In this document: positions 1 through 55,538 of the stretch, one piece after another
Position numbering within the stretch: the stretch's first letter is position 1
Layout: the number at the start of each line of letters is the position of its first letter
DNA from: Candidatus Omnitrophota bacterium
Lineage (GTDB): Bacteria; Omnitrophota; Gorgyraeia; 2-01-FULL-45-10
NCBI GenBank assembly: GCA_028715345.1
Contig: JAQUSB010000010.1
Coordinates: forward strand, 1-55,538
Direction: 5' to 3'
Length of the DNA: 55,538 nucleotides
Notes under the pieces: model-generated
What the model saw: the letters and a program-made list of their open reading frames with translations, nothing else
The model's database searches: none
What the model was told of the DNA's origin: nothing
Translations under genes and position numbers: made by a program

Positions 1-117
1 TTTTTAACCATGTAAAAATCGCACTCCGTAAATTTGCCCGGACCCTGCCGGGCAAATTTAAGGCCTTGCTCACCACTTCGCCACATCACATTCTTGCAAT
101 GGACGAAAAATTTTTCG
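1..117 (+). repeat. Structured dispersed repeat, copy A (left arm cut by window edge)
   Basis: This is the 5'-truncated copy of an element found again near 12.94-13.11 kb and 20.12-20.28 kb. The remains of hairpin 1 are visible at 1-24. Hairpin 2 is complete: 13 bp pairing 29-41 with 48-60 around the 6-nt loop ACCCTG. The right closing arm (CCTTGCTCACCAC and onward) follows, and a terminal palindrome CGAAAAATTTTTCG lies at 104-117. Compared with copies B and C, hairpin 2 carries a paired A:T to T:A exchange (positions 33 and 56), so the stem is kept although the sequence changed. No ORF in the element is credible. It lies just upstream of the unknown gene at 143. The gene to its left is outside the window. 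Confidence 0.85.
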
Positions 118-142
118 ATGAAGAAGCTTTGTTAAATAAAAG

Positions 143-838
143 ATGAGTAATTGTATGAAGAAAAAAACCGAGAATTATAAGACAAAGGATAAACCATCCC
201 TGAATATTGTAAAATTGGTTATTATAATAATTTCGGTGGTTATAGTTCTCGGTATTATAGTAGCCATAGGTCAAGGACAACGCGTAAAATCTATTTCTCT
301 CCCGAGTAGTTTTAGCGTTGGAAAAGTGGATATTAAAACATGCCCGATAATAGAATTCGATACCCCAAATGAAAAGTCTAATGAACATTTAGTAGATTCA
401 AACGTTCATATAGCGCCATTATCTTTTAGACTTTTACAGCCTAATCCTACATGCATATCGCCTTTATATGGACAATTTAATATAGGTATTGCGAATGTAG
501 GTAATAAAAAGATAGTGATTTCTGAGATAAAGTGGAAAATATTGGATGGGACAAGAGAGATAACTCCTCCAGATGAATGGCGCAAAATTATAGGTGAGCC
601 CAAGGTAGAACAATTTTATTTAGCTCCAAAAAAAGGGATAACATATCTTTATGGGCCTGAAATAGACCCTGTTAAAAAGAATAGGATAACATTAGGAATT
701 GAGGTTAAGTATTCAATATTACAGTGGTTTGGCAAGAAACGTAGAGTAGCGTACTATGCTGGTATGCTGGAATATGACGAAGATGCAAAAACATATTACA
801 CCAGCAAAGACTTTATTGGTGTTATTGGTAATAATTAA
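143..838 (+). CDS. Unrecognised single-pass membrane-anchored protein
   Basis: A 231-residue protein I do not recognise. A Lys-rich N-terminus is followed by one strongly hydrophobic segment at about residues 21-43. The remaining ~185 residues would lie outside the cytoplasm (type II topology) and contain no Cys pair or catalytic motif I can name. Alternating hydrophobic stretches around residues 110-200 suggest a beta-rich extracytoplasmic domain. The start is uncertain: ATG 143 has no ribosome site, while ATG 155 has a weak GAG seven bases upstream. Codon use is clearly more AT-rich than in the LPS genes from 1.7 kb onward, as it is in the two genes that follow, which suggests a separately acquired segment. 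It sits between repeat copy A and the toxin-antitoxin promoter. Confidence 0.6.
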   Translation: MSNCMKKKTENYKTKDKPSLNIVKLVIIIISVVIVLGIIVAIGQGQRVKSISLPSSFSVGKVDIKTCPIIEFDTPNEKSNEHLVDSNVHIAPLSFRLLQPNPTCISPLYGQFNIGIANVGNKKIVISEIKWKILDGTREITPPDEWRKIIGEPKVEQFYLAPKKGITYLYGPEIDPVKKNRITLGIEVKYSILQWFGKKRRVAYYAGMLEYDEDAKTYYTSKDFIGVIGNN

Positions 839-873
839 GATTTAAAATTTTTCGTGTAACGCAACTTCGATAC

Positions 874-902
874 TTGACACAAATCCTATTTTATGCTATA
901 GT
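874..902 (+). promoter_or_regulatory. Sigma70-type promoter of the HTH-doc operon
   Basis: TTGACA at 874-879, a 17-bp spacer and TATAGT at 897-902 give a near-consensus promoter. Transcription should start near 908-910, inside the first of two palindromic operators, so binding there should block initiation. The antitoxin ATG is about 88 bases downstream. Confidence 0.8.
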
Positions 903-904
903 TT

Positions 905-949
905 AGTTAACAATTGTTAACTTATATGTGTAGTTAACAGTTGTTAACT
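905..949 (+). promoter_or_regulatory. Tandem palindromic operators (two 18-bp sites)
   Basis: AGTTAACAATTGTTAACT at 905-922 is a perfect 18-bp palindrome. AGTTAACAGTTGTTAACT at 932-949 is the same site with one changed base. Centre-to-centre spacing is 27 bp. The first site overlaps the predicted transcription start and the second lies just after it. Paired palindromes at this place are typical of toxin-antitoxin autorepression. The HTH protein encoded immediately downstream is the likely ligand (inference). Confidence 0.8.
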
Positions 950-996
950 AATTTCATATTGATTAACGTATTTAACTTGTTACATAGGAGTATGTT

Positions 997-1266
997 ATGG
1001 AAAATTCTAAGTACATATCGATTGCAGAATTAGCTAAGAGATTAGGTATAAGCAGGATTGCGGTTTATAAGAAAGTGAAAAAGGGCGATATAAAGGCTAT
1101 AAAGATCGGTAGAAGTTATGCTATCCCGACGAATGCCATAGATAAGAAAGCAAGGAATGTTAAGGGAAGGCCGCTAAGAGACGAAGATAAAAAAATTATT
1201 GAAAAAGCGGTAAGAAAAACGGTCCAAGAGTATGGGGAAGTTTTAAAAAAACTTGGTAAAGAATAG
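997..1266 (+). CDS. HTH (excisionase/MerR-like) DNA-binding antitoxin
   Basis: An 89-residue protein. Residues 5-50 form a helix-turn-helix of the excisionase type (SIAELAKRLGISRIAVYKKV, then a basic wing ending in IPTNAID). A charged helical tail (about 60-89, ending in EYGEVLKKLGKE) is the kind of segment that neutralises a Fic/Doc partner. A good ribosome site, AGGAG, lies eight bases before the ATG. The stop codon TAG shares its last base with the GTG start of the Doc-like toxin, so the pair is translationally coupled. It probably represses its own operon through the palindromes at 905-949. The family role is known from similar HTH-Doc pairs; the specific target is inferred. Confidence 0.8.
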   Translation: MENSKYISIAELAKRLGISRIAVYKKVKKGDIKAIKIGRSYAIPTNAIDKKARNVKGRPLRDEDKKIIEKAVRKTVQEYGEVLKKLGKE

Positions 1267-1691
1267 TGCAGATATTAACATTACATGAAATAGAGCATAT
1301 TATCTTTAGTTTGGCTAGAGAAAGGCTGTCATTCGATGAGCCTATCCCGGATTTTGCCACAAGGTTTCCCAATGTTTTAGAGAGTTGCTTATTGGTGCCG
1401 ATGCAAACTTTTGCGGGCAAAGATCTCTACCCATCTTTTGTGGAGAAAGCAAGCATACTTTTTTACCTTATGGTGAAGAACCATCCTTTTCAGAACGGCA
1501 ACAAGCGTATAGCCATGGTGACGCTGATGTATACTATGTATAAAAACGGGAAATGGATAGAAGCTGATACGCAGGTATTGTATAACTTCGCAGTTTGGGT
1601 TGCTGGAAGCCCTCCAATGGCTAAAGAAGAAATGACAAGCTACATAGAGAAGTTTATTACTAAGTATATGATTCCACTGAAAGAAGAATGA
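1266..1691 (+). CDS. Doc-family (Fic-fold) toxin
   Basis: A 141-residue protein starting at a GTG that overlaps the antitoxin stop. The signature HPFQNGNKR at about residues 73-81 matches the Fic/Doc motif HxFx(N/D)xNKR. The Lys where AMPylating Fic enzymes have Gly points to the Doc branch, whose P1 member phosphorylates EF-Tu and stops translation. His73 would be the catalytic base. The preceding helices and the GKDLYP segment (about residues 51-56) fit death-on-curing proteins. Length is slightly above the usual ~125. The stop TGA overlaps the ATG of waaA, so toxin and LPS operon share a transcript unless an internal promoter exists. Codon use is AT-rich like the antitoxin. Confidence 0.85.
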   Translation: MQILTLHEIEHIIFSLARERLSFDEPIPDFATRFPNVLESCLLVPMQTFAGKDLYPSFVEKASILFYLMVKNHPFQNGNKRIAMVTLMYTMYKNGKWIEADTQVLYNFAVWVAGSPPMAKEEMTSYIEKFITKYMIPLKEE

Positions 1692-2956
1692 TGCTCTACG
1701 ACATAGGATTCGCGATATTTTCGGTCTTCTATCTGCCGACTTTGATATTCAAAGGCAAGCTGCACGCCGATTTTCTCGAGCGTTTCGGTGTTTACACGGA
1801 AGCCAAGCGCGCGGCGCTGGAGAAAGCGAAAAACGCGGTATGGATACAGGCGGTGAGCGTGGGAGAGGTCGCGCTTTGCAGGAGCCTTGTCCCGCTCATT
1901 AAAGAGAGATTCCCGGATAACCCGATAATATTTTCGACGATAACAAAGACGGGCAATGAGCTGGCAAGGAAACTATTTGCCAAAGACGCTGTGATAATAT
2001 ATTTCCCGCTCGATTTTTCTTTTGTTGTTAAAAAAGTTATACGTCTCATAAGACCGAAGTTATTCGTTATGGTCGAGACGGAGATATGGCCGAATTTTCT
2101 GAAAACTATCGAGCGCAATGCGATACCCGCAGTCCTTATAAACGGAAGGATATCCGACCGCTCATTCGGAAAATATGAAATGGCCCGGCCGTTCCTGTGC
2201 AAAATAGTCAAAGGCATAAATTCACTGTGTATGCAGTCTAAAACAGACGCCGACAGGATAATAAAGATGGGCGCTGTGCCGGAAAAAGTAAAAGTCACGG
2301 GCAATATGAAGTTCGACGTCCGGGTCAAGCCGGCGCAGGTTTCGGGTGGCGATACGCGAAAACAGCTTGATCTTAGAGAGCCTGACGAGCTTCTCGTGGC
2401 AGGATCGACCCATCCGGGCGAAGAAGAGGCTCTGGTTGCGGCGTACCGGGCGCTCGTCAAAAAATTTCCCGGACTCAAATTATTGATAGCCCCGAGGCAT
2501 ATAGAGCGCGCGGATGAGGTGGCTGAGATCATAAGGGAAGCGGGATTCGAGCCGGTCAGATTATCGGGATCCCGGCCCATCGCTCCCGGCGCTTTGCAGG
2601 TCTTTGTTCTCGATACGATAGGCCGCCTGAATGATTTTTATTCGATCGCTTCCGTAGTTTTTATCGGCGGCAGCCTTGTAAAACACGGGGGCCAGAACCC
2701 GATAGAGCCTGCCGTTTACGGCAAGCCGGTGCTGTTCGGGCCGTATATGTTCAATTTCAAGAATATCGCGGAGGCGTTCCTGGCCAAGGACGCCGCGATA
2801 CGTGTCGGAAGCAGGGGCGATCTGACCCCTGTCCTTTATAACATACTGGCGGATAAAGACCGCCGGGCCCGGATCGGCGCATGCGCTAAAGAAGTCGTCA
2901 GCGCGAACCGCGGTGCGACCGAGCGCGTCTTAAATGAAATGGCGAGGTTCTTATAA
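1688..2956 (+). CDS. waaA: Kdo transferase (3-deoxy-D-manno-octulosonic acid transferase)
   Basis: A 422-residue GT30 enzyme that adds Kdo from CMP-Kdo to lipid IVA at the inner membrane. A short hydrophobic N-terminal anchor (residues 6-20) precedes a GT-B fold. Visible motifs are VSVGEVAL with the catalytic-base candidate Glu60, VETEIWPN (about 129-136), NGRISDRSF, GSTHPGEEE (about 239-247) and the C-terminal donor-binding GGSLVKHGGQNPIEPA (about 327-342). Length matches the family. Start ATG 1688 overlaps the toxin stop; ATG 1691 is an equally possible start. It is the first gene of a long LPS operon and overlaps lpxK by one base. Its CMP-Kdo donor is made by genes at 17.0-20.1 kb. Confidence 0.95.
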   Translation: MMLYDIGFAIFSVFYLPTLIFKGKLHADFLERFGVYTEAKRAALEKAKNAVWIQAVSVGEVALCRSLVPLIKERFPDNPIIFSTITKTGNELARKLFAKDAVIIYFPLDFSFVVKKVIRLIRPKLFVMVETEIWPNFLKTIERNAIPAVLINGRISDRSFGKYEMARPFLCKIVKGINSLCMQSKTDADRIIKMGAVPEKVKVTGNMKFDVRVKPAQVSGGDTRKQLDLREPDELLVAGSTHPGEEEALVAAYRALVKKFPGLKLLIAPRHIERADEVAEIIREAGFEPVRLSGSRPIAPGALQVFVLDTIGRLNDFYSIASVVFIGGSLVKHGGQNPIEPAVYGKPVLFGPYMFNFKNIAEAFLAKDAAIRVGSRGDLTPVLYNILADKDRRARIGACAKEVVSANRGATERVLNEMARFL

Positions 2957-3993
2957 TGCGTGAATTTTTCTATTCGCTTATGACGGACAAGCGTAACGGG
3001 GCGGCATACGAGCCGGTAAAATTTTTACTCTACGTAATCTCGCTCGCATACGGCTTCGGCCTTATATGCAGGCGGCTATTGTATAAACTGGGGATATTCA
3101 GGTCCGAAAAAGTCCCGCTTAAAATAATTTCAGTGGGCAATATCACCCTCGGCGGTACGGGGAAGACGCCTTTCGTCATCTGGCTTTGCGATATGCTTGA
3201 AAAAGAATTCCACAAGAAGGCGAGCGTCCTTATCCGCGGTTACGGCTGGGACGAGCAGACCATGCTCAAGCGAAAGCTTTATGATACGCCGATCATGGTC
3301 GGCGAGGACAGGGCCCGCTCGGCCCATAAGGCGATAAAACTTTACGGCAGCGATACGGCGGTTTTGGACGACGGTTTCCAGCATTGGGAGCTCGCCCGTA
3401 ATATCGACATAGTGCTGATAGACTCGCGCAATCCTTTCGGCAACGGCTCGCTTTTTCCCAGAGGCGTATTGAGAGAGCCTAAAGAGTCGCTTAAGCGCGC
3501 ATCGGCGGTAGTGTTTACGAAGGTCGATAAAAAAACGGCGGATCTCGACGGGATAAAGAAGGAGCTTAAAGATATAAACGGCGGCCTGGTGTTTCTCGAA
3601 GCTGTCCACAAGCCGTCCTGTATAAACGACCTGAAAGAACGTAAAGAACGGCCTCTGGAATTCCTTAAAGGCAAGAGGGCCGTCCTCCTATCGAGCATAG
3701 GAGACCCGGGTTACTTTGCCGATACTGCCGGATCTCTCGGCGCGGACATTGCCGAGCACATAATATTTGCCGACCATTACAATTACGAAGAAGCGGACGC
3801 CGCCCGGATAGTGAAACGATGCAACGAACGGAAGTTCGATTTTATCTTAACTACCGAAAAGGACGAGGTCAAATTGCGCAGGATGTCGTTGTCGTTCGCA
3901 AGCTACCCAGTTATGGTGCTTGTTATAAAGATGGAAGTGGTTTCGGGGAAGGAGCTTTTAGTTGATAGATTACGCAGCTTATATACTCGTTAG
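2956..3993 (+). CDS. lpxK: Tetraacyldisaccharide 4'-kinase
   Basis: A 345-residue lipid A 4'-kinase that phosphorylates the tetraacyl disaccharide at the inner membrane using ATP. An N-terminal hydrophobic stretch (about 24-45) anchors it. The Walker A motif GGTGKTP lies at residues 66-72 within ISVGNITLGGTGKTPF. The conserved DDGFQHWEL block sits near residue 138 and is followed by the DIVLID strand. The ATG shares a base with the waaA stop codon, which indicates translational coupling, and the 3' end overlaps the next gene by 32 bases. Length is normal. I see nothing unusual in its motifs. Confidence 0.95.
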   Translation: MREFFYSLMTDKRNGAAYEPVKFLLYVISLAYGFGLICRRLLYKLGIFRSEKVPLKIISVGNITLGGTGKTPFVIWLCDMLEKEFHKKASVLIRGYGWDEQTMLKRKLYDTPIMVGEDRARSAHKAIKLYGSDTAVLDDGFQHWELARNIDIVLIDSRNPFGNGSLFPRGVLREPKESLKRASAVVFTKVDKKTADLDGIKKELKDINGGLVFLEAVHKPSCINDLKERKERPLEFLKGKRAVLLSSIGDPGYFADTAGSLGADIAEHIIFADHYNYEEADAARIVKRCNERKFDFILTTEKDEVKLRRMSLSFASYPVMVLVIKMEVVSGKELLVDRLRSLYTR

Positions 3994-5908
3994 GATACTG
4001 AATAAAATATTCAGCGTCGTGCCCATAAGCGCGTCTTTATGGCTCGGCCGGCGCGCCGGCGACCTCGTCTTCTTCATAAATAAAAAGAGGCGGACGATCG
4101 CGTACGCGAACCTGAAGGCGGCATTCGCCGCGGAAAAGACGCCGGCAGAACTGCGCCGGATCACCAAAAGGGTATACCGCAACATGGTCCAGACGTTCGT
4201 CGAAGTGCTGAACCTGACGAAGGTAAATCGCAAGTACGTCGACAAGTATGTCGAGGTCGTGAACATGGACCGTATACGCAATGCCGCGCGCTCGGGCAGA
4301 GGCACCGTGCTCCTGACCGCGCACTTCGGCGACTGGGAGCTCTCCAGCCTTGTAAGCTCGGTCGAGGGATTCCCGATACTCGTCCTCGCGCGGGAACAGA
4401 AGATGAAACGGATGAACGAGCTCCTGAATCAACTGCGCGAGTCGAACGGCTGCAAAGTCATAAGAAAAGGGATGGACGTCAAAAATATATTGAAGGCCTT
4501 GCGCGCAAAAAATATCGTGGGCGTACTGTCGGACCAGGACGCGGGCAAAAAAGGCATGTTCGTCGACTTCTTCGGGCGGCCGACATCGCACCACTCCGGG
4601 CCCTTCGAGATCGCCAAGCATACGGATTCGCTCATCCTGCCGAATTTCATCGTGCGGACCGGCGGGCCTTACCATAAACTTTTCCTGGAAGAGTATATAG
4701 ATTTCCGAAAAACGCAAAGCCCCGACGACATAAAGGAGAACCTGCAGAGATTCGCCGGGCTCCTCGAGAAATATGTCAGGCAATACCCCGACCAGTGGCT
4801 GTGGCTTCACAAGAGGTGGAAGTCTACGCCCGTGAGAACGGCCCTCGTCCTGAGCGACGGGAAGGCGGGGCACCTGAACCAGTCTTTGGCCGTAGCCAAA
4901 GAGCTGCGCAGGGCGAGGATGACCCAGGGGTTCAGGGCCGAAGACACCGATATAAAGGTAGTCGAAGTGAAATATAAGAATAAATTTTCCAAGGCGATAC
5001 TTACGGCGGCTTCGATCTTCGCAAGCTGGCGCTGCCAGGGGCGCATGGGCATCATGGAATTTTGCCTCGAGAAAAGTTCTTACGATGCGCTCATGAAGAC
5101 GTATTCTGAGTTCGTGATATCGTGCGGGTCGGCCGCCATGCCCGTGAATATTTTTATGTCCAAAGAGAACGACGCGAAGAATGTAGTTATAATGAAGCCT
5201 TCGCTTGCGCCGCTTACTTTGCGTAAATTTAAACTCGCCGTAATTCCGCGCCACGATAATCCGCGTAAGGCAAAGAATGTGGTCGTGACCGACCTTGCTC
5301 CTAATCTGATCGACAGCGAAAAGACGGCCAATGACGGCCGCGAGCTTGAAAATCATATACAGGCCAAGATCAAAGAGGCGGTTTCCTTATTTATAGGAGG
5401 CGATAATCCGGAATTTTCCATGACGCAGGATATAGTGAATTCGGCCATAGAAGGTGTGTCGGAATTCTGCGACAGGTCCGGCGCGTCGATACTCGCCACT
5501 ACATCGCGGAGGACATCGCCCGAGACAGAAAACATATTAAAGAGCAGGTTAAAGAACGATCCGAAGTGCAAATGCCTGGTCATAGCGAACGAAAAGAATC
5601 TCGATTTTACGGTGGGAGGGATGCTTGCGCTATCTAAAGTCGCGGTAGTGTCGGAAGAATCCATATCGATGATATCCGAAGCGATCGCCGCCGGGAAAAA
5701 AGTCGTTGTGTTCAGATTGTCTAAAAAAAGCGATGGCGCGGCAAAGCATGAGCGCGCGCTGGCGAGCCTGGCTAAAGAAGGCTATATTACGATAACCGAA
5801 TCGTCAGCCCTTACGTCAGCGCTCGCAAAAGCGTGGAGCGATAATTCACCCGTCAAACCGCCTAAGGACATGGAGCGTATCTTCGAGGGCCTGAGGCGGC
5901 TGATATAA
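3962..5908 (+). CDS. Fusion: LpxL/HtrB-type lipid A acyltransferase + ELM1-like domain
   Basis: A 648-residue two-domain protein. Residues 1-290 are a lysophospholipid/lipid A acyltransferase of the LpxL/HtrB family, with an N-terminal hydrophobic stretch, catalytic HFGDWE (His121, Glu126), the SDQDAG block and the typical ending PDQWLWLHKRWK. Residues ~295-648 match the mitochondrial-fission ELM1 family (formerly DUF1022; GT-B-like, proposed glycosyltransferases): LSDGKAGHLNQS at the start, IPRHDNP, IGGD, TTSRRTSPETE and VSEESISMISEA. The TTG start at 3962 has AAGGAG upstream and overlaps lpxK by 32 bases. Stand-alone members of both families occur in LPS loci; a single chain suggests that lipid A acylation and a sugar transfer are coupled (inference). 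A second acyltransferase without the ELM1 part lies at 20346. Confidence 0.88.
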   Translation: MIDYAAYILVRILNKIFSVVPISASLWLGRRAGDLVFFINKKRRTIAYANLKAAFAAEKTPAELRRITKRVYRNMVQTFVEVLNLTKVNRKYVDKYVEVVNMDRIRNAARSGRGTVLLTAHFGDWELSSLVSSVEGFPILVLAREQKMKRMNELLNQLRESNGCKVIRKGMDVKNILKALRAKNIVGVLSDQDAGKKGMFVDFFGRPTSHHSGPFEIAKHTDSLILPNFIVRTGGPYHKLFLEEYIDFRKTQSPDDIKENLQRFAGLLEKYVRQYPDQWLWLHKRWKSTPVRTALVLSDGKAGHLNQSLAVAKELRRARMTQGFRAEDTDIKVVEVKYKNKFSKAILTAASIFASWRCQGRMGIMEFCLEKSSYDALMKTYSEFVISCGSAAMPVNIFMSKENDAKNVVIMKPSLAPLTLRKFKLAVIPRHDNPRKAKNVVVTDLAPNLIDSEKTANDGRELENHIQAKIKEAVSLFIGGDNPEFSMTQDIVNSAIEGVSEFCDRSGASILATTSRRTSPETENILKSRLKNDPKCKCLVIANEKNLDFTVGGMLALSKVAVVSEESISMISEAIAAGKKVVVFRLSKKSDGAAKHERALASLAKEGYITITESSALTSALAKAWSDNSPVKPPKDMERIFEGLRRLI

Positions 5909-5913
5909 AATTT

Positions 5914-8046
5914 ATGAATATACTGCAGATATTGCCATCACTGGATGTGGGCGGGGTCGAGACCGGGACGGTCGACCTGGCGAAGTATCTTACCGGCCGC
6001 GGCCATAAAGCCATAACCTTATCGGGCGGCGGCAGGCTTGTCCGCGAGCTCGATTCCGTAGGCGCGCGCCATTACAATCTGCCCGTCGGTAAAAAATCTC
6101 TCGTGACCATCGTGCGGATGATAAAAGAAGTGCGCGAGATAATCCGCAAGGAAGATATCGACATAGTCCATGCGCGTTCGCGCGTCCCTGCCATAATAGC
6201 GTATTTTGCCTGCAAGGCATCGGGCAGGGCGTTCATAACTACGGCCCACGGCTATTACAAGAAGCATATCATGAGCGAAGCCATGGGGTGGGGTAAGTAT
6301 GTTATCGTTGCTTCCAATATAATGGCGAAGCATATGGTGAATAATTTTAACGTTCCGTACGACAGGATACGCCTCATACCCCGCGGCGTCGATCTCGGCA
6401 GGTTCACCTTCAGGGATCCGGCGTCGCGCCGCTCGGAATGGTTCGTTGTCGGGATGGTATCCCGCATAACGCCGCTCAAAGGGCATACGGATTTCATAAG
6501 GGCTGTTTCGATCTTAAGCCGGAAGATCCCTAACCTGAAAGCTATAATAGTCGGCAGCGCTCCCAAGTCAAAATACAAGGAAGACCTGGAGCTGCTCATA
6601 CGCAGGCTCGGCCTTATCAGCACGATCGAATTCCTGCCGGCAACTCACGACGTGCCGAATATAATGCGCGGGCTGGACGTGCTCGTGTCGGCCACGACTA
6701 CGCCGGAAGCTTTCGGCAGGGTCATTATCGAGGCGCAGGCTTCCGGCGTGCCGGTGGTCGCGACCCAGGTGGGCGGGGTAGTGGATATAATCGAGGACAG
6801 GAAGACGGGCCTTCTCTGCCACCCGCAGAACCCGAAAGAGATGGCCGAAAAAATATTCGAACTGCATAAGGACAGGGAACTGTGGAAAAATATAGCGCTG
6901 GAGTCGAAGAAGCACGTTGAGGTGTATTTTAATCTGAATAAGATGATGGACAAAACTATCGCCGTTTATGAAGAGGCGGCCGAGACTTTGAACATTCTCG
7001 TTATAAAAATAAGCGCGATAGGAGATGTGATTCTAAGCGTGCCTTCTTTGCGGGCAATACGCCAGAAGTATCCTAAGGCCAATATAAAGGTGCTGGTCGG
7101 CGTCCAGGCCAGGGAAGTCCTGGACCGGTGCCCGTACATTAACGAGAGGATAGTGTGCGATTTTAAAGGAAAACATCGCGGCCTTTCCGGCCTGTGGACG
7201 CTCGGCAAAGAGCTGCGCCGTTCATGCTTCGATATCGTGATAGACCTGCAGAATTCGAAGAAGAGCCATATCCTGGCGGCCTTAAGCTTTGCGCAGCTCC
7301 GTTACGGTTATGACAATAAAAAATTATCGTTTTTGCTCAATAAAAAGATCAGGGATGACGCGCCCCACCTGGACCCGATAGAACACCAGTTCAGGACCCT
7401 CAGGATGGCCGGCATAAAACCTGAGAATAAATGTCTGGGGCTCTGGCCGTCCGAAGCAGAAGAAGAGCAGGCCGAAAAACTTCTGACAGACGGATGGATG
7501 AAACCGTCCGCAGGACTTGTGGGGATAAATGTCAGGGCATCCGCCAGGTGGGTTACGAAAAATTGGCCGATCGCCAACATCGCAGAATTATGCGACGCCC
7601 TTGCCGAAGGATTCAATGTCAGGGCGGTGCTGACAGGCGCGGAAGAGGATATCGGTTTCGCCCAGGCGATAGCTAAAGCGAGTAAAGCGAAGCCGCTTAT
7701 TGCCGCGGGCAGGACAGGCATACTGGAGCTCGCGGCCCTGATGAAGCATTTTAAAGTCTATCTGACGCCCGATTCGGCGCCGATGCACATAGCCGCGGCC
7801 ATGGGTACGCCGTGCGTCGCGCTCTTCGGCCCGACGGATCCTGCGCGCCATGCCGTGCAGTTCGAAGGATGCATAGTGATAAGCAAAAAGGATGAATTGA
7901 AATGCAGCCCGTGCTACAGTCCCGCCTGCGTGAAGAATTTCGCGTGCATGAGAAAGATAACGGTCGATGAAGTGCTTGCGGCCATGCGTCCGTACCTTAA
8001 AGAAGAGGTGAAAATTGAAAATATTACAAGTAACGACGCACATTAA
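5914..8046 (+). CDS. Fusion glycosyltransferase: GT4 domain + GT9 heptosyltransferase domain
   Basis: A 710-residue protein with two complete glycosyltransferases in series. Residues 1-355 are GT4: PSLDVGGVETGTVDLAKYL at the start, then IRLIPRGVDL, VGMVSRITPLKGH and the EX7E-like region PEAFGRVIIEAQASG. Residues ~359-700 are GT9: LVIKISAIGDVILSVPSLR, then TPDSAPMHIAAAMGTPCVAL, LFGPTDP and a Cys cluster CSPC-x4-C-x5-CM. GT9 enzymes use ADP-heptose in core LPS. It starts five bases after the previous stop without an obvious ribosome site, so coupling is likely. The 3' end overlaps the next gene by 32 bases. The order GT4 then GT9 in one chain may add two sugars in succession (inference). Confidence 0.9.
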   Translation: MNILQILPSLDVGGVETGTVDLAKYLTGRGHKAITLSGGGRLVRELDSVGARHYNLPVGKKSLVTIVRMIKEVREIIRKEDIDIVHARSRVPAIIAYFACKASGRAFITTAHGYYKKHIMSEAMGWGKYVIVASNIMAKHMVNNFNVPYDRIRLIPRGVDLGRFTFRDPASRRSEWFVVGMVSRITPLKGHTDFIRAVSILSRKIPNLKAIIVGSAPKSKYKEDLELLIRRLGLISTIEFLPATHDVPNIMRGLDVLVSATTTPEAFGRVIIEAQASGVPVVATQVGGVVDIIEDRKTGLLCHPQNPKEMAEKIFELHKDRELWKNIALESKKHVEVYFNLNKMMDKTIAVYEEAAETLNILVIKISAIGDVILSVPSLRAIRQKYPKANIKVLVGVQAREVLDRCPYINERIVCDFKGKHRGLSGLWTLGKELRRSCFDIVIDLQNSKKSHILAALSFAQLRYGYDNKKLSFLLNKKIRDDAPHLDPIEHQFRTLRMAGIKPENKCLGLWPSEAEEEQAEKLLTDGWMKPSAGLVGINVRASARWVTKNWPIANIAELCDALAEGFNVRAVLTGAEEDIGFAQAIAKASKAKPLIAAGRTGILELAALMKHFKVYLTPDSAPMHIAAAMGTPCVALFGPTDPARHAVQFEGCIVISKKDELKCSPCYSPACVKNFACMRKITVDEVLAAMRPYLKEEVKIENITSNDAH

Positions 8047-9118
8047 TATAGGCGGCATAGCGAATTACATCCTGAGCCTTTCGGAGGCCCTTGCGGCCAA
8101 AGGCGTGGGTGTAGTCGTGGCATCGGGCGGCGGTAATCTCGAAGGGGAATTCCGGCTGCGCAAGATCCCGCATATGCGCCTTAACATAAAGACGAAATTC
8201 GAATTCGGCCCGAAAGTTATTTTATCTGCCTTTCGCCTGGCAAATATAGTGCGCAGAGAGAGGATAGATATTATCCACGCTCACACGAGAGTTTCCCAGG
8301 TCGCAGGTTTACTGGCATCGCTCCTTACGGGTGTACCGTATGTTACGACATGCCACGGTTATTTTAAAGTAAGGTCAAGGAAGATGATCGATACCTGGGG
8401 ATGCCGGGTGATAGCTATAAGCGATGCTGTCAGGCGCCATTTGAAAGAAGACCTCGGAGTGGACGACGGCAGGATCCGCCTTATATACAGCGGCGTAGAC
8501 CAGTATAAATTCACCCGCAAATATTCCGACGAAGATAAAGCCGATATAATGAGAGAGCTGGGCCTGAAAGATGCGCCTGTTGTAGGGACCATAGGCAGGC
8601 TGTCACAGGTAAAAGGGCAAAGATACCTGGTCCAGGCAATGCCCGATATCATAGCGGGGACAGGCGGAGCGCAATGCCTCATCGTAGGCGACGGCCCGGA
8701 GAAGCTTGCCCTGGAAAACCTGGCCAAGGCCCTTAGCATCAGAGATTCGGTCTATTTCGCGCCGTCCTATGTCGATACTCCGAAGCTTTTGGCGATAATG
8801 GACGTATTTGTATTTCCGTCGGTGAAAGAAGGGCTGGGGATAGCTCTTTTGGAAGCGATGGCCGCAGGCAAGGCCTGCGTCGCGTCGGACATCGGCGGTA
8901 TCAGCGACATCATAGAAGACCCTTCCTACGGCACACTGGTCCCGGTAGGCGATATCAAAGCTATCGCCGGTTCCGTGACCGCTCTTATCGGCGACAAGCG
9001 TTTATTGCGGGATATGGGAAATAATGCCAGGAGGCTTGCAGCCGAAAAATTTTCGCTTGACGCCATGCGAGATAATGTCATAGAGTTATATAAAGGAGTG
9101 CTTGATGAGAAAAAATAA
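8015..9118 (+). CDS. GT4 family glycosyltransferase
   Basis: A 367-residue GT-B enzyme with VTTHINIGGIANYILSLSEA at the N-terminus, HAHTRVSQVAGLL, TCHGYF, IYSGVD, IGRLSQVKGQRYLV and the C-terminal GT4 motif FVFPSVKEGLGIALLEAMA (EX7E pattern). It is related to the GT4 half of the preceding fusion gene and probably arose by duplication. The TTG start at 8015 follows AGAGGTG and overlaps the preceding gene by 32 bases; no ATG in the frame is better placed. The acceptor is probably core LPS, because it is embedded among heptosyltransferase genes. The specific sugar cannot be read from the sequence. Confidence 0.88.
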   Translation: MKILQVTTHINIGGIANYILSLSEALAAKGVGVVVASGGGNLEGEFRLRKIPHMRLNIKTKFEFGPKVILSAFRLANIVRRERIDIIHAHTRVSQVAGLLASLLTGVPYVTTCHGYFKVRSRKMIDTWGCRVIAISDAVRRHLKEDLGVDDGRIRLIYSGVDQYKFTRKYSDEDKADIMRELGLKDAPVVGTIGRLSQVKGQRYLVQAMPDIIAGTGGAQCLIVGDGPEKLALENLAKALSIRDSVYFAPSYVDTPKLLAIMDVFVFPSVKEGLGIALLEAMAAGKACVASDIGGISDIIEDPSYGTLVPVGDIKAIAGSVTALIGDKRLLRDMGNNARRLAAEKFSLDAMRDNVIELYKGVLDEKK

Positions 9119-9890
9119 GTTCCGGTTTATCGTAGGTTTTGTCGTTCTTGCCGCGGCGGGCGCCTGCGTATGGCTCTTTGTCCAGACCGCTTATATAGTG
9201 CCGGTTCTCATGTACCACTCGATAGATCACAATGATAAGATCACAAAGCTGTCGGTGTCTCCCGAGTCTTTCGCGCGGCAGATGGAATTTTTGCATAAAC
9301 ATCACTACAATGTTATTCCTCTCGAGAAGGCCGCTCCTTATATAGCGAAAAAAGAGAGGCCGCCGCTCAAGACCATAGCCATAACGTTCGACGACGGGTT
9401 TGAAAATAATTATACGGAAGCTTATCCTGTCCTTAAAAAATACAATATCCCGGCGACTATTTTTGTCATCATAGAAAAGATCGGAAGCCCGGGTTTTTTA
9501 AATTGGGCCCAGATAAAGGAGATGTCGGATTCCGGCATTATTACCATAGGCAGCCACACAAAGACCCATTTCTGGCTTCTTGAGTCCAAAGACAGTTTCC
9601 TTAAGAGCGAGGTGGCCGATTCCAAGGATATCATAGAGGGAAAGATCGGTAAAAAGGTTAACGTTTTCTGTTATCCCATGGGTTCGTTCGATAGCAGGTC
9701 TAAAAAGGCCGTCGAAGACGCCGGGTATGTTTGCGCCGTCGCTACGAGCCCGCTCAAAGCGAACCCCGAAGACGTATTTACCATAAGGCGCGCCAAGATA
9801 TCCCGCTCGTCCGATAATCTGCTCGTCTTCTGGGGCGAGATATCGAGGCTTTATACCTGGTTCAAGAGACAGGGGACCGAGACCGAATGA
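9105..9890 (+). CDS. Polysaccharide deacetylase (NodB/CE4) with membrane anchor
   Basis: A 261-residue membrane-anchored carbohydrate deacetylase. An N-terminal hydrophobic segment (about residues 8-28) is followed by VLMYHSI and the NodB motifs: TFDDG near residue 95 (catalytic base and metal ligand Asp pair), SHTKTH near 149 (two metal His) and CYPMGSFD (about 184). The active domain would be periplasmic. I chose ATG 9105 because AAGGAG lies six bases upstream; an in-frame TTG sits at 9102. The start overlaps the end of the GT4 gene by 14 bases, and the end overlaps the next GT9 gene (ATGA). It probably removes N-acetyl groups from an LPS core or O-chain sugar, though a peptidoglycan target is also possible. 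Confidence 0.88.
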   Translation: MRKNKFRFIVGFVVLAAAGACVWLFVQTAYIVPVLMYHSIDHNDKITKLSVSPESFARQMEFLHKHHYNVIPLEKAAPYIAKKERPPLKTIAITFDDGFENNYTEAYPVLKKYNIPATIFVIIEKIGSPGFLNWAQIKEMSDSGIITIGSHTKTHFWLLESKDSFLKSEVADSKDIIEGKIGKKVNVFCYPMGSFDSRSKKAVEDAGYVCAVATSPLKANPEDVFTIRRAKISRSSDNLLVFWGEISRLYTWFKRQGTETE

Positions 9891-10915
9891 GGCGCATCCT
9901 GATAGTGAATGTGAACTGGATAGGCGACACGTTATTTTCGACGCCGTTCATACGGACGGTGCGCGAAGCGTATCCCGACAGCTATATCGCCTGCCTCATA
10001 CACCCCAGGTGTAAAGAGATGCTGGAGGCAAACCCCCGGCTCGACGAGCTGATAATCTACGACGAGGAAGGCGCGCATAAGAGTTTATCGGGCAAATTGA
10101 GGCTCATCTTATCTTTACGCAAAAGAAGATTCGGTACAGCGTTCCTGCTCCACAGGTCTTTTACCAAGGCCCTGATCGTATTCCTGGCCGGAATAAAGGA
10201 ACGGATAGGTTACCCGACGAAGAAAAGGGGTATGCTGCTCACTAAAACGGTAGATTCGCCGGCGGAAGAACTTCATAAAGTGGAATATTTCCTTAATATA
10301 GCCGTTTCGGCGGGGCTTGTGCCGTCGAGCCGCTCCTATGAATTTTTCATAAGCGATGCGAATAGAGATTTCATCAAAGAGCTTTTACGCGCGCAGGGCA
10401 TATCTGACAACGACACGGTGGTCGTCCTGTGCCCGGGAGGCAACTGGGACCCGAAACGCTGGCCGAAAGAATATTTCGCGAAACTGGCCGATGCCCTGGC
10501 GGAAAGATGCGGCGCGAAGATCGTGATATCCGGCGCGAAAAAAGATATTACATTAGCGGAAGATATAAAGGCCATAATGAAAACAAAGCCCGAAATTACC
10601 GCAGGCAAGACCACGCTTAAACAATTGGGGGCGCTCTTTGCCCGCGCCGACCTGGTCGTGGCGAACGACACTGGCCCCATGCACCTGGCCGTGGCGATGA
10701 AGGCCAAGACGATAGCGCTCTTCGGGCCGACTTCTCCGCAGCTTACCGGCCCTTACGGTGAAGGCAGATACAAAGTGATATTTAAGAATGACACGTGCGA
10801 TGTGCCGTGTTACGATTTTACATGCATGGACAACAGGTGCATGTCCGCCATAAAAGTCGAGGATGTCCTGAAAGAATCTCTCAGCATGCTGGGCGAGGGG
10901 GCTAAATGCAGGTAG
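9887..10915 (+). CDS. GT9 heptosyltransferase (WaaF/RfaF-like)
   Basis: A 342-residue ADP-heptose:LPS heptosyltransferase-type enzyme. Visible features are the N-terminal VNVNWIGDTLFSTPFIR, the mid-domain CPGGNWDPKRWPKEYFA (WaaF-like) and the donor-site VVANDTGPMHLAVAMKAKTI followed by LFGPTSP. A C-terminal Cys cluster CDVPC-x4-CM-x3-RCM is shared with the neighbouring GT9 genes. The ATG overlaps the deacetylase stop (ATGA). Of the four GT9 domains in this operon it is the most like heptosyltransferase II, but the order of heptose addition cannot be deduced from sequence alone. Confidence 0.9.
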   Translation: MRRILIVNVNWIGDTLFSTPFIRTVREAYPDSYIACLIHPRCKEMLEANPRLDELIIYDEEGAHKSLSGKLRLILSLRKRRFGTAFLLHRSFTKALIVFLAGIKERIGYPTKKRGMLLTKTVDSPAEELHKVEYFLNIAVSAGLVPSSRSYEFFISDANRDFIKELLRAQGISDNDTVVVLCPGGNWDPKRWPKEYFAKLADALAERCGAKIVISGAKKDITLAEDIKAIMKTKPEITAGKTTLKQLGALFARADLVVANDTGPMHLAVAMKAKTIALFGPTSPQLTGPYGEGRYKVIFKNDTCDVPCYDFTCMDNRCMSAIKVEDVLKESLSMLGEGAKCR

Positions 10916-11883
10916 ATAAAACGCAAGTCAACCGTATCCTGGTGATAACGCTTAGCAACATCGGGGATATCATACTTACGACGCCTGTTATAAGGACCCT
11001 TGCCACGGAATTTCCCGGCGTTAGGATAGACGTTATGGTAGGGCCCCAGGGGCGGGGTATATTCGAAAAAGACCCGAGTATCTTCAAGGTCATAATTTAC
11101 GATAAACACATTCCTATAAGCGAGAAGAGGCGTCTCCAGATAAAGCTGAAGAAGTTGCATTACGATCTCGTAGTGGATATAAGGAATACGGTGTTCCCGA
11201 TGTTGATCGCCCCCAAATACAGGACCTCGACCATACAAAGATTTCCGCGTTCCGTCATACATAGTAAGGCGCGGCATCTGCACCGCCTTAAGTCCCTGGG
11301 GATCGAAGGCACCGAGAGCCTGGCGTATATCCACATCACGAAAGAGGACGAGGAGTATGTCGACACTCTCATAAAAGAACGCGGCATCACCGACCCGATA
11401 GTCGTGGTGAATGCCGGATCGAAAAGCCACCTGAAGAGGTGGGCTGCGGACGGTTTTGCCGAGATATCGGACAGGCTCATATCGGATTGCAAGGCGAGCG
11501 TCGTATTGGTGGGATTGATGGAGGACGAGGCGATAGTGAAAGAAGTGGCCTCAAAAATGAAACAGAGGCCGCACATCCTGGTCGGTAAAACTAATATCAG
11601 GCAGCTGGCGGCGCTTTTAAAACGTTCCAGGCTCCTCGTGACCAACGACAGCGCGCCTCTCCATTTAGGATGCGCGGTGGGGGTGAAAGTGGTGGCGTTA
11701 TTCGGCCCGACCGACGCACGCAAATACGGCCCGACCGGGGAATTCGACGTCGTGATAAGCGAGAAACTTTCCTGCGCGCCGTGCGAAAAAGCGGAATGCG
11801 TCCGGAACTACGAATGCATGAAACTGATAACACCCGACGCGGTCTTCGATGCCGCTAAAATGATAATAGACGGATATGAATAA
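10906..11883 (+). CDS. GT9 heptosyltransferase family protein
   Basis: A 325-residue GT9 enzyme: ILVITLSNIGDIILTTPVIR at the N-terminus, VVVNAGSKSHLKRWAADGF in the middle, LLVTNDSAPLHLGCAVGVKV then LFGPTDARKYGP near the donor site, and a Cys cluster CAPC-x4-C-x5-CM at the end. The ATG overlaps the preceding gene by ten bases and the end overlaps the next GT9 gene by eight. It clearly resembles its neighbours at 9887 and 11876, so the three look like a duplicated set that diverged for successive core-sugar additions. The substrate is probably an ADP-heptose or a related sugar nucleotide. Confidence 0.9.
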   Translation: MQVDKTQVNRILVITLSNIGDIILTTPVIRTLATEFPGVRIDVMVGPQGRGIFEKDPSIFKVIIYDKHIPISEKRRLQIKLKKLHYDLVVDIRNTVFPMLIAPKYRTSTIQRFPRSVIHSKARHLHRLKSLGIEGTESLAYIHITKEDEEYVDTLIKERGITDPIVVVNAGSKSHLKRWAADGFAEISDRLISDCKASVVLVGLMEDEAIVKEVASKMKQRPHILVGKTNIRQLAALLKRSRLLVTNDSAPLHLGCAVGVKVVALFGPTDARKYGPTGEFDVVISEKLSCAPCEKAECVRNYECMKLITPDAVFDAAKMIIDGYE

Positions 11884-12940
11884 AAACGCTGTGCAGAAGA
11901 ACGGGAACCATAAAGGCAAAAGAGTCCTGATAGTCAGGCTCGACAGGATAGGCGACGTGCTCTTGTCGACGCCCGTCATAAAAGCGGTGCGCGAGGTCTG
12001 CCCGGACGGCTACATAGCTTTCATGGCAAGGCGGCACGCTTATGACATATTGGCCGGAAACCCGTATCTCGACGAGATAATAATATACGAGAAGGAGGGG
12101 CGCGATAAAGGTTTGTTGAAGAACATTAAATTCATAAGGTCGTTGCGGCGTAAAAGATTCGACATCGCGCTGGTCCTCCATCCCACGAAAAGGACGCACC
12201 TTCTTATGGCACTGGCCGGGATCCCGGAAACCGTCGGGTACAATAAAAAGTGGGGCTTCTTACTGACGACGCGTATCCCTCACACTAAACAGTACGGCCT
12301 GAAGCACGAAATAGATTATGTCCTCGATATATTGCGCTACACGGGCCTTGAACCTAAAGACAGAACTCTCTATATGCCCGTAAACAGCGTATCCGAGCGC
12401 AACGTGGACAGTATATTCGAAGAGAACGGTATAAAGAAGGGCGACCTATGTATCGCGATAAATCCCGGCGCGAGCTGCGTCTCAAAGAGATGGGGCGTGG
12501 AAAAATTTGCGAAGGCGGCCGCGGCCCTTGCGGAAAAGTACAAAGCAAAGGTGATCATTACAGCCGGCGCGGACGATAAGAAGCTGGGCGACAAAATCTC
12601 GTCGCTATTGCACGATAATTGTTTAAATCTCTCCGGCAGGACGAGCGTCGCCGATGTCGCGAGCGTTTTGCGCAGGGTGAAGCTATTCGTATCGAACGAT
12701 TCCGGGCCCGTTCATATAGCGTGCGCCGTCGGAACGCCGGTGATAGCGATATTCGGCCGGAGCGACCGCGGCCTTTCTCCCGGAAGATGGGGGCCGGTCG
12801 GTAACCGGGATATAATCCTGCATAAAGATGTGGGCTGCGTCGAATGCCTGGCGCACAATTGCCGGAAGGGCTTCAAGTGCCTAGAGGCGGTAACTGTCGC
12901 CGAGGTCCTGCAGGCGGCAGACAAAATTCTGGGCAGGTGA
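11876..12940 (+). CDS. GT9 heptosyltransferase family protein
   Basis: A 354-residue GT9 enzyme and the last gene of the core-LPS operon. It carries VLIVRLDRIGDVLLSTPVIK at the N-terminus, INPGASCVSKRWGVEKFA in the middle, LFVSNDSGPVHIACAVGTPV, then IFGRSDRGLSPGRWGP (differing from the FGPT form in its neighbours), and the terminal Cys cluster CVEC-x4-C-x5-C. A Lys-rich N-terminal extension of about 15 residues precedes the fold. The TGA stop overlaps the left arm of structured repeat copy B, whose first two bases are the GA of this stop codon. Confidence 0.9.
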   Translation: MNKNAVQKNGNHKGKRVLIVRLDRIGDVLLSTPVIKAVREVCPDGYIAFMARRHAYDILAGNPYLDEIIIYEKEGRDKGLLKNIKFIRSLRRKRFDIALVLHPTKRTHLLMALAGIPETVGYNKKWGFLLTTRIPHTKQYGLKHEIDYVLDILRYTGLEPKDRTLYMPVNSVSERNVDSIFEENGIKKGDLCIAINPGASCVSKRWGVEKFAKAAAALAEKYKAKVIITAGADDKKLGDKISSLLHDNCLNLSGRTSVADVASVLRRVKLFVSNDSGPVHIACAVGTPVIAIFGRSDRGLSPGRWGPVGNRDIILHKDVGCVECLAHNCRKGFKCLEAVTVAEVLQAADKILGR

Positions 12941-13112
12941 AATTTTCGCTGCGGCGTTTGGATGCGCTGTGTCGAGTGGTTCGCAAGGACGTGCGATTTT
13001 TAACCATGTAAAAATTGCACTCCGTAAAATTGCCCGGACCCTGCCGGGCAATTTTAAGGCCTTGCTCACCACTGCGCCACATCGCATACCTGTGGCGGGA
13101 AGCGAAAATTTC
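12939..13112 (+). repeat. Structured dispersed repeat, copy B (complete)
   Basis: This is a complete copy. The outer stem pairs 12939-12950 (GAAATTTTCGCT) with 13101-13112, 12 bp perfect. A middle stem pairs 12962-12971 with 13078-13087 (one C-T mismatch) and GTGGT..GCAAGG (12976-12988) with CCTTGC..ACCAC (13060-13072). Inside lie hairpin 1 (12991-13020; one G-T pair) and hairpin 2 (13026-13037 with 13044-13055, loop ACCCTG). Relative to copy C, the outer stem differs at two base pairs and the middle stem at one, each changed on both sides. It occupies the left half of the 343-base gap 12941-13283. The rest of the gap holds a duplicated arm (GGGAAGCGAAAATTT at 13097 and 13155), a small GAAA-loop hairpin (13131-13142) and a terminator. 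Confidence 0.88.
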
Positions 13113-13193
13113 GCGGCCCGTGAGGCACAATCCCGAAAGGGAATTCCTTGCAGTGGGAAGCGAAAATTTACAACGGAGAGGATTATAGACAAC

Positions 13194-13222
13194 AAAAAAG
13201 ACCTCAAATTCGGGGTCTTTTT
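13194..13222. terminator. Intrinsic terminator (probably bidirectional)
   Basis: AAAAAGACC at 13195-13203 pairs with GGTCTTTTT at 13214-13222 around a 10-base loop. The A-tract on one side and the T-tract on the other allow termination in both directions. It ends the core-LPS operon after repeat copy B. Confidence 0.75.
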
Positions 13223-13283
13223 CGGAGGTGATAGGCCTCAATGGCTTTCGCTATCATTTCCCTCTCGTTGTTCTATATAAAGT

Positions 13284-13463
13284 ATGCCACATAATCCTGA
13301 AAAAGGCAATAGCGGAAGGCCGTTTTTATTTATCAAACGTTTAACAAAAATTCTCTTGTGGGGATTATTGTTATTCATAGTAATTTCAACCGTAAGAGAA
13401 ATGCGCGGCAGTTCGGGCGGCTCTAAAGGTTTGCCGAATACTGCGCTCGGAGAACTAAAATGA
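13284..13463 (+). CDS. Small unrecognised membrane protein, coupled to the YchF-like gene
   Basis: A 59-residue ORF. A charged N-terminus (MPHNPEKGNSGRP) is followed by a hydrophobic helix at about residues 23-36 (ILLWGLLLFIVIST) and a Gly/Ser-rich tail. Its TGA overlaps the ATG of the YchF-like gene (ATGA), the same coupling seen between established genes here, which supports its being real. There is no ribosome site. A TATATA box at 13274-13279 lies right before the ATG, so the message may be leaderless, but I see no good -35. Function unknown. Confidence 0.5.
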   Translation: MPHNPEKGNSGRPFLFIKRLTKILLWGLLLFIVISTVREMRGSSGGSKGLPNTALGELK

Positions 13464-14533
13464 AGATAGGTCTGATAGGATTACCTCAGGTAGGGAAGAA
13501 GACACTTTTTGAATTGCTTACCGATCACAAGCCCTCGGAAAAAGAACTTGTTTCAGGAAAACCCATTAAGGGGATAGCCGAAATAAAGGACCCGCGTTTC
13601 GATAAATTGGTTTCGGCGTATAAGCCGAAAAAAGAGGTCCGCGCCAGGATCGACATCGAGACGCTGCCGAAGGTGGAGAAGGATACGATAGCTAAAGGCG
13701 AGATCTTTGCCGACATAAATGAGCTCGACGCCGTATGCCACGTCGTGAGGGTATTCAAAGACGATTCTGTTTATCATGTCGACGGTTCGGTAGACGCCAA
13801 GCGCGACATCGATTTCGTGAATTCGGAACTCATACTTCACGACCTCATCTTTATCGAGAAGAGGATGGAGCGGCTCGATCAGAAGATAAAGGTAACGAAA
13901 GACGACGCGTCTATAAAAGAGCGGGAAGTCCTCCTTAAACTTAAGGCCCACCTCGACAAGACCCTGCCGCTCAGGCTTCTCGACCTGAATGCGGACGAAA
14001 AGAAGTTCATAACGAGCTACCCGTTCGTGACTTTAAAAGACATGATAGTGGTCCTGAATGTTTCCGAGGATAGCCTTAAGGATCAGGGATTATTGAATCA
14101 GCTGAAGTCGGAATTGGCGCCGCTGAAGATAGACGCGATGCAGGTGTCGGCTAAGGTCGAGGCCGAGGTCGCGGGCCTTGGATCCGACGAAGAGAAGAAG
14201 GAGTTCCTGGCCGCCCTGGGCATAGAGGAACCGGCCATCAATCTCCTGACCCGGGTTTGCATAAAGGCGCTTAGCCTCATATCCTTCTTTACCGTTGGCG
14301 AGGACGAAGTGCGCCAATGGCTTGTCAGGAAAGGGTCGAGCGCGCCCGAAGCGGCCGGCGTGATACATTCGGACTTGCAGAAAGGCTTTATCAGGGCGGA
14401 GACGATGAAATACGCCGATCTCATCGCGCTGGGCGGGGAAGATAGGGTGAAAGAGGCCGGTAAATTTTATCTGAAAGGCAAAGATTATATAGTCGAAGAC
14501 GGGGACATTTTAAATATCCGTTTCAATGTATAA
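13460..14533 (+). CDS. YchF/OLA1-family protein with degenerate nucleotide-binding motifs
   Basis: A 357-residue protein homologous over its whole length to the ribosome-associated ATPase YchF. The C-terminal TGS/DUF933 domain is well kept: FFTVGEDEVRQWLVRKG, then APEAAGVIHSDLQKGFIRAE, and EAGKFYLKGKDYIVEDGD near the end. The family's LNVSEDS (NxxE-type) element is near residue 199. However, the P-loop reads GLPQVGKKT, with Lys in place of the Ser that binds Mg. The switch I segment (NFPFCTIEPN in E. coli) is absent, and the DxAG region is replaced by DIETLPK. It may bind nucleotide poorly or not at all and keep only a ribosome or protein interaction. It is coupled to the small upstream ORF. 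Confidence 0.8.
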   Translation: MKIGLIGLPQVGKKTLFELLTDHKPSEKELVSGKPIKGIAEIKDPRFDKLVSAYKPKKEVRARIDIETLPKVEKDTIAKGEIFADINELDAVCHVVRVFKDDSVYHVDGSVDAKRDIDFVNSELILHDLIFIEKRMERLDQKIKVTKDDASIKEREVLLKLKAHLDKTLPLRLLDLNADEKKFITSYPFVTLKDMIVVLNVSEDSLKDQGLLNQLKSELAPLKIDAMQVSAKVEAEVAGLGSDEEKKEFLAALGIEEPAINLLTRVCIKALSLISFFTVGEDEVRQWLVRKGSSAPEAAGVIHSDLQKGFIRAETMKYADLIALGGEDRVKEAGKFYLKGKDYIVEDGDILNIRFNV

Positions 14534-14556
14534 CTATAAGTGTGTGGGGGTGCGTT

Positions 14557-15021
14557 ATGCTGCCTAAGGACCTGACTGACCTGCTCGAAAAAAGGGAATT
14601 CATAAGTGTCGCGACGTGCGATTTTAAAGGGAGGCCGAACGCGGCGCCTAAATTTGTCCTTAAAGTAGAAGGCAACACCATATATCTTGTCGATTACACG
14701 ATAGGGATGACGTGGAAGAACCTCAAGGCCAACCCCAGGATATCTATGTCGCTTACGGATACGAGGACGCTGAAAGGCTACCAGCTTAACGGTTCCGTAA
14801 AGATAATGTCGAGAGGCAAGGTTTTTGATAAGCTGCGCCAGGAGATGACCGCCAAAGAGATACGCCTTACCACGCAGCACATCATAGATGAAGTCCGGGG
14901 ACAGCCTGCCCACGAGACGTTTGAGATACTGATAAGCGAGAAATTCGTCATATTTGCCGTGAAGATAGAAGAGGTCATCGAAATAGATATCCACGGCGAA
15001 CTCAAGAGGAACAAAAAATAG
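14557..15021 (+). CDS. Pyridoxamine 5'-phosphate oxidase-like FMN-binding protein
   Basis: A 154-residue split-barrel flavin-binding protein. It opens LPKDLTDLLEKREFISVAT, then GRPNAAPKFVLKVEGNTIYL, a typical PNPOx-like N-terminal strand pattern, and continues DYTIGMTWKNLKANPRISMS and a central GYQLNGSVKI strand. Length agrees with small bacterial PNPOx-like proteins, whose substrates vary; true PLP synthesis is unlikely at this length. I chose ATG 14557 because GGGGGTG lies a few bases upstream; an in-frame GTG at 14542 would add five residues. It stands 23 bases after the YchF-like gene and is probably co-transcribed. Confidence 0.75.
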   Translation: MLPKDLTDLLEKREFISVATCDFKGRPNAAPKFVLKVEGNTIYLVDYTIGMTWKNLKANPRISMSLTDTRTLKGYQLNGSVKIMSRGKVFDKLRQEMTAKEIRLTTQHIIDEVRGQPAHETFEILISEKFVIFAVKIEEVIEIDIHGELKRNKK

Positions 15022-15072
15022 TAGCTTATCCGGCCTTGTTCGTGTTAAAATATGCGCTTCGAAGGGAAAAGT

Positions 15073-16011
15073 ATGAAGAGAAAAAGAGTCGACCTGGTAA
15101 ATATAAAGACGATCCCGCTCAATGCGCGGAAATGCAAGGTAACGATACAACATTTCGCGAAAACCGGCAATAAAGGGGATTCGTTCAAAGATTTTTATGC
15201 TTCGCTCCCGGACGTCCTGGCCAGCCAGAACCTGCGCGCGCTCGTCGATAAGATAGTCGGCGCTTATCGCGCCAAGAAGATGGTTATCCTTATGATGGGC
15301 GCCCACGTGATAAAGTGCGGGCTCTCGCCGCTTGTCATAGACCTGATGAAACGCGGCGTGATCAAAGCGGTCGCGCTGAACGGCGCGGGTATAATCCACG
15401 ATACGGAGATAGCGATGATAGGCAGGACGAGCGAAGACGTCGGAGAGGGCATAGTCGACGGATCGTTCGGCATGGCCAAAGAGACGGCATCATTCATAAA
15501 CGGCGCGATAAACGAAGGGTTCCAGAAGGGCATCGGCATAGGCGAGGCGCTCGGCGCCAAGATAGCGAAGACGAAGAAACCGCACAGGGGCCTGAGCATC
15601 CTTGCCAGCGGGTACGAGCTGGGGGTGCCGGTCACAGTCCACGTCGCGATAGGAACGGACATCATCCACCAGCATCCTTCGGCCAACGGGGAAGCGATAG
15701 GCGAAAGTTCGCTTCTGGACTTCAGGAATTTCATATACAGCGTAGGTTCGCTCGAGGGAGGGGTCGCGATAAATTTCGGTTCGGCCGTTATATTGCCCGA
15801 AGTGTTCCTTAAAGCCGTTACGGTCGCGAGAAATCTCGGATCCAACCTGAAAGTTTTCACGACGGCAAATTTTGACATGATAAGCCAGTACAGGCCTTAC
15901 CAGAATATACTTTCGAGGCCCACATCTTCCGGCGGGAAAGGCTATAATATGATCGGCCATCACGAAATAATGTTTCCCCTGCTTTACAGGGCGATAATAG
16001 AGAAGATATAA
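15073..16011 (+). CDS. Deoxyhypusine-synthase-like protein of unknown role
   Basis: A 312-residue protein with a Rossmann-like pattern: MVILMMGAHVIKCGLSPLVI, then VIKAVALNGAGIIHDTEIAM and GRTSEDVGEGIVDGSFGMA, followed by AIGTDIIHQHPSANGEA, SLEGGVAINFGSAV and FTTANFDMISQYRP. The order (Gly-rich strand, NGAG with an acidic residue, GG strand, TAxFD near the end) resembles deoxyhypusine synthase, but I cannot find the catalytic Lys block of that enzyme and bacteria lack its eIF5A substrate. The assignment is by fold resemblance only. ATG 15073 has GAAGGG upstream; ATG 15052 has no ribosome site. It is five bases ahead of the heptose kinase gene, so a role in sugar metabolism is possible. Confidence 0.55.
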   Translation: MKRKRVDLVNIKTIPLNARKCKVTIQHFAKTGNKGDSFKDFYASLPDVLASQNLRALVDKIVGAYRAKKMVILMMGAHVIKCGLSPLVIDLMKRGVIKAVALNGAGIIHDTEIAMIGRTSEDVGEGIVDGSFGMAKETASFINGAINEGFQKGIGIGEALGAKIAKTKKPHRGLSILASGYELGVPVTVHVAIGTDIIHQHPSANGEAIGESSLLDFRNFIYSVGSLEGGVAINFGSAVILPEVFLKAVTVARNLGSNLKVFTTANFDMISQYRPYQNILSRPTSSGGKGYNMIGHHEIMFPLLYRAIIEKI

Positions 16012-16015
16012 AACT

Positions 16016-17020
16016 ATGCAGGCGATAAATTTTAACAGGATAAAAGGAAAAGTCGCGAATTTCAAGGACGCAAGCGTGCTCGTGCTGGGCGACCTTATAC
16101 TCGACGAGTTTTTATGGGGAGACGTGTCGAGGATATCGCCTGAAGCGCCCGTCCCGGTAGTATGGGTGAAGAAAGAGAGTTTTATGCCCGGCGGAGCGTC
16201 CAACGTAGCAAATAACCTGCGCTCGCTTGGCGCAAAGGTCCACCTGGTAGGTGTCGTGGGGGACGATGAGCGCGGCGCTATACTTAAAGGTGAGCTCGAG
16301 CAGAAAGGCATAAATACCGCCGGCATAATTACCGACGATTCGAGGCCTACCATTTTAAAGACGCGCGTTGTCGCCCAGCACCAGCAGGTCGTCAGGATCG
16401 ACAAGGAAAGGGTGGACCCCCTGCATGCCAATGTCGTGGCGAAAATGGCGCAGCATGTCGGGCAGATAATAAAAGATGTCGACGCAGTTATAATCGAAGA
16501 TTACGGTAAAGGCGTTATAACATCGGCTCTACTCAGTAAGATAGTGCCGATAGCCAAAAAACATAATAAGATAATATCGGTCGACCCGAAAGAAGAGCAT
16601 TTTAAATATTATAAAGGCATAAGCGTCATTACGCCGAATAACCATGAAGCGTCGAAGGCCGTAGGTTTCCGGATAAAAGATGAAGCGACGCTTGTAAAGG
16701 CCGGCAGGGAATTGCTGAAGAAATTGAATTGCAAAATAGCCCTTATAACTTTAGGCGAAAACGGCATGGCCGTGTTCCAGAAATCGAAGCCTATGAAGCA
16801 CATCGCGACCGTTGCACAGGAAGTCTTCGATGTTTCCGGCGCCGGAGACACGGTAATAGCCAGTTACACGCTTGCGCTTGCCGCGGGAGCCGACCCTGTT
16901 ACGGCGGCTTACATAGCGAATTGCGCCGGCGGCATAGTGGTGGGCAAGGTCGGTATAGCGGTCGTATCTCCCGACGAACTTCTCGACAGGATACGCAAAG
17001 AATTGGATAAAACGCAATAA
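16016..17020 (+). CDS. hldA: D-glycero-beta-D-manno-heptose 7-phosphate kinase
   Basis: A 334-residue PfkB-family kinase of the RfaE/HldE N-domain type, which phosphorylates heptose 7-phosphate at C1 for ADP-heptose synthesis. Visible motifs are VLVLGDLILDEFLWGDVSRI near residue 22, SPEAPVPVV, PGGASNVANNLRSLGAKV (about 60) and the PfkB signature DVSGAGDTVIASY (about 270-282). No nucleotidyltransferase domain follows, so this is the split form and the HldC-type partner must be elsewhere. It feeds the GT9 heptosyltransferases at 5.9-12.9 kb. Confidence 0.92.
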   Translation: MQAINFNRIKGKVANFKDASVLVLGDLILDEFLWGDVSRISPEAPVPVVWVKKESFMPGGASNVANNLRSLGAKVHLVGVVGDDERGAILKGELEQKGINTAGIITDDSRPTILKTRVVAQHQQVVRIDKERVDPLHANVVAKMAQHVGQIIKDVDAVIIEDYGKGVITSALLSKIVPIAKKHNKIISVDPKEEHFKYYKGISVITPNNHEASKAVGFRIKDEATLVKAGRELLKKLNCKIALITLGENGMAVFQKSKPMKHIATVAQEVFDVSGAGDTVIASYTLALAAGADPVTAAYIANCAGGIVVGKVGIAVVSPDELLDRIRKELDKTQ

Positions 17021-17041
17021 TATAAAAGGAGTGAGAAAAAA

Positions 17042-17791
17042 TTGAAAGTAATAGGCGTTATACCGGCGCGGTGGGGCGCGACAAGGTTCGAAGGTAAGGT
17101 TTTGGCCAATCTTTTAGGTAAGCCAGTTATACAACACGTGTGGGAGAACGCGAAAAGATCGAAGACGCTGGACGAGCTTATAGTAGCCTGTGACGATGAG
17201 CGGATAATGAAAGTGGTGGAAGGTTTCGGCGGCAAGGCGATCTACACATCACCCGACCAGCCGTCGGGTACGGACAGGCTCGCGGAAGTTGTCAACCCGC
17301 TCGCCGTGGACATAGCCGTGAATATTCAGGGCGACGAACCTCTCATAAAGCCTATCATAATAGATTCGCTCGTCATCGCTCTCCAGAGCGATAAAGAGGC
17401 GCAGATGGCTACGGTGATAAAAAAGATAGAAGATGACGCCGAGCTTACGAATTCCAACGTCGTCAAGGCCGTCGTCGATAAGAACGGTTATGCCATATAT
17501 TTTTCGCGCTACGCTATCCCTTACAACAGGACGAGCGAAATAGATGAAACAAAGCGGCCTACTTACTATAAACATATAGGCCTTTACGCGTTCACCAAGG
17601 ACTTTTTATTCACTTTCAGGAACCTTCCCAAATCGGCGCTCGAAAATGCCGAGAAGCTTGAGCAGTTAAGGGTCATCGAGAACGGTTACAAGATAAAGAT
17701 AGTCGAGACGACCCTCGATACCATAGGCATAGACAGGCCCGAGGACCTGAAGAGGGCGGAAATGGCGTTATTAAAAGAGAGAGAAAAATAA
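17042..17791 (+). CDS. kdsB: CMP-Kdo synthetase (3-deoxy-manno-octulosonate cytidylyltransferase)
   Basis: A 249-residue nucleotidyltransferase that activates Kdo with CTP for use by WaaA. It shows IPARWGATRFEGKVLANLLG at the N-terminus, DDERIM, TSPDQPSGTDRLAEV, NIQGDEPLI (metal-binding Asp) and YYKHIGLYAFTKDFL. The TTG start at 17042 has AAGGAGTG upstream. Length is normal. It sits in the order hldA-kdsB-kdsA-kdsD-kdsC, which gathers almost the whole Kdo pathway. Confidence 0.95.
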   Translation: MKVIGVIPARWGATRFEGKVLANLLGKPVIQHVWENAKRSKTLDELIVACDDERIMKVVEGFGGKAIYTSPDQPSGTDRLAEVVNPLAVDIAVNIQGDEPLIKPIIIDSLVIALQSDKEAQMATVIKKIEDDAELTNSNVVKAVVDKNGYAIYFSRYAIPYNRTSEIDETKRPTYYKHIGLYAFTKDFLFTFRNLPKSALENAEKLEQLRVIENGYKIKIVETTLDTIGIDRPEDLKRAEMALLKEREK

Positions 17792-17808
17792 TAGGTCGGA
17801 CATAATAT

Positions 17809-18624
17809 ATGAAAGAGATAAAGGTCGGAAAAATAAAAATAGGCGGTGACAATCCTTTTGTTCTCATAGCAGGGCCGTGCGTCATAGAGTCGGAAGCGAG
17901 CGTCATGCGCCACGCCAAGACGCTGAAAAGCCTGACCGGCCGGCTCGGCATCCCGTTCATATATAAATCGAGCTACGACAAGGCCAATAGGACTTCGGTC
18001 GATTCCTTCCGCGGCCCCGGCCTGAAGAAAGGGCTGGCGATACTTGAGAGGGTCAAAAAAGAGCTGAAATTGCCCATCCTTTCCGATGTCCATTGCAAGG
18101 CGGATATAAAGGAAGCCGCGAAAGTCCTCGACGTCCTCCAGATACCCGCGTTCCTTTCCAGGCAGACGGACCTTATCATAGCCGCGGCGGAATCGGGCAA
18201 AGCGGTCAATATAAAGAAAGGGCAGTTCCTGTCGCCCTGGGACATGAATAACGTAATAAAAAAGATAGAATCGACCGGAAATAAGAATATCCTCCTGACC
18301 GAGCGCGGAGTGAGTTTCGGATATAATAATCTGGTCAGCGATTTCCGGGCGATACTTATAATGAAAGAATCGGGTTATCCTGTCATATACGACGCCACGC
18401 ATTCCGTCCAGATGCCGGGCGGGCTCGGCAATAAATCGGGCGGCGAGTCGAGGTTCATCCCGTATCTTTCGGCGGCAGCGATTGCGTGCGGCGCTAACGG
18501 GATATTCGTCGAGGTCCACGAAGATCCGGCCGGCGCGCTCAGCGACGGCCCCAATATGGTAAGGCTTAAAGACCTCGAGGGTATCCTGATAAAATTGAAG
18601 AAGATAGAGAAGGCCGTAAAATAA
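17809..18624 (+). CDS. kdsA: Kdo-8-phosphate synthase
   Basis: A 271-residue TIM-barrel aldolase that condenses arabinose 5-phosphate with phosphoenolpyruvate to Kdo 8-phosphate. Motifs: LIAGPCVIESEASVMRHA, YKSSYDKANRTSVDSFRGPG, LPILSDVHCKADI, QIPAFLSRQTDLI and YDATHSVQMPG. The sequence SDVHCKADI shows a Cys after the His, a feature of metal-dependent KdsA enzymes (family knowledge), so this one probably needs a divalent metal. Length is normal. It lies 17 bases after kdsB. Confidence 0.95.
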   Translation: MKEIKVGKIKIGGDNPFVLIAGPCVIESEASVMRHAKTLKSLTGRLGIPFIYKSSYDKANRTSVDSFRGPGLKKGLAILERVKKELKLPILSDVHCKADIKEAAKVLDVLQIPAFLSRQTDLIIAAAESGKAVNIKKGQFLSPWDMNNVIKKIESTGNKNILLTERGVSFGYNNLVSDFRAILIMKESGYPVIYDATHSVQMPGGLGNKSGGESRFIPYLSAAAIACGANGIFVEVHEDPAGALSDGPNMVRLKDLEGILIKLKKIEKAVK

Positions 18625-18628
18625 ATTT

Positions 18629-19588
18629 ATGTCGAAAAATATAGCCAAAGAAGTTCTGAAGATCGAGCGGGACGCTTTGACCAGCCTTATAGGCAGGGTC
18701 AATTCCGATTTTAACGATGTAATAAACGTAATATGCGGGATCAAAGGGCGTGTTATTGTCACCGGTATGGGTAAACCGGGCTTCATAGCGCAGAAGATGT
18801 CGGCGACCTTATCCTCCACCGGTACGCCGTCGTTATATCTTCACCCGGCGGAAGCGCTTCACGGCGACCTCGGCCGCGTCACAAAAGACGACCTGATAGT
18901 CGCGCTTTCGAATAGCGGCGAGACGGAAGAGGTGGTCAAGCTTTTACCCATCATAAAAAAGATCGGCGCTAAGCTCATAGCCATGACCGGCAATGTCCGA
19001 TCGACGCTCGCGAAATTCGCGGACTATACCATAGACGTTTCGGTAAAAAGGGAAGCATGCTCTTTAGGCCTGGCGCCGACGTCCTCTACGACGGCAATGC
19101 TCGCGATGGGCGACGCCATAGCGATAGCGCTGCTTGAGAAAAAAGGTTTCAGGGAGAAAGATTTCGCGCTCTTTCACCCGGGCGGCATTCTCGGCAAACG
19201 CCTTATCCTTAAAGTGGCCGACATAATGCGCAAAGGCTCCGCCAACCCGGTGGTGGGCGAAGACACTCTTGTTAAAAAAGTGCTCGTCGCGATAACGAAA
19301 GCCCGCGCAGGGTCAGCGAGCGTGGTCGATCATAAGGGACGGCTGGTCGGGATATTTACCGACGGCGATTTGAGGCGGCATGTAGAAAGCGACCCGCGCC
19401 TTGTCGAGCGAAAAGTCAAAAATGTAATGACGAAGAACCCGTCGTGTATAAATAAAGAAAAACTGGCAGCCGAAGCTTTCGACATCCTGCGCTCGAAGAG
19501 GATAGACGAGCTTCCGGTCGTGGACGAGAAGAAACGCCCTATAGGGCTCCTCGATGTCCAGGACCTCTTGAAGGCGGGCCTCGTATGA
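18629..19588 (+). CDS. kdsD: Arabinose-5-phosphate isomerase (KpsF/GutQ family)
   Basis: A 319-residue isomerase turning ribulose 5-phosphate into arabinose 5-phosphate, the first Kdo step. An N-terminal SIS domain has VTGMGKPGFIAQKMSATLSS and HPAEALHGDLGRV, then LSNSGETEEV. Two CBS domains follow (from about residue 205, MRKGSANPVVGEDT, and about 272, VMTKNPSCINKEKL), which commonly act as nucleotide sensors. The ATG follows the kdsA stop by four bases without a ribosome site. It overlaps kdsC by four bases. Confidence 0.95.
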   Translation: MSKNIAKEVLKIERDALTSLIGRVNSDFNDVINVICGIKGRVIVTGMGKPGFIAQKMSATLSSTGTPSLYLHPAEALHGDLGRVTKDDLIVALSNSGETEEVVKLLPIIKKIGAKLIAMTGNVRSTLAKFADYTIDVSVKREACSLGLAPTSSTTAMLAMGDAIAIALLEKKGFREKDFALFHPGGILGKRLILKVADIMRKGSANPVVGEDTLVKKVLVAITKARAGSASVVDHKGRLVGIFTDGDLRRHVESDPRLVERKVKNVMTKNPSCINKEKLAAEAFDILRSKRIDELPVVDEKKRPIGLLDVQDLLKAGLV

Positions 19589-20115
19589 TCCCTTTAGAAA
19601 TTCTCGAAAAAGCTAAACTTGTCAAAGCTCTCATAGTCGATATCGACGGCGTCATGACCGACGGCCGTATCGTGTACAGCGGCTACGGCGAAGAGCTTAA
19701 ATTTTTCGATGTACAGGACGGGCTCGGCATGACACTGCTGAACAGGGCGGGCATCAAAACCATAATAATAACGGCCAAAAAATCGAAGATCGTAAAACAC
19801 AGGGCGCGTGATCTCAAAGTCGCGAAGGCCTATCAGGGATTTATCGACAAGACCATTCCTTTTAACGACGCCCTTAAAACTTTCGGCCTTAAGCCGGAAG
19901 AGATATGTTTCGTAGGCGACGACCTTATCGATATCCCGGTCCTGAAGCGTGTAGGGTTCGCCGTAGCGGTCCCGAATGCCGTCGAAGAGGTCAGAAGCTC
20001 CGCGCATCTGGTTACCTCGAATAAAGGCGGCCGCGGCGCCGTCCGGGAGATCTGCGATCTCATCCTCAAAGCCCAGAACAAGTGGGACCTCGTCACTTCC
20101 AAGTATTTCCAGTAG
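19585..20115 (+). CDS. kdsC: Kdo-8-phosphate phosphatase
   Basis: A 176-residue HAD-superfamily phosphatase releasing Kdo from Kdo 8-phosphate. The nucleophile motif is VDIDGVMTDG (Asp pair near residues 18-20). TAKKS is motif II and carries the Lys, and CFVGDDLIDIPVLKRVGFAV is the C-terminal metal-binding Asp motif. The family is capless and tetrameric; length is normal. ATG overlaps kdsD (ATGA). The TAG stop is directly abutted by the left arm of structured repeat copy C, so this is the end of the operon. Confidence 0.95.
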   Translation: MIPLEILEKAKLVKALIVDIDGVMTDGRIVYSGYGEELKFFDVQDGLGMTLLNRAGIKTIIITAKKSKIVKHRARDLKVAKAYQGFIDKTIPFNDALKTFGLKPEEICFVGDDLIDIPVLKRVGFAVAVPNAVEEVRSSAHLVTSNKGGRGAVREICDLILKAQNKWDLVTSKYFQ

Positions 20116-20280
20116 AATTTTTCGATGCGATAGAATGTGCTGTGGCTCGTGGTTCGCAAGGGCGTGCGATTTTTAACCATGTAAAAATCGCACTCCGTAA
20201 AATTGCCCGGACCCTGCCGGGCAATTTTAAGGCCTTGCTCACCACTGCGCCACATCACATTCCTAAGAAATCGAAAAATT
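20116..20280 (+). repeat. Structured dispersed repeat, copy C (complete, best preserved)
   Basis: A 165-base element with a cloverleaf-like plan. The outer stem pairs 20116-20126 with 20270-20280 (11 bp). The middle stem pairs GAATGTG-C-TGTGGC (20133-20146) with 20249-20262, with one C-T mismatch. The inner closing stem pairs GTGGT..GCAAGG (20149-20161) with 20233-20245. Hairpin 1 pairs 20164-20175 with 20182-20193 (12 bp, loop ACCATG). Hairpin 2 pairs 20198-20210 with 20217-20229 (13 bp, loop ACCCTG). It begins at the base after the kdsC stop. It encodes nothing credible and contains no transposase, so it is either a non-autonomous mobile element or a 3'-end RNA structure. Confidence 0.9.
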
Positions 20281-20308
20281 TGTCCTTCGCATAGCGGGGA
20301 AGACTTTG

Positions 20309-20337
20309 TTGACAAAGCTTTGCCTCTATTATATATT
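20309..20337 (+). promoter_or_regulatory. Promoter of the acyltransferase-lptCA-lptB operon, apparently leaderless
   Basis: TTGACA at 20309-20314, a 17-bp spacer and TATATT at 20332-20337. The predicted start near 20344 is only about two bases ahead of the ATG at 20346, and there is no ribosome site, so the first message should be leaderless or nearly so. Confidence 0.75.
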
Positions 20338-20345
20338 GATACAAT

Positions 20346-21236
20346 ATGAAATTTAAATTACGGCGCTATTTTTTATATTATATCGGGCGGGCTGTCGCGT
20401 TCGTCTTCACGCTGATCCCCCTGAGGGTCGGGCTTGCCATTGCGTCCGGAGTCGGAACGCTCATATTTCACGGCCTTCCGCGTTACAGGAACCTCACTAT
20501 CGACAACCTTAGATACGCCTTCGGCAGCGAAAAGTCCGACGAAGAGCTTAAAGGTATAGCGAAGCGCGTATTCCAGAACCTGGGTAAAAATGCCGTCGAG
20601 CTGGTGAACCTGCCGAAATTTAACAAGGCGAGGATGGATAAATTTGTCAGGTTCCGCAACCGCGAAAGGCTCGATAAGGCATACGAAAAAGGTAAAGGTA
20701 TAATAGTCCTCACCGCCCATTTCGGCAGCTGGGAGCTCATGGCGGCGGCCTTGAGGGAGAACGGATGCCCCGGCGTCACGATCGGCAGGCGGATATACTT
20801 TAAAAAATACGACGATTTTCTCAATCAATTGCGCCGCTCGCGCGACGTCGAGGTCATATATCGCGACGAGTCTCCCAGAAAGATGCTGAAGACCCTGAAG
20901 AAGAATTGGATAGTCGGGATAGTCGCCGACCAGGATGTCGATTCCGTCGACGGCGTCTTCGTGAATTTCTTCGGCCGTCCCGCGTATACGCCCAGCGGGC
21001 CTGTGGTGCTGGCGCGGGCCAGCGGGGCTGTCCTCCTGCCCGTATTTATTATCCGGGAAGGGAATTGGCATACTATAGCTGTGGAGGAACCGGTCGAATT
21101 GGCCGACACGGGCAATAAAGAGGCCGATCTAATTTCTAATACACAGAAATGGTCCGGTGTGGTAGAATCTTACATACGGAAATATCCGGATCAGTGGGTT
21201 TGGATGCATCGAAGGTGGAAGACAAAAAAACAATGA
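20346..21236 (+). CDS. LpxL/HtrB-family lipid A acyltransferase
   Basis: A 296-residue acyltransferase that transfers a secondary acyl chain to lipid A at the inner membrane. An N-terminal hydrophobic region (about 10-35) is followed by the catalytic motif LTAHFGSWE (His and Glu four residues apart, near residue 123), GIVADQDVD and FFGRPAYTPSGPV, ending YPDQWVWMHRRWK. It is a paralogue of the first domain of the fusion protein at 3962, sharing the same order of motifs but lacking the ELM1 part. The two may act on different acyl positions. The stop overlaps the ATG of the LptC-like lipoprotein gene. Confidence 0.92.
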   Translation: MKFKLRRYFLYYIGRAVAFVFTLIPLRVGLAIASGVGTLIFHGLPRYRNLTIDNLRYAFGSEKSDEELKGIAKRVFQNLGKNAVELVNLPKFNKARMDKFVRFRNRERLDKAYEKGKGIIVLTAHFGSWELMAAALRENGCPGVTIGRRIYFKKYDDFLNQLRRSRDVEVIYRDESPRKMLKTLKKNWIVGIVADQDVDSVDGVFVNFFGRPAYTPSGPVVLARASGAVLLPVFIIREGNWHTIAVEEPVELADTGNKEADLISNTQKWSGVVESYIRKYPDQWVWMHRRWKTKKQ

Positions 21237-22072
21237 AAAATTTTATATATCTCATAGCGATGATCTTGCTTATCGCGACGGCAGGGTGTTCGAAGCGGGA
21301 ATCTGTCGCTCAGGCCGCGGAGACGGCCGCCCCCATTGCCGCCGGCCAGCCCGCAGCGGGCGCCGCGGCTAAAACGGCGGATCCGGTCAAGCACCAGGTC
21401 ATGGCTTTCGATCTCGAAGGCCTCGCCGACGACGGCTCGAAAAAGTGGGACGTCAAAGGGCAATCGGCGGAGTCGCTTACCGAAGATAAAGTGAAGCTCA
21501 ATAACGTTATTGCCGGCACTTACGGAAAAGACGCCCAGGCTACGATAACGGCCGACGCCGGCATGTATGACAAGACTAAAAATAATGTCCGGCTTGAGCA
21601 GAATGTCAAGGCGGTCATCGAGAACACCAAAAGCGGGGCCTCGAATTTTATGACATTGCCGGCATCCGATAAAGACGCTGCCGTGTCCAAAGAAGTTGCC
21701 GCCCCCGATAAGGCCAAGAAGACGAGAACGACCATCACCTGCGACGCCGAAGTCGAATTCAATTACGAAAAGAATGAAGGATATTTCAATAAAAATGTTC
21801 ACGTGGTGAACGACGAAGGCAGTATAGATTCCGATAAGCTCACGATATATCTCGATCCCGCGTCGAAGACCGTAAAGACGATAGTTGCCGAAGGTAATGT
21901 GAAGATAAAGCGCGGCGAGAACATCACTTACAGCGACAAGGCTACATATATCGAATCCGAAAAGAAGATAGTCCTGACCGGGCAGCCCAAGCTTGTCATA
22001 TACCAGGAAGGCGGCGCCGGCGCGGATATCTTTAAGACTTCTAAAAAGGCCGATGGAGATATCGGCACTTAG
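21233..22072 (+). CDS. lptC: LptC-LptA-type fusion lipoprotein for LPS export
   Basis: A 279-residue lipoprotein. The signal peptide MKNFIYLIAMILLIATAGC ends in a lipobox (TAGC, Cys19). An Ala-rich linker (about 20-50) precedes an LptC-like repeat (HQVMAFDLEGLADDGSKKW onward, about 52-140). A second OstA/LptA-like stretch follows at about 165-265 (TTITCDAEVEFNYEKNEGYF, then KLTIYLD and AEGNVKIKRGENITYSDKAT). LptC and LptA normally are separate proteins forming a beta-jellyroll bridge from inner to outer membrane; here both seem to be in one chain. Start ATG 21233 overlaps the preceding stop and begins exactly at a signal peptide; upstream in-frame starts lie inside the acyltransferase gene. 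lptB follows. Confidence 0.8.
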   Translation: MKNFIYLIAMILLIATAGCSKRESVAQAAETAAPIAAGQPAAGAAAKTADPVKHQVMAFDLEGLADDGSKKWDVKGQSAESLTEDKVKLNNVIAGTYGKDAQATITADAGMYDKTKNNVRLEQNVKAVIENTKSGASNFMTLPASDKDAAVSKEVAAPDKAKKTRTTITCDAEVEFNYEKNEGYFNKNVHVVNDEGSIDSDKLTIYLDPASKTVKTIVAEGNVKIKRGENITYSDKATYIESEKKIVLTGQPKLVIYQEGGAGADIFKTSKKADGDIGT

Positions 22073-22089
22073 CCGACAGTGAGGCGGGC

Positions 22090-22812
22090 ATGCATTTATT
22101 AGAGACTACAGGGCTTGTAAAAAAATACGGCGCCAGGACGGTCGTTAATTCCGTAGACATAAACGTCAAGCGCGGCGAGATCGTCGGGCTTCTTGGGCCG
22201 AACGGCGCGGGGAAGACGACCACTTTTTACATGATCACCGGCATCATAAAACCGGACATGGGCAAAATAGTTTTCGACAAGCGCGATATCACCGGAATGC
22301 CCCTGCACGCCAGGGCGCGCTGCGGCATAGGGTATCTTTCGCAGGAGCCGTCGATATTCCGGAAGCTGACGGTCGAAGAGAACATAATGGCGGTCCTTGA
22401 GACTTTGGGGTTCTGCCCCCGTGAGCGCAAGAGAAGATGCGACGAACTGCTCAACGAGCTTAAGATCGCCCACCTGAGGAAGCACAAGGCTTACACGCTT
22501 TCGGGCGGAGAGAAGAGGCGCGTCGAGATCACGCGCGCCCTCGTCACTAACCCGCTGTTCATTCTGCTCGATGAGCCGTTCAGCGGCATCGACCCTATAG
22601 CGGTCGCGGAATGCCAGGAGATAATAAAGGACTTGAGGGATAAAGGGCTCGGGATACTATTGACGGATCATAACGTCAGAGAGACCCTTACTATAACGGA
22701 TCGTTCCTACCTTATGGCCGGAGGAAAGATATTGATAGCCGGTTCCAAAGAGGACCTCATAGCAAGCCCCAAGGCGCGTGAGTTATATCTGGGCGAGAAA
22801 TTTACGATGTAA
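22090..22812 (+). CDS. lptB: LPS export ABC transporter ATP-binding protein
   Basis: A 240-residue ABC ATPase that drives LPS extraction with LptFG. Walker A GPNGAGKTTTF (about 37-47), Q-loop YLSQEPSIFRKLTVEEN, signature LSGGEKRRVEITRAL (about 138-152), Walker B FILLDEPFSGIDPIA and H-loop LLTDHNVRETL. These are the LptB forms of each motif. Length is normal. It follows the LptC-LptA fusion by 17 bases. No lptF or lptG is in the window. Confidence 0.95.
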   Translation: MHLLETTGLVKKYGARTVVNSVDINVKRGEIVGLLGPNGAGKTTTFYMITGIIKPDMGKIVFDKRDITGMPLHARARCGIGYLSQEPSIFRKLTVEENIMAVLETLGFCPRERKRRCDELLNELKIAHLRKHKAYTLSGGEKRRVEITRALVTNPLFILLDEPFSGIDPIAVAECQEIIKDLRDKGLGILLTDHNVRETLTITDRSYLMAGGKILIAGSKEDLIASPKARELYLGEKFTM

Positions 22813-22836
22813 ATTTCCCCGCTTTTGTGATATAAT
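22808..22836 (+). promoter_or_regulatory. Extended -10 promoter for tig
   Basis: TGATATAAT at 22828-22836 is an extended -10 (TG-n-TATAAT). The -35 at 22808-22813 (TGTAAA) is weak, with a 17-bp spacer, and overlaps the end of lptB. AAGGAG precedes the GTG start of tig at 22877. Confidence 0.6.
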
Positions 22837-22876
22837 TTCCTTTTCAATTAAATTACAATAAGATAAAGGAGTAGCT

Positions 22877-24154
22877 GTGAAATCGAAGATAAGAAATGTC
22901 GAAGAATGCACTTCGCTTCTCGAGATAAACATACCTAAAGAAGATATCGGGAAGGCGTTCGACGAAGTGTACGATGAAATAGCGAAATATGCCAATATCC
23001 CCGGTTTCAGGGTGGGCAAGGCCCCGAAGGAATTGGTAAAGAAGCATTACGAAAAGAACGCGAAAGAGGAAGTGCTGAAGCGCCTGATCCCGGATGCTTA
23101 CAGGAATGCCGTGCTTGAACACAAGCTCTTACCCATAGGCATGCCCGAGATAAGCGATGTGAATTTCGAGAATATGGAGCGGCTTTCGTTCAAAGCGAAG
23201 GTGAACACCAAACCCGAATTTAAACTGAAGAACTACAAGGGGCTGAAGGTCGAGAAGAAGAAAGCCAAAGTATCGGACGACGACATAAATAAGATGCTCG
23301 AGAACCTGCAGACAATGAATGCCAGGTATGTTGCCGTTGAGGACAGGCCCGTCCGGATGGGTGAATATGTAGTGAGCGACATGGACTGTTCGATAGAAGG
23401 CAAACCCGTCCACAAGACGAGAGAGAACCTGTGGCTCTTCCTCGAAAAAGATTCCCTCGTCCCAGGCCTCGGCGAAAAGATGGTCGGGATGACGAAAGGC
23501 GAAGAGCGCGACATAGAGGCGGTTTTTCCCGAGAAGCACCCGGATAAAAATCTCGCGGGCAAACTGGCCAAATACCATATTAAAGCCAAGGAGATAAAGA
23601 GACGGGAACTTCCGGAATTGAACGATGAGTTCGCGAAGACATTCGGTAAGGACAGCATGGCGCTCCTGAAAGAAGAGATATCGAAAGAGCTGGAGATGCG
23701 CGCGAAAGCGGAAGCGGAGATAGACGCCGAGAACCAGGTCCTGAATAAAGTTATCGATGATAACGTATTTCCCGTTCCGCCGAGTTTTGTCGCCAGGCAG
23801 CTAGATTACATGGTCGAGGACGCCAAGAGACATTTGATCGAAAAAGGCTTCAAGAAAGAAGACCTCGATAAAAAAGACGGCGAGGTGAAGGAGAAATTCA
23901 AAAAAGAGGCGGCGAGAAAAGTCCGGCTTTTATTCATACTGAACGACATTGCCGTTCAGGAGAAGATCGAGGTCGCGGATGCGGACCTTGCCGGCGCGTA
24001 CAAGGTCATATCGGCGCAGGCCGGCAAGAGCGAAGAGGAAGTCCGGTCGTATTACGAGAAAGAAGACCTCGTAGACGACTTAAAAGATAAGATCAAAGAA
24101 GGGAAGGTCATACAGTTCCTTCTTAAGAACGCTGTCATAACCGAAAAAGAATAA
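22877..24154 (+). CDS. tig: Trigger factor (ribosome-associated chaperone and peptidyl-prolyl isomerase)
   Basis: A 425-residue three-domain chaperone. The N-terminal ribosome-binding domain carries NIPGFRVGKAPKELVKKHY (signature GFRxGKxP, about residues 38-56). The FKBP-like domain is about 150-240 (VVSDMDCSIEGK, then FLEKDSLVPGLGEKMVGMTK and VFPE). The C-terminal alpha-helical arms run to the end and are rich in Lys and Glu. GTG start at 22877 with AAGGAG nine bases upstream. It leads an operon with clpP, which is the usual partner, but clpX does not follow. Confidence 0.95.
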   Translation: MKSKIRNVEECTSLLEINIPKEDIGKAFDEVYDEIAKYANIPGFRVGKAPKELVKKHYEKNAKEEVLKRLIPDAYRNAVLEHKLLPIGMPEISDVNFENMERLSFKAKVNTKPEFKLKNYKGLKVEKKKAKVSDDDINKMLENLQTMNARYVAVEDRPVRMGEYVVSDMDCSIEGKPVHKTRENLWLFLEKDSLVPGLGEKMVGMTKGEERDIEAVFPEKHPDKNLAGKLAKYHIKAKEIKRRELPELNDEFAKTFGKDSMALLKEEISKELEMRAKAEAEIDAENQVLNKVIDDNVFPVPPSFVARQLDYMVEDAKRHLIEKGFKKEDLDKKDGEVKEKFKKEAARKVRLLFILNDIAVQEKIEVADADLAGAYKVISAQAGKSEEEVRSYYEKEDLVDDLKDKIKEGKVIQFLLKNAVITEKE

Positions 24155-24169
24155 AAAAGGGGGCTTATT

Positions 24170-24766
24170 ATGAGCATATTGGTTCCTATGGTCATAGAGA
24201 CGACGGGAAGAGGCGAAAGGGCATATGACATTTATTCGCGCCTTTTAAAAGACAGGATAATTTTTATAGGTACCCCGATAGACGACATAGTTTCCAATCT
24301 TATAATAGCGCAGCTCCTCTTCCTGCAGATGGAAGATCCGGAAAAGGATATAAACGTTTACGTCAATACGCCCGGCGGTTCGGTGATGAGCGGCCTGGCC
24401 ATCTACGATACGATGCAGTTCGTAAAGCCCGATGTCAACACGTATTGCGTGGGACAGGCCTCGAGCATGGGCGCCGTACTTTTGGCGGCCGGCACTGCCG
24501 GTAAACGCTACGCGCTGCCGCACGCGCGCATCATGATCCACCAGCCGTGGGGCGGGGTGCAGGGGCAGGCTGCCGATATAAGCATACAGGCCAAAGAGAT
24601 ACTGCGCCTGCGCGCGAAGATCGAAGAGATACTCGCCAAACATACGAAACAGCCGCTCGACAAGATACAGAAAGATACCGACAGGGACTATTTCATGTCC
24701 GCCGAAGAATCGAAGGCGTACGGGATAGTCGACGAAGTCATTACGGACATAAAGAAGAAAAAATAA
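24170..24766 (+). CDS. clpP: ATP-dependent Clp protease proteolytic subunit
   Basis: A 198-residue serine protease subunit forming the double heptameric ring. The catalytic Ser lies in [14 protein letters not shown] (about residues 96-109) and the His in [10 protein letters not shown] (about 118-127); the Asp is in the [10 protein letters not shown] region (about 172). An N-terminal [20 protein letters not shown] is typical. SD AAAGGGGG precedes the ATG. It needs an AAA+ partner (ClpX or ClpA), which is not encoded here. Confidence 0.96.
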
Positions 24767-24788
24767 AGTTACGAAGGAGAGCGAGAAG

Positions 24789-25922
24789 ATGGCAAAACAC
24801 TATTTGATGACACCCGGGCCGACACCGGTCCCCGAAGAGATAAGAAATGAAATGGCCAAACCGATGATACATCATCGGACAAAAGAATACCAGGCCATAT
24901 TCAAAGACGCGACCGAAGGTTTGAAAAAGATATTCAAGACGTCGGGCGATCTCTTTACGTTCACATCCAGCGGGACAGGGGCCATGGAAGCGTCGATAGT
25001 GAACGTCCTTTCTCCCGGCGATAAGATAATAGTGGTCCGCGGCGGAAAATTCGGCGAAAGGTTCGGCGATATAGCAAAAGCATACGGCGTGGAAGTCGTC
25101 CCGGTCGATGTCGAGTGGGGCGATGCTCCGAAGCCGGAAGTCATCAGGGAAACCCTCGAAAAAAATCCGGACATCAAATGCGTTTACACCACTCTTTGCG
25201 AGACGTCCACGGCTACCGTCTATGACATCAAAGCCATAGGAGAAGTGGTAAAAAATACGAACGCCTTATTTATAGTGGATGTGATAAGCGGCCTCGGCGC
25301 GGACAGGTTCGAGAACGACGCCTGGGGAGTCGACATCGCGATCTGCGGTTCGCAGAAAGGTTTGATGATACCGCCGGGCCTCGCGTTCTGCACCGTAAGT
25401 CAGAAGGCGTGGAAGGCAGTGGAAACGTCGAAATTACCGAAATTCTATTTTAACTTCAAGAAATATAAAAAATCTTACGACAGTACGGATACGCCTTTTA
25501 CATCGGCTATCACTTTGATGATAGGCTTGAAGAAGGCGGTCGAGGCCATAAATGCCAAAGGCATAGATAACGTTATAGCCGAACACGAAAAGATGGCCGA
25601 AGCGTTCCGCCAGGCCTGTAAGGCGATGGGCCTTAGCGTATTTTCGAAACATCCGTCATCTGCCGTCACCGGTATTAACGCGCCGGCAGGCATCAACGCG
25701 GATGATATAATAAAACTGCTGAAGACCGAATTCGAGGTCACGTTCGCCGGCGGCCAGGACACTTTGAAGGGTAAGATATTCAGAGGCGCCCATATGGGCG
25801 GCATAGATATCGAGCATATCATAGAGTCGATAAAGGCGCTTGAGCAAGCCCTCATTAAACTCGGATACAAATTTAAAGCGGGCAGCGGAGTAGAGACTGC
25901 CAAAAAGATACTCGGCGTTTAA
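24789..25922 (+). CDS. Class V aminotransferase (serine/alanine-glyoxylate or phosphoserine type)
   Basis: A 377-residue PLP enzyme of fold type I. It has MTPGPTPVPEEIRNEMAKPM and HHRTKEYQAIF at the N-terminus, TSSGTGAMEASIVN for the phosphate loop, the cofactor Asp in FIVDVISGLG and the Schiff-base Lys in CGSQKGLMIPPG (about residue 194). It belongs to the SgaA/AGXT-like branch. Because serA follows after 27 bases, a role as transaminase in serine synthesis (phosphohydroxypyruvate to phosphoserine) is a good inference; no serC of the classic type is in the window. The ATG has GAAGGAG upstream. Confidence 0.85.
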   Translation: MAKHYLMTPGPTPVPEEIRNEMAKPMIHHRTKEYQAIFKDATEGLKKIFKTSGDLFTFTSSGTGAMEASIVNVLSPGDKIIVVRGGKFGERFGDIAKAYGVEVVPVDVEWGDAPKPEVIRETLEKNPDIKCVYTTLCETSTATVYDIKAIGEVVKNTNALFIVDVISGLGADRFENDAWGVDIAICGSQKGLMIPPGLAFCTVSQKAWKAVETSKLPKFYFNFKKYKKSYDSTDTPFTSAITLMIGLKKAVEAINAKGIDNVIAEHEKMAEAFRQACKAMGLSVFSKHPSSAVTGINAPAGINADDIIKLLKTEFEVTFAGGQDTLKGKIFRGAHMGGIDIEHIIESIKALEQALIKLGYKFKAGSGVETAKKILGV

Positions 25923-25949
25923 AATTACGGGAATGTAAGGAGAAGGATC

Positions 25950-27536
25950 ATGTCATTCAAAGTGCTTATAAGCGATGCGTTGTCGAAAGAGGCGGTTGAT
26001 ATACTCGAGAAGGAGAAAGAGTTCAAGGTGGACGTCAATACGAAATTGACCCCGGACGAACTCAAAAAGGTCATAAAGGATTACGACGCTCTTCTCGTGC
26101 GCAGCGCGACCAAAGTTACGAAGGACGTGATCGCCGCGGCCGATAAGCTTAAGATAGTGGGCAGGGCCGGCGTAGGGCTGGACAATGTCGACGTAGAGGC
26201 GGCATCGAAGAAGGGCATAATAGTGGTGAATACCCCGGCCGGCAATACAATATCGACCGCGGAACACGCGTTCTCCATGCTATTGGCGCTTTCGCGTAAG
26301 ATCCCCCAGGCCGACCTTTCCGTGAAGAAAGGCGAATGGGACCGGAAAAAATTCATGGGCGTGGAAGTTTATGGTAAGACGCTCGGCATCGTAGGCCTTG
26401 GCAGGATAGGCACCGAGGTGGCCAAACGCGCTTTGAGTTTCGGGATGAAAGTGCTCGCTTATGATCCTTTCCTCTCGGCCGATAAAGCCAAAGACCTGGG
26501 CATCGAGCTGGTCGATCTTACGACTATATATAAGAATGCCGATTATATAACCGTCCACACCCCTCTTACGGAAGAGACGAAGCATATGATATCGGATAAA
26601 GAATTCGCGCTTATGAAAAAGAACGTCCGGCTCATAAATTGCGCGCGCGGCGGCATTATAGACGAAGAGGCGCTTGTAAAAGCGATCGAATCCGGCAAAG
26701 TAGCAGGCGCCGCGTTCGACGTGTTCGAAGCGGAGCCGCCGAAAAATTCCAAGCTTTCGAAACTCGACAAAGTCGTCCTGACGCCGCACCTGGGAGCTTC
26801 CACCGAAGAGGCGCAGGTGAACGTGGCTATAGATGTCGCCAATACCGTCCGCGATGCGCTTTTAGGCCGCGGGGTAAAGAACGCGGTCAACGTGCCTTCG
26901 GTCGACCCCGAGATGTACAAAGTGCTCGAGCCGTACCTGAAGCTTGCCGAGAATATCGGGTCGATGCAGACGCAGTTGGTCGACGGCCATATAAAGAAAG
27001 TTAAGATACGCTATGTCGGCGACCTTTTGAAATACGACTTGTCGCCGTTCACCGCTACCATAATGAAAGGCATGCTCAAGCCGATACTGCAGGAAACGGT
27101 CAATTTCGTCAATTCTTTAGTCATAGCCAAAGAGCGCGGTATAACGGTGATAGAATCGAAGACGGCCGAGATACAGGACTTCGCCAGCCTCATATGGGTT
27201 GAGGTCGAGACGGACAAGGTGATCAGCTCTATCTGCGGTACGCTGTTCACAAAAGTGGACCCGAGGATAGTGAAGATAAACGATTTTTACGTCGATTTCG
27301 TTCCCGAGGGAAATATGCTCATGGTATTCAATAAGGACGTCCCGGGCATTATAGGGCACATAGGTACTATATTCGGCAAGAATAAGATCAACGTGGCGAG
27401 TGTTTCGTTCGGCAGAGAAGAAAAAGGCGGCCGCGCCGTCAGCGTCTGGAACGTCGACAGCGATGTGCCGAAAAAAGTCCTGGACGAGATAAAGAGCTCG
27501 AAGAATGTTTACGAGCTGAAACTGGTTAAATTGTAA
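25950..27536 (+). CDS. serA: D-3-phosphoglycerate dehydrogenase
   Basis: A 528-residue dehydrogenase, the long form with an intervening and an ACT domain. NAD-binding GLGRIGTEVAKRA (about 147-159); substrate and active-site segments RAGVGLDNVDVEAA, NCARGGIIDEEAL and TPHLGASTEEAQ (His of the Glu-His pair). The allosteric ASB domain spans about 320-450 and an ACT domain follows from ~455 (MLMVFNKDVPGIIGHIGTIF), which senses serine in homologues. AGGAGAAGG precedes the ATG. It makes 3-phosphohydroxypyruvate for the upstream aminotransferase. Confidence 0.96.
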   Translation: MSFKVLISDALSKEAVDILEKEKEFKVDVNTKLTPDELKKVIKDYDALLVRSATKVTKDVIAAADKLKIVGRAGVGLDNVDVEAASKKGIIVVNTPAGNTISTAEHAFSMLLALSRKIPQADLSVKKGEWDRKKFMGVEVYGKTLGIVGLGRIGTEVAKRALSFGMKVLAYDPFLSADKAKDLGIELVDLTTIYKNADYITVHTPLTEETKHMISDKEFALMKKNVRLINCARGGIIDEEALVKAIESGKVAGAAFDVFEAEPPKNSKLSKLDKVVLTPHLGASTEEAQVNVAIDVANTVRDALLGRGVKNAVNVPSVDPEMYKVLEPYLKLAENIGSMQTQLVDGHIKKVKIRYVGDLLKYDLSPFTATIMKGMLKPILQETVNFVNSLVIAKERGITVIESKTAEIQDFASLIWVEVETDKVISSICGTLFTKVDPRIVKINDFYVDFVPEGNMLMVFNKDVPGIIGHIGTIFGKNKINVASVSFGREEKGGRAVSVWNVDSDVPKKVLDEIKSSKNVYELKLVKL

Positions 27537-27554
27537 GGAAAAGAGGGTATTGAC

Positions 27555-28796
27555 ATGGCAAAACAAAATAAGATATACATAGTCGACGTTACCAATAGGG
27601 ACGGTGTCCAGACCTCCAGGCTTGGCCTTGCGAAGCTCCAGAAGACGATGATAAATATTTATCTCAACGAGATGGGCGTCTGCCAGTCTGAATTCGGTTT
27701 CCCCGTGACCCGCCACGAGACCAATTACCTGAACGCGAACCTTGAGCTTGTCAAGATGGGCGTCCTGAAGCCGATAATACTGAGCGGATGGATAAGGGCG
27801 ATAAAAAGCGACGTGGAGAAGGCGTGCAAGATGACGAAGGTCGAGAACCTCAATTTGTCGATATCGACGTCCGATCAGATGATACAGGGCAAATTCCAGG
27901 GTAAATATACGAAAAAAGACGTGATAAAAGAGATGGCCGAGGCCGTCCAGACCGCCCTGAAGTTCGGCATAAAATATGTAGGAGTGAACGCGGAAGACGC
28001 GTCGAGGACGCATATAGATTACCTGATAAAATTTTCGAGAGCCGCCAAGAAAGCAGGCGCTCAGAGGATAAGATACTGCGACACTCTCGGTTACGACGAC
28101 CCTTTCACTATTTACGAGAGGGTGAAGATGCTGGCCGAAGAGGTGAAACTGCCCGTAGAACTGCATTGCCACAACGATCTGGGCATGGTCGTTGCGTGTT
28201 CGGTCGCGGGCGCTAAAGCGGCTATAGACGCGGGCGTCGACGCTTACATAAATACTACCGTGAACGGGATGGGCGAGAGAGCCGGAAATGCCGACCTCGT
28301 AAGCGTGATCCTCGCGATCAAATATTCGAGCGGGTTCAGTAACGGCAAATATATCCTCGACGAGCGTATCAAACTTTCCCGCGCGTGGAAGATAGCCAAA
28401 TATGCCTCATACGCTTTCGGAGTACCGATACCGATAAACCAGCCGGGGGTCGGCTCGAACGCTTTCGCGCACGAATCCGGCATCCACGCCGACGGCGCGC
28501 TCAAAGACAGGCGCAACTACGAGCTCTACGATTTCGAGGAGCTGGGCCGCGGCGAGCCGGAGATAATCGATACCGGCAGGCAGATAACCGCGGGCGAGTA
28601 CAGCGGTATCAAAGGTTTCAGGAACGTTTATGACAAGCTAGAAGTGAAATTCAAGGATGAGAAGGAAGCGACCAAGATCCTGGAATTGGTCAGGTACGCT
28701 AACGTTCATACACAGCGGCCGCTCACCGAAGACGAGCTGCTCTTCATCGCGAAATATCCCGAGCAGGCGCGTAAAATATTCACAATGACGCCGTAG
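27555..28796 (+). CDS. Isopropylmalate/homocitrate synthase family enzyme
   Basis: A 413-residue TIM-barrel acyl-CoA condensing enzyme. The opening VDVTNRDGVQTSRLGLAKLQ replaces the usual LRDGxQ. Later motifs are YCDTLGYDDPFTI, the metal-binding LPVELHCHNDLGMVVA (HxHxD), NTTVNGMGERAGNADLVSVI and the C-terminal HESGIHADGALKDR. No LeuA-type allosteric domain follows, so end-product control is probably absent. Annotated relatives are called homocitrate synthase, but isopropylmalate, citramalate or another alpha-keto acid substrate is equally possible. It follows serA by 18 bases. Confidence 0.82.
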   Translation: MAKQNKIYIVDVTNRDGVQTSRLGLAKLQKTMINIYLNEMGVCQSEFGFPVTRHETNYLNANLELVKMGVLKPIILSGWIRAIKSDVEKACKMTKVENLNLSISTSDQMIQGKFQGKYTKKDVIKEMAEAVQTALKFGIKYVGVNAEDASRTHIDYLIKFSRAAKKAGAQRIRYCDTLGYDDPFTIYERVKMLAEEVKLPVELHCHNDLGMVVACSVAGAKAAIDAGVDAYINTTVNGMGERAGNADLVSVILAIKYSSGFSNGKYILDERIKLSRAWKIAKYASYAFGVPIPINQPGVGSNAFAHESGIHADGALKDRRNYELYDFEELGRGEPEIIDTGRQITAGEYSGIKGFRNVYDKLEVKFKDEKEATKILELVRYANVHTQRPLTEDELLFIAKYPEQARKIFTMTP

Positions 28797-28805
28797 GAAA
28801 GGACT

Positions 28806-30594
<1,789 letters not shown>

Positions 30595-30603
30595 CGGTTT
30601 CGC

Positions 30604-30632
30604 TTGACTTTGGATAAGTCGGGTGATAATAT
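30604..30632 (+). promoter_or_regulatory. Probable promoter of the OmpA-type lipoprotein gene
   Basis: TTGACT at 30604-30609, 17-bp spacer and TAATAT at 30627-30632, with a strong ribosome site (AGGAGGAG) shortly before the ATG at 30660. It begins just after the purA stop, where I see no terminator. Confidence 0.55.
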
Positions 30633-30659
30633 TAAAAATCAAACAGGAGGAGTGCGCAA

Positions 30660-31340
30660 ATGAAAAGGCTGGCGGCATTGGTTTTAGCGGTGATTTTTAC
30701 GACGTCGATGACGGGATGTGCGTTAAATTTTTATAAAGGAAAACCCGAGCAGGAGCGCAAGATAAAACAGCTGACGAACCAGCTTGAAGAGCTTGAGCAG
30801 GCCAAGAGAACGCTCGAGGACAGGCTTGCAAGAGAGATCGCCGATAAGCAGATCCTCCTCGAACAAACGAATAGGGGCCTCGTCATAACGATGGCTAACG
30901 ACATATTGTTCGATTCCGGCAAGGCAAAGCTGAAGAAGAACGCTTATCCGGTGCTGGACAAGATAGCGGCCGTCCTGAACGAGGAAGCGCTGGGAAGGGA
31001 TATAGGCGTAGAGGGGCATACCGATACGGTGCCTATAAAACATTCGGGTTGGAAGTCGAATTGGGAACTTTCTTCCGCGCGCGCCACGAACGTTCTCCAT
31101 TATATTTTGAGTAAAGGCGTAGCGCCTCACAGGCTTTCCGCCATAGGCTACGGCGAATATAAGCCTATCGATACGAACGATACCAAGTCAGGCAGGGCGA
31201 GGAACCGCCGCGTCGAGATCATAATCCTTCCCAAAGAGATAACGAAGAAATCATACGAAGAGACCCAGTCAAGATTATCCGAAGAAGCCAGGGCCGCGGA
31301 AGAGTCGAAAGCTCCGCAGGCTGACGAGTCGGTCAAATAG
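30660..31340 (+). CDS. OmpA/MotB-type peptidoglycan-binding lipoprotein
   Basis: A 226-residue lipoprotein. Signal peptide with lipobox SMTGC (Cys20). A coiled coil at about 30-70 (ERKIKQLTNQLEELEQAKRT) precedes an OmpA_C domain, about 75-195: NDILFDSGKAKLKKNAYPVL, VEGHTDTVPI, NWELSSARATNVLHYI, LSAIGYGEYKPI and GRARNRRVEIII. The domain binds diaminopimelate-peptidoglycan in its family, so the protein probably tethers the outer membrane to the wall. The last ~25 residues are Glu/Ala-rich. A strong stem-loop follows the stop. Confidence 0.9.
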   Translation: MKRLAALVLAVIFTTSMTGCALNFYKGKPEQERKIKQLTNQLEELEQAKRTLEDRLAREIADKQILLEQTNRGLVITMANDILFDSGKAKLKKNAYPVLDKIAAVLNEEALGRDIGVEGHTDTVPIKHSGWKSNWELSSARATNVLHYILSKGVAPHRLSAIGYGEYKPIDTNDTKSGRARNRRVEIIILPKEITKKSYEETQSRLSEEARAAEESKAPQADESVK

Positions 31341-31367
31341 GACGGGGCTCGTAAATATATGAAGGCA

Positions 31368-31400
31368 GGCAATGGGGGATAAGATATATCCCCCATTGCC
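31368..31400 (+). terminator. Strong stem-loop between the OmpA lipoprotein gene and uppS
   Basis: A 13-bp perfect stem, GGCAATGGGGGAT (31368-31380) with ATCCCCCATTGCC (31388-31400), and a 7-base loop. Only GTTT follows, not a real T-tract, so it may be a weak terminator, an mRNA 3' barrier or an attenuator. It ends 18 bases before the uppS ATG. Confidence 0.5.
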
Positions 31401-31418
31401 GTTTAACCATAATAACAA

Positions 31419-32117
31419 ATGTCAAATATCCCCCGGCACATAGCGATCATAATGGACGGCAACGGAAGATGGGCGAAAGCGCGCCGCCTTCCCAGGATCG
31501 CCGGCCACAGGGCGGGCGCGTCCAGCGTCCGGCAGGCCATAGAGGCCGCAGGCGAGCTGGGCGTAAAGGTCCTGACGCTCTATACATTCTCGACGGAGAA
31601 CTGGAAGAGGCCCAAAAGCGAAGTGCAGTCGCTCTTCAAATTGCTCGGAAATTACCTGGACGCCGAAGCAAAGAAGCTTAACAAAAATAATATAAAGTTT
31701 TCCGTCATAGGCGATATCGACGGCCTACCCGAGGCTGTCCGCGTTAAAATTGAAAAAGTGATGGGATCCACCGCGGGCAACACGGGCCTCGTATTGAACC
31801 TGGCGCTCAACTACGGCTCAAGGCCTGAGATCGTCCGGGCGGTAAAAAATATCACGAAAGACGTATCGGCGGGGACTATAAAAGCCGAAGATATAGACGA
31901 GAAGATGTTCTCTGAATATCTCTATACCAAAGGCCTGCCGGACCCGGATCTTGTCATACGGACCAGCGGCGAGTACCGCGTGTCGAACTTTTTATTATGG
32001 CAGATAGCGTATTCGGAACTTTATATAGCGGAAAAATTCTGGCCTGATTTTAAAAAAGCCGATCTTAAAAAAGCCGTGAAAGAATATCAAAGAAGGGAGA
32101 GGCGGTTTGGCGGATAA
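31419..32117 (+). CDS. uppS: Undecaprenyl diphosphate synthase
   Basis: A 232-residue cis-prenyltransferase making the C55 carrier for peptidoglycan and O-antigen. The signature PRHIAIIMDGNGRWAKARRL includes the catalytic Asp (about residue 14). Further blocks are TLYTFSTENWKRP and RTSGEYRVSNFLLWQIAYSE near the end. There is no clear ribosome site; a strong stem-loop lies just upstream. It heads the run uppS-cdsA-dxr-rseP-ispG-proS, a common bacterial gene order. Confidence 0.95.
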   Translation: MSNIPRHIAIIMDGNGRWAKARRLPRIAGHRAGASSVRQAIEAAGELGVKVLTLYTFSTENWKRPKSEVQSLFKLLGNYLDAEAKKLNKNNIKFSVIGDIDGLPEAVRVKIEKVMGSTAGNTGLVLNLALNYGSRPEIVRAVKNITKDVSAGTIKAEDIDEKMFSEYLYTKGLPDPDLVIRTSGEYRVSNFLLWQIAYSELYIAEKFWPDFKKADLKKAVKEYQRRERRFGG

Positions 32118-32934
32118 CCTGAGCCTGACAAAAAGGATATTGACCAGCATCCTCATGCTTACGCTGGCCGGCCTTGTCATATTCCTGTTCCCGAACTGGG
32201 TCTTTTCCCTCCTGGCATCGGTGATGATCGGCATAGCGCTTATGGAATTCTTCAACCTGGTCGAGAAAAAAAATATATTCATTTACAAGTATATAGGCGT
32301 GGCCATAGGGATGTGCGTTCCCGTATTGATATATTTCCAGATGGGCGGCGAGGGATATTTTACGCTCGAGCCGTTCTTTATCGTAATAGCCTGTTTATTC
32401 ATATTCGTCCTCCAGTTCATAAGGCGCGACAGCTCCCAGTCGCTGTCCAGCATTGCCGTGACACTGTTCGGCCTTTTATACATAGCGTGGTTCTTTTCAT
32501 TCTTCATAAAGATCAAATTTTTACAGAACGGCGCTTTGCTGGTCGCATTCCTTATCATCGTTACCAAGATGGGCGATGTCGGGGCTTACCTGGTAGGCAA
32601 CGCCATCGGTAAGCACCCGCTCATCCCCAGGATAAGCCCGAATAAGACCGTCGAAGGGACGATAGGCGGCCTCGCCTTCAGCGTAATGAGCGCCGTGGCG
32701 GCCAAGAGCTTTCTCCCGCATTTCCCGTACGGCCACCTTGTAGTCCTGGGCGTGCTCCTTGGTATCCTCGCGCAGGTAGGGGACCTTGCGGAATCGCTCC
32801 TTAAAAGGGACTGCGCCGTAAAGGATTCCGGGGCGGTGCTTTCGGGGTTCGGCGGCATGCTGGACCTTATCGACAGCCTGCTCTTCACTACGCCGATATT
32901 CTACTTTTATATAGTGGTGCTGATAAAACAATGA
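32107..32934 (+). CDS. cdsA: Phosphatidate cytidylyltransferase
   Basis: A 275-residue polytopic membrane enzyme making CDP-diacylglycerol from phosphatidate and CTP. Hydrophobic segments span most of the chain. The conserved SPNKTVEGTIGGL and the C-terminal signature region DLAESLLKRDCAVKDSG are present. The last part of that signature reads LSGFGGMLDLIDS where the family has a His-Gly-Gly and Asp-Arg pair, so the His and Arg are replaced by Phe and Leu. The TTG start at 32107 overlaps uppS by 11 bases, and the TGA overlaps the dxr ATG. Confidence 0.92.
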   Translation: MADNLSLTKRILTSILMLTLAGLVIFLFPNWVFSLLASVMIGIALMEFFNLVEKKNIFIYKYIGVAIGMCVPVLIYFQMGGEGYFTLEPFFIVIACLFIFVLQFIRRDSSQSLSSIAVTLFGLLYIAWFFSFFIKIKFLQNGALLVAFLIIVTKMGDVGAYLVGNAIGKHPLIPRISPNKTVEGTIGGLAFSVMSAVAAKSFLPHFPYGHLVVLGVLLGILAQVGDLAESLLKRDCAVKDSGAVLSGFGGMLDLIDSLLFTTPIFYFYIVVLIKQ

Positions 32935-34085
32935 AGAAGAAAGTCGTCATACTCGGCTCGACCGGATCGATAGGGACCAATGCGCTCGACGTCCTGTCGA
33001 GGTTGGGCGGGGAATTCGAAGTTACGGGATTGTCCGCAGGATCCAATATCGGGCTCGTTTCCGCCCAGGCGCGGAAGTTCAGGCCGAAATTCGTGTGCGC
33101 GGGGACCAAAGAGCTTGCATATAAAATAAAGAGCTCTCTTCCTTCCGGGACGAAGGTGGTCGCGGGGACCGGCGGGTTAAAAGAGATCGTGGCTTCTTGC
33201 CCGGCGGATATTTTCCTTATCGCGATCTCAGGGACCGCGGCGATAATACCTCTTGTAGAGGCGGTAAAAAAGAATAAACGGATCGCCCTTGCCAATAAAG
33301 AAGCCCTGATAAGCGCCGGGCCTGTCGTTATGGAGCTTGCGGCGAAAAGCGGCGCGGAGATAATACCGGTCGACAGCGAGCACAGCGCCATATTCCAGTG
33401 CCTGGAGGGGAAGCGCGAATACTTGTCCAGGATATATCTTACCGGAAGCGGCGGGCCGCTCCTCGATGTAAGCGCGGCAAAGTTCGATTCCATTGCAAGG
33501 CGGCGTATCCTGAAACACCCCAAGTGGAAGATGGGCAGGAAGATAACGATAGACTCCGCCACTATGATGAACAAGGGGCTCGAGATAATAGAAGCCCGGT
33601 ACCTTTTCGGTATCGGCGAAGACAAGATAGACGTCCTTATACACCCCGAGGCGATCATACATTCGATGGTTGAATTTGCCGACGGAGCTGTCCTGGCGCA
33701 GTTGGCAGTGCCGGATATGCGGATACCCATACAATACGCGCTGACGTATCCCGCGCGTAAGGGCTCGCACTTGAAGAGCGTGGATTTTACTAAAGTCAAA
33801 GCCCTGTCGTTCCGCCCGCCCGACGGGAAGAAATTCCCGTGCCTTGAGCTGGCGCGCCGCGCGGTGCGCGCGGGCGGCACAAGTCCGGCAGCCCTGTGCG
33901 CGGCCGACGAGGAAGCGGTGCGGTGTTATCTTGAGGGCAGCATAAAATTTTCGGAAATACCCGAAGTTATCGAGAAAGTTATTTCGCGTCACAAAAACAC
34001 GAAAAAAACGGGCCTGTCGATCGGCGACATACTTGATGCCGGCCGGCGGGCAAAAGAGGAAGCGAGGGCAATTTGTTATCATTAG
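32931..34085 (+). CDS. dxr: 1-deoxy-D-xylulose 5-phosphate reductoisomerase
   Basis: A 384-residue NADPH-dependent enzyme of the MEP isoprenoid pathway. NADPH-binding VVILGSTGSIGTNALDVLSR; metal and substrate loop VDSEHSAIFQCLEG; and SGGPLLD, HPKWKMGRKITIDSATMMNK, HPEAIIHSMVEFADGAVLAQ. ATGA overlap with cdsA. Length is normal. ispG lies in the same operon and ispH at 49.6 kb, so three MEP-pathway enzymes are in the window. Confidence 0.96.
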   Translation: MKKKVVILGSTGSIGTNALDVLSRLGGEFEVTGLSAGSNIGLVSAQARKFRPKFVCAGTKELAYKIKSSLPSGTKVVAGTGGLKEIVASCPADIFLIAISGTAAIIPLVEAVKKNKRIALANKEALISAGPVVMELAAKSGAEIIPVDSEHSAIFQCLEGKREYLSRIYLTGSGGPLLDVSAAKFDSIARRRILKHPKWKMGRKITIDSATMMNKGLEIIEARYLFGIGEDKIDVLIHPEAIIHSMVEFADGAVLAQLAVPDMRIPIQYALTYPARKGSHLKSVDFTKVKALSFRPPDGKKFPCLELARRAVRAGGTSPAALCAADEEAVRCYLEGSIKFSEIPEVIEKVISRHKNTKKTGLSIGDILDAGRRAKEEARAICYH

Positions 34086-35158
34086 TATATTTCATAGTAG
34101 TCCTGGGTATCCTGGTCCTGGTCCACGAGTTCGGCCATTTTATAGTGGCTAAAAAACTGGGCGTGGGCGTGGAGAAATTTTCCATAGGGTTCGGCCCTAA
34201 AGTATGTTCGGTAAAGAAAGGCGGCACCGAATATCTTCTTTCCGCGATACCTTTAGGCGGATATGTGAAGATGTCCGGCGACGAGCCGACCGAAAAGATC
34301 ACCGGCAGTAAGAAAGAATTTTTGTCGAGAAGCGTATTCGACAGGTTCAGTATAATAGCGGCCGGGCCGCTTTTGAATTACATACTCGCTTTCGTCATAT
34401 TCGCGGTGATATTCATGTTCGGCTCTCCTACGATGACGACGGAGGTGGGCAGCCTGCTAAAAGGTTATCCGGCCGAGGCGCAGGGCATAAAGGTAGGCGA
34501 CAGGATACTGACCGTGGACGGTAAGAGCGTAAAATACTGGGAAGATATGACGGAGATCATTCATAAGCACACGGAAGGCCCTATAAATATTTCCATAAAA
34601 AGGGGCGGTTCCGTGATGGATATGACGATCACGCCCATGGTCCGTAAGACCAAAGATATATTCGGCAAAGAAGCGACGATAGCCCTGATCGGCGTAGGGC
34701 CGTCCCAGAATATCGAAAAAGTGCGGTACGGGTTCCTGGCGTCGATAAAGATGGGTTTCAATAAACTTGTCCAGCTTACCGCCCTGACATATAAGGCCCT
34801 CTGGTCCATCATCACGGGCAAGCTGTCGCTTAAAGAGTCTATGACGGGCCCGATAGGGATATTCGTGGTAACGGGGCAGGCCGCTAAATTAGGGTTTATA
34901 TATATCCTGCACCTTATGGGAATATTGAGCGCTTCACTTGCGATATTCAATGTCCTGCCTTTCCCGGTCCTCGACGGAGGCCATATCCTGTTCCTTGCCG
35001 TAGAGAAACTGCGGGGTAAACCGTTATCCCTGAAGACGCAGGAAGCCGTAATAAATGTTGGGATGAGCCTGCTTATACTTTTTACGATATTCGTATTCTA
35101 TAACGATATAGTGAAATTCGGCATTGCCGACAAAACATTGAAACTTTTTAAACATTAA
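34073..35158 (+). CDS. rseP: Site-2 zinc metalloprotease RseP
   Basis: A 361-residue membrane protease. The active-site HEFGH (about residues 17-21) lies in the first transmembrane segment, VVLGILVLVHEFGHFIVAKK. A PDZ domain follows (LLKGYPAEAQGIKVGDRILT, about 124-145), and the third metal ligand is in NVLPFPVLDGGHILF (about 295-310). There is one PDZ domain, as in shorter family members. TTG start at 34073 overlaps dxr by 13 bases. It probably cleaves an anti-sigma or remnant signal peptides in the inner membrane. Confidence 0.94.
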   Translation: MLSLVYFIVVLGILVLVHEFGHFIVAKKLGVGVEKFSIGFGPKVCSVKKGGTEYLLSAIPLGGYVKMSGDEPTEKITGSKKEFLSRSVFDRFSIIAAGPLLNYILAFVIFAVIFMFGSPTMTTEVGSLLKGYPAEAQGIKVGDRILTVDGKSVKYWEDMTEIIHKHTEGPINISIKRGGSVMDMTITPMVRKTKDIFGKEATIALIGVGPSQNIEKVRYGFLASIKMGFNKLVQLTALTYKALWSIITGKLSLKESMTGPIGIFVVTGQAAKLGFIYILHLMGILSASLAIFNVLPFPVLDGGHILFLAVEKLRGKPLSLKTQEAVINVGMSLLILFTIFVFYNDIVKFGIADKTLKLFKH

Positions 35159-35160
35159 AT

Positions 35161-36231
35161 ATGGCAGAGCGCAGAAAAACAAGACAGGTAAAAGTAGGCG
35201 GAGTCAGGATAGGCGGGGAATCGCCCGTTTCGATACAATCGATGACGAAGGTCGCTACGTCCGATGTTAAAGGCGTGGTCAGCCAGATAAAAAGGCTCGA
35301 GCGTGCCGGCTGTGAGATCATACGTGTCGCGATAAAAGGCCTCGACGACGCGAAGGCGATCGGCGCGATAAAGAAGAATATAAACATACCTATAGTCTGC
35401 GACATCCATTTCGATCACGAGCTTGCCCTGAAATGCATTAAGGCGGGCGCGGACAAGATCCGCCTCAATCCCGGCAATATCAGGAAAAAAGCCGATATCG
35501 TCGAGGTCGTCAAAGCCGCGAAAAAGGCCAGGATCCCTATAAGGATCGGACTTAACTCGGGCTCCGTATTCGCAAGGCTTCAACCTCAGGCCGTAAATCA
35601 CAAAGTAGACCTGTCCTCCGCGCTTATAGGATCGGCTTTTGCCTATATCAAAATATTTGAGGATCTGGATTTTCGTGATATAATCATATCGCTTAAGGCC
35701 TCCGATGTGGCGACCACTGTCGAGGCTTACAGGAAGATGTCGCAATTTTGCGACTACCCGATGCATTTGGGCGTTACGGCCTCGGGTTCATACGACCAGG
35801 GGATAGTGAAGTCTTCCATAGGCATAGGGGCGCTTCTTCTCGACGGGATAGGCGATACCATAAGAGTTTCCCTGACGGCAGACCCGGTGGAAGAAGTCAT
35901 AGCCGCGAAAAGGATACTCAGTTCGATCGGCCTGCGGAGTTTCGGCCCGGAGATAATATCCTGCCCGACCTGCGGCCGGTGTCAGGTCGATCTCGGAAGC
36001 ATAGTGAAAGAATTGGAATACAGCCTCACGGCTTGTAATTTAAAACTTAAGAACGGCGGCCCGCTTAAGATAGCGGTCATGGGATGCGAGGTCAACGGCC
36101 CCGGTGAAGCGAAAGACGCCGATCTTGGTATAGCATTCGGCAAGGCGAGCGGGGTAATATTTAAAAAAGGAAAGATAGTAAAAACGGTCGAAATAAAGAA
36201 CGCGGTAAAGGAGTTGTTGAGACAATTATGA
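35161..36231 (+). CDS. ispG: 4-hydroxy-3-methylbut-2-enyl diphosphate synthase (GcpE)
   Basis: A 356-residue iron-sulfur enzyme of the MEP pathway. N-terminal RRKTRQVKVGGVRIGGESPV and QSMTKVATSDV; KIRLNPGN in the TIM barrel. The cluster-binding part is CPTCGRC (about 264-270) and MGCEVNGPGEA (about 302-312), giving three Cys ligands and a Glu. Length is normal for the bacterial form. It starts two bases after rseP with no ribosome site, suggesting coupled translation, and overlaps proS by four. Confidence 0.96.
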   Translation: MAERRKTRQVKVGGVRIGGESPVSIQSMTKVATSDVKGVVSQIKRLERAGCEIIRVAIKGLDDAKAIGAIKKNINIPIVCDIHFDHELALKCIKAGADKIRLNPGNIRKKADIVEVVKAAKKARIPIRIGLNSGSVFARLQPQAVNHKVDLSSALIGSAFAYIKIFEDLDFRDIIISLKASDVATTVEAYRKMSQFCDYPMHLGVTASGSYDQGIVKSSIGIGALLLDGIGDTIRVSLTADPVEEVIAAKRILSSIGLRSFGPEIISCPTCGRCQVDLGSIVKELEYSLTACNLKLKNGGPLKIAVMGCEVNGPGEAKDADLGIAFGKASGVIFKKGKIVKTVEIKNAVKELLRQL

Positions 36232-37934
36232 AATGGACGGAAGCGCTGATACCTACACTCAAAGAAGACCCGCAGGACGCGGAAGTAATAAGCCACAAGC
36301 TGATGGTGCGCGGAGGTTTTATACGTAAACTTGCCGCCGGGACGTATTCGTACCTTCCTCTCGGCGTGAGAGTTCTCAATAAGATCGAAAATATAATAAG
36401 GGAAGAACTGGATTCCGCGGGCGCGCAGGAAGTCCTTTTGCCGGCCATCCATCCGCCGGAAATATGGAAGCAGACGGGGCGGTACGATGTCCTCGGGCCC
36501 GTCCTGATAAAATTCAAGGACCGCCACGGTAAAGAATGCGTCCTGGGGCCCACCCATGAGGAGATCATTACCGGCCTTGTCGCCGGCAACGTCAAGTCGT
36601 ACAAAGAACTTCCTCTTATACTGTATCAGATACAGACCAAGTTCAGAGATGAGCCGAGGCCGCGCTTCGGCGTGATGAGGACGAGCGAATTCATAATGAA
36701 GGACGCTTACAGTTTCGACTGCGATGTCGAAGGGCTCGAGAAGAGCTACAAGAAGATGTTCGACGCGTACTGCCGGATTTTCGAGCGGTGCGGACTGCCG
36801 TATATAGCCGTAGAGGCCGACCCCGGGATGATGGGCGGTAACATGTCGCACGAGTTCATGGTGCCGACTCCTGCGGGCGAGGACAGGATCGTGATCTGCG
36901 ATAAATGTAAATACGCGGCGAGCACCGAGGTTGCAAAGTGCGGCTCAGGCAAGCCCGCGCCGGCGCCGTCGAAAGAGAAGAAGCTTCCCATAGCCGTTGT
37001 CGAGACCCCGGGCATAACCACGATAGAGAAGGTCTCTGAGTTTTTGAAAGTCGGCCCGGAGAAACTTGTCAAAACTCTCATATATAAATGCGACGATAAG
37101 CCTGTCGCCGTCCTTTTGCGCGGTGATTCCGAAGCCAATGAATCGAAGATAAAGAACTATTTGAAATGCGTAACGCTGGAACTTGCCGACGCGAAGACGG
37201 TGGAACAGGTTACCGGAGCTTCCGCCGGGTTTTCGGGCCCGGTGAAATTATATAATATCCGCATCATCGCGGACAATAGCGTAAAGGAGATGGCTAATTT
37301 CGTTACGGGCGCGAACAAAAACGACGCTCATCTTATAAACGTGAATTTGGACAGGGATTTCGAGACGAAGGAATTCGGCGATTTCAGGTTGATTTCGGAA
37401 GCCGACGGATGCCCGAAGTGCGGCAAGCCTATACAGATCAAACAGGCGATCGAGATCGGCCACACGTTCAAGCTCGGTACAAAATATTCCGACGCCTTAG
37501 GGGCCAAATTCCTCGATAAGGACGGAGTCGAGAAGCCGGCCATCATGGGCTGTTACGGCATAGGCGTAAACAGGATAATGGCCAGCCTCATCGAAACATC
37601 GAACGATAAAGACGGTATAATATGGCCTTCGTCCATAGCGCCGTACCGTATAATTATCCTGGCGTTAAATATGGAAGATAAAAAAGTAAAAACGCTTGCC
37701 GAGGATGTTTACGCTATCCTGAAAAAGGCCGGCTGCGATGTTCTCTTCGACGACCGCAATGAATCCGCGGGCGTCAAATTCAAAGACGCCGATCTCATAG
37801 GTATACCCACCAAGGTGATCATAGGCTCAAAGAACGCTAAAAAAGGCATAGCCGAAGTCAAAGACCGGAAGACCGGTAAGATCGAGGAGATGAAGCCGGA
37901 CGACCAGATTTTCTGCGTCCGCGCCCTGCAATGA
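36228..37934 (+). CDS. proS: Prolyl-tRNA synthetase (bacterial type)
   Basis: A 568-residue class II synthetase. Motifs: QKLMVRGGFIRKLAAG-like opening (residues ~22-37), TGRYDVLGPVLIKFKD, LGPTHEEIITGLV (motif 2), KFRDEPRPRFGVMRTSEFIM. The YbaK-type editing insert lies at about residues 220-390 (LPIAVVETPGITTIEKVSEF and TLIYKCDDKPVAVL), then PAIMGCYGIGVNRIMASLIE (motif 3) and the C-terminal anticodon domain. Full length, so it should edit mischarged Ala-tRNA. Confidence 0.96.
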   Translation: MKWTEALIPTLKEDPQDAEVISHKLMVRGGFIRKLAAGTYSYLPLGVRVLNKIENIIREELDSAGAQEVLLPAIHPPEIWKQTGRYDVLGPVLIKFKDRHGKECVLGPTHEEIITGLVAGNVKSYKELPLILYQIQTKFRDEPRPRFGVMRTSEFIMKDAYSFDCDVEGLEKSYKKMFDAYCRIFERCGLPYIAVEADPGMMGGNMSHEFMVPTPAGEDRIVICDKCKYAASTEVAKCGSGKPAPAPSKEKKLPIAVVETPGITTIEKVSEFLKVGPEKLVKTLIYKCDDKPVAVLLRGDSEANESKIKNYLKCVTLELADAKTVEQVTGASAGFSGPVKLYNIRIIADNSVKEMANFVTGANKNDAHLINVNLDRDFETKEFGDFRLISEADGCPKCGKPIQIKQAIEIGHTFKLGTKYSDALGAKFLDKDGVEKPAIMGCYGIGVNRIMASLIETSNDKDGIIWPSSIAPYRIIILALNMEDKKVKTLAEDVYAILKKAGCDVLFDDRNESAGVKFKDADLIGIPTKVIIGSKNAKKGIAEVKDRKTGKIEEMKPDDQIFCVRALQ

Positions 37935-37942
37935 TTTTTCCC

Positions 37943-37971
37943 TTGACTTTAATATGATATTATAGTATAAA
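37943..37971 (+). promoter_or_regulatory. Promoter of the rimP-nusA-infB operon
   Basis: TTGACT at 37943-37948, 17-bp spacer, TATAAA at 37966-37971. Transcription should start near 37978, just upstream of a terminator hairpin (37996-38028) that precedes rimP. Confidence 0.65.
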
Positions 37972-37995
37972 TACTTATACTTTCTTGAAAGGGGG

Positions 37996-38028
37996 AAAGT
38001 GGGTTTATTAAAATAGACCCACTTTTTT
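37996..38028 (+). terminator. Intrinsic terminator/attenuator ahead of rimP
   Basis: A 12-bp stem (with one G-T pair) joins 37996-38007 to 38014-38025, followed by a T-run. It can end the proS operon. It also lies downstream of a good promoter and 25 bases before rimP, so it could act as an attenuator of the NusA operon. Confidence 0.75.
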
Positions 38029-38052
38029 ATTGGCTTTTTAAGGCTAATTAAT

Positions 38053-38505
38053 ATGGAAATCACCGAACGCGTTAAATCATTGATAAGCGGTTATTTAGAA
38101 GAAAACGGCATAGAACTCGTCGAAATAATTTACAGGCGGGAACAGGGCGGCATGGTGCTCAGGCTTCTTGTAGATACTGCCGCCGGCGTAACGGTCGATG
38201 AGTGCGAAAAATTGAACAATTTCTTAAGCGAAGCGCTGGACAAAGAAAATGTAATAGAGGAGCATTTTCTGCTTGAAGTGGCTTCCCCGGGCCTTGACAG
38301 GGCGCTTGTTACGGACAGGGACTTCGCCCGGGTGATGTCTAAAGAATTGGATGTGCGGATGTATGAGCCTATAGACGGCAAGAGGGAGCGCCGGGGCAGG
38401 CTTATAGGTATGGATAGTGAGAATATAGTAATAGAATCGGAAGGGATAAGTACGGTAATTCCGAGAAAAAAGATAGCGAAAGCAAAGCTCAAGATAGAAT
38501 TCTAA
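38053..38505 (+). CDS. rimP: Ribosome maturation factor RimP
   Basis: A 150-residue protein that helps mature the 30S subunit. It has the two-domain pattern of RimP: VKSLISGYLEENGIELVEII and VDECEKLNNFLSEALD in the first, SPGLDRALVTDRDFARVMSK between, and a C-terminal SH3-like barrel (MDSENIVIESEGISTVIPRK). It starts the conserved order rimP-nusA-infB. A weak AAGG lies upstream of the ATG. Confidence 0.95.
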   Translation: MEITERVKSLISGYLEENGIELVEIIYRREQGGMVLRLLVDTAAGVTVDECEKLNNFLSEALDKENVIEEHFLLEVASPGLDRALVTDRDFARVMSKELDVRMYEPIDGKRERRGRLIGMDSENIVIESEGISTVIPRKKIAKAKLKIEF

Positions 38506-38522
38506 CATATAGGGAGCAATGT

Positions 38523-39743
38523 ATGCCAAACGAAGAACTGCTGACAGTATTGGAACATATAGAGCGTGAAAAGGGCATAGATAAAGAGTTTTTGTTCAAA
38601 GCGATAGAATCCGCCCTTACGAGCGCCGCTAAGAAGATAGTCGGAAATAAAGAGGCAGACGTTGTCGCTACCATCGACAGGTCCACGGGCTCGATAAAGA
38701 TTTTAAGCGAAGGCAAAGAGGTGAATTCCGACGAGTTCGGCCGCATCGCCGCTCAGACCGCGAAACAGGTCATAATACAGAAGATACGCGAAGCGGAACG
38801 CGACATCGTTTTCGACGATTACCAGAAGAGGCTCGGCACCATCACGAGCGGTTCCGTGCACAGGTTCGAGAAGGGCGATATCATTATCGACCTCGGCAAG
38901 ACCGAAGGCATACTGCCCAAGTCGCAGCAATGCCCGAAAGACCGCTACAAACAGGGCGACAGGGTGAGGGTCCTCATACAGGAAGTGACCAGGACTTCTC
39001 ACGGCCCGCAGATCATATTGTCGAGAGCCGACCCGATGTTCGTCAAAAAATTGTTCGAGATCGAAGTCCCGGAGATAACCGAAAGCATCGTAGAGGTAAG
39101 GGCTATTTCGCGCGAGCCGGGCGAGAGGACGAAGATCGCCGTATGGTCCAAGGATGAGAAAGTGGATGCCGTTGGAGCGTGCGTCGGTATGAGAGGCTCC
39201 CGCGTAAAAGACATCGTGCGGGAACTCCAGGGCGAGAGAGTGGATATAGTAAGGTGGAGCGATGACCTGCGCGAATATGTCAAGGCCGCTCTTTCACCGA
39301 CCGAGATCTCGGAAATAAAGATCGACAAGACGACCAAGAAGATCGAAGTGGTGGTGCCCGACGACCAGCTTTCTATAGGCATAGGCAAACACGGCCAGAA
39401 TATCAGGCTCGCTTCCCGCCTGATCGGATGGGAAATGGACATCCGCGGCAAGGATGAGAAGAAGAAAGAGGCCGAAGCGGCGCTTTCAAAGGCAGGCGAA
39501 GAGGAAGTAAAAGCCGAAGCTGCCGAGCCGCAGGAAGAAGCGAAGGCGGCCGAAGATGCCGGATCGGGAGCGAGCATTACCGACCTGGACGGAGTCGGGC
39601 CGAAAGTCGCGAAAGCGTTGACAGCGGCCGGTTACGATACGGTCGATAGGATAAAGACTCTCGCAGCCGAAGACCTTATGAAGATCGAAGGTATCGGCGC
39701 GAAGACAGCAGAAAAGATATTAAATTCCGCAAAGAAGGCTTAA
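38523..39743 (+). CDS. nusA: Transcription termination/antitermination factor NusA
   Basis: A 406-residue factor binding RNA polymerase and nascent RNA. The N-terminal RNAP-binding domain runs to ~130, an S1 domain follows (GSVHRFEKGDIIIDLGKTEG), then KH1 and KH2 with VGACVGMRGSRVKDIVRELQ and DDQLSIGIGKHGQNIRLASR. After a Glu/Ala-rich linker (about 320-350) it ends in a helix-hairpin-helix segment (ITDLDGVGPKVAKALTAAGY), giving an extra C-terminal domain. It may act on the leader terminators seen ahead of its own operon and of the 16S gene (inference). Confidence 0.95.
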   Translation: MPNEELLTVLEHIEREKGIDKEFLFKAIESALTSAAKKIVGNKEADVVATIDRSTGSIKILSEGKEVNSDEFGRIAAQTAKQVIIQKIREAERDIVFDDYQKRLGTITSGSVHRFEKGDIIIDLGKTEGILPKSQQCPKDRYKQGDRVRVLIQEVTRTSHGPQIILSRADPMFVKKLFEIEVPEITESIVEVRAISREPGERTKIAVWSKDEKVDAVGACVGMRGSRVKDIVRELQGERVDIVRWSDDLREYVKAALSPTEISEIKIDKTTKKIEVVVPDDQLSIGIGKHGQNIRLASRLIGWEMDIRGKDEKKKEAEAALSKAGEEEVKAEAAEPQEEAKAAEDAGSGASITDLDGVGPKVAKALTAAGYDTVDRIKTLAAEDLMKIEGIGAKTAEKILNSAKKA

Positions 39744-39754
39744 AAAAGGGATAA

Positions 39755-41983
39755 ATGGTAAAAAAGACGAAAGAAAAAGAGACGAAGCAAGTCAAAGCGA
39801 AAAAAAGCGCAACGAAAGCCGCTGCGCCGGCAAAGGCTGTAGTTAAGGCAAAAGTTAAAAAAGCCGCCGTGAAAGCAGCGGTTGTGAAGGTTAAGGCCGC
39901 GCCCGCGAAAGCCGTTCCGGAAAAGAAAGAGAAGCCTGCCGTTGTCCAGCCGGCAAAGGCTGCTACACCGGTGAAGAAGACGGAACCTGTCGCTGCGCCT
40001 AAGAAGATAGAAGCGCCGGCCAGGAAGGCAGAGGCCCCGGCTCCGCTTAAGAAAGTCGAAACGTCGGCCGTAAAGCCCGCGGTCAAAAAAGAAGAGAAGC
40101 CTGTCGTTACGGTTAAGGTCGAAACGAAACCGCCCTCGCCCGTCCCGCCACCGCCCGTTATAACGAAACCCGCGGAAGAACCCAAAGTTATAGAAGAGCC
40201 CAAGAAGAAGATCCTGCAGGTCGAAACGCCGATCTCATTAAAAGATCTCGCTATAAAGATAGGCGTGAAACCAAATGAAATAATCGTAAATCTGATGGCC
40301 AAGAATATTTTCGCCACTATAAACCAGTCCCTCGGTGAAGATATTTTAAAAAATATATTGAAGCAGTACGATATCGAATACCAAAAACCTCCCAAGATCG
40401 AAGACCAGGTCGTAAAAGAGCACAGGGAGCTTGAGGAGAAACAGGATGTCAAGCATCTTGTCCTGAGGCCTCCGGTGGTTACTTTTATGGGCCACGTCGA
40501 TCACGGTAAGACGAGCCTTCTCGATTTCATACGTAAGACACGGGTTGCCGATAAGGAAAAAGGCGGTATTACCCAGCATATAGGCGCATACGAGGTAAAG
40601 TTCAAGAACGGGTCCGTGACATTTCTGGATACGCCCGGCCATGAGGCGTTCACGGCTATGCGTGCGCGCGGCGCGAACGCGACGGATATAGTGGTGCTTG
40701 TCATCGCAGCCGACGACGGAATAATGCCCCAGACGAAAGAGGCGCTCGACCACGCCAGGGCGGCCAGCGTGCAGATAGTGGTGGCGATGAATAAATGCGA
40801 CCTGCCCGGGGCCAATATCGAAAAACTGAAGGGCCAGCTGTCGCAGATAGGGCTTATGCCCGAAGACTGGGGCGGCAAGACGATCGCGGTGCCCGTATCG
40901 GCTAAAACCGGCGAAGGCGTCGATAATTTGCTTGAGATGCTGCTTTTGGAATCGGAACTATTGGAATTGAAAGCCAACCCTAACCTCAGGGCGCGCGGAG
41001 TCGTCATCGAGGGTAAATTGTCGAGCGGCCAGGGCCCCGTTGCAACGCTTTTGGTAAAGAACGGCACTCTTCGCTTAGGCGACATGGTGCTGACAGGCAT
41101 GCATTACGGCAGGATAAAAGCGATGATGGACCATACGGGCAAGCGCATAAACGATGCGCCGCCGTCAAAGCCCGTCACGATACTCGGCCTATCGGGCGTC
41201 CCGATGGCCGGAGACGAATTCTTCGTCGTAAAGGACGAGAAGAAGGCGAGGATACTCTCGACGTTGAAGCAGGATGAGGCCAGGTCCAAGAAACTCAAAC
41301 TGAGCCAGAGGGTCACTCTCGAAGACTTCTATAAACAGATGAAAGAAGGTATCGCGAAAGAGCTGACGATAGTGATGAAAGGCGATGTCCAGGGTTCCAT
41401 AGAGGCGCTCAAGTCGTCGCTTACGGAATTGAACACGAAGGACGTTAAGATAAATATAGTCCACGCCGACGTCGGTAACATAAACGAATCGGACATAATG
41501 CTCGCCGTCGTATCGAATGCCGTCGTGCTCGGGTTTAACGTGAAGATCGACGAAGGCGCATCCGATCTCGCTGCAAAAGAGGGCATAGAAATAAAGATGT
41601 ACGGGATCATATACGAAGCGATCCAGGACATCGTGGCGGCCATGGAAGGGTTGCTCGAGCCGGCCCTGAAGGAGATATTCGTGGGCAGGGCCCAGGTAAA
41701 ACAGGTCTTCAAGGTCACAAAGGCCGGGACGATAGCCGGGTCGATAGTTACGAAAGGCAAGATGGTGAGGACCGGCGTCGCGAAATTGATACGCGACAGG
41801 AACGTGGTGTATGAAGGTAAGATAGCGTCGCTCAAACGGTTCAAGGACGACGTGCGCGATGTGAACGAGGGCGTCGAATGCGGCATAGGACTGGACAGGC
41901 ACGACGATATCAGGGCCGGCGACCTCATAGAGGTGTATTCTATAGAAAAAGTCGCGCGAAGGCTTGATTCCAGAAAATCATAA
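39755..41983 (+). CDS. infB: Translation initiation factor IF-2
   Basis: A 742-residue GTPase that brings initiator tRNA to the 30S subunit. The first ~135 residues are a low-complexity Lys/Ala/Val/Pro tract. The IF2-N-like domain follows (ISLKDLAIKIGVKPNEIIVN). The G domain has G1 GHVDHGKTSLLD (about residue 246), G3 DTPGHEAFT, G4 MNKCDLPG and SAKTGEGVDNLLEM. The C-terminal domains II-IV are complete, ending at KVARRLDSRKS. The basic N-terminal tract is longer than in many bacteria but is common in Ala/Lys-rich IF-2 proteins. Confidence 0.96.
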   Translation: MVKKTKEKETKQVKAKKSATKAAAPAKAVVKAKVKKAAVKAAVVKVKAAPAKAVPEKKEKPAVVQPAKAATPVKKTEPVAAPKKIEAPARKAEAPAPLKKVETSAVKPAVKKEEKPVVTVKVETKPPSPVPPPPVITKPAEEPKVIEEPKKKILQVETPISLKDLAIKIGVKPNEIIVNLMAKNIFATINQSLGEDILKNILKQYDIEYQKPPKIEDQVVKEHRELEEKQDVKHLVLRPPVVTFMGHVDHGKTSLLDFIRKTRVADKEKGGITQHIGAYEVKFKNGSVTFLDTPGHEAFTAMRARGANATDIVVLVIAADDGIMPQTKEALDHARAASVQIVVAMNKCDLPGANIEKLKGQLSQIGLMPEDWGGKTIAVPVSAKTGEGVDNLLEMLLLESELLELKANPNLRARGVVIEGKLSSGQGPVATLLVKNGTLRLGDMVLTGMHYGRIKAMMDHTGKRINDAPPSKPVTILGLSGVPMAGDEFFVVKDEKKARILSTLKQDEARSKKLKLSQRVTLEDFYKQMKEGIAKELTIVMKGDVQGSIEALKSSLTELNTKDVKINIVHADVGNINESDIMLAVVSNAVVLGFNVKIDEGASDLAAKEGIEIKMYGIIYEAIQDIVAAMEGLLEPALKEIFVGRAQVKQVFKVTKAGTIAGSIVTKGKMVRTGVAKLIRDRNVVYEGKIASLKRFKDDVRDVNEGVECGIGLDRHDDIRAGDLIEVYSIEKVARRLDSRKS

Positions 41984-41994
41984 GGGTTGCTGTA

Positions 41995-42978
41995 ATGAAG
42001 AAACGTATATTGAGCGGGATGAGGCCTACGGGCAAATTGCACCTCGGCCATCTCATGGGCGCCCTCAATAATTGGGTGAAGCTCCAGGATGAGTATCTCT
42101 GTTTCTACATGATCGCCGATTGGCACGCGCTCATGAGCGAATACGAAGACCCGAAGAACCTCAAAGAGTCCTGCTATGAAATGGTAAGGGACTTCGTGGC
42201 CTGCGGGCTAGATCCGGAGAAGAGCGTCATATTTGTCCAGTCCCACGTGCCGGAGCACCTGGAGCTCGCGATGATATTCTCGGACATTACGCCTCTGGCG
42301 TGGGTCGAGAGAGTCCCTACTTACAAAGAGCAGCTGCGCGAGGTCAAAGGGCGGGACCTCACTACTTACGGATTTTTAGGCTACCCCGTACTGCAGGCGG
42401 CCGACATCGCCGTTTACAGGGCGAACGCCGTCCCTGTCGGCGTGGACCAGGTGCCGCACCTGGAATTGACGCGCGAGATCGTCCGCAGGTTCAACGGCCT
42501 GTATAAAACGGGATTATTTCCCGAGCCCGACGCGATATTGACAAAGACCTCTAAGCTTTTAGGGCTCGACAACAGAAAGATGTCAAAAAGCTATAATAAT
42601 TTCATCTTGCTATCGGATACTCCCGATGCGATCAGGAAAAAGGTCAGCGTTATGATAACAGATGCCGAAAGGATAAAACTCCGGGATAGGGGCCACCCGG
42701 ACATATGCAATGTATTCAGTTATTACGCAGGTTTCGCTAAACCGGACCATGCGCCGAAGGTGAGAGGCTGGTGCGAAGGTGCGTCGAAGGGCTGTACGGA
42801 GTGCAAAAAAGCGCTGGCCGAAATAGTGATAGAGTCCCTGGAGCCCATACGCGCCCGTCGCGCCAAGATGTCGGATGACGAAGTCGAGGATATAATACGC
42901 AAGGGCGCGAAAAAAGCCCGCGACGCCGCGTCCGAAACGATGCGTGAAGTCAAAAAGCTGATCAACTTTTTACAGTAA
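41995..42978 (+). CDS. trpS: Tryptophanyl-tRNA synthetase
   Basis: A 327-residue class I synthetase. The HIGH-like motif is HLGH in GMRPTGKLHLGHLMGALNNW (about residues 8-27) and the KMSKS motif is in LDNRKMSKSYNNF (about 191-203). VPVGVDQVPHLELTREIVRR is the tryptophan/AMP-contact region. Length is typical. It follows infB by 11 bases. Confidence 0.96.
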   Translation: MKKRILSGMRPTGKLHLGHLMGALNNWVKLQDEYLCFYMIADWHALMSEYEDPKNLKESCYEMVRDFVACGLDPEKSVIFVQSHVPEHLELAMIFSDITPLAWVERVPTYKEQLREVKGRDLTTYGFLGYPVLQAADIAVYRANAVPVGVDQVPHLELTREIVRRFNGLYKTGLFPEPDAILTKTSKLLGLDNRKMSKSYNNFILLSDTPDAIRKKVSVMITDAERIKLRDRGHPDICNVFSYYAGFAKPDHAPKVRGWCEGASKGCTECKKALAEIVIESLEPIRARRAKMSDDEVEDIIRKGAKKARDAASETMREVKKLINFLQ

Positions 42979-42986
42979 ACAGATCA

Positions 42987-43751
42987 ATGACATACAAAGT
43001 AAAACTTGATGTTTTCGAAGGGCCGCTCGATCTTCTTCTCTATCTGATACAAAAAGAAGAAGTGGATATATATGATATCCCGATAGCGAAGATAACGGAT
43101 CAATACCTGGAGTATCTGGAGCTTATGAAGCTCCTCGATCTCGGCATCGCCGGCGAATTTTTAGTGATGGCGGCGACGCTCATGCATATAAAGTCGAAGA
43201 TGCTTCTGCCTCCGGAGCAGGTCGACGGGGAGGAAAAGCCCGAAGAAGATCCGAGGGCGGAGCTGGTGAAGAGGCTTCTGGAATACAAGAAATTCAAGGA
43301 AGCCGCGTCAGAGCTTTCGCACATGGAGTCGCAGCATAAGCATTTCTTCGCGAGGGTCGGCCCGGGCATCGACGTCGAGGACCTGCCGAAAGAAGAGACG
43401 TTTTTCGAGGCGAGCCTTTTCGACCTGATAACCGCTTTTACCAAAGTTTTAAAAGATATACCCAGGGATGTATTTTATAAAGTCGTAAAGGACGAGTTCA
43501 CGGTATCCGAAAAGATACACGACGTCCTGCATATGGTCGTCGATAAGAAGAAGATACTCTTCACGGATCTCTTCAGGGCCGCGAAGACGAAGTTCGAGAT
43601 CATAACCATATTTTTGGCCCTTTTAGAGCTTATTAAGATAAAAGAGGTAATAGTCATCCAGGCTGCGCCGTTCGGCGAAATAGAGATAATGAAGAACGCC
43701 GAAGCGGTAAAGCCGCCTAGTGAGGTTAAAGATGGAGAAGGAACAAAGTAG
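42987..43751 (+). CDS. scpA: Segregation and condensation protein A (kleisin)
   Basis: A 254-residue kleisin bridging SMC heads. The N-terminal VKLDVFEGPLDLLLYLIQKE and EEVDIYDIPIAKITDQYLEY are the SMC-neck binding motif. An acidic linker follows (about 70-90). The C-terminal winged helix is formed by about 195-245 (DLFRAAKTKFEIITIFLALL). It overlaps scpB by 20 bases. Confidence 0.95.
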   Translation: MTYKVKLDVFEGPLDLLLYLIQKEEVDIYDIPIAKITDQYLEYLELMKLLDLGIAGEFLVMAATLMHIKSKMLLPPEQVDGEEKPEEDPRAELVKRLLEYKKFKEAASELSHMESQHKHFFARVGPGIDVEDLPKEETFFEASLFDLITAFTKVLKDIPRDVFYKVVKDEFTVSEKIHDVLHMVVDKKKILFTDLFRAAKTKFEIITIFLALLELIKIKEVIVIQAAPFGEIEIMKNAEAVKPPSEVKDGEGTK

Positions 43752-44355
43752 AAAGATAATAGAGGCGCTCCTTTTTGTGAGCGATAAACCTGTTTCGATC
43801 GACGCCCTGAAGGACGTATTGAAAGAGGTCGAGCCGACCGAGATAAGGAGTATCATCGAGGAGCTGAACGGCGAATATTCGTCCTCGGGAAGAAGTTTTG
43901 CCATAAAAGAGATAGCGGGCGGGTTCCAGATGCTTACGGACCCTGTCTACAGCCGCTGGATATCGGCCCTGTATAAGAGGCCGCCCGACAGGCTGACCGG
44001 CCCGTCGCTTGAAACGCTCGCGATCATAGCGTACAAACAGCCGCTTACCAGGAGCCAGATAGAGCTCATACGAGGCGTTAATGTCGACGGAGTGCTGCGC
44101 ACCCTCGAGGACCGCAATTTGATACGCTCGAGAGGCAAGCTCGATGCCCCGGGCCGCCCGATACTTTACGGCACGACGACGGAATTCTTGCAGCACTTCG
44201 GGCTCAAATCGCTCGACGAGCTGCCTAAATTGAGGGAATTCCAGGAGAGCGATCTCGATTTTGTGAAAGAGAAAGATAAGCATGAAGTTGTTAATGTCGA
44301 AACGGGCAAATTGGAGAACTCAAATGCAGATCAACAAATTGCGCAAAACGGTTGA
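43732..44355 (+). CDS. scpB: Segregation and condensation protein B
   Basis: A 207-residue protein with two winged-helix domains that pairs with ScpA in the SMC complex. Visible blocks are IIEALLFVSDKPVSIDALKD, FAIKEIAGGFQMLTDP, ETLAIIAYKQPLTRSQIELI, then RGVNVDGVLRTLEDRNLI and GRPILYGTTTEFLQHFGLKS. I chose ATG 43732 (GAGGT five bases upstream). It overlaps scpA at the 5' end and pheA at the 3' end. Confidence 0.94.
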   Translation: MEKEQSRKIIEALLFVSDKPVSIDALKDVLKEVEPTEIRSIIEELNGEYSSSGRSFAIKEIAGGFQMLTDPVYSRWISALYKRPPDRLTGPSLETLAIIAYKQPLTRSQIELIRGVNVDGVLRTLEDRNLIRSRGKLDAPGRPILYGTTTEFLQHFGLKSLDELPKLREFQESDLDFVKEKDKHEVVNVETGKLENSNADQQIAQNG

Positions 44356-45397
44356 TTCGATAGATTCTCAGGTCCTGAAGCTTCTGAATGAGAGGGCTAA
44401 GGTCATATTGGGCATAGGTAAGCTCAAGGCGAAGGCGAATAAGGCGATCTATGTGCCGGAACGCGAGAAAGAAGTTTACAAAAAACTTATCGCGAAGAAC
44501 CCGGGCCCGCTGCCTGCCGATGCGCTCAAAGCGATATTCAGGGAGATCATGTCCAGTTCATTTGCGCTGGAACGCCCGCTCGCCATAGCTTATCTCGGGC
44601 CCGAATGCACATTCACGCACCTTGCCGCGATAAAGAAATTCGGCGCAAGCGTTACCTATAAAGCGTGCGGTACTATAACCGACATATTCAGTGAGGTCGA
44701 GAAAGGGATGGCCGTTTACGGCGTAGTCCCGATAGAAAATTCCATAGAGGGCGCGGTAAACCATACCCTAGATATGTTCATAGATTCCGATCTTAAGGTA
44801 TGCTCCGAAATATATCTTGAGGTTACGCACAATCTTTTGGCTAAAAAAGCCGACAAGAGCAAAATAAAGAAAGTCTATTCTAAAGCGGAAGTCTTCGGCC
44901 AATGCAGGATATGGCTGGAGTCGAATCTGCCGGGCGCGGAGCTCATCGAAGTTTCGAGTACCGCTAAGGCCGCCGAGATCGCCTCGCGCGAAGGCGCTTC
45001 ATCCGCCTGCATAGCCAGCAAGCTTGCCGCGGAGAAATACGGGCTTACAGTGCTCTACAGGTCGATACAGGATAATGCGCATAACGTCACGCGCTTTTTG
45101 GTCATCGGAAAATACAACGCGATGCCGACGAAGGAAGATAAGACGTCGATAATGTTCTCGGTCAAAGACAGATCGGGCGCCTTGCACGATATGCTCGTTC
45201 CGTTCAAGAAATATAAGATAAATATGACGAAGATAGAGTCGAGGCCTTCGAAGGTCAGGGCATGGGAGTATTATTTCTTCGTGGATCTTGGCGGGCATTA
45301 CAAGAATCCTAAAGTAAGAAAAGCGCTGGATGAGCTGGAGGCCCAGGCTTCCTTTGTAAAAATACTCGGCTCATATCCGGCGGAAGAAGGAGTGTAG
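44324..45397 (+). CDS. pheA: Bifunctional chorismate mutase/prephenate dehydratase (P-protein)
   Basis: A 357-residue bifunctional enzyme for phenylalanine synthesis. The AroQ mutase domain is residues 1-90 (INKLRKTVDSIDSQVLKLLN and ERAKVILGIGKLK). The prephenate dehydratase domain follows (IAYLGPECTFTHLAAIKKFG, VPIENSIEGAVNHTLD), and the C-terminal ACT regulatory domain starts near 275 (TSIMFSVKDRSGALHDMLVP, then the ESRP motif). Start 44324 has GGAG seven bases upstream and gives a direct AroQ beginning; ATG 44282 would add 14 residues unlike the family. It overlaps scpB by 32 bases. Confidence 0.95.
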   Translation: MQINKLRKTVDSIDSQVLKLLNERAKVILGIGKLKAKANKAIYVPEREKEVYKKLIAKNPGPLPADALKAIFREIMSSSFALERPLAIAYLGPECTFTHLAAIKKFGASVTYKACGTITDIFSEVEKGMAVYGVVPIENSIEGAVNHTLDMFIDSDLKVCSEIYLEVTHNLLAKKADKSKIKKVYSKAEVFGQCRIWLESNLPGAELIEVSSTAKAAEIASREGASSACIASKLAAEKYGLTVLYRSIQDNAHNVTRFLVIGKYNAMPTKEDKTSIMFSVKDRSGALHDMLVPFKKYKINMTKIESRPSKVRAWEYYFFVDLGGHYKNPKVRKALDELEAQASFVKILGSYPAEEGV

Positions 45398-45408
45398 CGG
45401 ATAGTATC

Positions 45409-46506
45409 ATGAAAAACCTGGTTAAGCCAAATATACTTAAAGTAAAAAAATACGTTCCGGGTAAACCCGTAGAAGAGGTCGAGCGCGAGTTGGGTTTGAA
45501 AAATGTGGTCAAGCTTGCTTCGAACGAGAACTGCTTCGGCCCGTCTCCTCTGGCGGTTGCCGCCATACGTAAGGCCTTGAGGGGCATCAATAGATACCCC
45601 GACAGCTCTTCTTTCTACCTTAAGAAGAAGCTCGCCGCGTCATTGGGTTTAGCCGAGGACGGTCTCGTGTTCGGCAACGGCTCGGACGAGATCATATGCA
45701 TGGCGATAAAGGCGTTCGTTTCTGACGGGGACGAAGTTGTCATAGCCAAGCCGACATTCCTTATATACGAGATAGCGTCTTCGCTTCAGAACGCCGATAT
45801 AAAAATTGTTCCGATGACGCAAGACTTTAAATACGACCTTAAGGAAATGAAGAAGGCGATAACGCCCAGGACGAAGATGGTCTTCATAGCCAATCCTGAC
45901 AACCCGACCGGCACTTACGTTACGAAGAAAGAGCTGGACGAGTTTCTGCAGGGTTTGCCCGAAAAGCTGATAATTTTCCTGGATGAAGCGTATTTCGAGT
46001 TCGCCAGTTACAGTTTCAAGGATTACCCGAACGGCATGGATTATCTCGCATCGAGGCCGGGCATGATATTGGCCAGGACGTTCTCCAAAGTGTACGGTTT
46101 GGCGGGCCTGAGGATAGGCTACGCCATTGCTAACCCGGAAGCCATAAGTTATATGGAGCGCGTGCGGGAGCCGTTCAATATCAATATCCTCGCCCAGGTG
46201 GGCGCTTTGGCGGCGCTTGACGATAAGGCGTTCCTGAAAAAGACGCTGGCTCATGTCGAGACAGAGCGCGAATACCTGTATTCGGCTTTCAGGAAGATGG
46301 GCCTTGAATACGTCAGGAGCGCGACGAATTTCATGATAGTCAATGTGGGCAGGGACTGTAAAGAAGTTTTCAGCGCGCTGCTCAAAGAAGGTTTTATAGT
46401 GCGCGATATGAAGGCCTGGGGGCTCGATACTTTTATAAGGGTCACGGTAGGAACGAAGCCCGAGAACAGACGTTTTATAACGGCGCTTAAAAAAGTCTTA
46501 AAATAG
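45409..46506 (+). CDS. hisC: Histidinol-phosphate/aromatic aminotransferase
   Basis: A 365-residue class I/II PLP aminotransferase. Features: [72 protein letters not shown] and the Schiff-base Lys in [20 protein letters not shown] (about residue 228). It lies between pheA and aroF/tyrA, so although the family name is HisC, transamination of prephenate or aromatic keto acids is its probable job here. The ATG is 11 bases after pheA. Confidence 0.92.
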
Positions 46507-46516
46507 AGGTGAACTC

Positions 46517-47533
46517 ATGATCATAGTAATGCGTCCGGATGCGACGAAGAAACAGCTCGACCACCTGGTCAAAAAAGTCACGGGCCTGGGGCTCAAGCCC
46601 TGGATCTCGAAAGGCGTAGAGAGAACGATCGTCGGCGTGATAGGCGAAGAGGACGTCATAAGGGTCCAGCCGCTCGAAGTTTTTCCCGGAGTCGAAAAGG
46701 TACTGCAGATATTAAAACCGTATAAGCTTGCGTCCAGGGATTTCAAAAAAGAGGACAGCGTTGTAAATTGCGGCGGCAGCGTTAAGGTGGGCGGTAAAAG
46801 GATTGTAGTGATGGCAGGCCCGTGTTCGGTCGAGAGCGAAAAGCTCCTGATAGAGATAGCCCGGAAGGTAAAAAAGTCCGGCGCTACGGTATTGCGGGGC
46901 GGGGCATTCAAGCCGCGCACGTCCCCGTATTCGTTCCAGGGGCTGGGATTGAAAGGCTTGAAATTTCTCGCGGAAGCGAGGAAGGAGACAGGCTTAAGAG
47001 TAGTTACCGAACTTATGGATATACGCGACCTGGATATGGTCGTTAAATACGCGGATATTATCCAGATCGGCGCCAGGAATATGCAGAACTTCAACCTGCT
47101 CAAAGAGGTCGGAAAGACCAAAACACCGGTATTATTGAAACGCGGCATGGCAAATACGATAAAAGAATTGCTGATGTCCGCGGAATATATTCTCTCCGAG
47201 GGTAATTTCAGCGTCATGCTGTGCGAACGCGGCATAAGGACTTTCGAGGACGCAACCCGTTTTACATTCGATGCGGCCGCGATCCCTGTTCTTAAGAACC
47301 TGAGCCATTTGCCTGTAATAGCGGATCCTTCTCATGCTACGGGGAAGTGGGGGTTGGTAAGCCCGTGCGCAAAGGCGGGAATAGCCGCGGGAGCGGACGG
47401 ACTTATAGTAGAAGTCCATCCGAACCCCGAAGAGGCGATGTCGGACGGCGAGCAATCGCTCCTGCCGGCAAATTTCGATAAGATGATGAAGGAGGCAAGG
47501 AAAGTGGCCGCGGCGGTCGGCAGAGATCTATGA
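46517..47533 (+). CDS. aroF: DAHP synthase (AroF/AroG type I-beta, with N-terminal domain)
   Basis: A 338-residue 3-deoxy-7-phosphoheptulonate synthase, the entry step of aromatic synthesis. Residues 1-70 form the ferredoxin-like domain typical of I-beta enzymes ([20 protein letters not shown]). The catalytic part has [77 protein letters not shown] and DPSHATGKW. Start ATG with AGAGGTG upstream. It overlaps tyrA by four bases. Confidence 0.96.
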
Positions 47534-48390
47534 AGCGATCCGATAAGATCACGATAGTCGGCGTAGGCCTGATGGGCGGTTCGATAGGCCTGGCGATAAA
47601 GAAGAAAGGCCTGGCAAAGGAAGTGGCCGGGGTTTTCAGGCATAAGGCGACGCTTGATAAAGCGCTGAAACGCAAGGCCGTAGATAAAGGCTATATGAAT
47701 ATTAAGGACGGGGTAAAAGGCGCGGACCTTGTAATATTGGCGACGCCCGTCTCGTCCATCGTGCGCGTAGCGCGCGAAGTCATAAAGTATGCCGCGAAAG
47801 GCGCTGTAATAACCGATGTCGGGAGTACTAAGGAATGGATAGTGGCGCAATTGGAAAAAGCCTCTAAAGGTTCCTCCGTAAATTTCGTGGGCTCTCATCC
47901 TATGGCAGGATCGGAGCATAACGGCGTAGAATTTTCGCGCGACAGCCTTCTCGAAGAGGCGCCGTGCATAGTGACGAAGACAAGCCGTACGGATAATTCC
48001 GCCCTGTCCAAAGTCGTGAACTTCTGGAAGAGATTAGGCGGGAGGGTCAAGGTGATGACCCCGGCGCAGCACGATCGCAGCGTAGCTCTCATAAGCCATC
48101 TGCCGCACATCATCGCGTTCGGGCTTGCGGGGGCCGTGCCCGAAAAGGACATGGCGTATGCCGCCGAGAGCTTCAGGGATACGACGAGAATAGCGTCGAG
48201 CGATCCGAACCTCTGGGCCGATATATTTCTCACTAACAGGAAAGAGGCGATCAAAGCCTGCCGGATGTTCGAGAGGTCGTACAAGAATATACTGAAAGCA
48301 TTATCGATAAACGATCACAACGGGATCGTGAATGCCCTTAAGAAAGCTAAAGCGAAACACGATAGATTCATCCATGGCCGGAAAACATAA
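47530..48390 (+). CDS. tyrA: Prephenate dehydrogenase
   Basis: A 286-residue NAD(P)-dependent enzyme of tyrosine synthesis. N-terminal Rossmann fold with [31 protein letters not shown]; active-site [16 protein letters not shown] (His pair); the helical C-terminal domain includes [17 protein letters not shown]. No ACT domain follows. It overlaps cmk by 17 bases at the 3' end. The usual aroA between tyrA and cmk is absent. Confidence 0.95.
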
Positions 48391-49045
48391 CGAACTTGTA
48401 ATAGCGATAGACGGTCCTGCCGGGAGCGGGAAGAGCACCGTATCCAAGTTGGTTGCCAAAGCGCTCGACGTAGTTTATATAGACACGGGAGCGATGTACA
48501 GGGCGCTCACGCTGAAGGCGATGAGAAATAAGATCGACTTGAAAGACGAAGGCGCGCTCACCGGCCTTGCGAGATCTACGGAGATAGACTTAAAAGACGG
48601 CCCCGGTTCTTTAAAAGTTTACTTGGACGGCGAGGATGTGGCCGGGCTTATCAGGACCCCGGAACTTACGAATAATGTAAAATATATAGCTCGCGTGCCC
48701 GGGGTGAGAGAAGAGATGGTCAGGCTCCAACGCTCTATAGGGCAAAGGCGCGGCGCCGCTCTCGAAGGCAGGGACATAGGTACGGTCGTTTTCCCCGACG
48801 CCGATTATAAATTTTACCTCGACGCGGATCCGGCTGAACGTGCGCGGCGCAGGCATAAAGAATTGGTCGAGGCGGGACAGGCAGTGGACCTGGCGGATAT
48901 AAAGAAAGACGTCATAAGCCGCGACGAATCGGACATGACGAGATCGGTCGGCGCGCTTAAAAAAGCGGACGACGCGATACTGATAGACACGACGAAACTT
49001 TCTATAGACGAAGTGGTAAAAAAGATATTGTCCTATATAAAATGA
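48374..49045 (+). CDS. cmk: Cytidylate kinase
   Basis: A 223-residue NMP kinase. P-loop DGPAGSGKSTVSKLVAKALD (about residues 12-31), then YIDTGAMYRALTLKAM, ELTNNVKYIARVPGVREEM, LEGRDIGTVVFPDADYKFYL and DMTRSVGALKKADDAILIDT. The ATG at 48374 gives a [14 protein letters not shown] beginning; an in-frame ATG upstream would lie inside tyrA and add 14 Lys/Arg-rich residues. It begins the chain cmk-plsC-ispH-rpsA. Confidence 0.95.
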   Translation: MAGKHNELVIAIDGPAGSGKSTVSKLVAKALDVVYIDTGAMYRALTLKAMRNKIDLKDEGALTGLARSTEIDLKDGPGSLKVYLDGEDVAGLIRTPELTNNVKYIARVPGVREEMVRLQRSIGQRRGAALEGRDIGTVVFPDADYKFYLDADPAERARRRHKELVEAGQAVDLADIKKDVISRDESDMTRSVGALKKADDAILIDTTKLSIDEVVKKILSYIK

Positions 49046-49051
49046 ACGCAT

Positions 49052-49675
49052 ATGGTTTACTTCATAGGATGGTCTTTATTCCTGGTTTTTTTCAAAACGT
49101 ACCTTGGTTTTAAGGTAGTAGGGCGGGAAAATGTCCCCAAAAAGGGGGCCTTCATATTCGTTTCGAATCACGCCAGCTATTTTGATCCGATACTTTTAGG
49201 CACATCTCTTTACAGAAGTTTGTATTATATGGCGCGGGAGAACCTTTTCGCCAAAGGGCTTTCCAACTGGATAATGAGGGGCGTGCATGCGTTTCCCATT
49301 AAACGCGGCACAGGCGACCTGGGCGCGCTCAAGCAGGCACTGGCGATACTCGATGAAGGCAAGCCGCTGGTGATGTTCCCGGAAGGGACACGCGCTACGG
49401 ATAAAAGCTTAAGGCCTGCTAAACCCGGATTGGGGTTCATAGCTGCCAAGGCGGGAGTGCCGGTCATACCCGCTTACATAGACGGCTCGCTCGAGGCCCT
49501 GCCGAGAAGCATTAAGACTTTGAAGCGCCATCCCGTTACGGTATATATCGGCGAACCTGTCGTTTTTGCGTCAGGCGGGAAACTTAAAGGCAAAGAGGCG
49601 TACCAGGCGATGAGCGACGAAATAATGAGAAGGATCGCCGAACTGAAAGATGAGCATGTCGGTAAGGCTGGCTAA
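49052..49675 (+). CDS. plsC: 1-acyl-sn-glycerol-3-phosphate acyltransferase
   Basis: A 207-residue membrane acyltransferase making phosphatidate. It begins with a hydrophobic segment (VYFIGWSLFLVFFKTYLG). The catalytic NHASYFD box (HX4D) lies at about residues 38-44, and the substrate-binding box is VMFPEGTRATD near residue 109. GVPVIPAYIDGSLEALPR is the third block. The ATG lies six bases after the cmk stop. It overlaps ispH by 26 bases. Confidence 0.94.
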   Translation: MVYFIGWSLFLVFFKTYLGFKVVGRENVPKKGAFIFVSNHASYFDPILLGTSLYRSLYYMARENLFAKGLSNWIMRGVHAFPIKRGTGDLGALKQALAILDEGKPLVMFPEGTRATDKSLRPAKPGLGFIAAKAGVPVIPAYIDGSLEALPRSIKTLKRHPVTVYIGEPVVFASGGKLKGKEAYQAMSDEIMRRIAELKDEHVGKAG

Positions 49676-50522
49676 GAAAACAGGTTTCTGTTTCGGCGTG
49701 AAGCGCGCCGTCAGGATGGCCGAAGAAGCATTGATGAAGAAAAAGCCCATTTATTCGCTGGGCTCGATAATACATAATAAGCAGGTTGTTCGGGGCCTTT
49801 CCAAAAAAGGGCTCAAGGTAATAGGCAGTATAAATAATATCAAGAAGGGGGTGCTTGTAATATCCTCTCACGGGCTCAGCCCGAAAAAACAATCGTCTAT
49901 AGTTAAGAGGGGTATAGACATCATCGATACTACGTGTCCGTTCGTGCTTAATGCGCAAAAGATCGCAAGGCGCCAGGCGGGCGAAGGTTACTCGGTCGTG
50001 ATAGTGGGTGACGCGCGCCATCCGGAAGTCAAAGCGCTGGTCGATTTTGCCGCGAAGAACGTTTACGTCGTAAAAGATAAAGCCCAGGCAAAGAAACTGC
50101 GCCTGGACAGTTCCGACAAAGTCAGCGTGATATCGCAGACGACGCAGTCGAAAGGCAATTTCTCGGATGTCGTGAAAGCGATAGCCGCAAAGAGGCCGAA
50201 AGAGCTCGTGGTATTCAACACGATCTGCGAAGACGCCGACTCGAGGCAGAAGGACGCCGCCAAACTGTCGCGTGAGGTCGACCTGATGATAGTGGTAGGC
50301 GGCAGGAACAGCGCCAATACCAAGAGGCTCCTCGACGTCTGCCGGGCAAATTCGCCGGAGGCGTACCTGATAGAGACGGAGTCGGAGATCGAGCGTAACT
50401 GGCTGGAACGCGCTAATGCGATAGGCATAACGAGCGGCGCCTCGACGCCCGACTGGATGGTAGAAAAGGTAATGAAAAAGATAAACGCAAAGCTTCACAA
50501 CAAAAGATCAAAAAAATCCTAA
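49650..50522 (+). CDS. ispH: 4-hydroxy-3-methylbut-2-enyl diphosphate reductase (LytB)
   Basis: A 290-residue iron-sulfur enzyme, the last MEP step. The conserved Cys of KKTGFCFGVKRAV (Cys14) is near the N-terminus; SSHGLSP holds a catalytic His, DTTCPFVLNAQKIA the second Cys (about 95) and VFNTICEDADSRQKDA the third. VVGGRNSANTKRL and GITSGASTPDWMVEKV are also present. Two nearby ATGs (49650 and 49656) are possible starts. It ends just before rpsA, as in other bacteria with the cmk-plsC-ispH-rpsA string. Confidence 0.96.
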   Translation: MSMSVRLAKKTGFCFGVKRAVRMAEEALMKKKPIYSLGSIIHNKQVVRGLSKKGLKVIGSINNIKKGVLVISSHGLSPKKQSSIVKRGIDIIDTTCPFVLNAQKIARRQAGEGYSVVIVGDARHPEVKALVDFAAKNVYVVKDKAQAKKLRLDSSDKVSVISQTTQSKGNFSDVVKAIAAKRPKELVVFNTICEDADSRQKDAAKLSREVDLMIVVGGRNSANTKRLLDVCRANSPEAYLIETESEIERNWLERANAIGITSGASTPDWMVEKVMKKINAKLHNKRSKKS

Positions 50523-50541
50523 GAAAGGGGTTGTGTACGTA

Positions 50542-52152
50542 ATGTCAGAAGAAAAAACCAACAACGTAGAAGAAGCGCAAAAAGAGGAGGCAAGTCAGCC
50601 CAAAAAGATGAGCTTCGCCGAATTATACCAGCAGAGCATCGTTGATATAAAGGAAGGGCAGATCGTAAAAGGTAAGATCATAGCGGTAAATCCCAAGGAT
50701 GTGGTGATCGACATCGGTTATAAGTCCGAAGGTACGGTCAACATCTCCGAATTCTCCGATCCTGAAGCGGTAAAGATCGGCGACGAGGTGGATGTTTATC
50801 TCGAGTCGAAAGAGGACGAGAACGGCATGGTGGTGCTCTCGAAACAGAAAGCGGAGCGCGCCGTCGGCTGGGAAATGGTCATATCGCGCTACGGCGAAGG
50901 CGATATGGTCGACGGTAAAGTTTCCAAGAAGGTCAAAGGCGGCTTCATGGTCAATATCGGCGTCGAAGCCTTCTTGCCCGCAAGTTTGGCGGCCATGAAA
51001 GGGTTCGGCAACCTGAATCAGCTCATCGGCCAGACTTTCCCGTTCAAGATCGTGAAGATAAACAAAGCGAGAAAGAATATAGTCGTGTCGCGTAAAGACG
51101 TGCTCCAGGCGCAGAAGGACGAGGACAAGAAGAAGGTCTTCGATGCGCTGCAAAAGGGCGCTATCGTTAACGGTATCGTCAGGAACATAACCGACTTCGG
51201 CGCGTTCGTAGACCTGGGCGCCGGCATGACGGGCCTTTTGCACATAACGGATATGAGCTGGGGGAGGGTTTCCCACCCGAGCGAAGTCCTAGCGATAGGC
51301 GATAAGATAGACGTCGTTGTGCTCGATTTCGATAAAGATTCGGGCCGCGTATCATTAGGCCTGAAGCAGAAGACGCAGAACCCGTGGGAGCTCGTAGATA
51401 CGAAATATCCCGTAGGTTCGCGCATAAAAGGTAATGTGGTCAACCTGGTGCCTTACGGCGCTTTTGTCGAGCTGGAAAAAGGGGTCGAAGGGCTTCTCCA
51501 CATATCCGAGCTTTCCTGGACCAAGAAATACGCCAATCCGAACGAGCTTCTCGCGATAGGCGATAAGATAGAAGTCCAGGTATTGGAAGTGGACAAGAAT
51601 AATAAGAAGATATCCTTAGGCTTAAAACAACTTGAGGCCAACCCGTGGATCGGCGTAGAAGAGAAGTATCCGGTAGGGACGAAGGTCAAAGGCAAGATAC
51701 GCAACCTGACCGACTACGGAGCATTCGTCGAGCTCGAGGACGGTATAGACGGGCTCATACACGTTTCGGATATTTCATGGACGAAACGTATAGGCCATCC
51801 CAAGGATGTGTTCAAAAAAGGCGAGAAGGTGGAAGCTGTCGTCCTGGCTGCGGATGCCAATAACAGGCGCATATCGCTCGGGGTGAAACAGCTCACTCCC
51901 GATCCGTGGGATGATATCGCCGTCAAGTATGTTGCCGATACGACCAGGGATGGCAAGATCACGAAGGTGGCAAATTTCGGCCTGTTCGTGGAAATAGACA
52001 AAGACTTGGAAGGGCTCGTTCATATCTCTGAGATACCGCTTGGAGAAGGTGAAAAGCTCGAAGAGAAGTTCAAGGCGGGAGACGACCTGAAAGTGAAGAT
52101 ATTGAAGGTCGATTCGATCCAGCACAAGATCGCTCTTAGCATTAAAATATAG
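50542..52152 (+). CDS. rpsA: 30S ribosomal protein S1
   Basis: A 536-residue mRNA-binding ribosomal protein with six S1 domains, starting at about residues 30, 115, 200, 285, 372 and 460. Domain 3 reads GIVRNITDFGAFVDLGAGMT and domain 4 GNVVNLVPYGAFVELEKGVE; the first two are more divergent, as is usual for the ribosome-binding part. ATG 50542 is about 11 bases after AAAGGGG; an in-frame GTG at 50533 lies too near that site. It is followed by a 19-bp terminator stem. Confidence 0.95.
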   Translation: MSEEKTNNVEEAQKEEASQPKKMSFAELYQQSIVDIKEGQIVKGKIIAVNPKDVVIDIGYKSEGTVNISEFSDPEAVKIGDEVDVYLESKEDENGMVVLSKQKAERAVGWEMVISRYGEGDMVDGKVSKKVKGGFMVNIGVEAFLPASLAAMKGFGNLNQLIGQTFPFKIVKINKARKNIVVSRKDVLQAQKDEDKKKVFDALQKGAIVNGIVRNITDFGAFVDLGAGMTGLLHITDMSWGRVSHPSEVLAIGDKIDVVVLDFDKDSGRVSLGLKQKTQNPWELVDTKYPVGSRIKGNVVNLVPYGAFVELEKGVEGLLHISELSWTKKYANPNELLAIGDKIEVQVLEVDKNNKKISLGLKQLEANPWIGVEEKYPVGTKVKGKIRNLTDYGAFVELEDGIDGLIHVSDISWTKRIGHPKDVFKKGEKVEAVVLAADANNRRISLGVKQLTPDPWDDIAVKYVADTTRDGKITKVANFGLFVEIDKDLEGLVHISEIPLGEGEKLEEKFKAGDDLKVKILKVDSIQHKIALSIKI

Positions 52153-52170
52153 AGCGGCAGTTAATTAAAC

Positions 52171-52215
52171 AGGGACAGATATCTATTTTTAAAATAGGTG
52201 TCTGTCCCTTTTTTT
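52171..52215. terminator. Long-stem terminator between convergent genes
   Basis: Positions 52171-52189 pair with 52191-52209 to give a 19-bp stem (two G-T pairs) around a one-base apex in the ideal drawing, followed by T-tract 52210-52215. An A-run before the stem is short, so termination is best for rpsA (plus strand). It separates rpsA from the convergent DUF2148 gene. The arm AGGGACAGA with TCTGTCCCT resembles REP-type repeats. Confidence 0.8.
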
Positions 52216-52741
52216 ACTTTCTGTCGAAATAAGGGTTCTTCCCGGTCGCGCTTAACGGGATACCGAGAGCCTGGTTCACGCCTATACCGAAGAGTTTAAG
52301 GTCGAGCGCGGCGCGTCCGATAGAATACATTACCCTATTGTCGATATGGAATTGGCCGGCGATGGAAATGGCCGAAGCCACCGCGATGCCCAGGTCTATA
52401 GAATTGTACGCGCATACGCCTTTCGACTTTTTAAGCGCATCGCACGTAGGATATCCGCAGTAACCGCAATTTAGCCCGCTGGGATTAGACGCGGCCCCTA
52501 CGGCAACTATGGCAAAAGAAGCGGCTATGGAATTTGCGTCGCGCTCGAAACTCGGCCTCGTCTCTTTCTTTGCTATCTCCAGCATCTTTGCGATGAGCCG
52601 CTTTTTAGTGTCCTCGTCGTCTATTACGATGATCTCGATATTGTCGGTGCCTCTGGTCTTGGGCGCTGTCCTGGCCGCCGCGGCCATGTGGTTTGCCGTC
52701 ATCAAGACCGCTTCTTTTTCGAGTTCAGCAGAATTTTTCAT
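52214..52741 (-). CDS. DUF2148 ferredoxin-like domain protein
   Basis: A 175-residue protein on the minus strand, the only one in the window. The signature NCGYCGYPTCDALKKSKG (about 107-124) and then VCAYNSIDLGIAVASAISIA match DUF2148 proteins. Three Cys in CGYCGYPTC and one in GVCAYN could ligate an iron-sulfur cluster. The N-terminal part (EIIVIDDEDTKKRLIAKMLE) and its flavin-like helices recall nitroreductase-type folds. Start chosen at 52741 because AAGGAG lies five bases upstream on that strand; an upstream ATG at 52765 is in frame. The redox partner is unknown. Confidence 0.82.
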   Translation of the reverse strand: MKNSAELEKEAVLMTANHMAAAARTAPKTRGTDNIEIIVIDDEDTKKRLIAKMLEIAKKETRPSFERDANSIAASFAIVAVGAASNPSGLNCGYCGYPTCDALKKSKGVCAYNSIDLGIAVASAISIAGQFHIDNRVMYSIGRAALDLKLFGIGVNQALGIPLSATGKNPYFDRK

Positions 52742-52765
52742 AATGGCTCCTTCCGGAATTTTCAA

Positions 52766-52794
52766 TTGCGAATAATCATATTAGCTAGTATAAT
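52766..52794 (+). promoter_or_regulatory. Promoter of the BamE-like gene, apparently leaderless
   Basis: TTGCGA at 52766-52771, 17-bp spacer and TATAAT at 52789-52794. The predicted start near 52801 is about two bases before the ATG at 52803. No ribosome site lies between, so the message should be leaderless. Confidence 0.75.
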
Positions 52795-52802
52795 AAATTT
52801 AT

Positions 52803-53171
52803 ATGAGAAAAGCCGTTTTGTCCACATTTATATTGGTTTTCTTATTGGTTTGCGCTAACTGTGAGGCCGGGCTGGGAGAGCTGCGAAAAATAGCCGCTGC
52901 CCAGGCGGACGCCCAGAGGGAATACAAGGAAGAGACTAAAGCATTCGAACGTGTCAAGAACGCTATCGATAGCGGTTATATAAAGAAAGGCCAAACCAAA
53001 AAAGAGATAAAAGACCGTTATGGTGAGCCCGTTGTAAATACCAGGGAAACCGAGACGCGCAGGGATAAATGGATATACAAGCCTGCCTCATCGTCATTCT
53101 TCTCAGGGGTAAAGATATACCTCTATTTTGACAGGGATGACAAGCTGGACGAGATAAAGGTAGTGGAGTGA
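52803..53171 (+). CDS. Secreted SmpA/BamE-like domain protein
   Basis: A 122-residue protein. Signal peptide at about 1-23 (LSTFILVFLLVCANCEAG); the Cys residues there do not form a proper lipobox. A charged helix follows, then a BamE/SmpA/OmlA-like motif, YIKKGQTKKEIKDRYGEPV (about 59-77), followed by strands KWIYKP and VKIYLYFDRDDKLDEIKVVE, which fit the alpha-beta-beta pattern of that fold. True BamE assists outer membrane protein insertion; this may be a distant relative. It starts a short operon with tyrS. Confidence 0.65.
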   Translation: MRKAVLSTFILVFLLVCANCEAGLGELRKIAAAQADAQREYKEETKAFERVKNAIDSGYIKKGQTKKEIKDRYGEPVVNTRETETRRDKWIYKPASSSFFSGVKIYLYFDRDDKLDEIKVVE

Positions 53172-53173
53172 TA

Positions 53174-54400
53174 ATGGAAAAGAGTATAGATAAACAATTA
53201 GGCCTTATAAGCCGCGGCTCTGTCGAAGTGATACAGCTTGATGAGCTTAAGAAGAAGCTTGAGCGCGCGATAAAAGAGAATAAGCCGTTAGTGATAAAGG
53301 CGGGATTCGATCCCACCGCACCGGACATCCATTTGGGCCACACCGTATTATTAAGGAAGCTTAAGCATTTCCAGCAGCTCGGGCATAAGGTCATCTTTTT
53401 GATAGGTGACGCGACAGCCCTGGTCGGGGACCCGTCCGGCCAGTCGCTTACGCGCAAGACCCTTACCTGGGACGAGGTGGAAAAGAACGCGAAGACTTAC
53501 GAAAAGCAGGTCTCGAAGATACTCGATACGCATAGCGCCTCTTCATTCGAACGCAAACATAACAGCGCGTGGTTCTCCGCCAAGAGTTTTGGTTTCGACC
53601 AATTTGTTGAGCTTGCCCAAAAATATACCGTGGCTCGCCTGCTCGAGAGAGACGATTTCGAAAAGCGGTTGAACGAGAACAAGCCGATAAGTTTCCTCGA
53701 ACTTTTTTATCCGCTGATGCAGGGCTACGATTCCGTGATGCTGAAGTCCGACGTCGAGATAGGCGGCTCCGACCAGAAATTCAATATGCTCGTCGGCCGC
53801 GACCTGCAGCAAGCCTATAGCCAGGAGGCCCAGGTTGTTCTCACTATGCCGATCCTCGAAGGTCTCGACGGTATAAATAAGATGTCGAAGTCGCTGGGTA
53901 ACTACATCGGCATAAACGAACCGGCTAAAGATATGTTCGGCAAGGTTATGTCCATTTCGGACGAGCTTATGTATAAATATTACGAGCTCCTGACGGATGA
54001 GGATGTGGCGGCGATAAAGGCCGACGTGCAATCCGGCGCGCTCCACCCGAAAACTGCGAAGGTGAACCTCGCGAAGATGATCGTTACGCAATACCATTCA
54101 AAGGCCGAAGCCGATAAACAGGCCGAGGAATTTGACCGCGCGTTCAAGGACAAAGGCTTTCCGCAGGATATTCCCCTGCAGGAAATAGCCGATGCAAATA
54201 ACGGCAGCATCCTGTCTGTTCTTGCGGAGGGATTGAAGATTCTTTCCAGCAGAGGAGAGGCAAAGCGCAAGATACAGGAAGGCGCCGTAGAGGTTAACGG
54301 TTCTAAGGTAAGCGACATCAATTTCCGCTTCGAAACAGGCAAGGAATACCGGGTCCGCGTAGGTAAAAAATTCGCCCGCCTCATACTGAAAAAAAGTTAA
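53174..54400 (+). CDS. tyrS: Tyrosyl-tRNA synthetase
   Basis: A 408-residue class I synthetase of the TyrZ-like branch. KAGFDPTAPDIHLGHTVLLR holds the HIGH variant HLGH (about 45-55); IGDATALVGDPSGQSLTR follows; INKMSKSLGNYIGINE has the KMSKS motif (about 237). A C-terminal S4 RNA-binding domain (about 345-408) starts at LSSRGEAKRKIQEGAVEVNG. I chose ATG 53174, with GGAG five bases upstream, in place of the in-frame GTG 53168. It overlaps no gene downstream; the 16S promoter follows after eight bases. Confidence 0.95.
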   Translation: MEKSIDKQLGLISRGSVEVIQLDELKKKLERAIKENKPLVIKAGFDPTAPDIHLGHTVLLRKLKHFQQLGHKVIFLIGDATALVGDPSGQSLTRKTLTWDEVEKNAKTYEKQVSKILDTHSASSFERKHNSAWFSAKSFGFDQFVELAQKYTVARLLERDDFEKRLNENKPISFLELFYPLMQGYDSVMLKSDVEIGGSDQKFNMLVGRDLQQAYSQEAQVVLTMPILEGLDGINKMSKSLGNYIGINEPAKDMFGKVMSISDELMYKYYELLTDEDVAAIKADVQSGALHPKTAKVNLAKMIVTQYHSKAEADKQAEEFDRAFKDKGFPQDIPLQEIADANNGSILSVLAEGLKILSSRGEAKRKIQEGAVEVNGSKVSDINFRFETGKEYRVRVGKKFARLILKKS

Positions 54401-54408
54401 AATAGTTG

Positions 54409-54436
54409 TTGACAAAATCCCGCAATATGATATATT
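54409..54436 (+). promoter_or_regulatory. Strong promoter upstream of the 16S rRNA gene
   Basis: TTGACA at 54409-54414, 16-bp spacer and TATATT at 54431-54436. The start is predicted near 54443, at the foot of a stem-loop. A second, weaker TTGACA at 54521 has no good -10. I find no convincing promoter between the two terminators (54566-54622) and 16S. Confidence 0.75.
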
Positions 54437-54442
54437 ACAATA

Positions 54443-54588
54443 CACTAAGATTCTGGTTGCAGCTTTAGTCGAGCTGGGAAACAGCATCTTAAATAAGGAG
54501 AAGGTATTGATCACTTCACCTTGACAATTTCGGAATAAATAAACTTACTAGAGGATGTAATTACAGGCGTCGTCTCGACGCCTTTTTT
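54443..54588 (+). ncRNA. Candidate structured leader RNA (or small RNA) ahead of 16S
   Basis: A segment of about 145 nt between the promoter and the first terminator. The 5' part folds: TAAGAT (54446-54451) pairs with ATCTTA (54486-54491), CTG with CAG, and CAGCT (54460-54464) with AGCTG (54472-54476). A competing hairpin GCTG-GGAAA-CAGC (54473-54485) uses some of the same bases. An AAGGAG at 54495 precedes a five-codon reading frame TTG..TGA (54507-54524), which may be accidental. The rest of the 316-base gap 54401-54716 holds the terminators and a boxA-like stretch. Confidence 0.35.
54566..54588 (+). terminator. Intrinsic terminator 1 in the 16S leader
   Basis: GGCGTCG (54566-54572) and CGACGCC (54576-54582) form a perfect 7-bp stem with a 3-base loop TCT, followed by six T (54583-54588). 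A textbook intrinsic terminator between the promoter and 16S. Confidence 0.88.
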
Positions 54589-54597
54589 GTCTTTACG

Positions 54598-54622
54598 ATC
54601 CGTCCCCTGGACGGATTTTTTT
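54598..54622 (+). terminator. Intrinsic terminator 2 in the 16S leader
   Basis: ATCCGTCC (54598-54605) and GGACGGAT (54609-54616) form a perfect 8-bp stem with loop CCT, followed by T-run 54617-54622. It comes nine bases after terminator 1, with an unrelated stem. Confidence 0.88.
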
Positions 54623-54625
54623 GTC

Positions 54626-54640
54626 TGTTCTTTCTTAACG
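54626..54640 (+). promoter_or_regulatory. boxA-like antitermination site (tentative)
   Basis: TGTTCTTTCTTAACG resembles the rRNA boxA TGCTCTTTAACA with a two-base insertion. Another CTTTAA lies in TTCTTTAAGA at 54701-54710, close to the 16S start. Both lie after the terminators, whereas antiterminating boxA elements act on RNA already made, so their role is unclear. Confidence 0.3.
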
Positions 54641-54716
54641 AGTTTTGAACCGACCAAGCCCCTACAAATTTAGGTTTGTGGGAATAGGCCAGGACGTAAA
54701 TTCTTTAAGATATTAC

Positions 54717-55538
<822 letters not shown>

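Follow-up and report, generated by a model that had tools for sequence, protein, structure and literature searches.

A candidate superfamily of mosaic palindromic repeats at stop codons in one order of Omnitrophota

The window analyzed here, a stretch of 55,538 nucleotides from a Candidatus Omnitrophota bacterium, carries three copies (A to C) of a repeat at 1-117, 12939-13112, and 20116-20280. An earlier note, made by reading the sequence, described them as a cloverleaf whose stems vary by paired substitutions, and explained this by selection on a folded RNA or on a cruciform. The locus therefore raises the question of what kind of element keeps its arms complementary while their sequence changes, and whether RNA or DNA is the molecule that folds.

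The three copies and the nature of their pairing

All three copies were located at these positions, with an identity of 94 to 97% for the 93-nt family D1 and of 92% for the 138-nt family D2; copy A is incomplete, since the contig starts within hairpin 1. The described fold was borne out in copy C, whose plus strand reached -85 kcal/mol against -41.8 +/- 4 for shuffles (z = -10.8). The minus strand was as foldable (z = -10.97 against shuffles), because the element is a near-palindrome. Upon rereading the copies, we also observed the individual substitutions as reported. The paired changes of the outer stem are exact, with AAATTTTCGCT/AGCGAAAATTT (12940-12950/13101-13111) in copy B and AATTTTTCGAT/ATCGAAAAATT (20116-20126/20270-20280) in copy C; a T:A pair of the middle stem becomes C:G in copy B, an A:T pair of hairpin 2 becomes T:A in copy A, and a single G.T pair is found in hairpin 1 of copy B. 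A C-T mismatch that had been called conserved is so in part: 13 of 23 cores of the family have C.T, and it is replaced elsewhere by A:T (seven cores), C:G (two), or C.C (one). As seen in Table 1, copy C abuts a stop codon; copy B begins on the final base of the TGA stop (12938-12940) that ends a heptosyltransferase gene (11876-12940; Glyco_transf_9). The lone terminus at 843 to 854 is a probable element remnant.

Table 1. Positions of the repeat copies, their parts, and neighboring features in the window (type labels as coined in this analysis)
Feature	Position	Strand	Remark
Copy C, whole type A element, outer stem to outer stem	20116..20280	+	structure-model match 20134-20261, 140 bits, E 3.5e-33
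TAG stop of KdsC-like gene (19585-20115), abutting copy C	20113..20115	+	HAD hydrolase families
Copy C outer stem, 5' strand AATTTTTCGAT	20116..20126	+	
Copy C type A middle stem, 5' arm AATGTGCTGTGGCTCGTGGTTCGCAAGGG	20134..20162	+	
Copy C hairpin 1, loop AACCATGT region	20164..20193	+	double-sided change in 7/12 pairs across family
Copy C hairpin 2 with closing pairs	20195..20232	+	double-sided change in 8/15 pairs across family
Copy C type A middle stem, 3' arm CCTTGCTCACCACTGCGCCACATCACATT	20233..20261	+	exact 25-mer of arm in Omnitrophota MAGs only
Copy C outer stem, 3' strand ATCGAAAAATT	20270..20280	+	
Copy B, whole type A element	12940..13111	+	core 12961-13088 at 137 bits (structure model)
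Type B element remnant GGCACAATCCCGAAAGGGAATTCC ... GCGAAAATTT, fused to copy B	13112..13169	+	comparison with L168, L175
Native intrinsic terminator AAAAAAGACCTC-AAATTC-GGGGTCTTTTT	13194..13222	+	conserved in G006-G008 and G013
Copy A, 3' part of type A element	1..117	+	cut at contig start
Lone left terminus TAAAATTTTTCG, partnerless	843..854	+	5 bases past stop of ORF 143-838

Across the 23 cores, pairing is clearly maintained. Double-sided changes occurred in 25 of the 52 pairs, a value reached by none of 500 shuffles, and they filled 91 cells, compared with 27.6 in column shuffles and 0 to 8 when the partner was slid. The earlier note had held that one-sided changes as common as paired ones would speak against its claim; among standard pairs, 4 one-sided cells were found against the 91 double-sided ones. 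Covariation in a conserved fold, as looked for in a structured RNA, is thus present in these 25 of 52 pairs.

Structured RNAs, however, tolerate G.U far better than A.C. Internal departures from standard pairing in 35 copies, under a folding scheme with equal scores for G.U and A.C, comprised 40 G.U and 52 A.C. On a fixed structure, the 23 cores had 5 G.U versus 21 A.C (5 versus 8 by site), and 60 distant members had 58 versus 84; one RNAalifold pair with a high U.G count was an alignment artifact and was left out. None of the three counts has the preponderance of G.U over A.C on a functional strand that marks a structured RNA by this general-knowledge benchmark and, therefore, DNA is the more likely level at which complementarity is preserved. 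Accordingly, the RNA half of the note's proposal fares poorly, with no G.U excess and two strands that fold equally, and folded DNA, whether as a palindrome, a cruciform, or a single strand, is the better fit. Since palindromic DNA can also give rise to strong covariation, such covariation alone is no proof of a structured RNA. Template-switch mutations extend the identity between palindrome arms (PMC3820800) and, by analogy, template switching in the arms of these elements would yield covariation without RNA selection. The comparison of G.U with A.C tells structured RNA from palindromic DNA.

Spread of the family and its concentric modules

BLAST gave 11 matches in the source genome of the window (G000; other G numbers designate relatives, and L numbers individual copies or loci). 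Across 26 genomes of the family, three relatives had 18, 19, and 23 matches, and four others had 1 to 4. Among GTDB contigs, an exact 25-mer of the 3' arm occurred only in metagenome-assembled genomes (MAGs) titled Candidatus Omnitrophota. A covariance model, suggested earlier as a check and built from the 23 cores, matched 19 of the 27 genomes of the order, one from another family. Distant members retain the plan 5' arm, GGGACG, hairpin 1, CTCGG, hairpin 2, ACGCCC, 3' arm, although the sequences of their arms and hairpins largely differ. In agreement with the remark that no named family has this plan, Rfam returned no match at gathering or relaxed thresholds. Phage, plasmid, E. coli, and viral-contig collections gave zero matches to the element, and no account of such repeats in Omnitrophota was found in a literature search.

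These data are MAGs throughout, with genome-wide copy counts taken from sequence searches, and palindromes break metagenome assemblies, as at the contig end with which the window starts. Palindromes caused contig ends or scaffold gaps that lie inside them at window position 1, at the start of G000:C30, in G000:C47, and as NN gaps in G011 and G012. Copy numbers are therefore probably underestimated, and some junctions are possibly misassembled. Apparent hairpin-less copies in G011 and G012 were rejected as such NN gaps; L010 of the source genome, which lacks both hairpins in a stretch free of NN, may reflect a true deletion or an assembly error.

In the concentric scheme that we coined together with type labels A to C, a shared outer stem, TAAAATTTTTCG...CGAAAAATTTTA, surrounds one or more concentric middle stems that end in a two-hairpin core. 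Type A arms, type B arms (GGGATTGTGC.../...GCACGAATCCC), A nested within B (L056, L039), and B nested within A (L081-L084) are all enclosed by one AAATTTTTCG outer stem. Even by itself, the terminus TAAAATTTTTCG is enriched (39 matches versus 2 reversed controls in G011) and encloses different interiors. One 77-nt core sequence is enclosed by A arms in G012 and, in identical form, by B arms in G000, which are different species. Within genomes, core identity is 0.86 to 0.92, whereas the spacer from the terminus to the A arm differs from copy to copy (0.45 to 0.65), and therefore the history of the inner unit is separate from that of the outer stem. Swapping an entire shell would alter both arms together, which we infer to be simple on folded DNA and awkward on a linear duplex.

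We also observed that another palindromic family, type C (CAGATGGCGGAACTTT...), often lies 3' of type A, separated from it by a short conserved linker (TACYGGGGAG.GAGC.AG), as though the pair made up one composite unit. This arrangement was seen in the right flanks of copies from G011 (L036, L043, L045, L052), G012 (L058, L061, L065), G013 (L085), and G000 (L009 and L010).

Orientation at stop codons and the sites of insertion

The copies are strongly polarized relative to genes. This rule of stop codon and sense orientation is absent from the earlier note, as are the shared outer terminus, the swapping of concentric modules, and the spread across the order. With the strand of each copy set by the element itself, and with open reading frames rather than annotated genes as the basis of the counts, 35 of 54 copies have the stop of an upstream ORF within -12 to +6 of their left end, compared with 4 of 52 that have one in this range of their right end. 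Distant members likewise favor the sense side, with 43 versus 8 having a stop within 110 nt. The binomial p values are 3e-7 (35 versus 4) and 7e-7 (43 versus 8), copies being taken as independent, which they are not. In addition, the orientation of the hairpin 1 loop is conserved in 36 of 37 copies. The strong polarity and the conserved loop orientation suggest that one strand matters, something that a purely symmetric DNA palindrome would not need. The sense bias could reflect an insertion target that has an orientation of its own, or else selection against copies that lie reversed in mRNA. In the remaining copy, L063 of G012, the loop is the reverse complement, ACATGGTT instead of AACCATGT, as if flipped, possibly an assembly effect.

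Because of this polarity, the main rival is a structured 3'-UTR RNA, in which the plus strand would be cotranscribed with the upstream gene, and the cloverleaf would protect, process, or regulate mRNA ends or intercistronic expression. Copies in sense orientation 3' of stop codons, strong covariation, and junction and loop sequences conserved order-wide all favor such an RNA, and transcripts of ERIC and Correia repeats, which offer precedents, are cleaved by RNases (PMC3049150, PMC10969869). Type A also adjoins 11 groups of orthologous genes in two or three genomes each, with opposite orientation in 2 of the 11 groups. Its presence at orthologous genes of different genera speaks for the RNA as well, the elements being more persistent there than neutral mobile repeats would be expected to be. 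Nevertheless, G.U does not exceed A.C, relatives gain or lose the site and carry different palindromes, or no palindrome, at that stop codon, whole shells are swapped and either can enclose the other, and Rfam has no match. We thus regard a 3'-UTR RNA as unlikely, though a serious contender, and hold it no more probable that the pairing is under RNA selection and that copies persist because they are functional.

The heptosyltransferase locus offers filled and empty sites for comparison. In G006, G007, and G008, the stop of this gene is located at, or immediately 5' of, an intrinsic terminator and the conserved GTAGGTGATAGGCC landmark, and there is no element. In G000 and G013, palindromes stand between the stop and the terminator, which is retained downstream. 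Since the terminator is kept in these two genomes and the element is absent from the three relatives, the element is an insertion there, and copy B looks inserted between stop codon and terminator, with the terminator not replaced. At the KdsC locus, type A occurs in the source genome only.

The same locus bears on a further reading, that the element is the intrinsic (or bidirectional) transcription terminator of the upstream gene, as could be supposed from its place between a stop codon and the next gene and from the one weak terminator-like match that copies B and C contain on the plus strand. A native terminator, however, follows copy B and is conserved in element-free genomes (the only locus where this can be checked), the internal match is not above shuffles (means of 0.7 to 0.9), and the outer stem is A+T-rich and followed by only about four T. 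A terminator role is consequently very improbable.

When 300 nt past the heptosyltransferase stop were compared (L178-L199), many genomes of the family carried different, unrelated-looking, large multi-hairpin palindromes (type C and others), and other genomes carried no palindrome at this stop.

Candidate mobilizers and known repeat systems

We favor, with a probability of about 0.52, the explanation that the copies belong to a new superfamily of MITE/BIME-like mosaic palindromes that are dispersed and non-coding and insert behind stop codons in one Omnitrophota order. The units would arrive by insertion 3' of stop codons and into existing palindromes. Hairpin tips would be exchanged as whole units, most simply with the DNA as a hairpin, cruciform, or single strand. 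The arms may stay matched through DNA-level copying between them (quasi-palindrome template switching), to which selection for a foldable DNA substrate possibly adds. This explanation is supported by the multicopy occurrence with genome-specific cores. The elements also have the features of a MITE, with terminal inverted repeats, a length below 500 bp, no transposase gene, an intergenic position, and multiple copies. TA flanks many left and right ends, where a target duplication would be inseparable from the self-complementary terminus, a close empty strain being absent.

Our searches found no autonomous partner with the ends of the element. Among TAAAATTTTTCG matches, no paired termini spaced more than about 320 nt apart were seen, and contigs break at repeats. 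An IS630-type transposase with a TA target was rejected, as DDE_3 is absent. A REP/RAYT transposase was rejected as well: none of six Y1 loci has a RAYT gene flanked by repeats or element motifs within about 1.5 kb, and the presence of Y1, found in 21 of the 26 genomes, does not track the elements, with no Y1 match in the element-bearing G020 and G021 (MAGs that are possibly incomplete). Finally, no integron integrase scored above the 265-bit cut-off in the genomes searched, which held generic tyrosine recombinases far below it, as did all control genomes.

These searches bear on another alternative, that a dedicated recombinase uses the element as a folded single-stranded substrate, in the manner of integron attC sites or the ends of IS200/IS605, with insertion in fixed polarity and exchange of tips. 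Fixed polarity at stop codons, pairing at the DNA level, tips exchanged as a unit, and conserved ends around variable tips are all consistent with such a substrate, but no candidate enzyme tracks the elements (the integrase matches are below the cut-off, and Y1 is absent from G020 and G021), and arrays were not seen. We consider it rather improbable, and just as doubtful that one enzyme acting on the folded strand inserts palindromes with fixed polarity behind stops, swaps tips, and recombines shells order-wide. Any mobilizer of these elements would itself be new, an enzyme that works on folded DNA.

In two species, type A copies lie directly or close behind genes matched by the model for tyrosine recombinases, XerC/D-like (L005 on G000:C30 and L056 on G012:C1); the two positions probably represent an orthologous site.

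Like integron attC sites, which are imperfect palindromes directly behind a stop, with fixed orientation, conserved ends, a variable tip, and a folded single-stranded form, the element is a palindrome right behind a stop with fixed orientation, conserved ends, and a variable tip. Unlike in attC, its ends TAAAATTTTTCG/CGAAAAATTTTA are not attC core sites, and copies are scattered behind single genes without cassette arrays. Mycobacterial MIRUs are intercistronic repeats at stop codons with one orientation relative to transcription, and are not palindromes with covarying stems; the element shares their stop-codon position and single orientation and differs by its covarying palindromic stems.

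The element resembles REP/BIME sequences in consisting of palindromes in intergenic mosaics, mostly 3' of coding regions. It differs by its length, 130 to 250 nt (100 to 250 nt when judged against the REP definition) against the 20 to 40 bp of REP, and by its two-hairpin core, and the GTAG foot of REP is not consistently present. Read on the minus strand, hairpin 1 leads into CGTCC, which is reminiscent of the CGTC tag of CGTC-tagged palindromes (PMC3733652). This CGTCC at the foot of hairpin 1 is nearly invariant in the 23 cores; the element itself is a larger branched structure.

BOX, ERIC, and Correia/NEMIS MITEs share with the element a short, non-coding, strongly folded, and intergenic nature, inverted ends, and tens of copies. 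Pneumococcal BOX repeats are also modular and, like ERIC and like the element itself, able to supply stop codons (PMC3049150, PMC10969869); BOX repeats supply those of 36 CDSs without evident truncation (PMC3049150). In contrast with BOX, ERIC, and Correia, the element has a multi-branched core, concentric shells nested in either order, a strong sense polarity, and order-wide structural conservation, with no partner IS identified and no match in E. coli, plasmid, or phage collections. Dispersed palindromes as such are already well known. We file the element under mosaic palindromic repeats, and we have not found its shared outer stem, either-order shell exchange, and order-wide stop-codon orientation described before.

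Two further repeats were observed in the window. Two 20-nt near-palindromes (TTAGTTAACAATTGTTAACT and AGTTAACAGTTGTTAACTAA) lie in the intergenic region at 903-951, before an ORF at 997, and are operator-like. At 51272-51576, within ORF 50533-52152, there is a 44-nt direct repeat whose units are 82% identical and 261 nt apart, which is probably a protein repeat.
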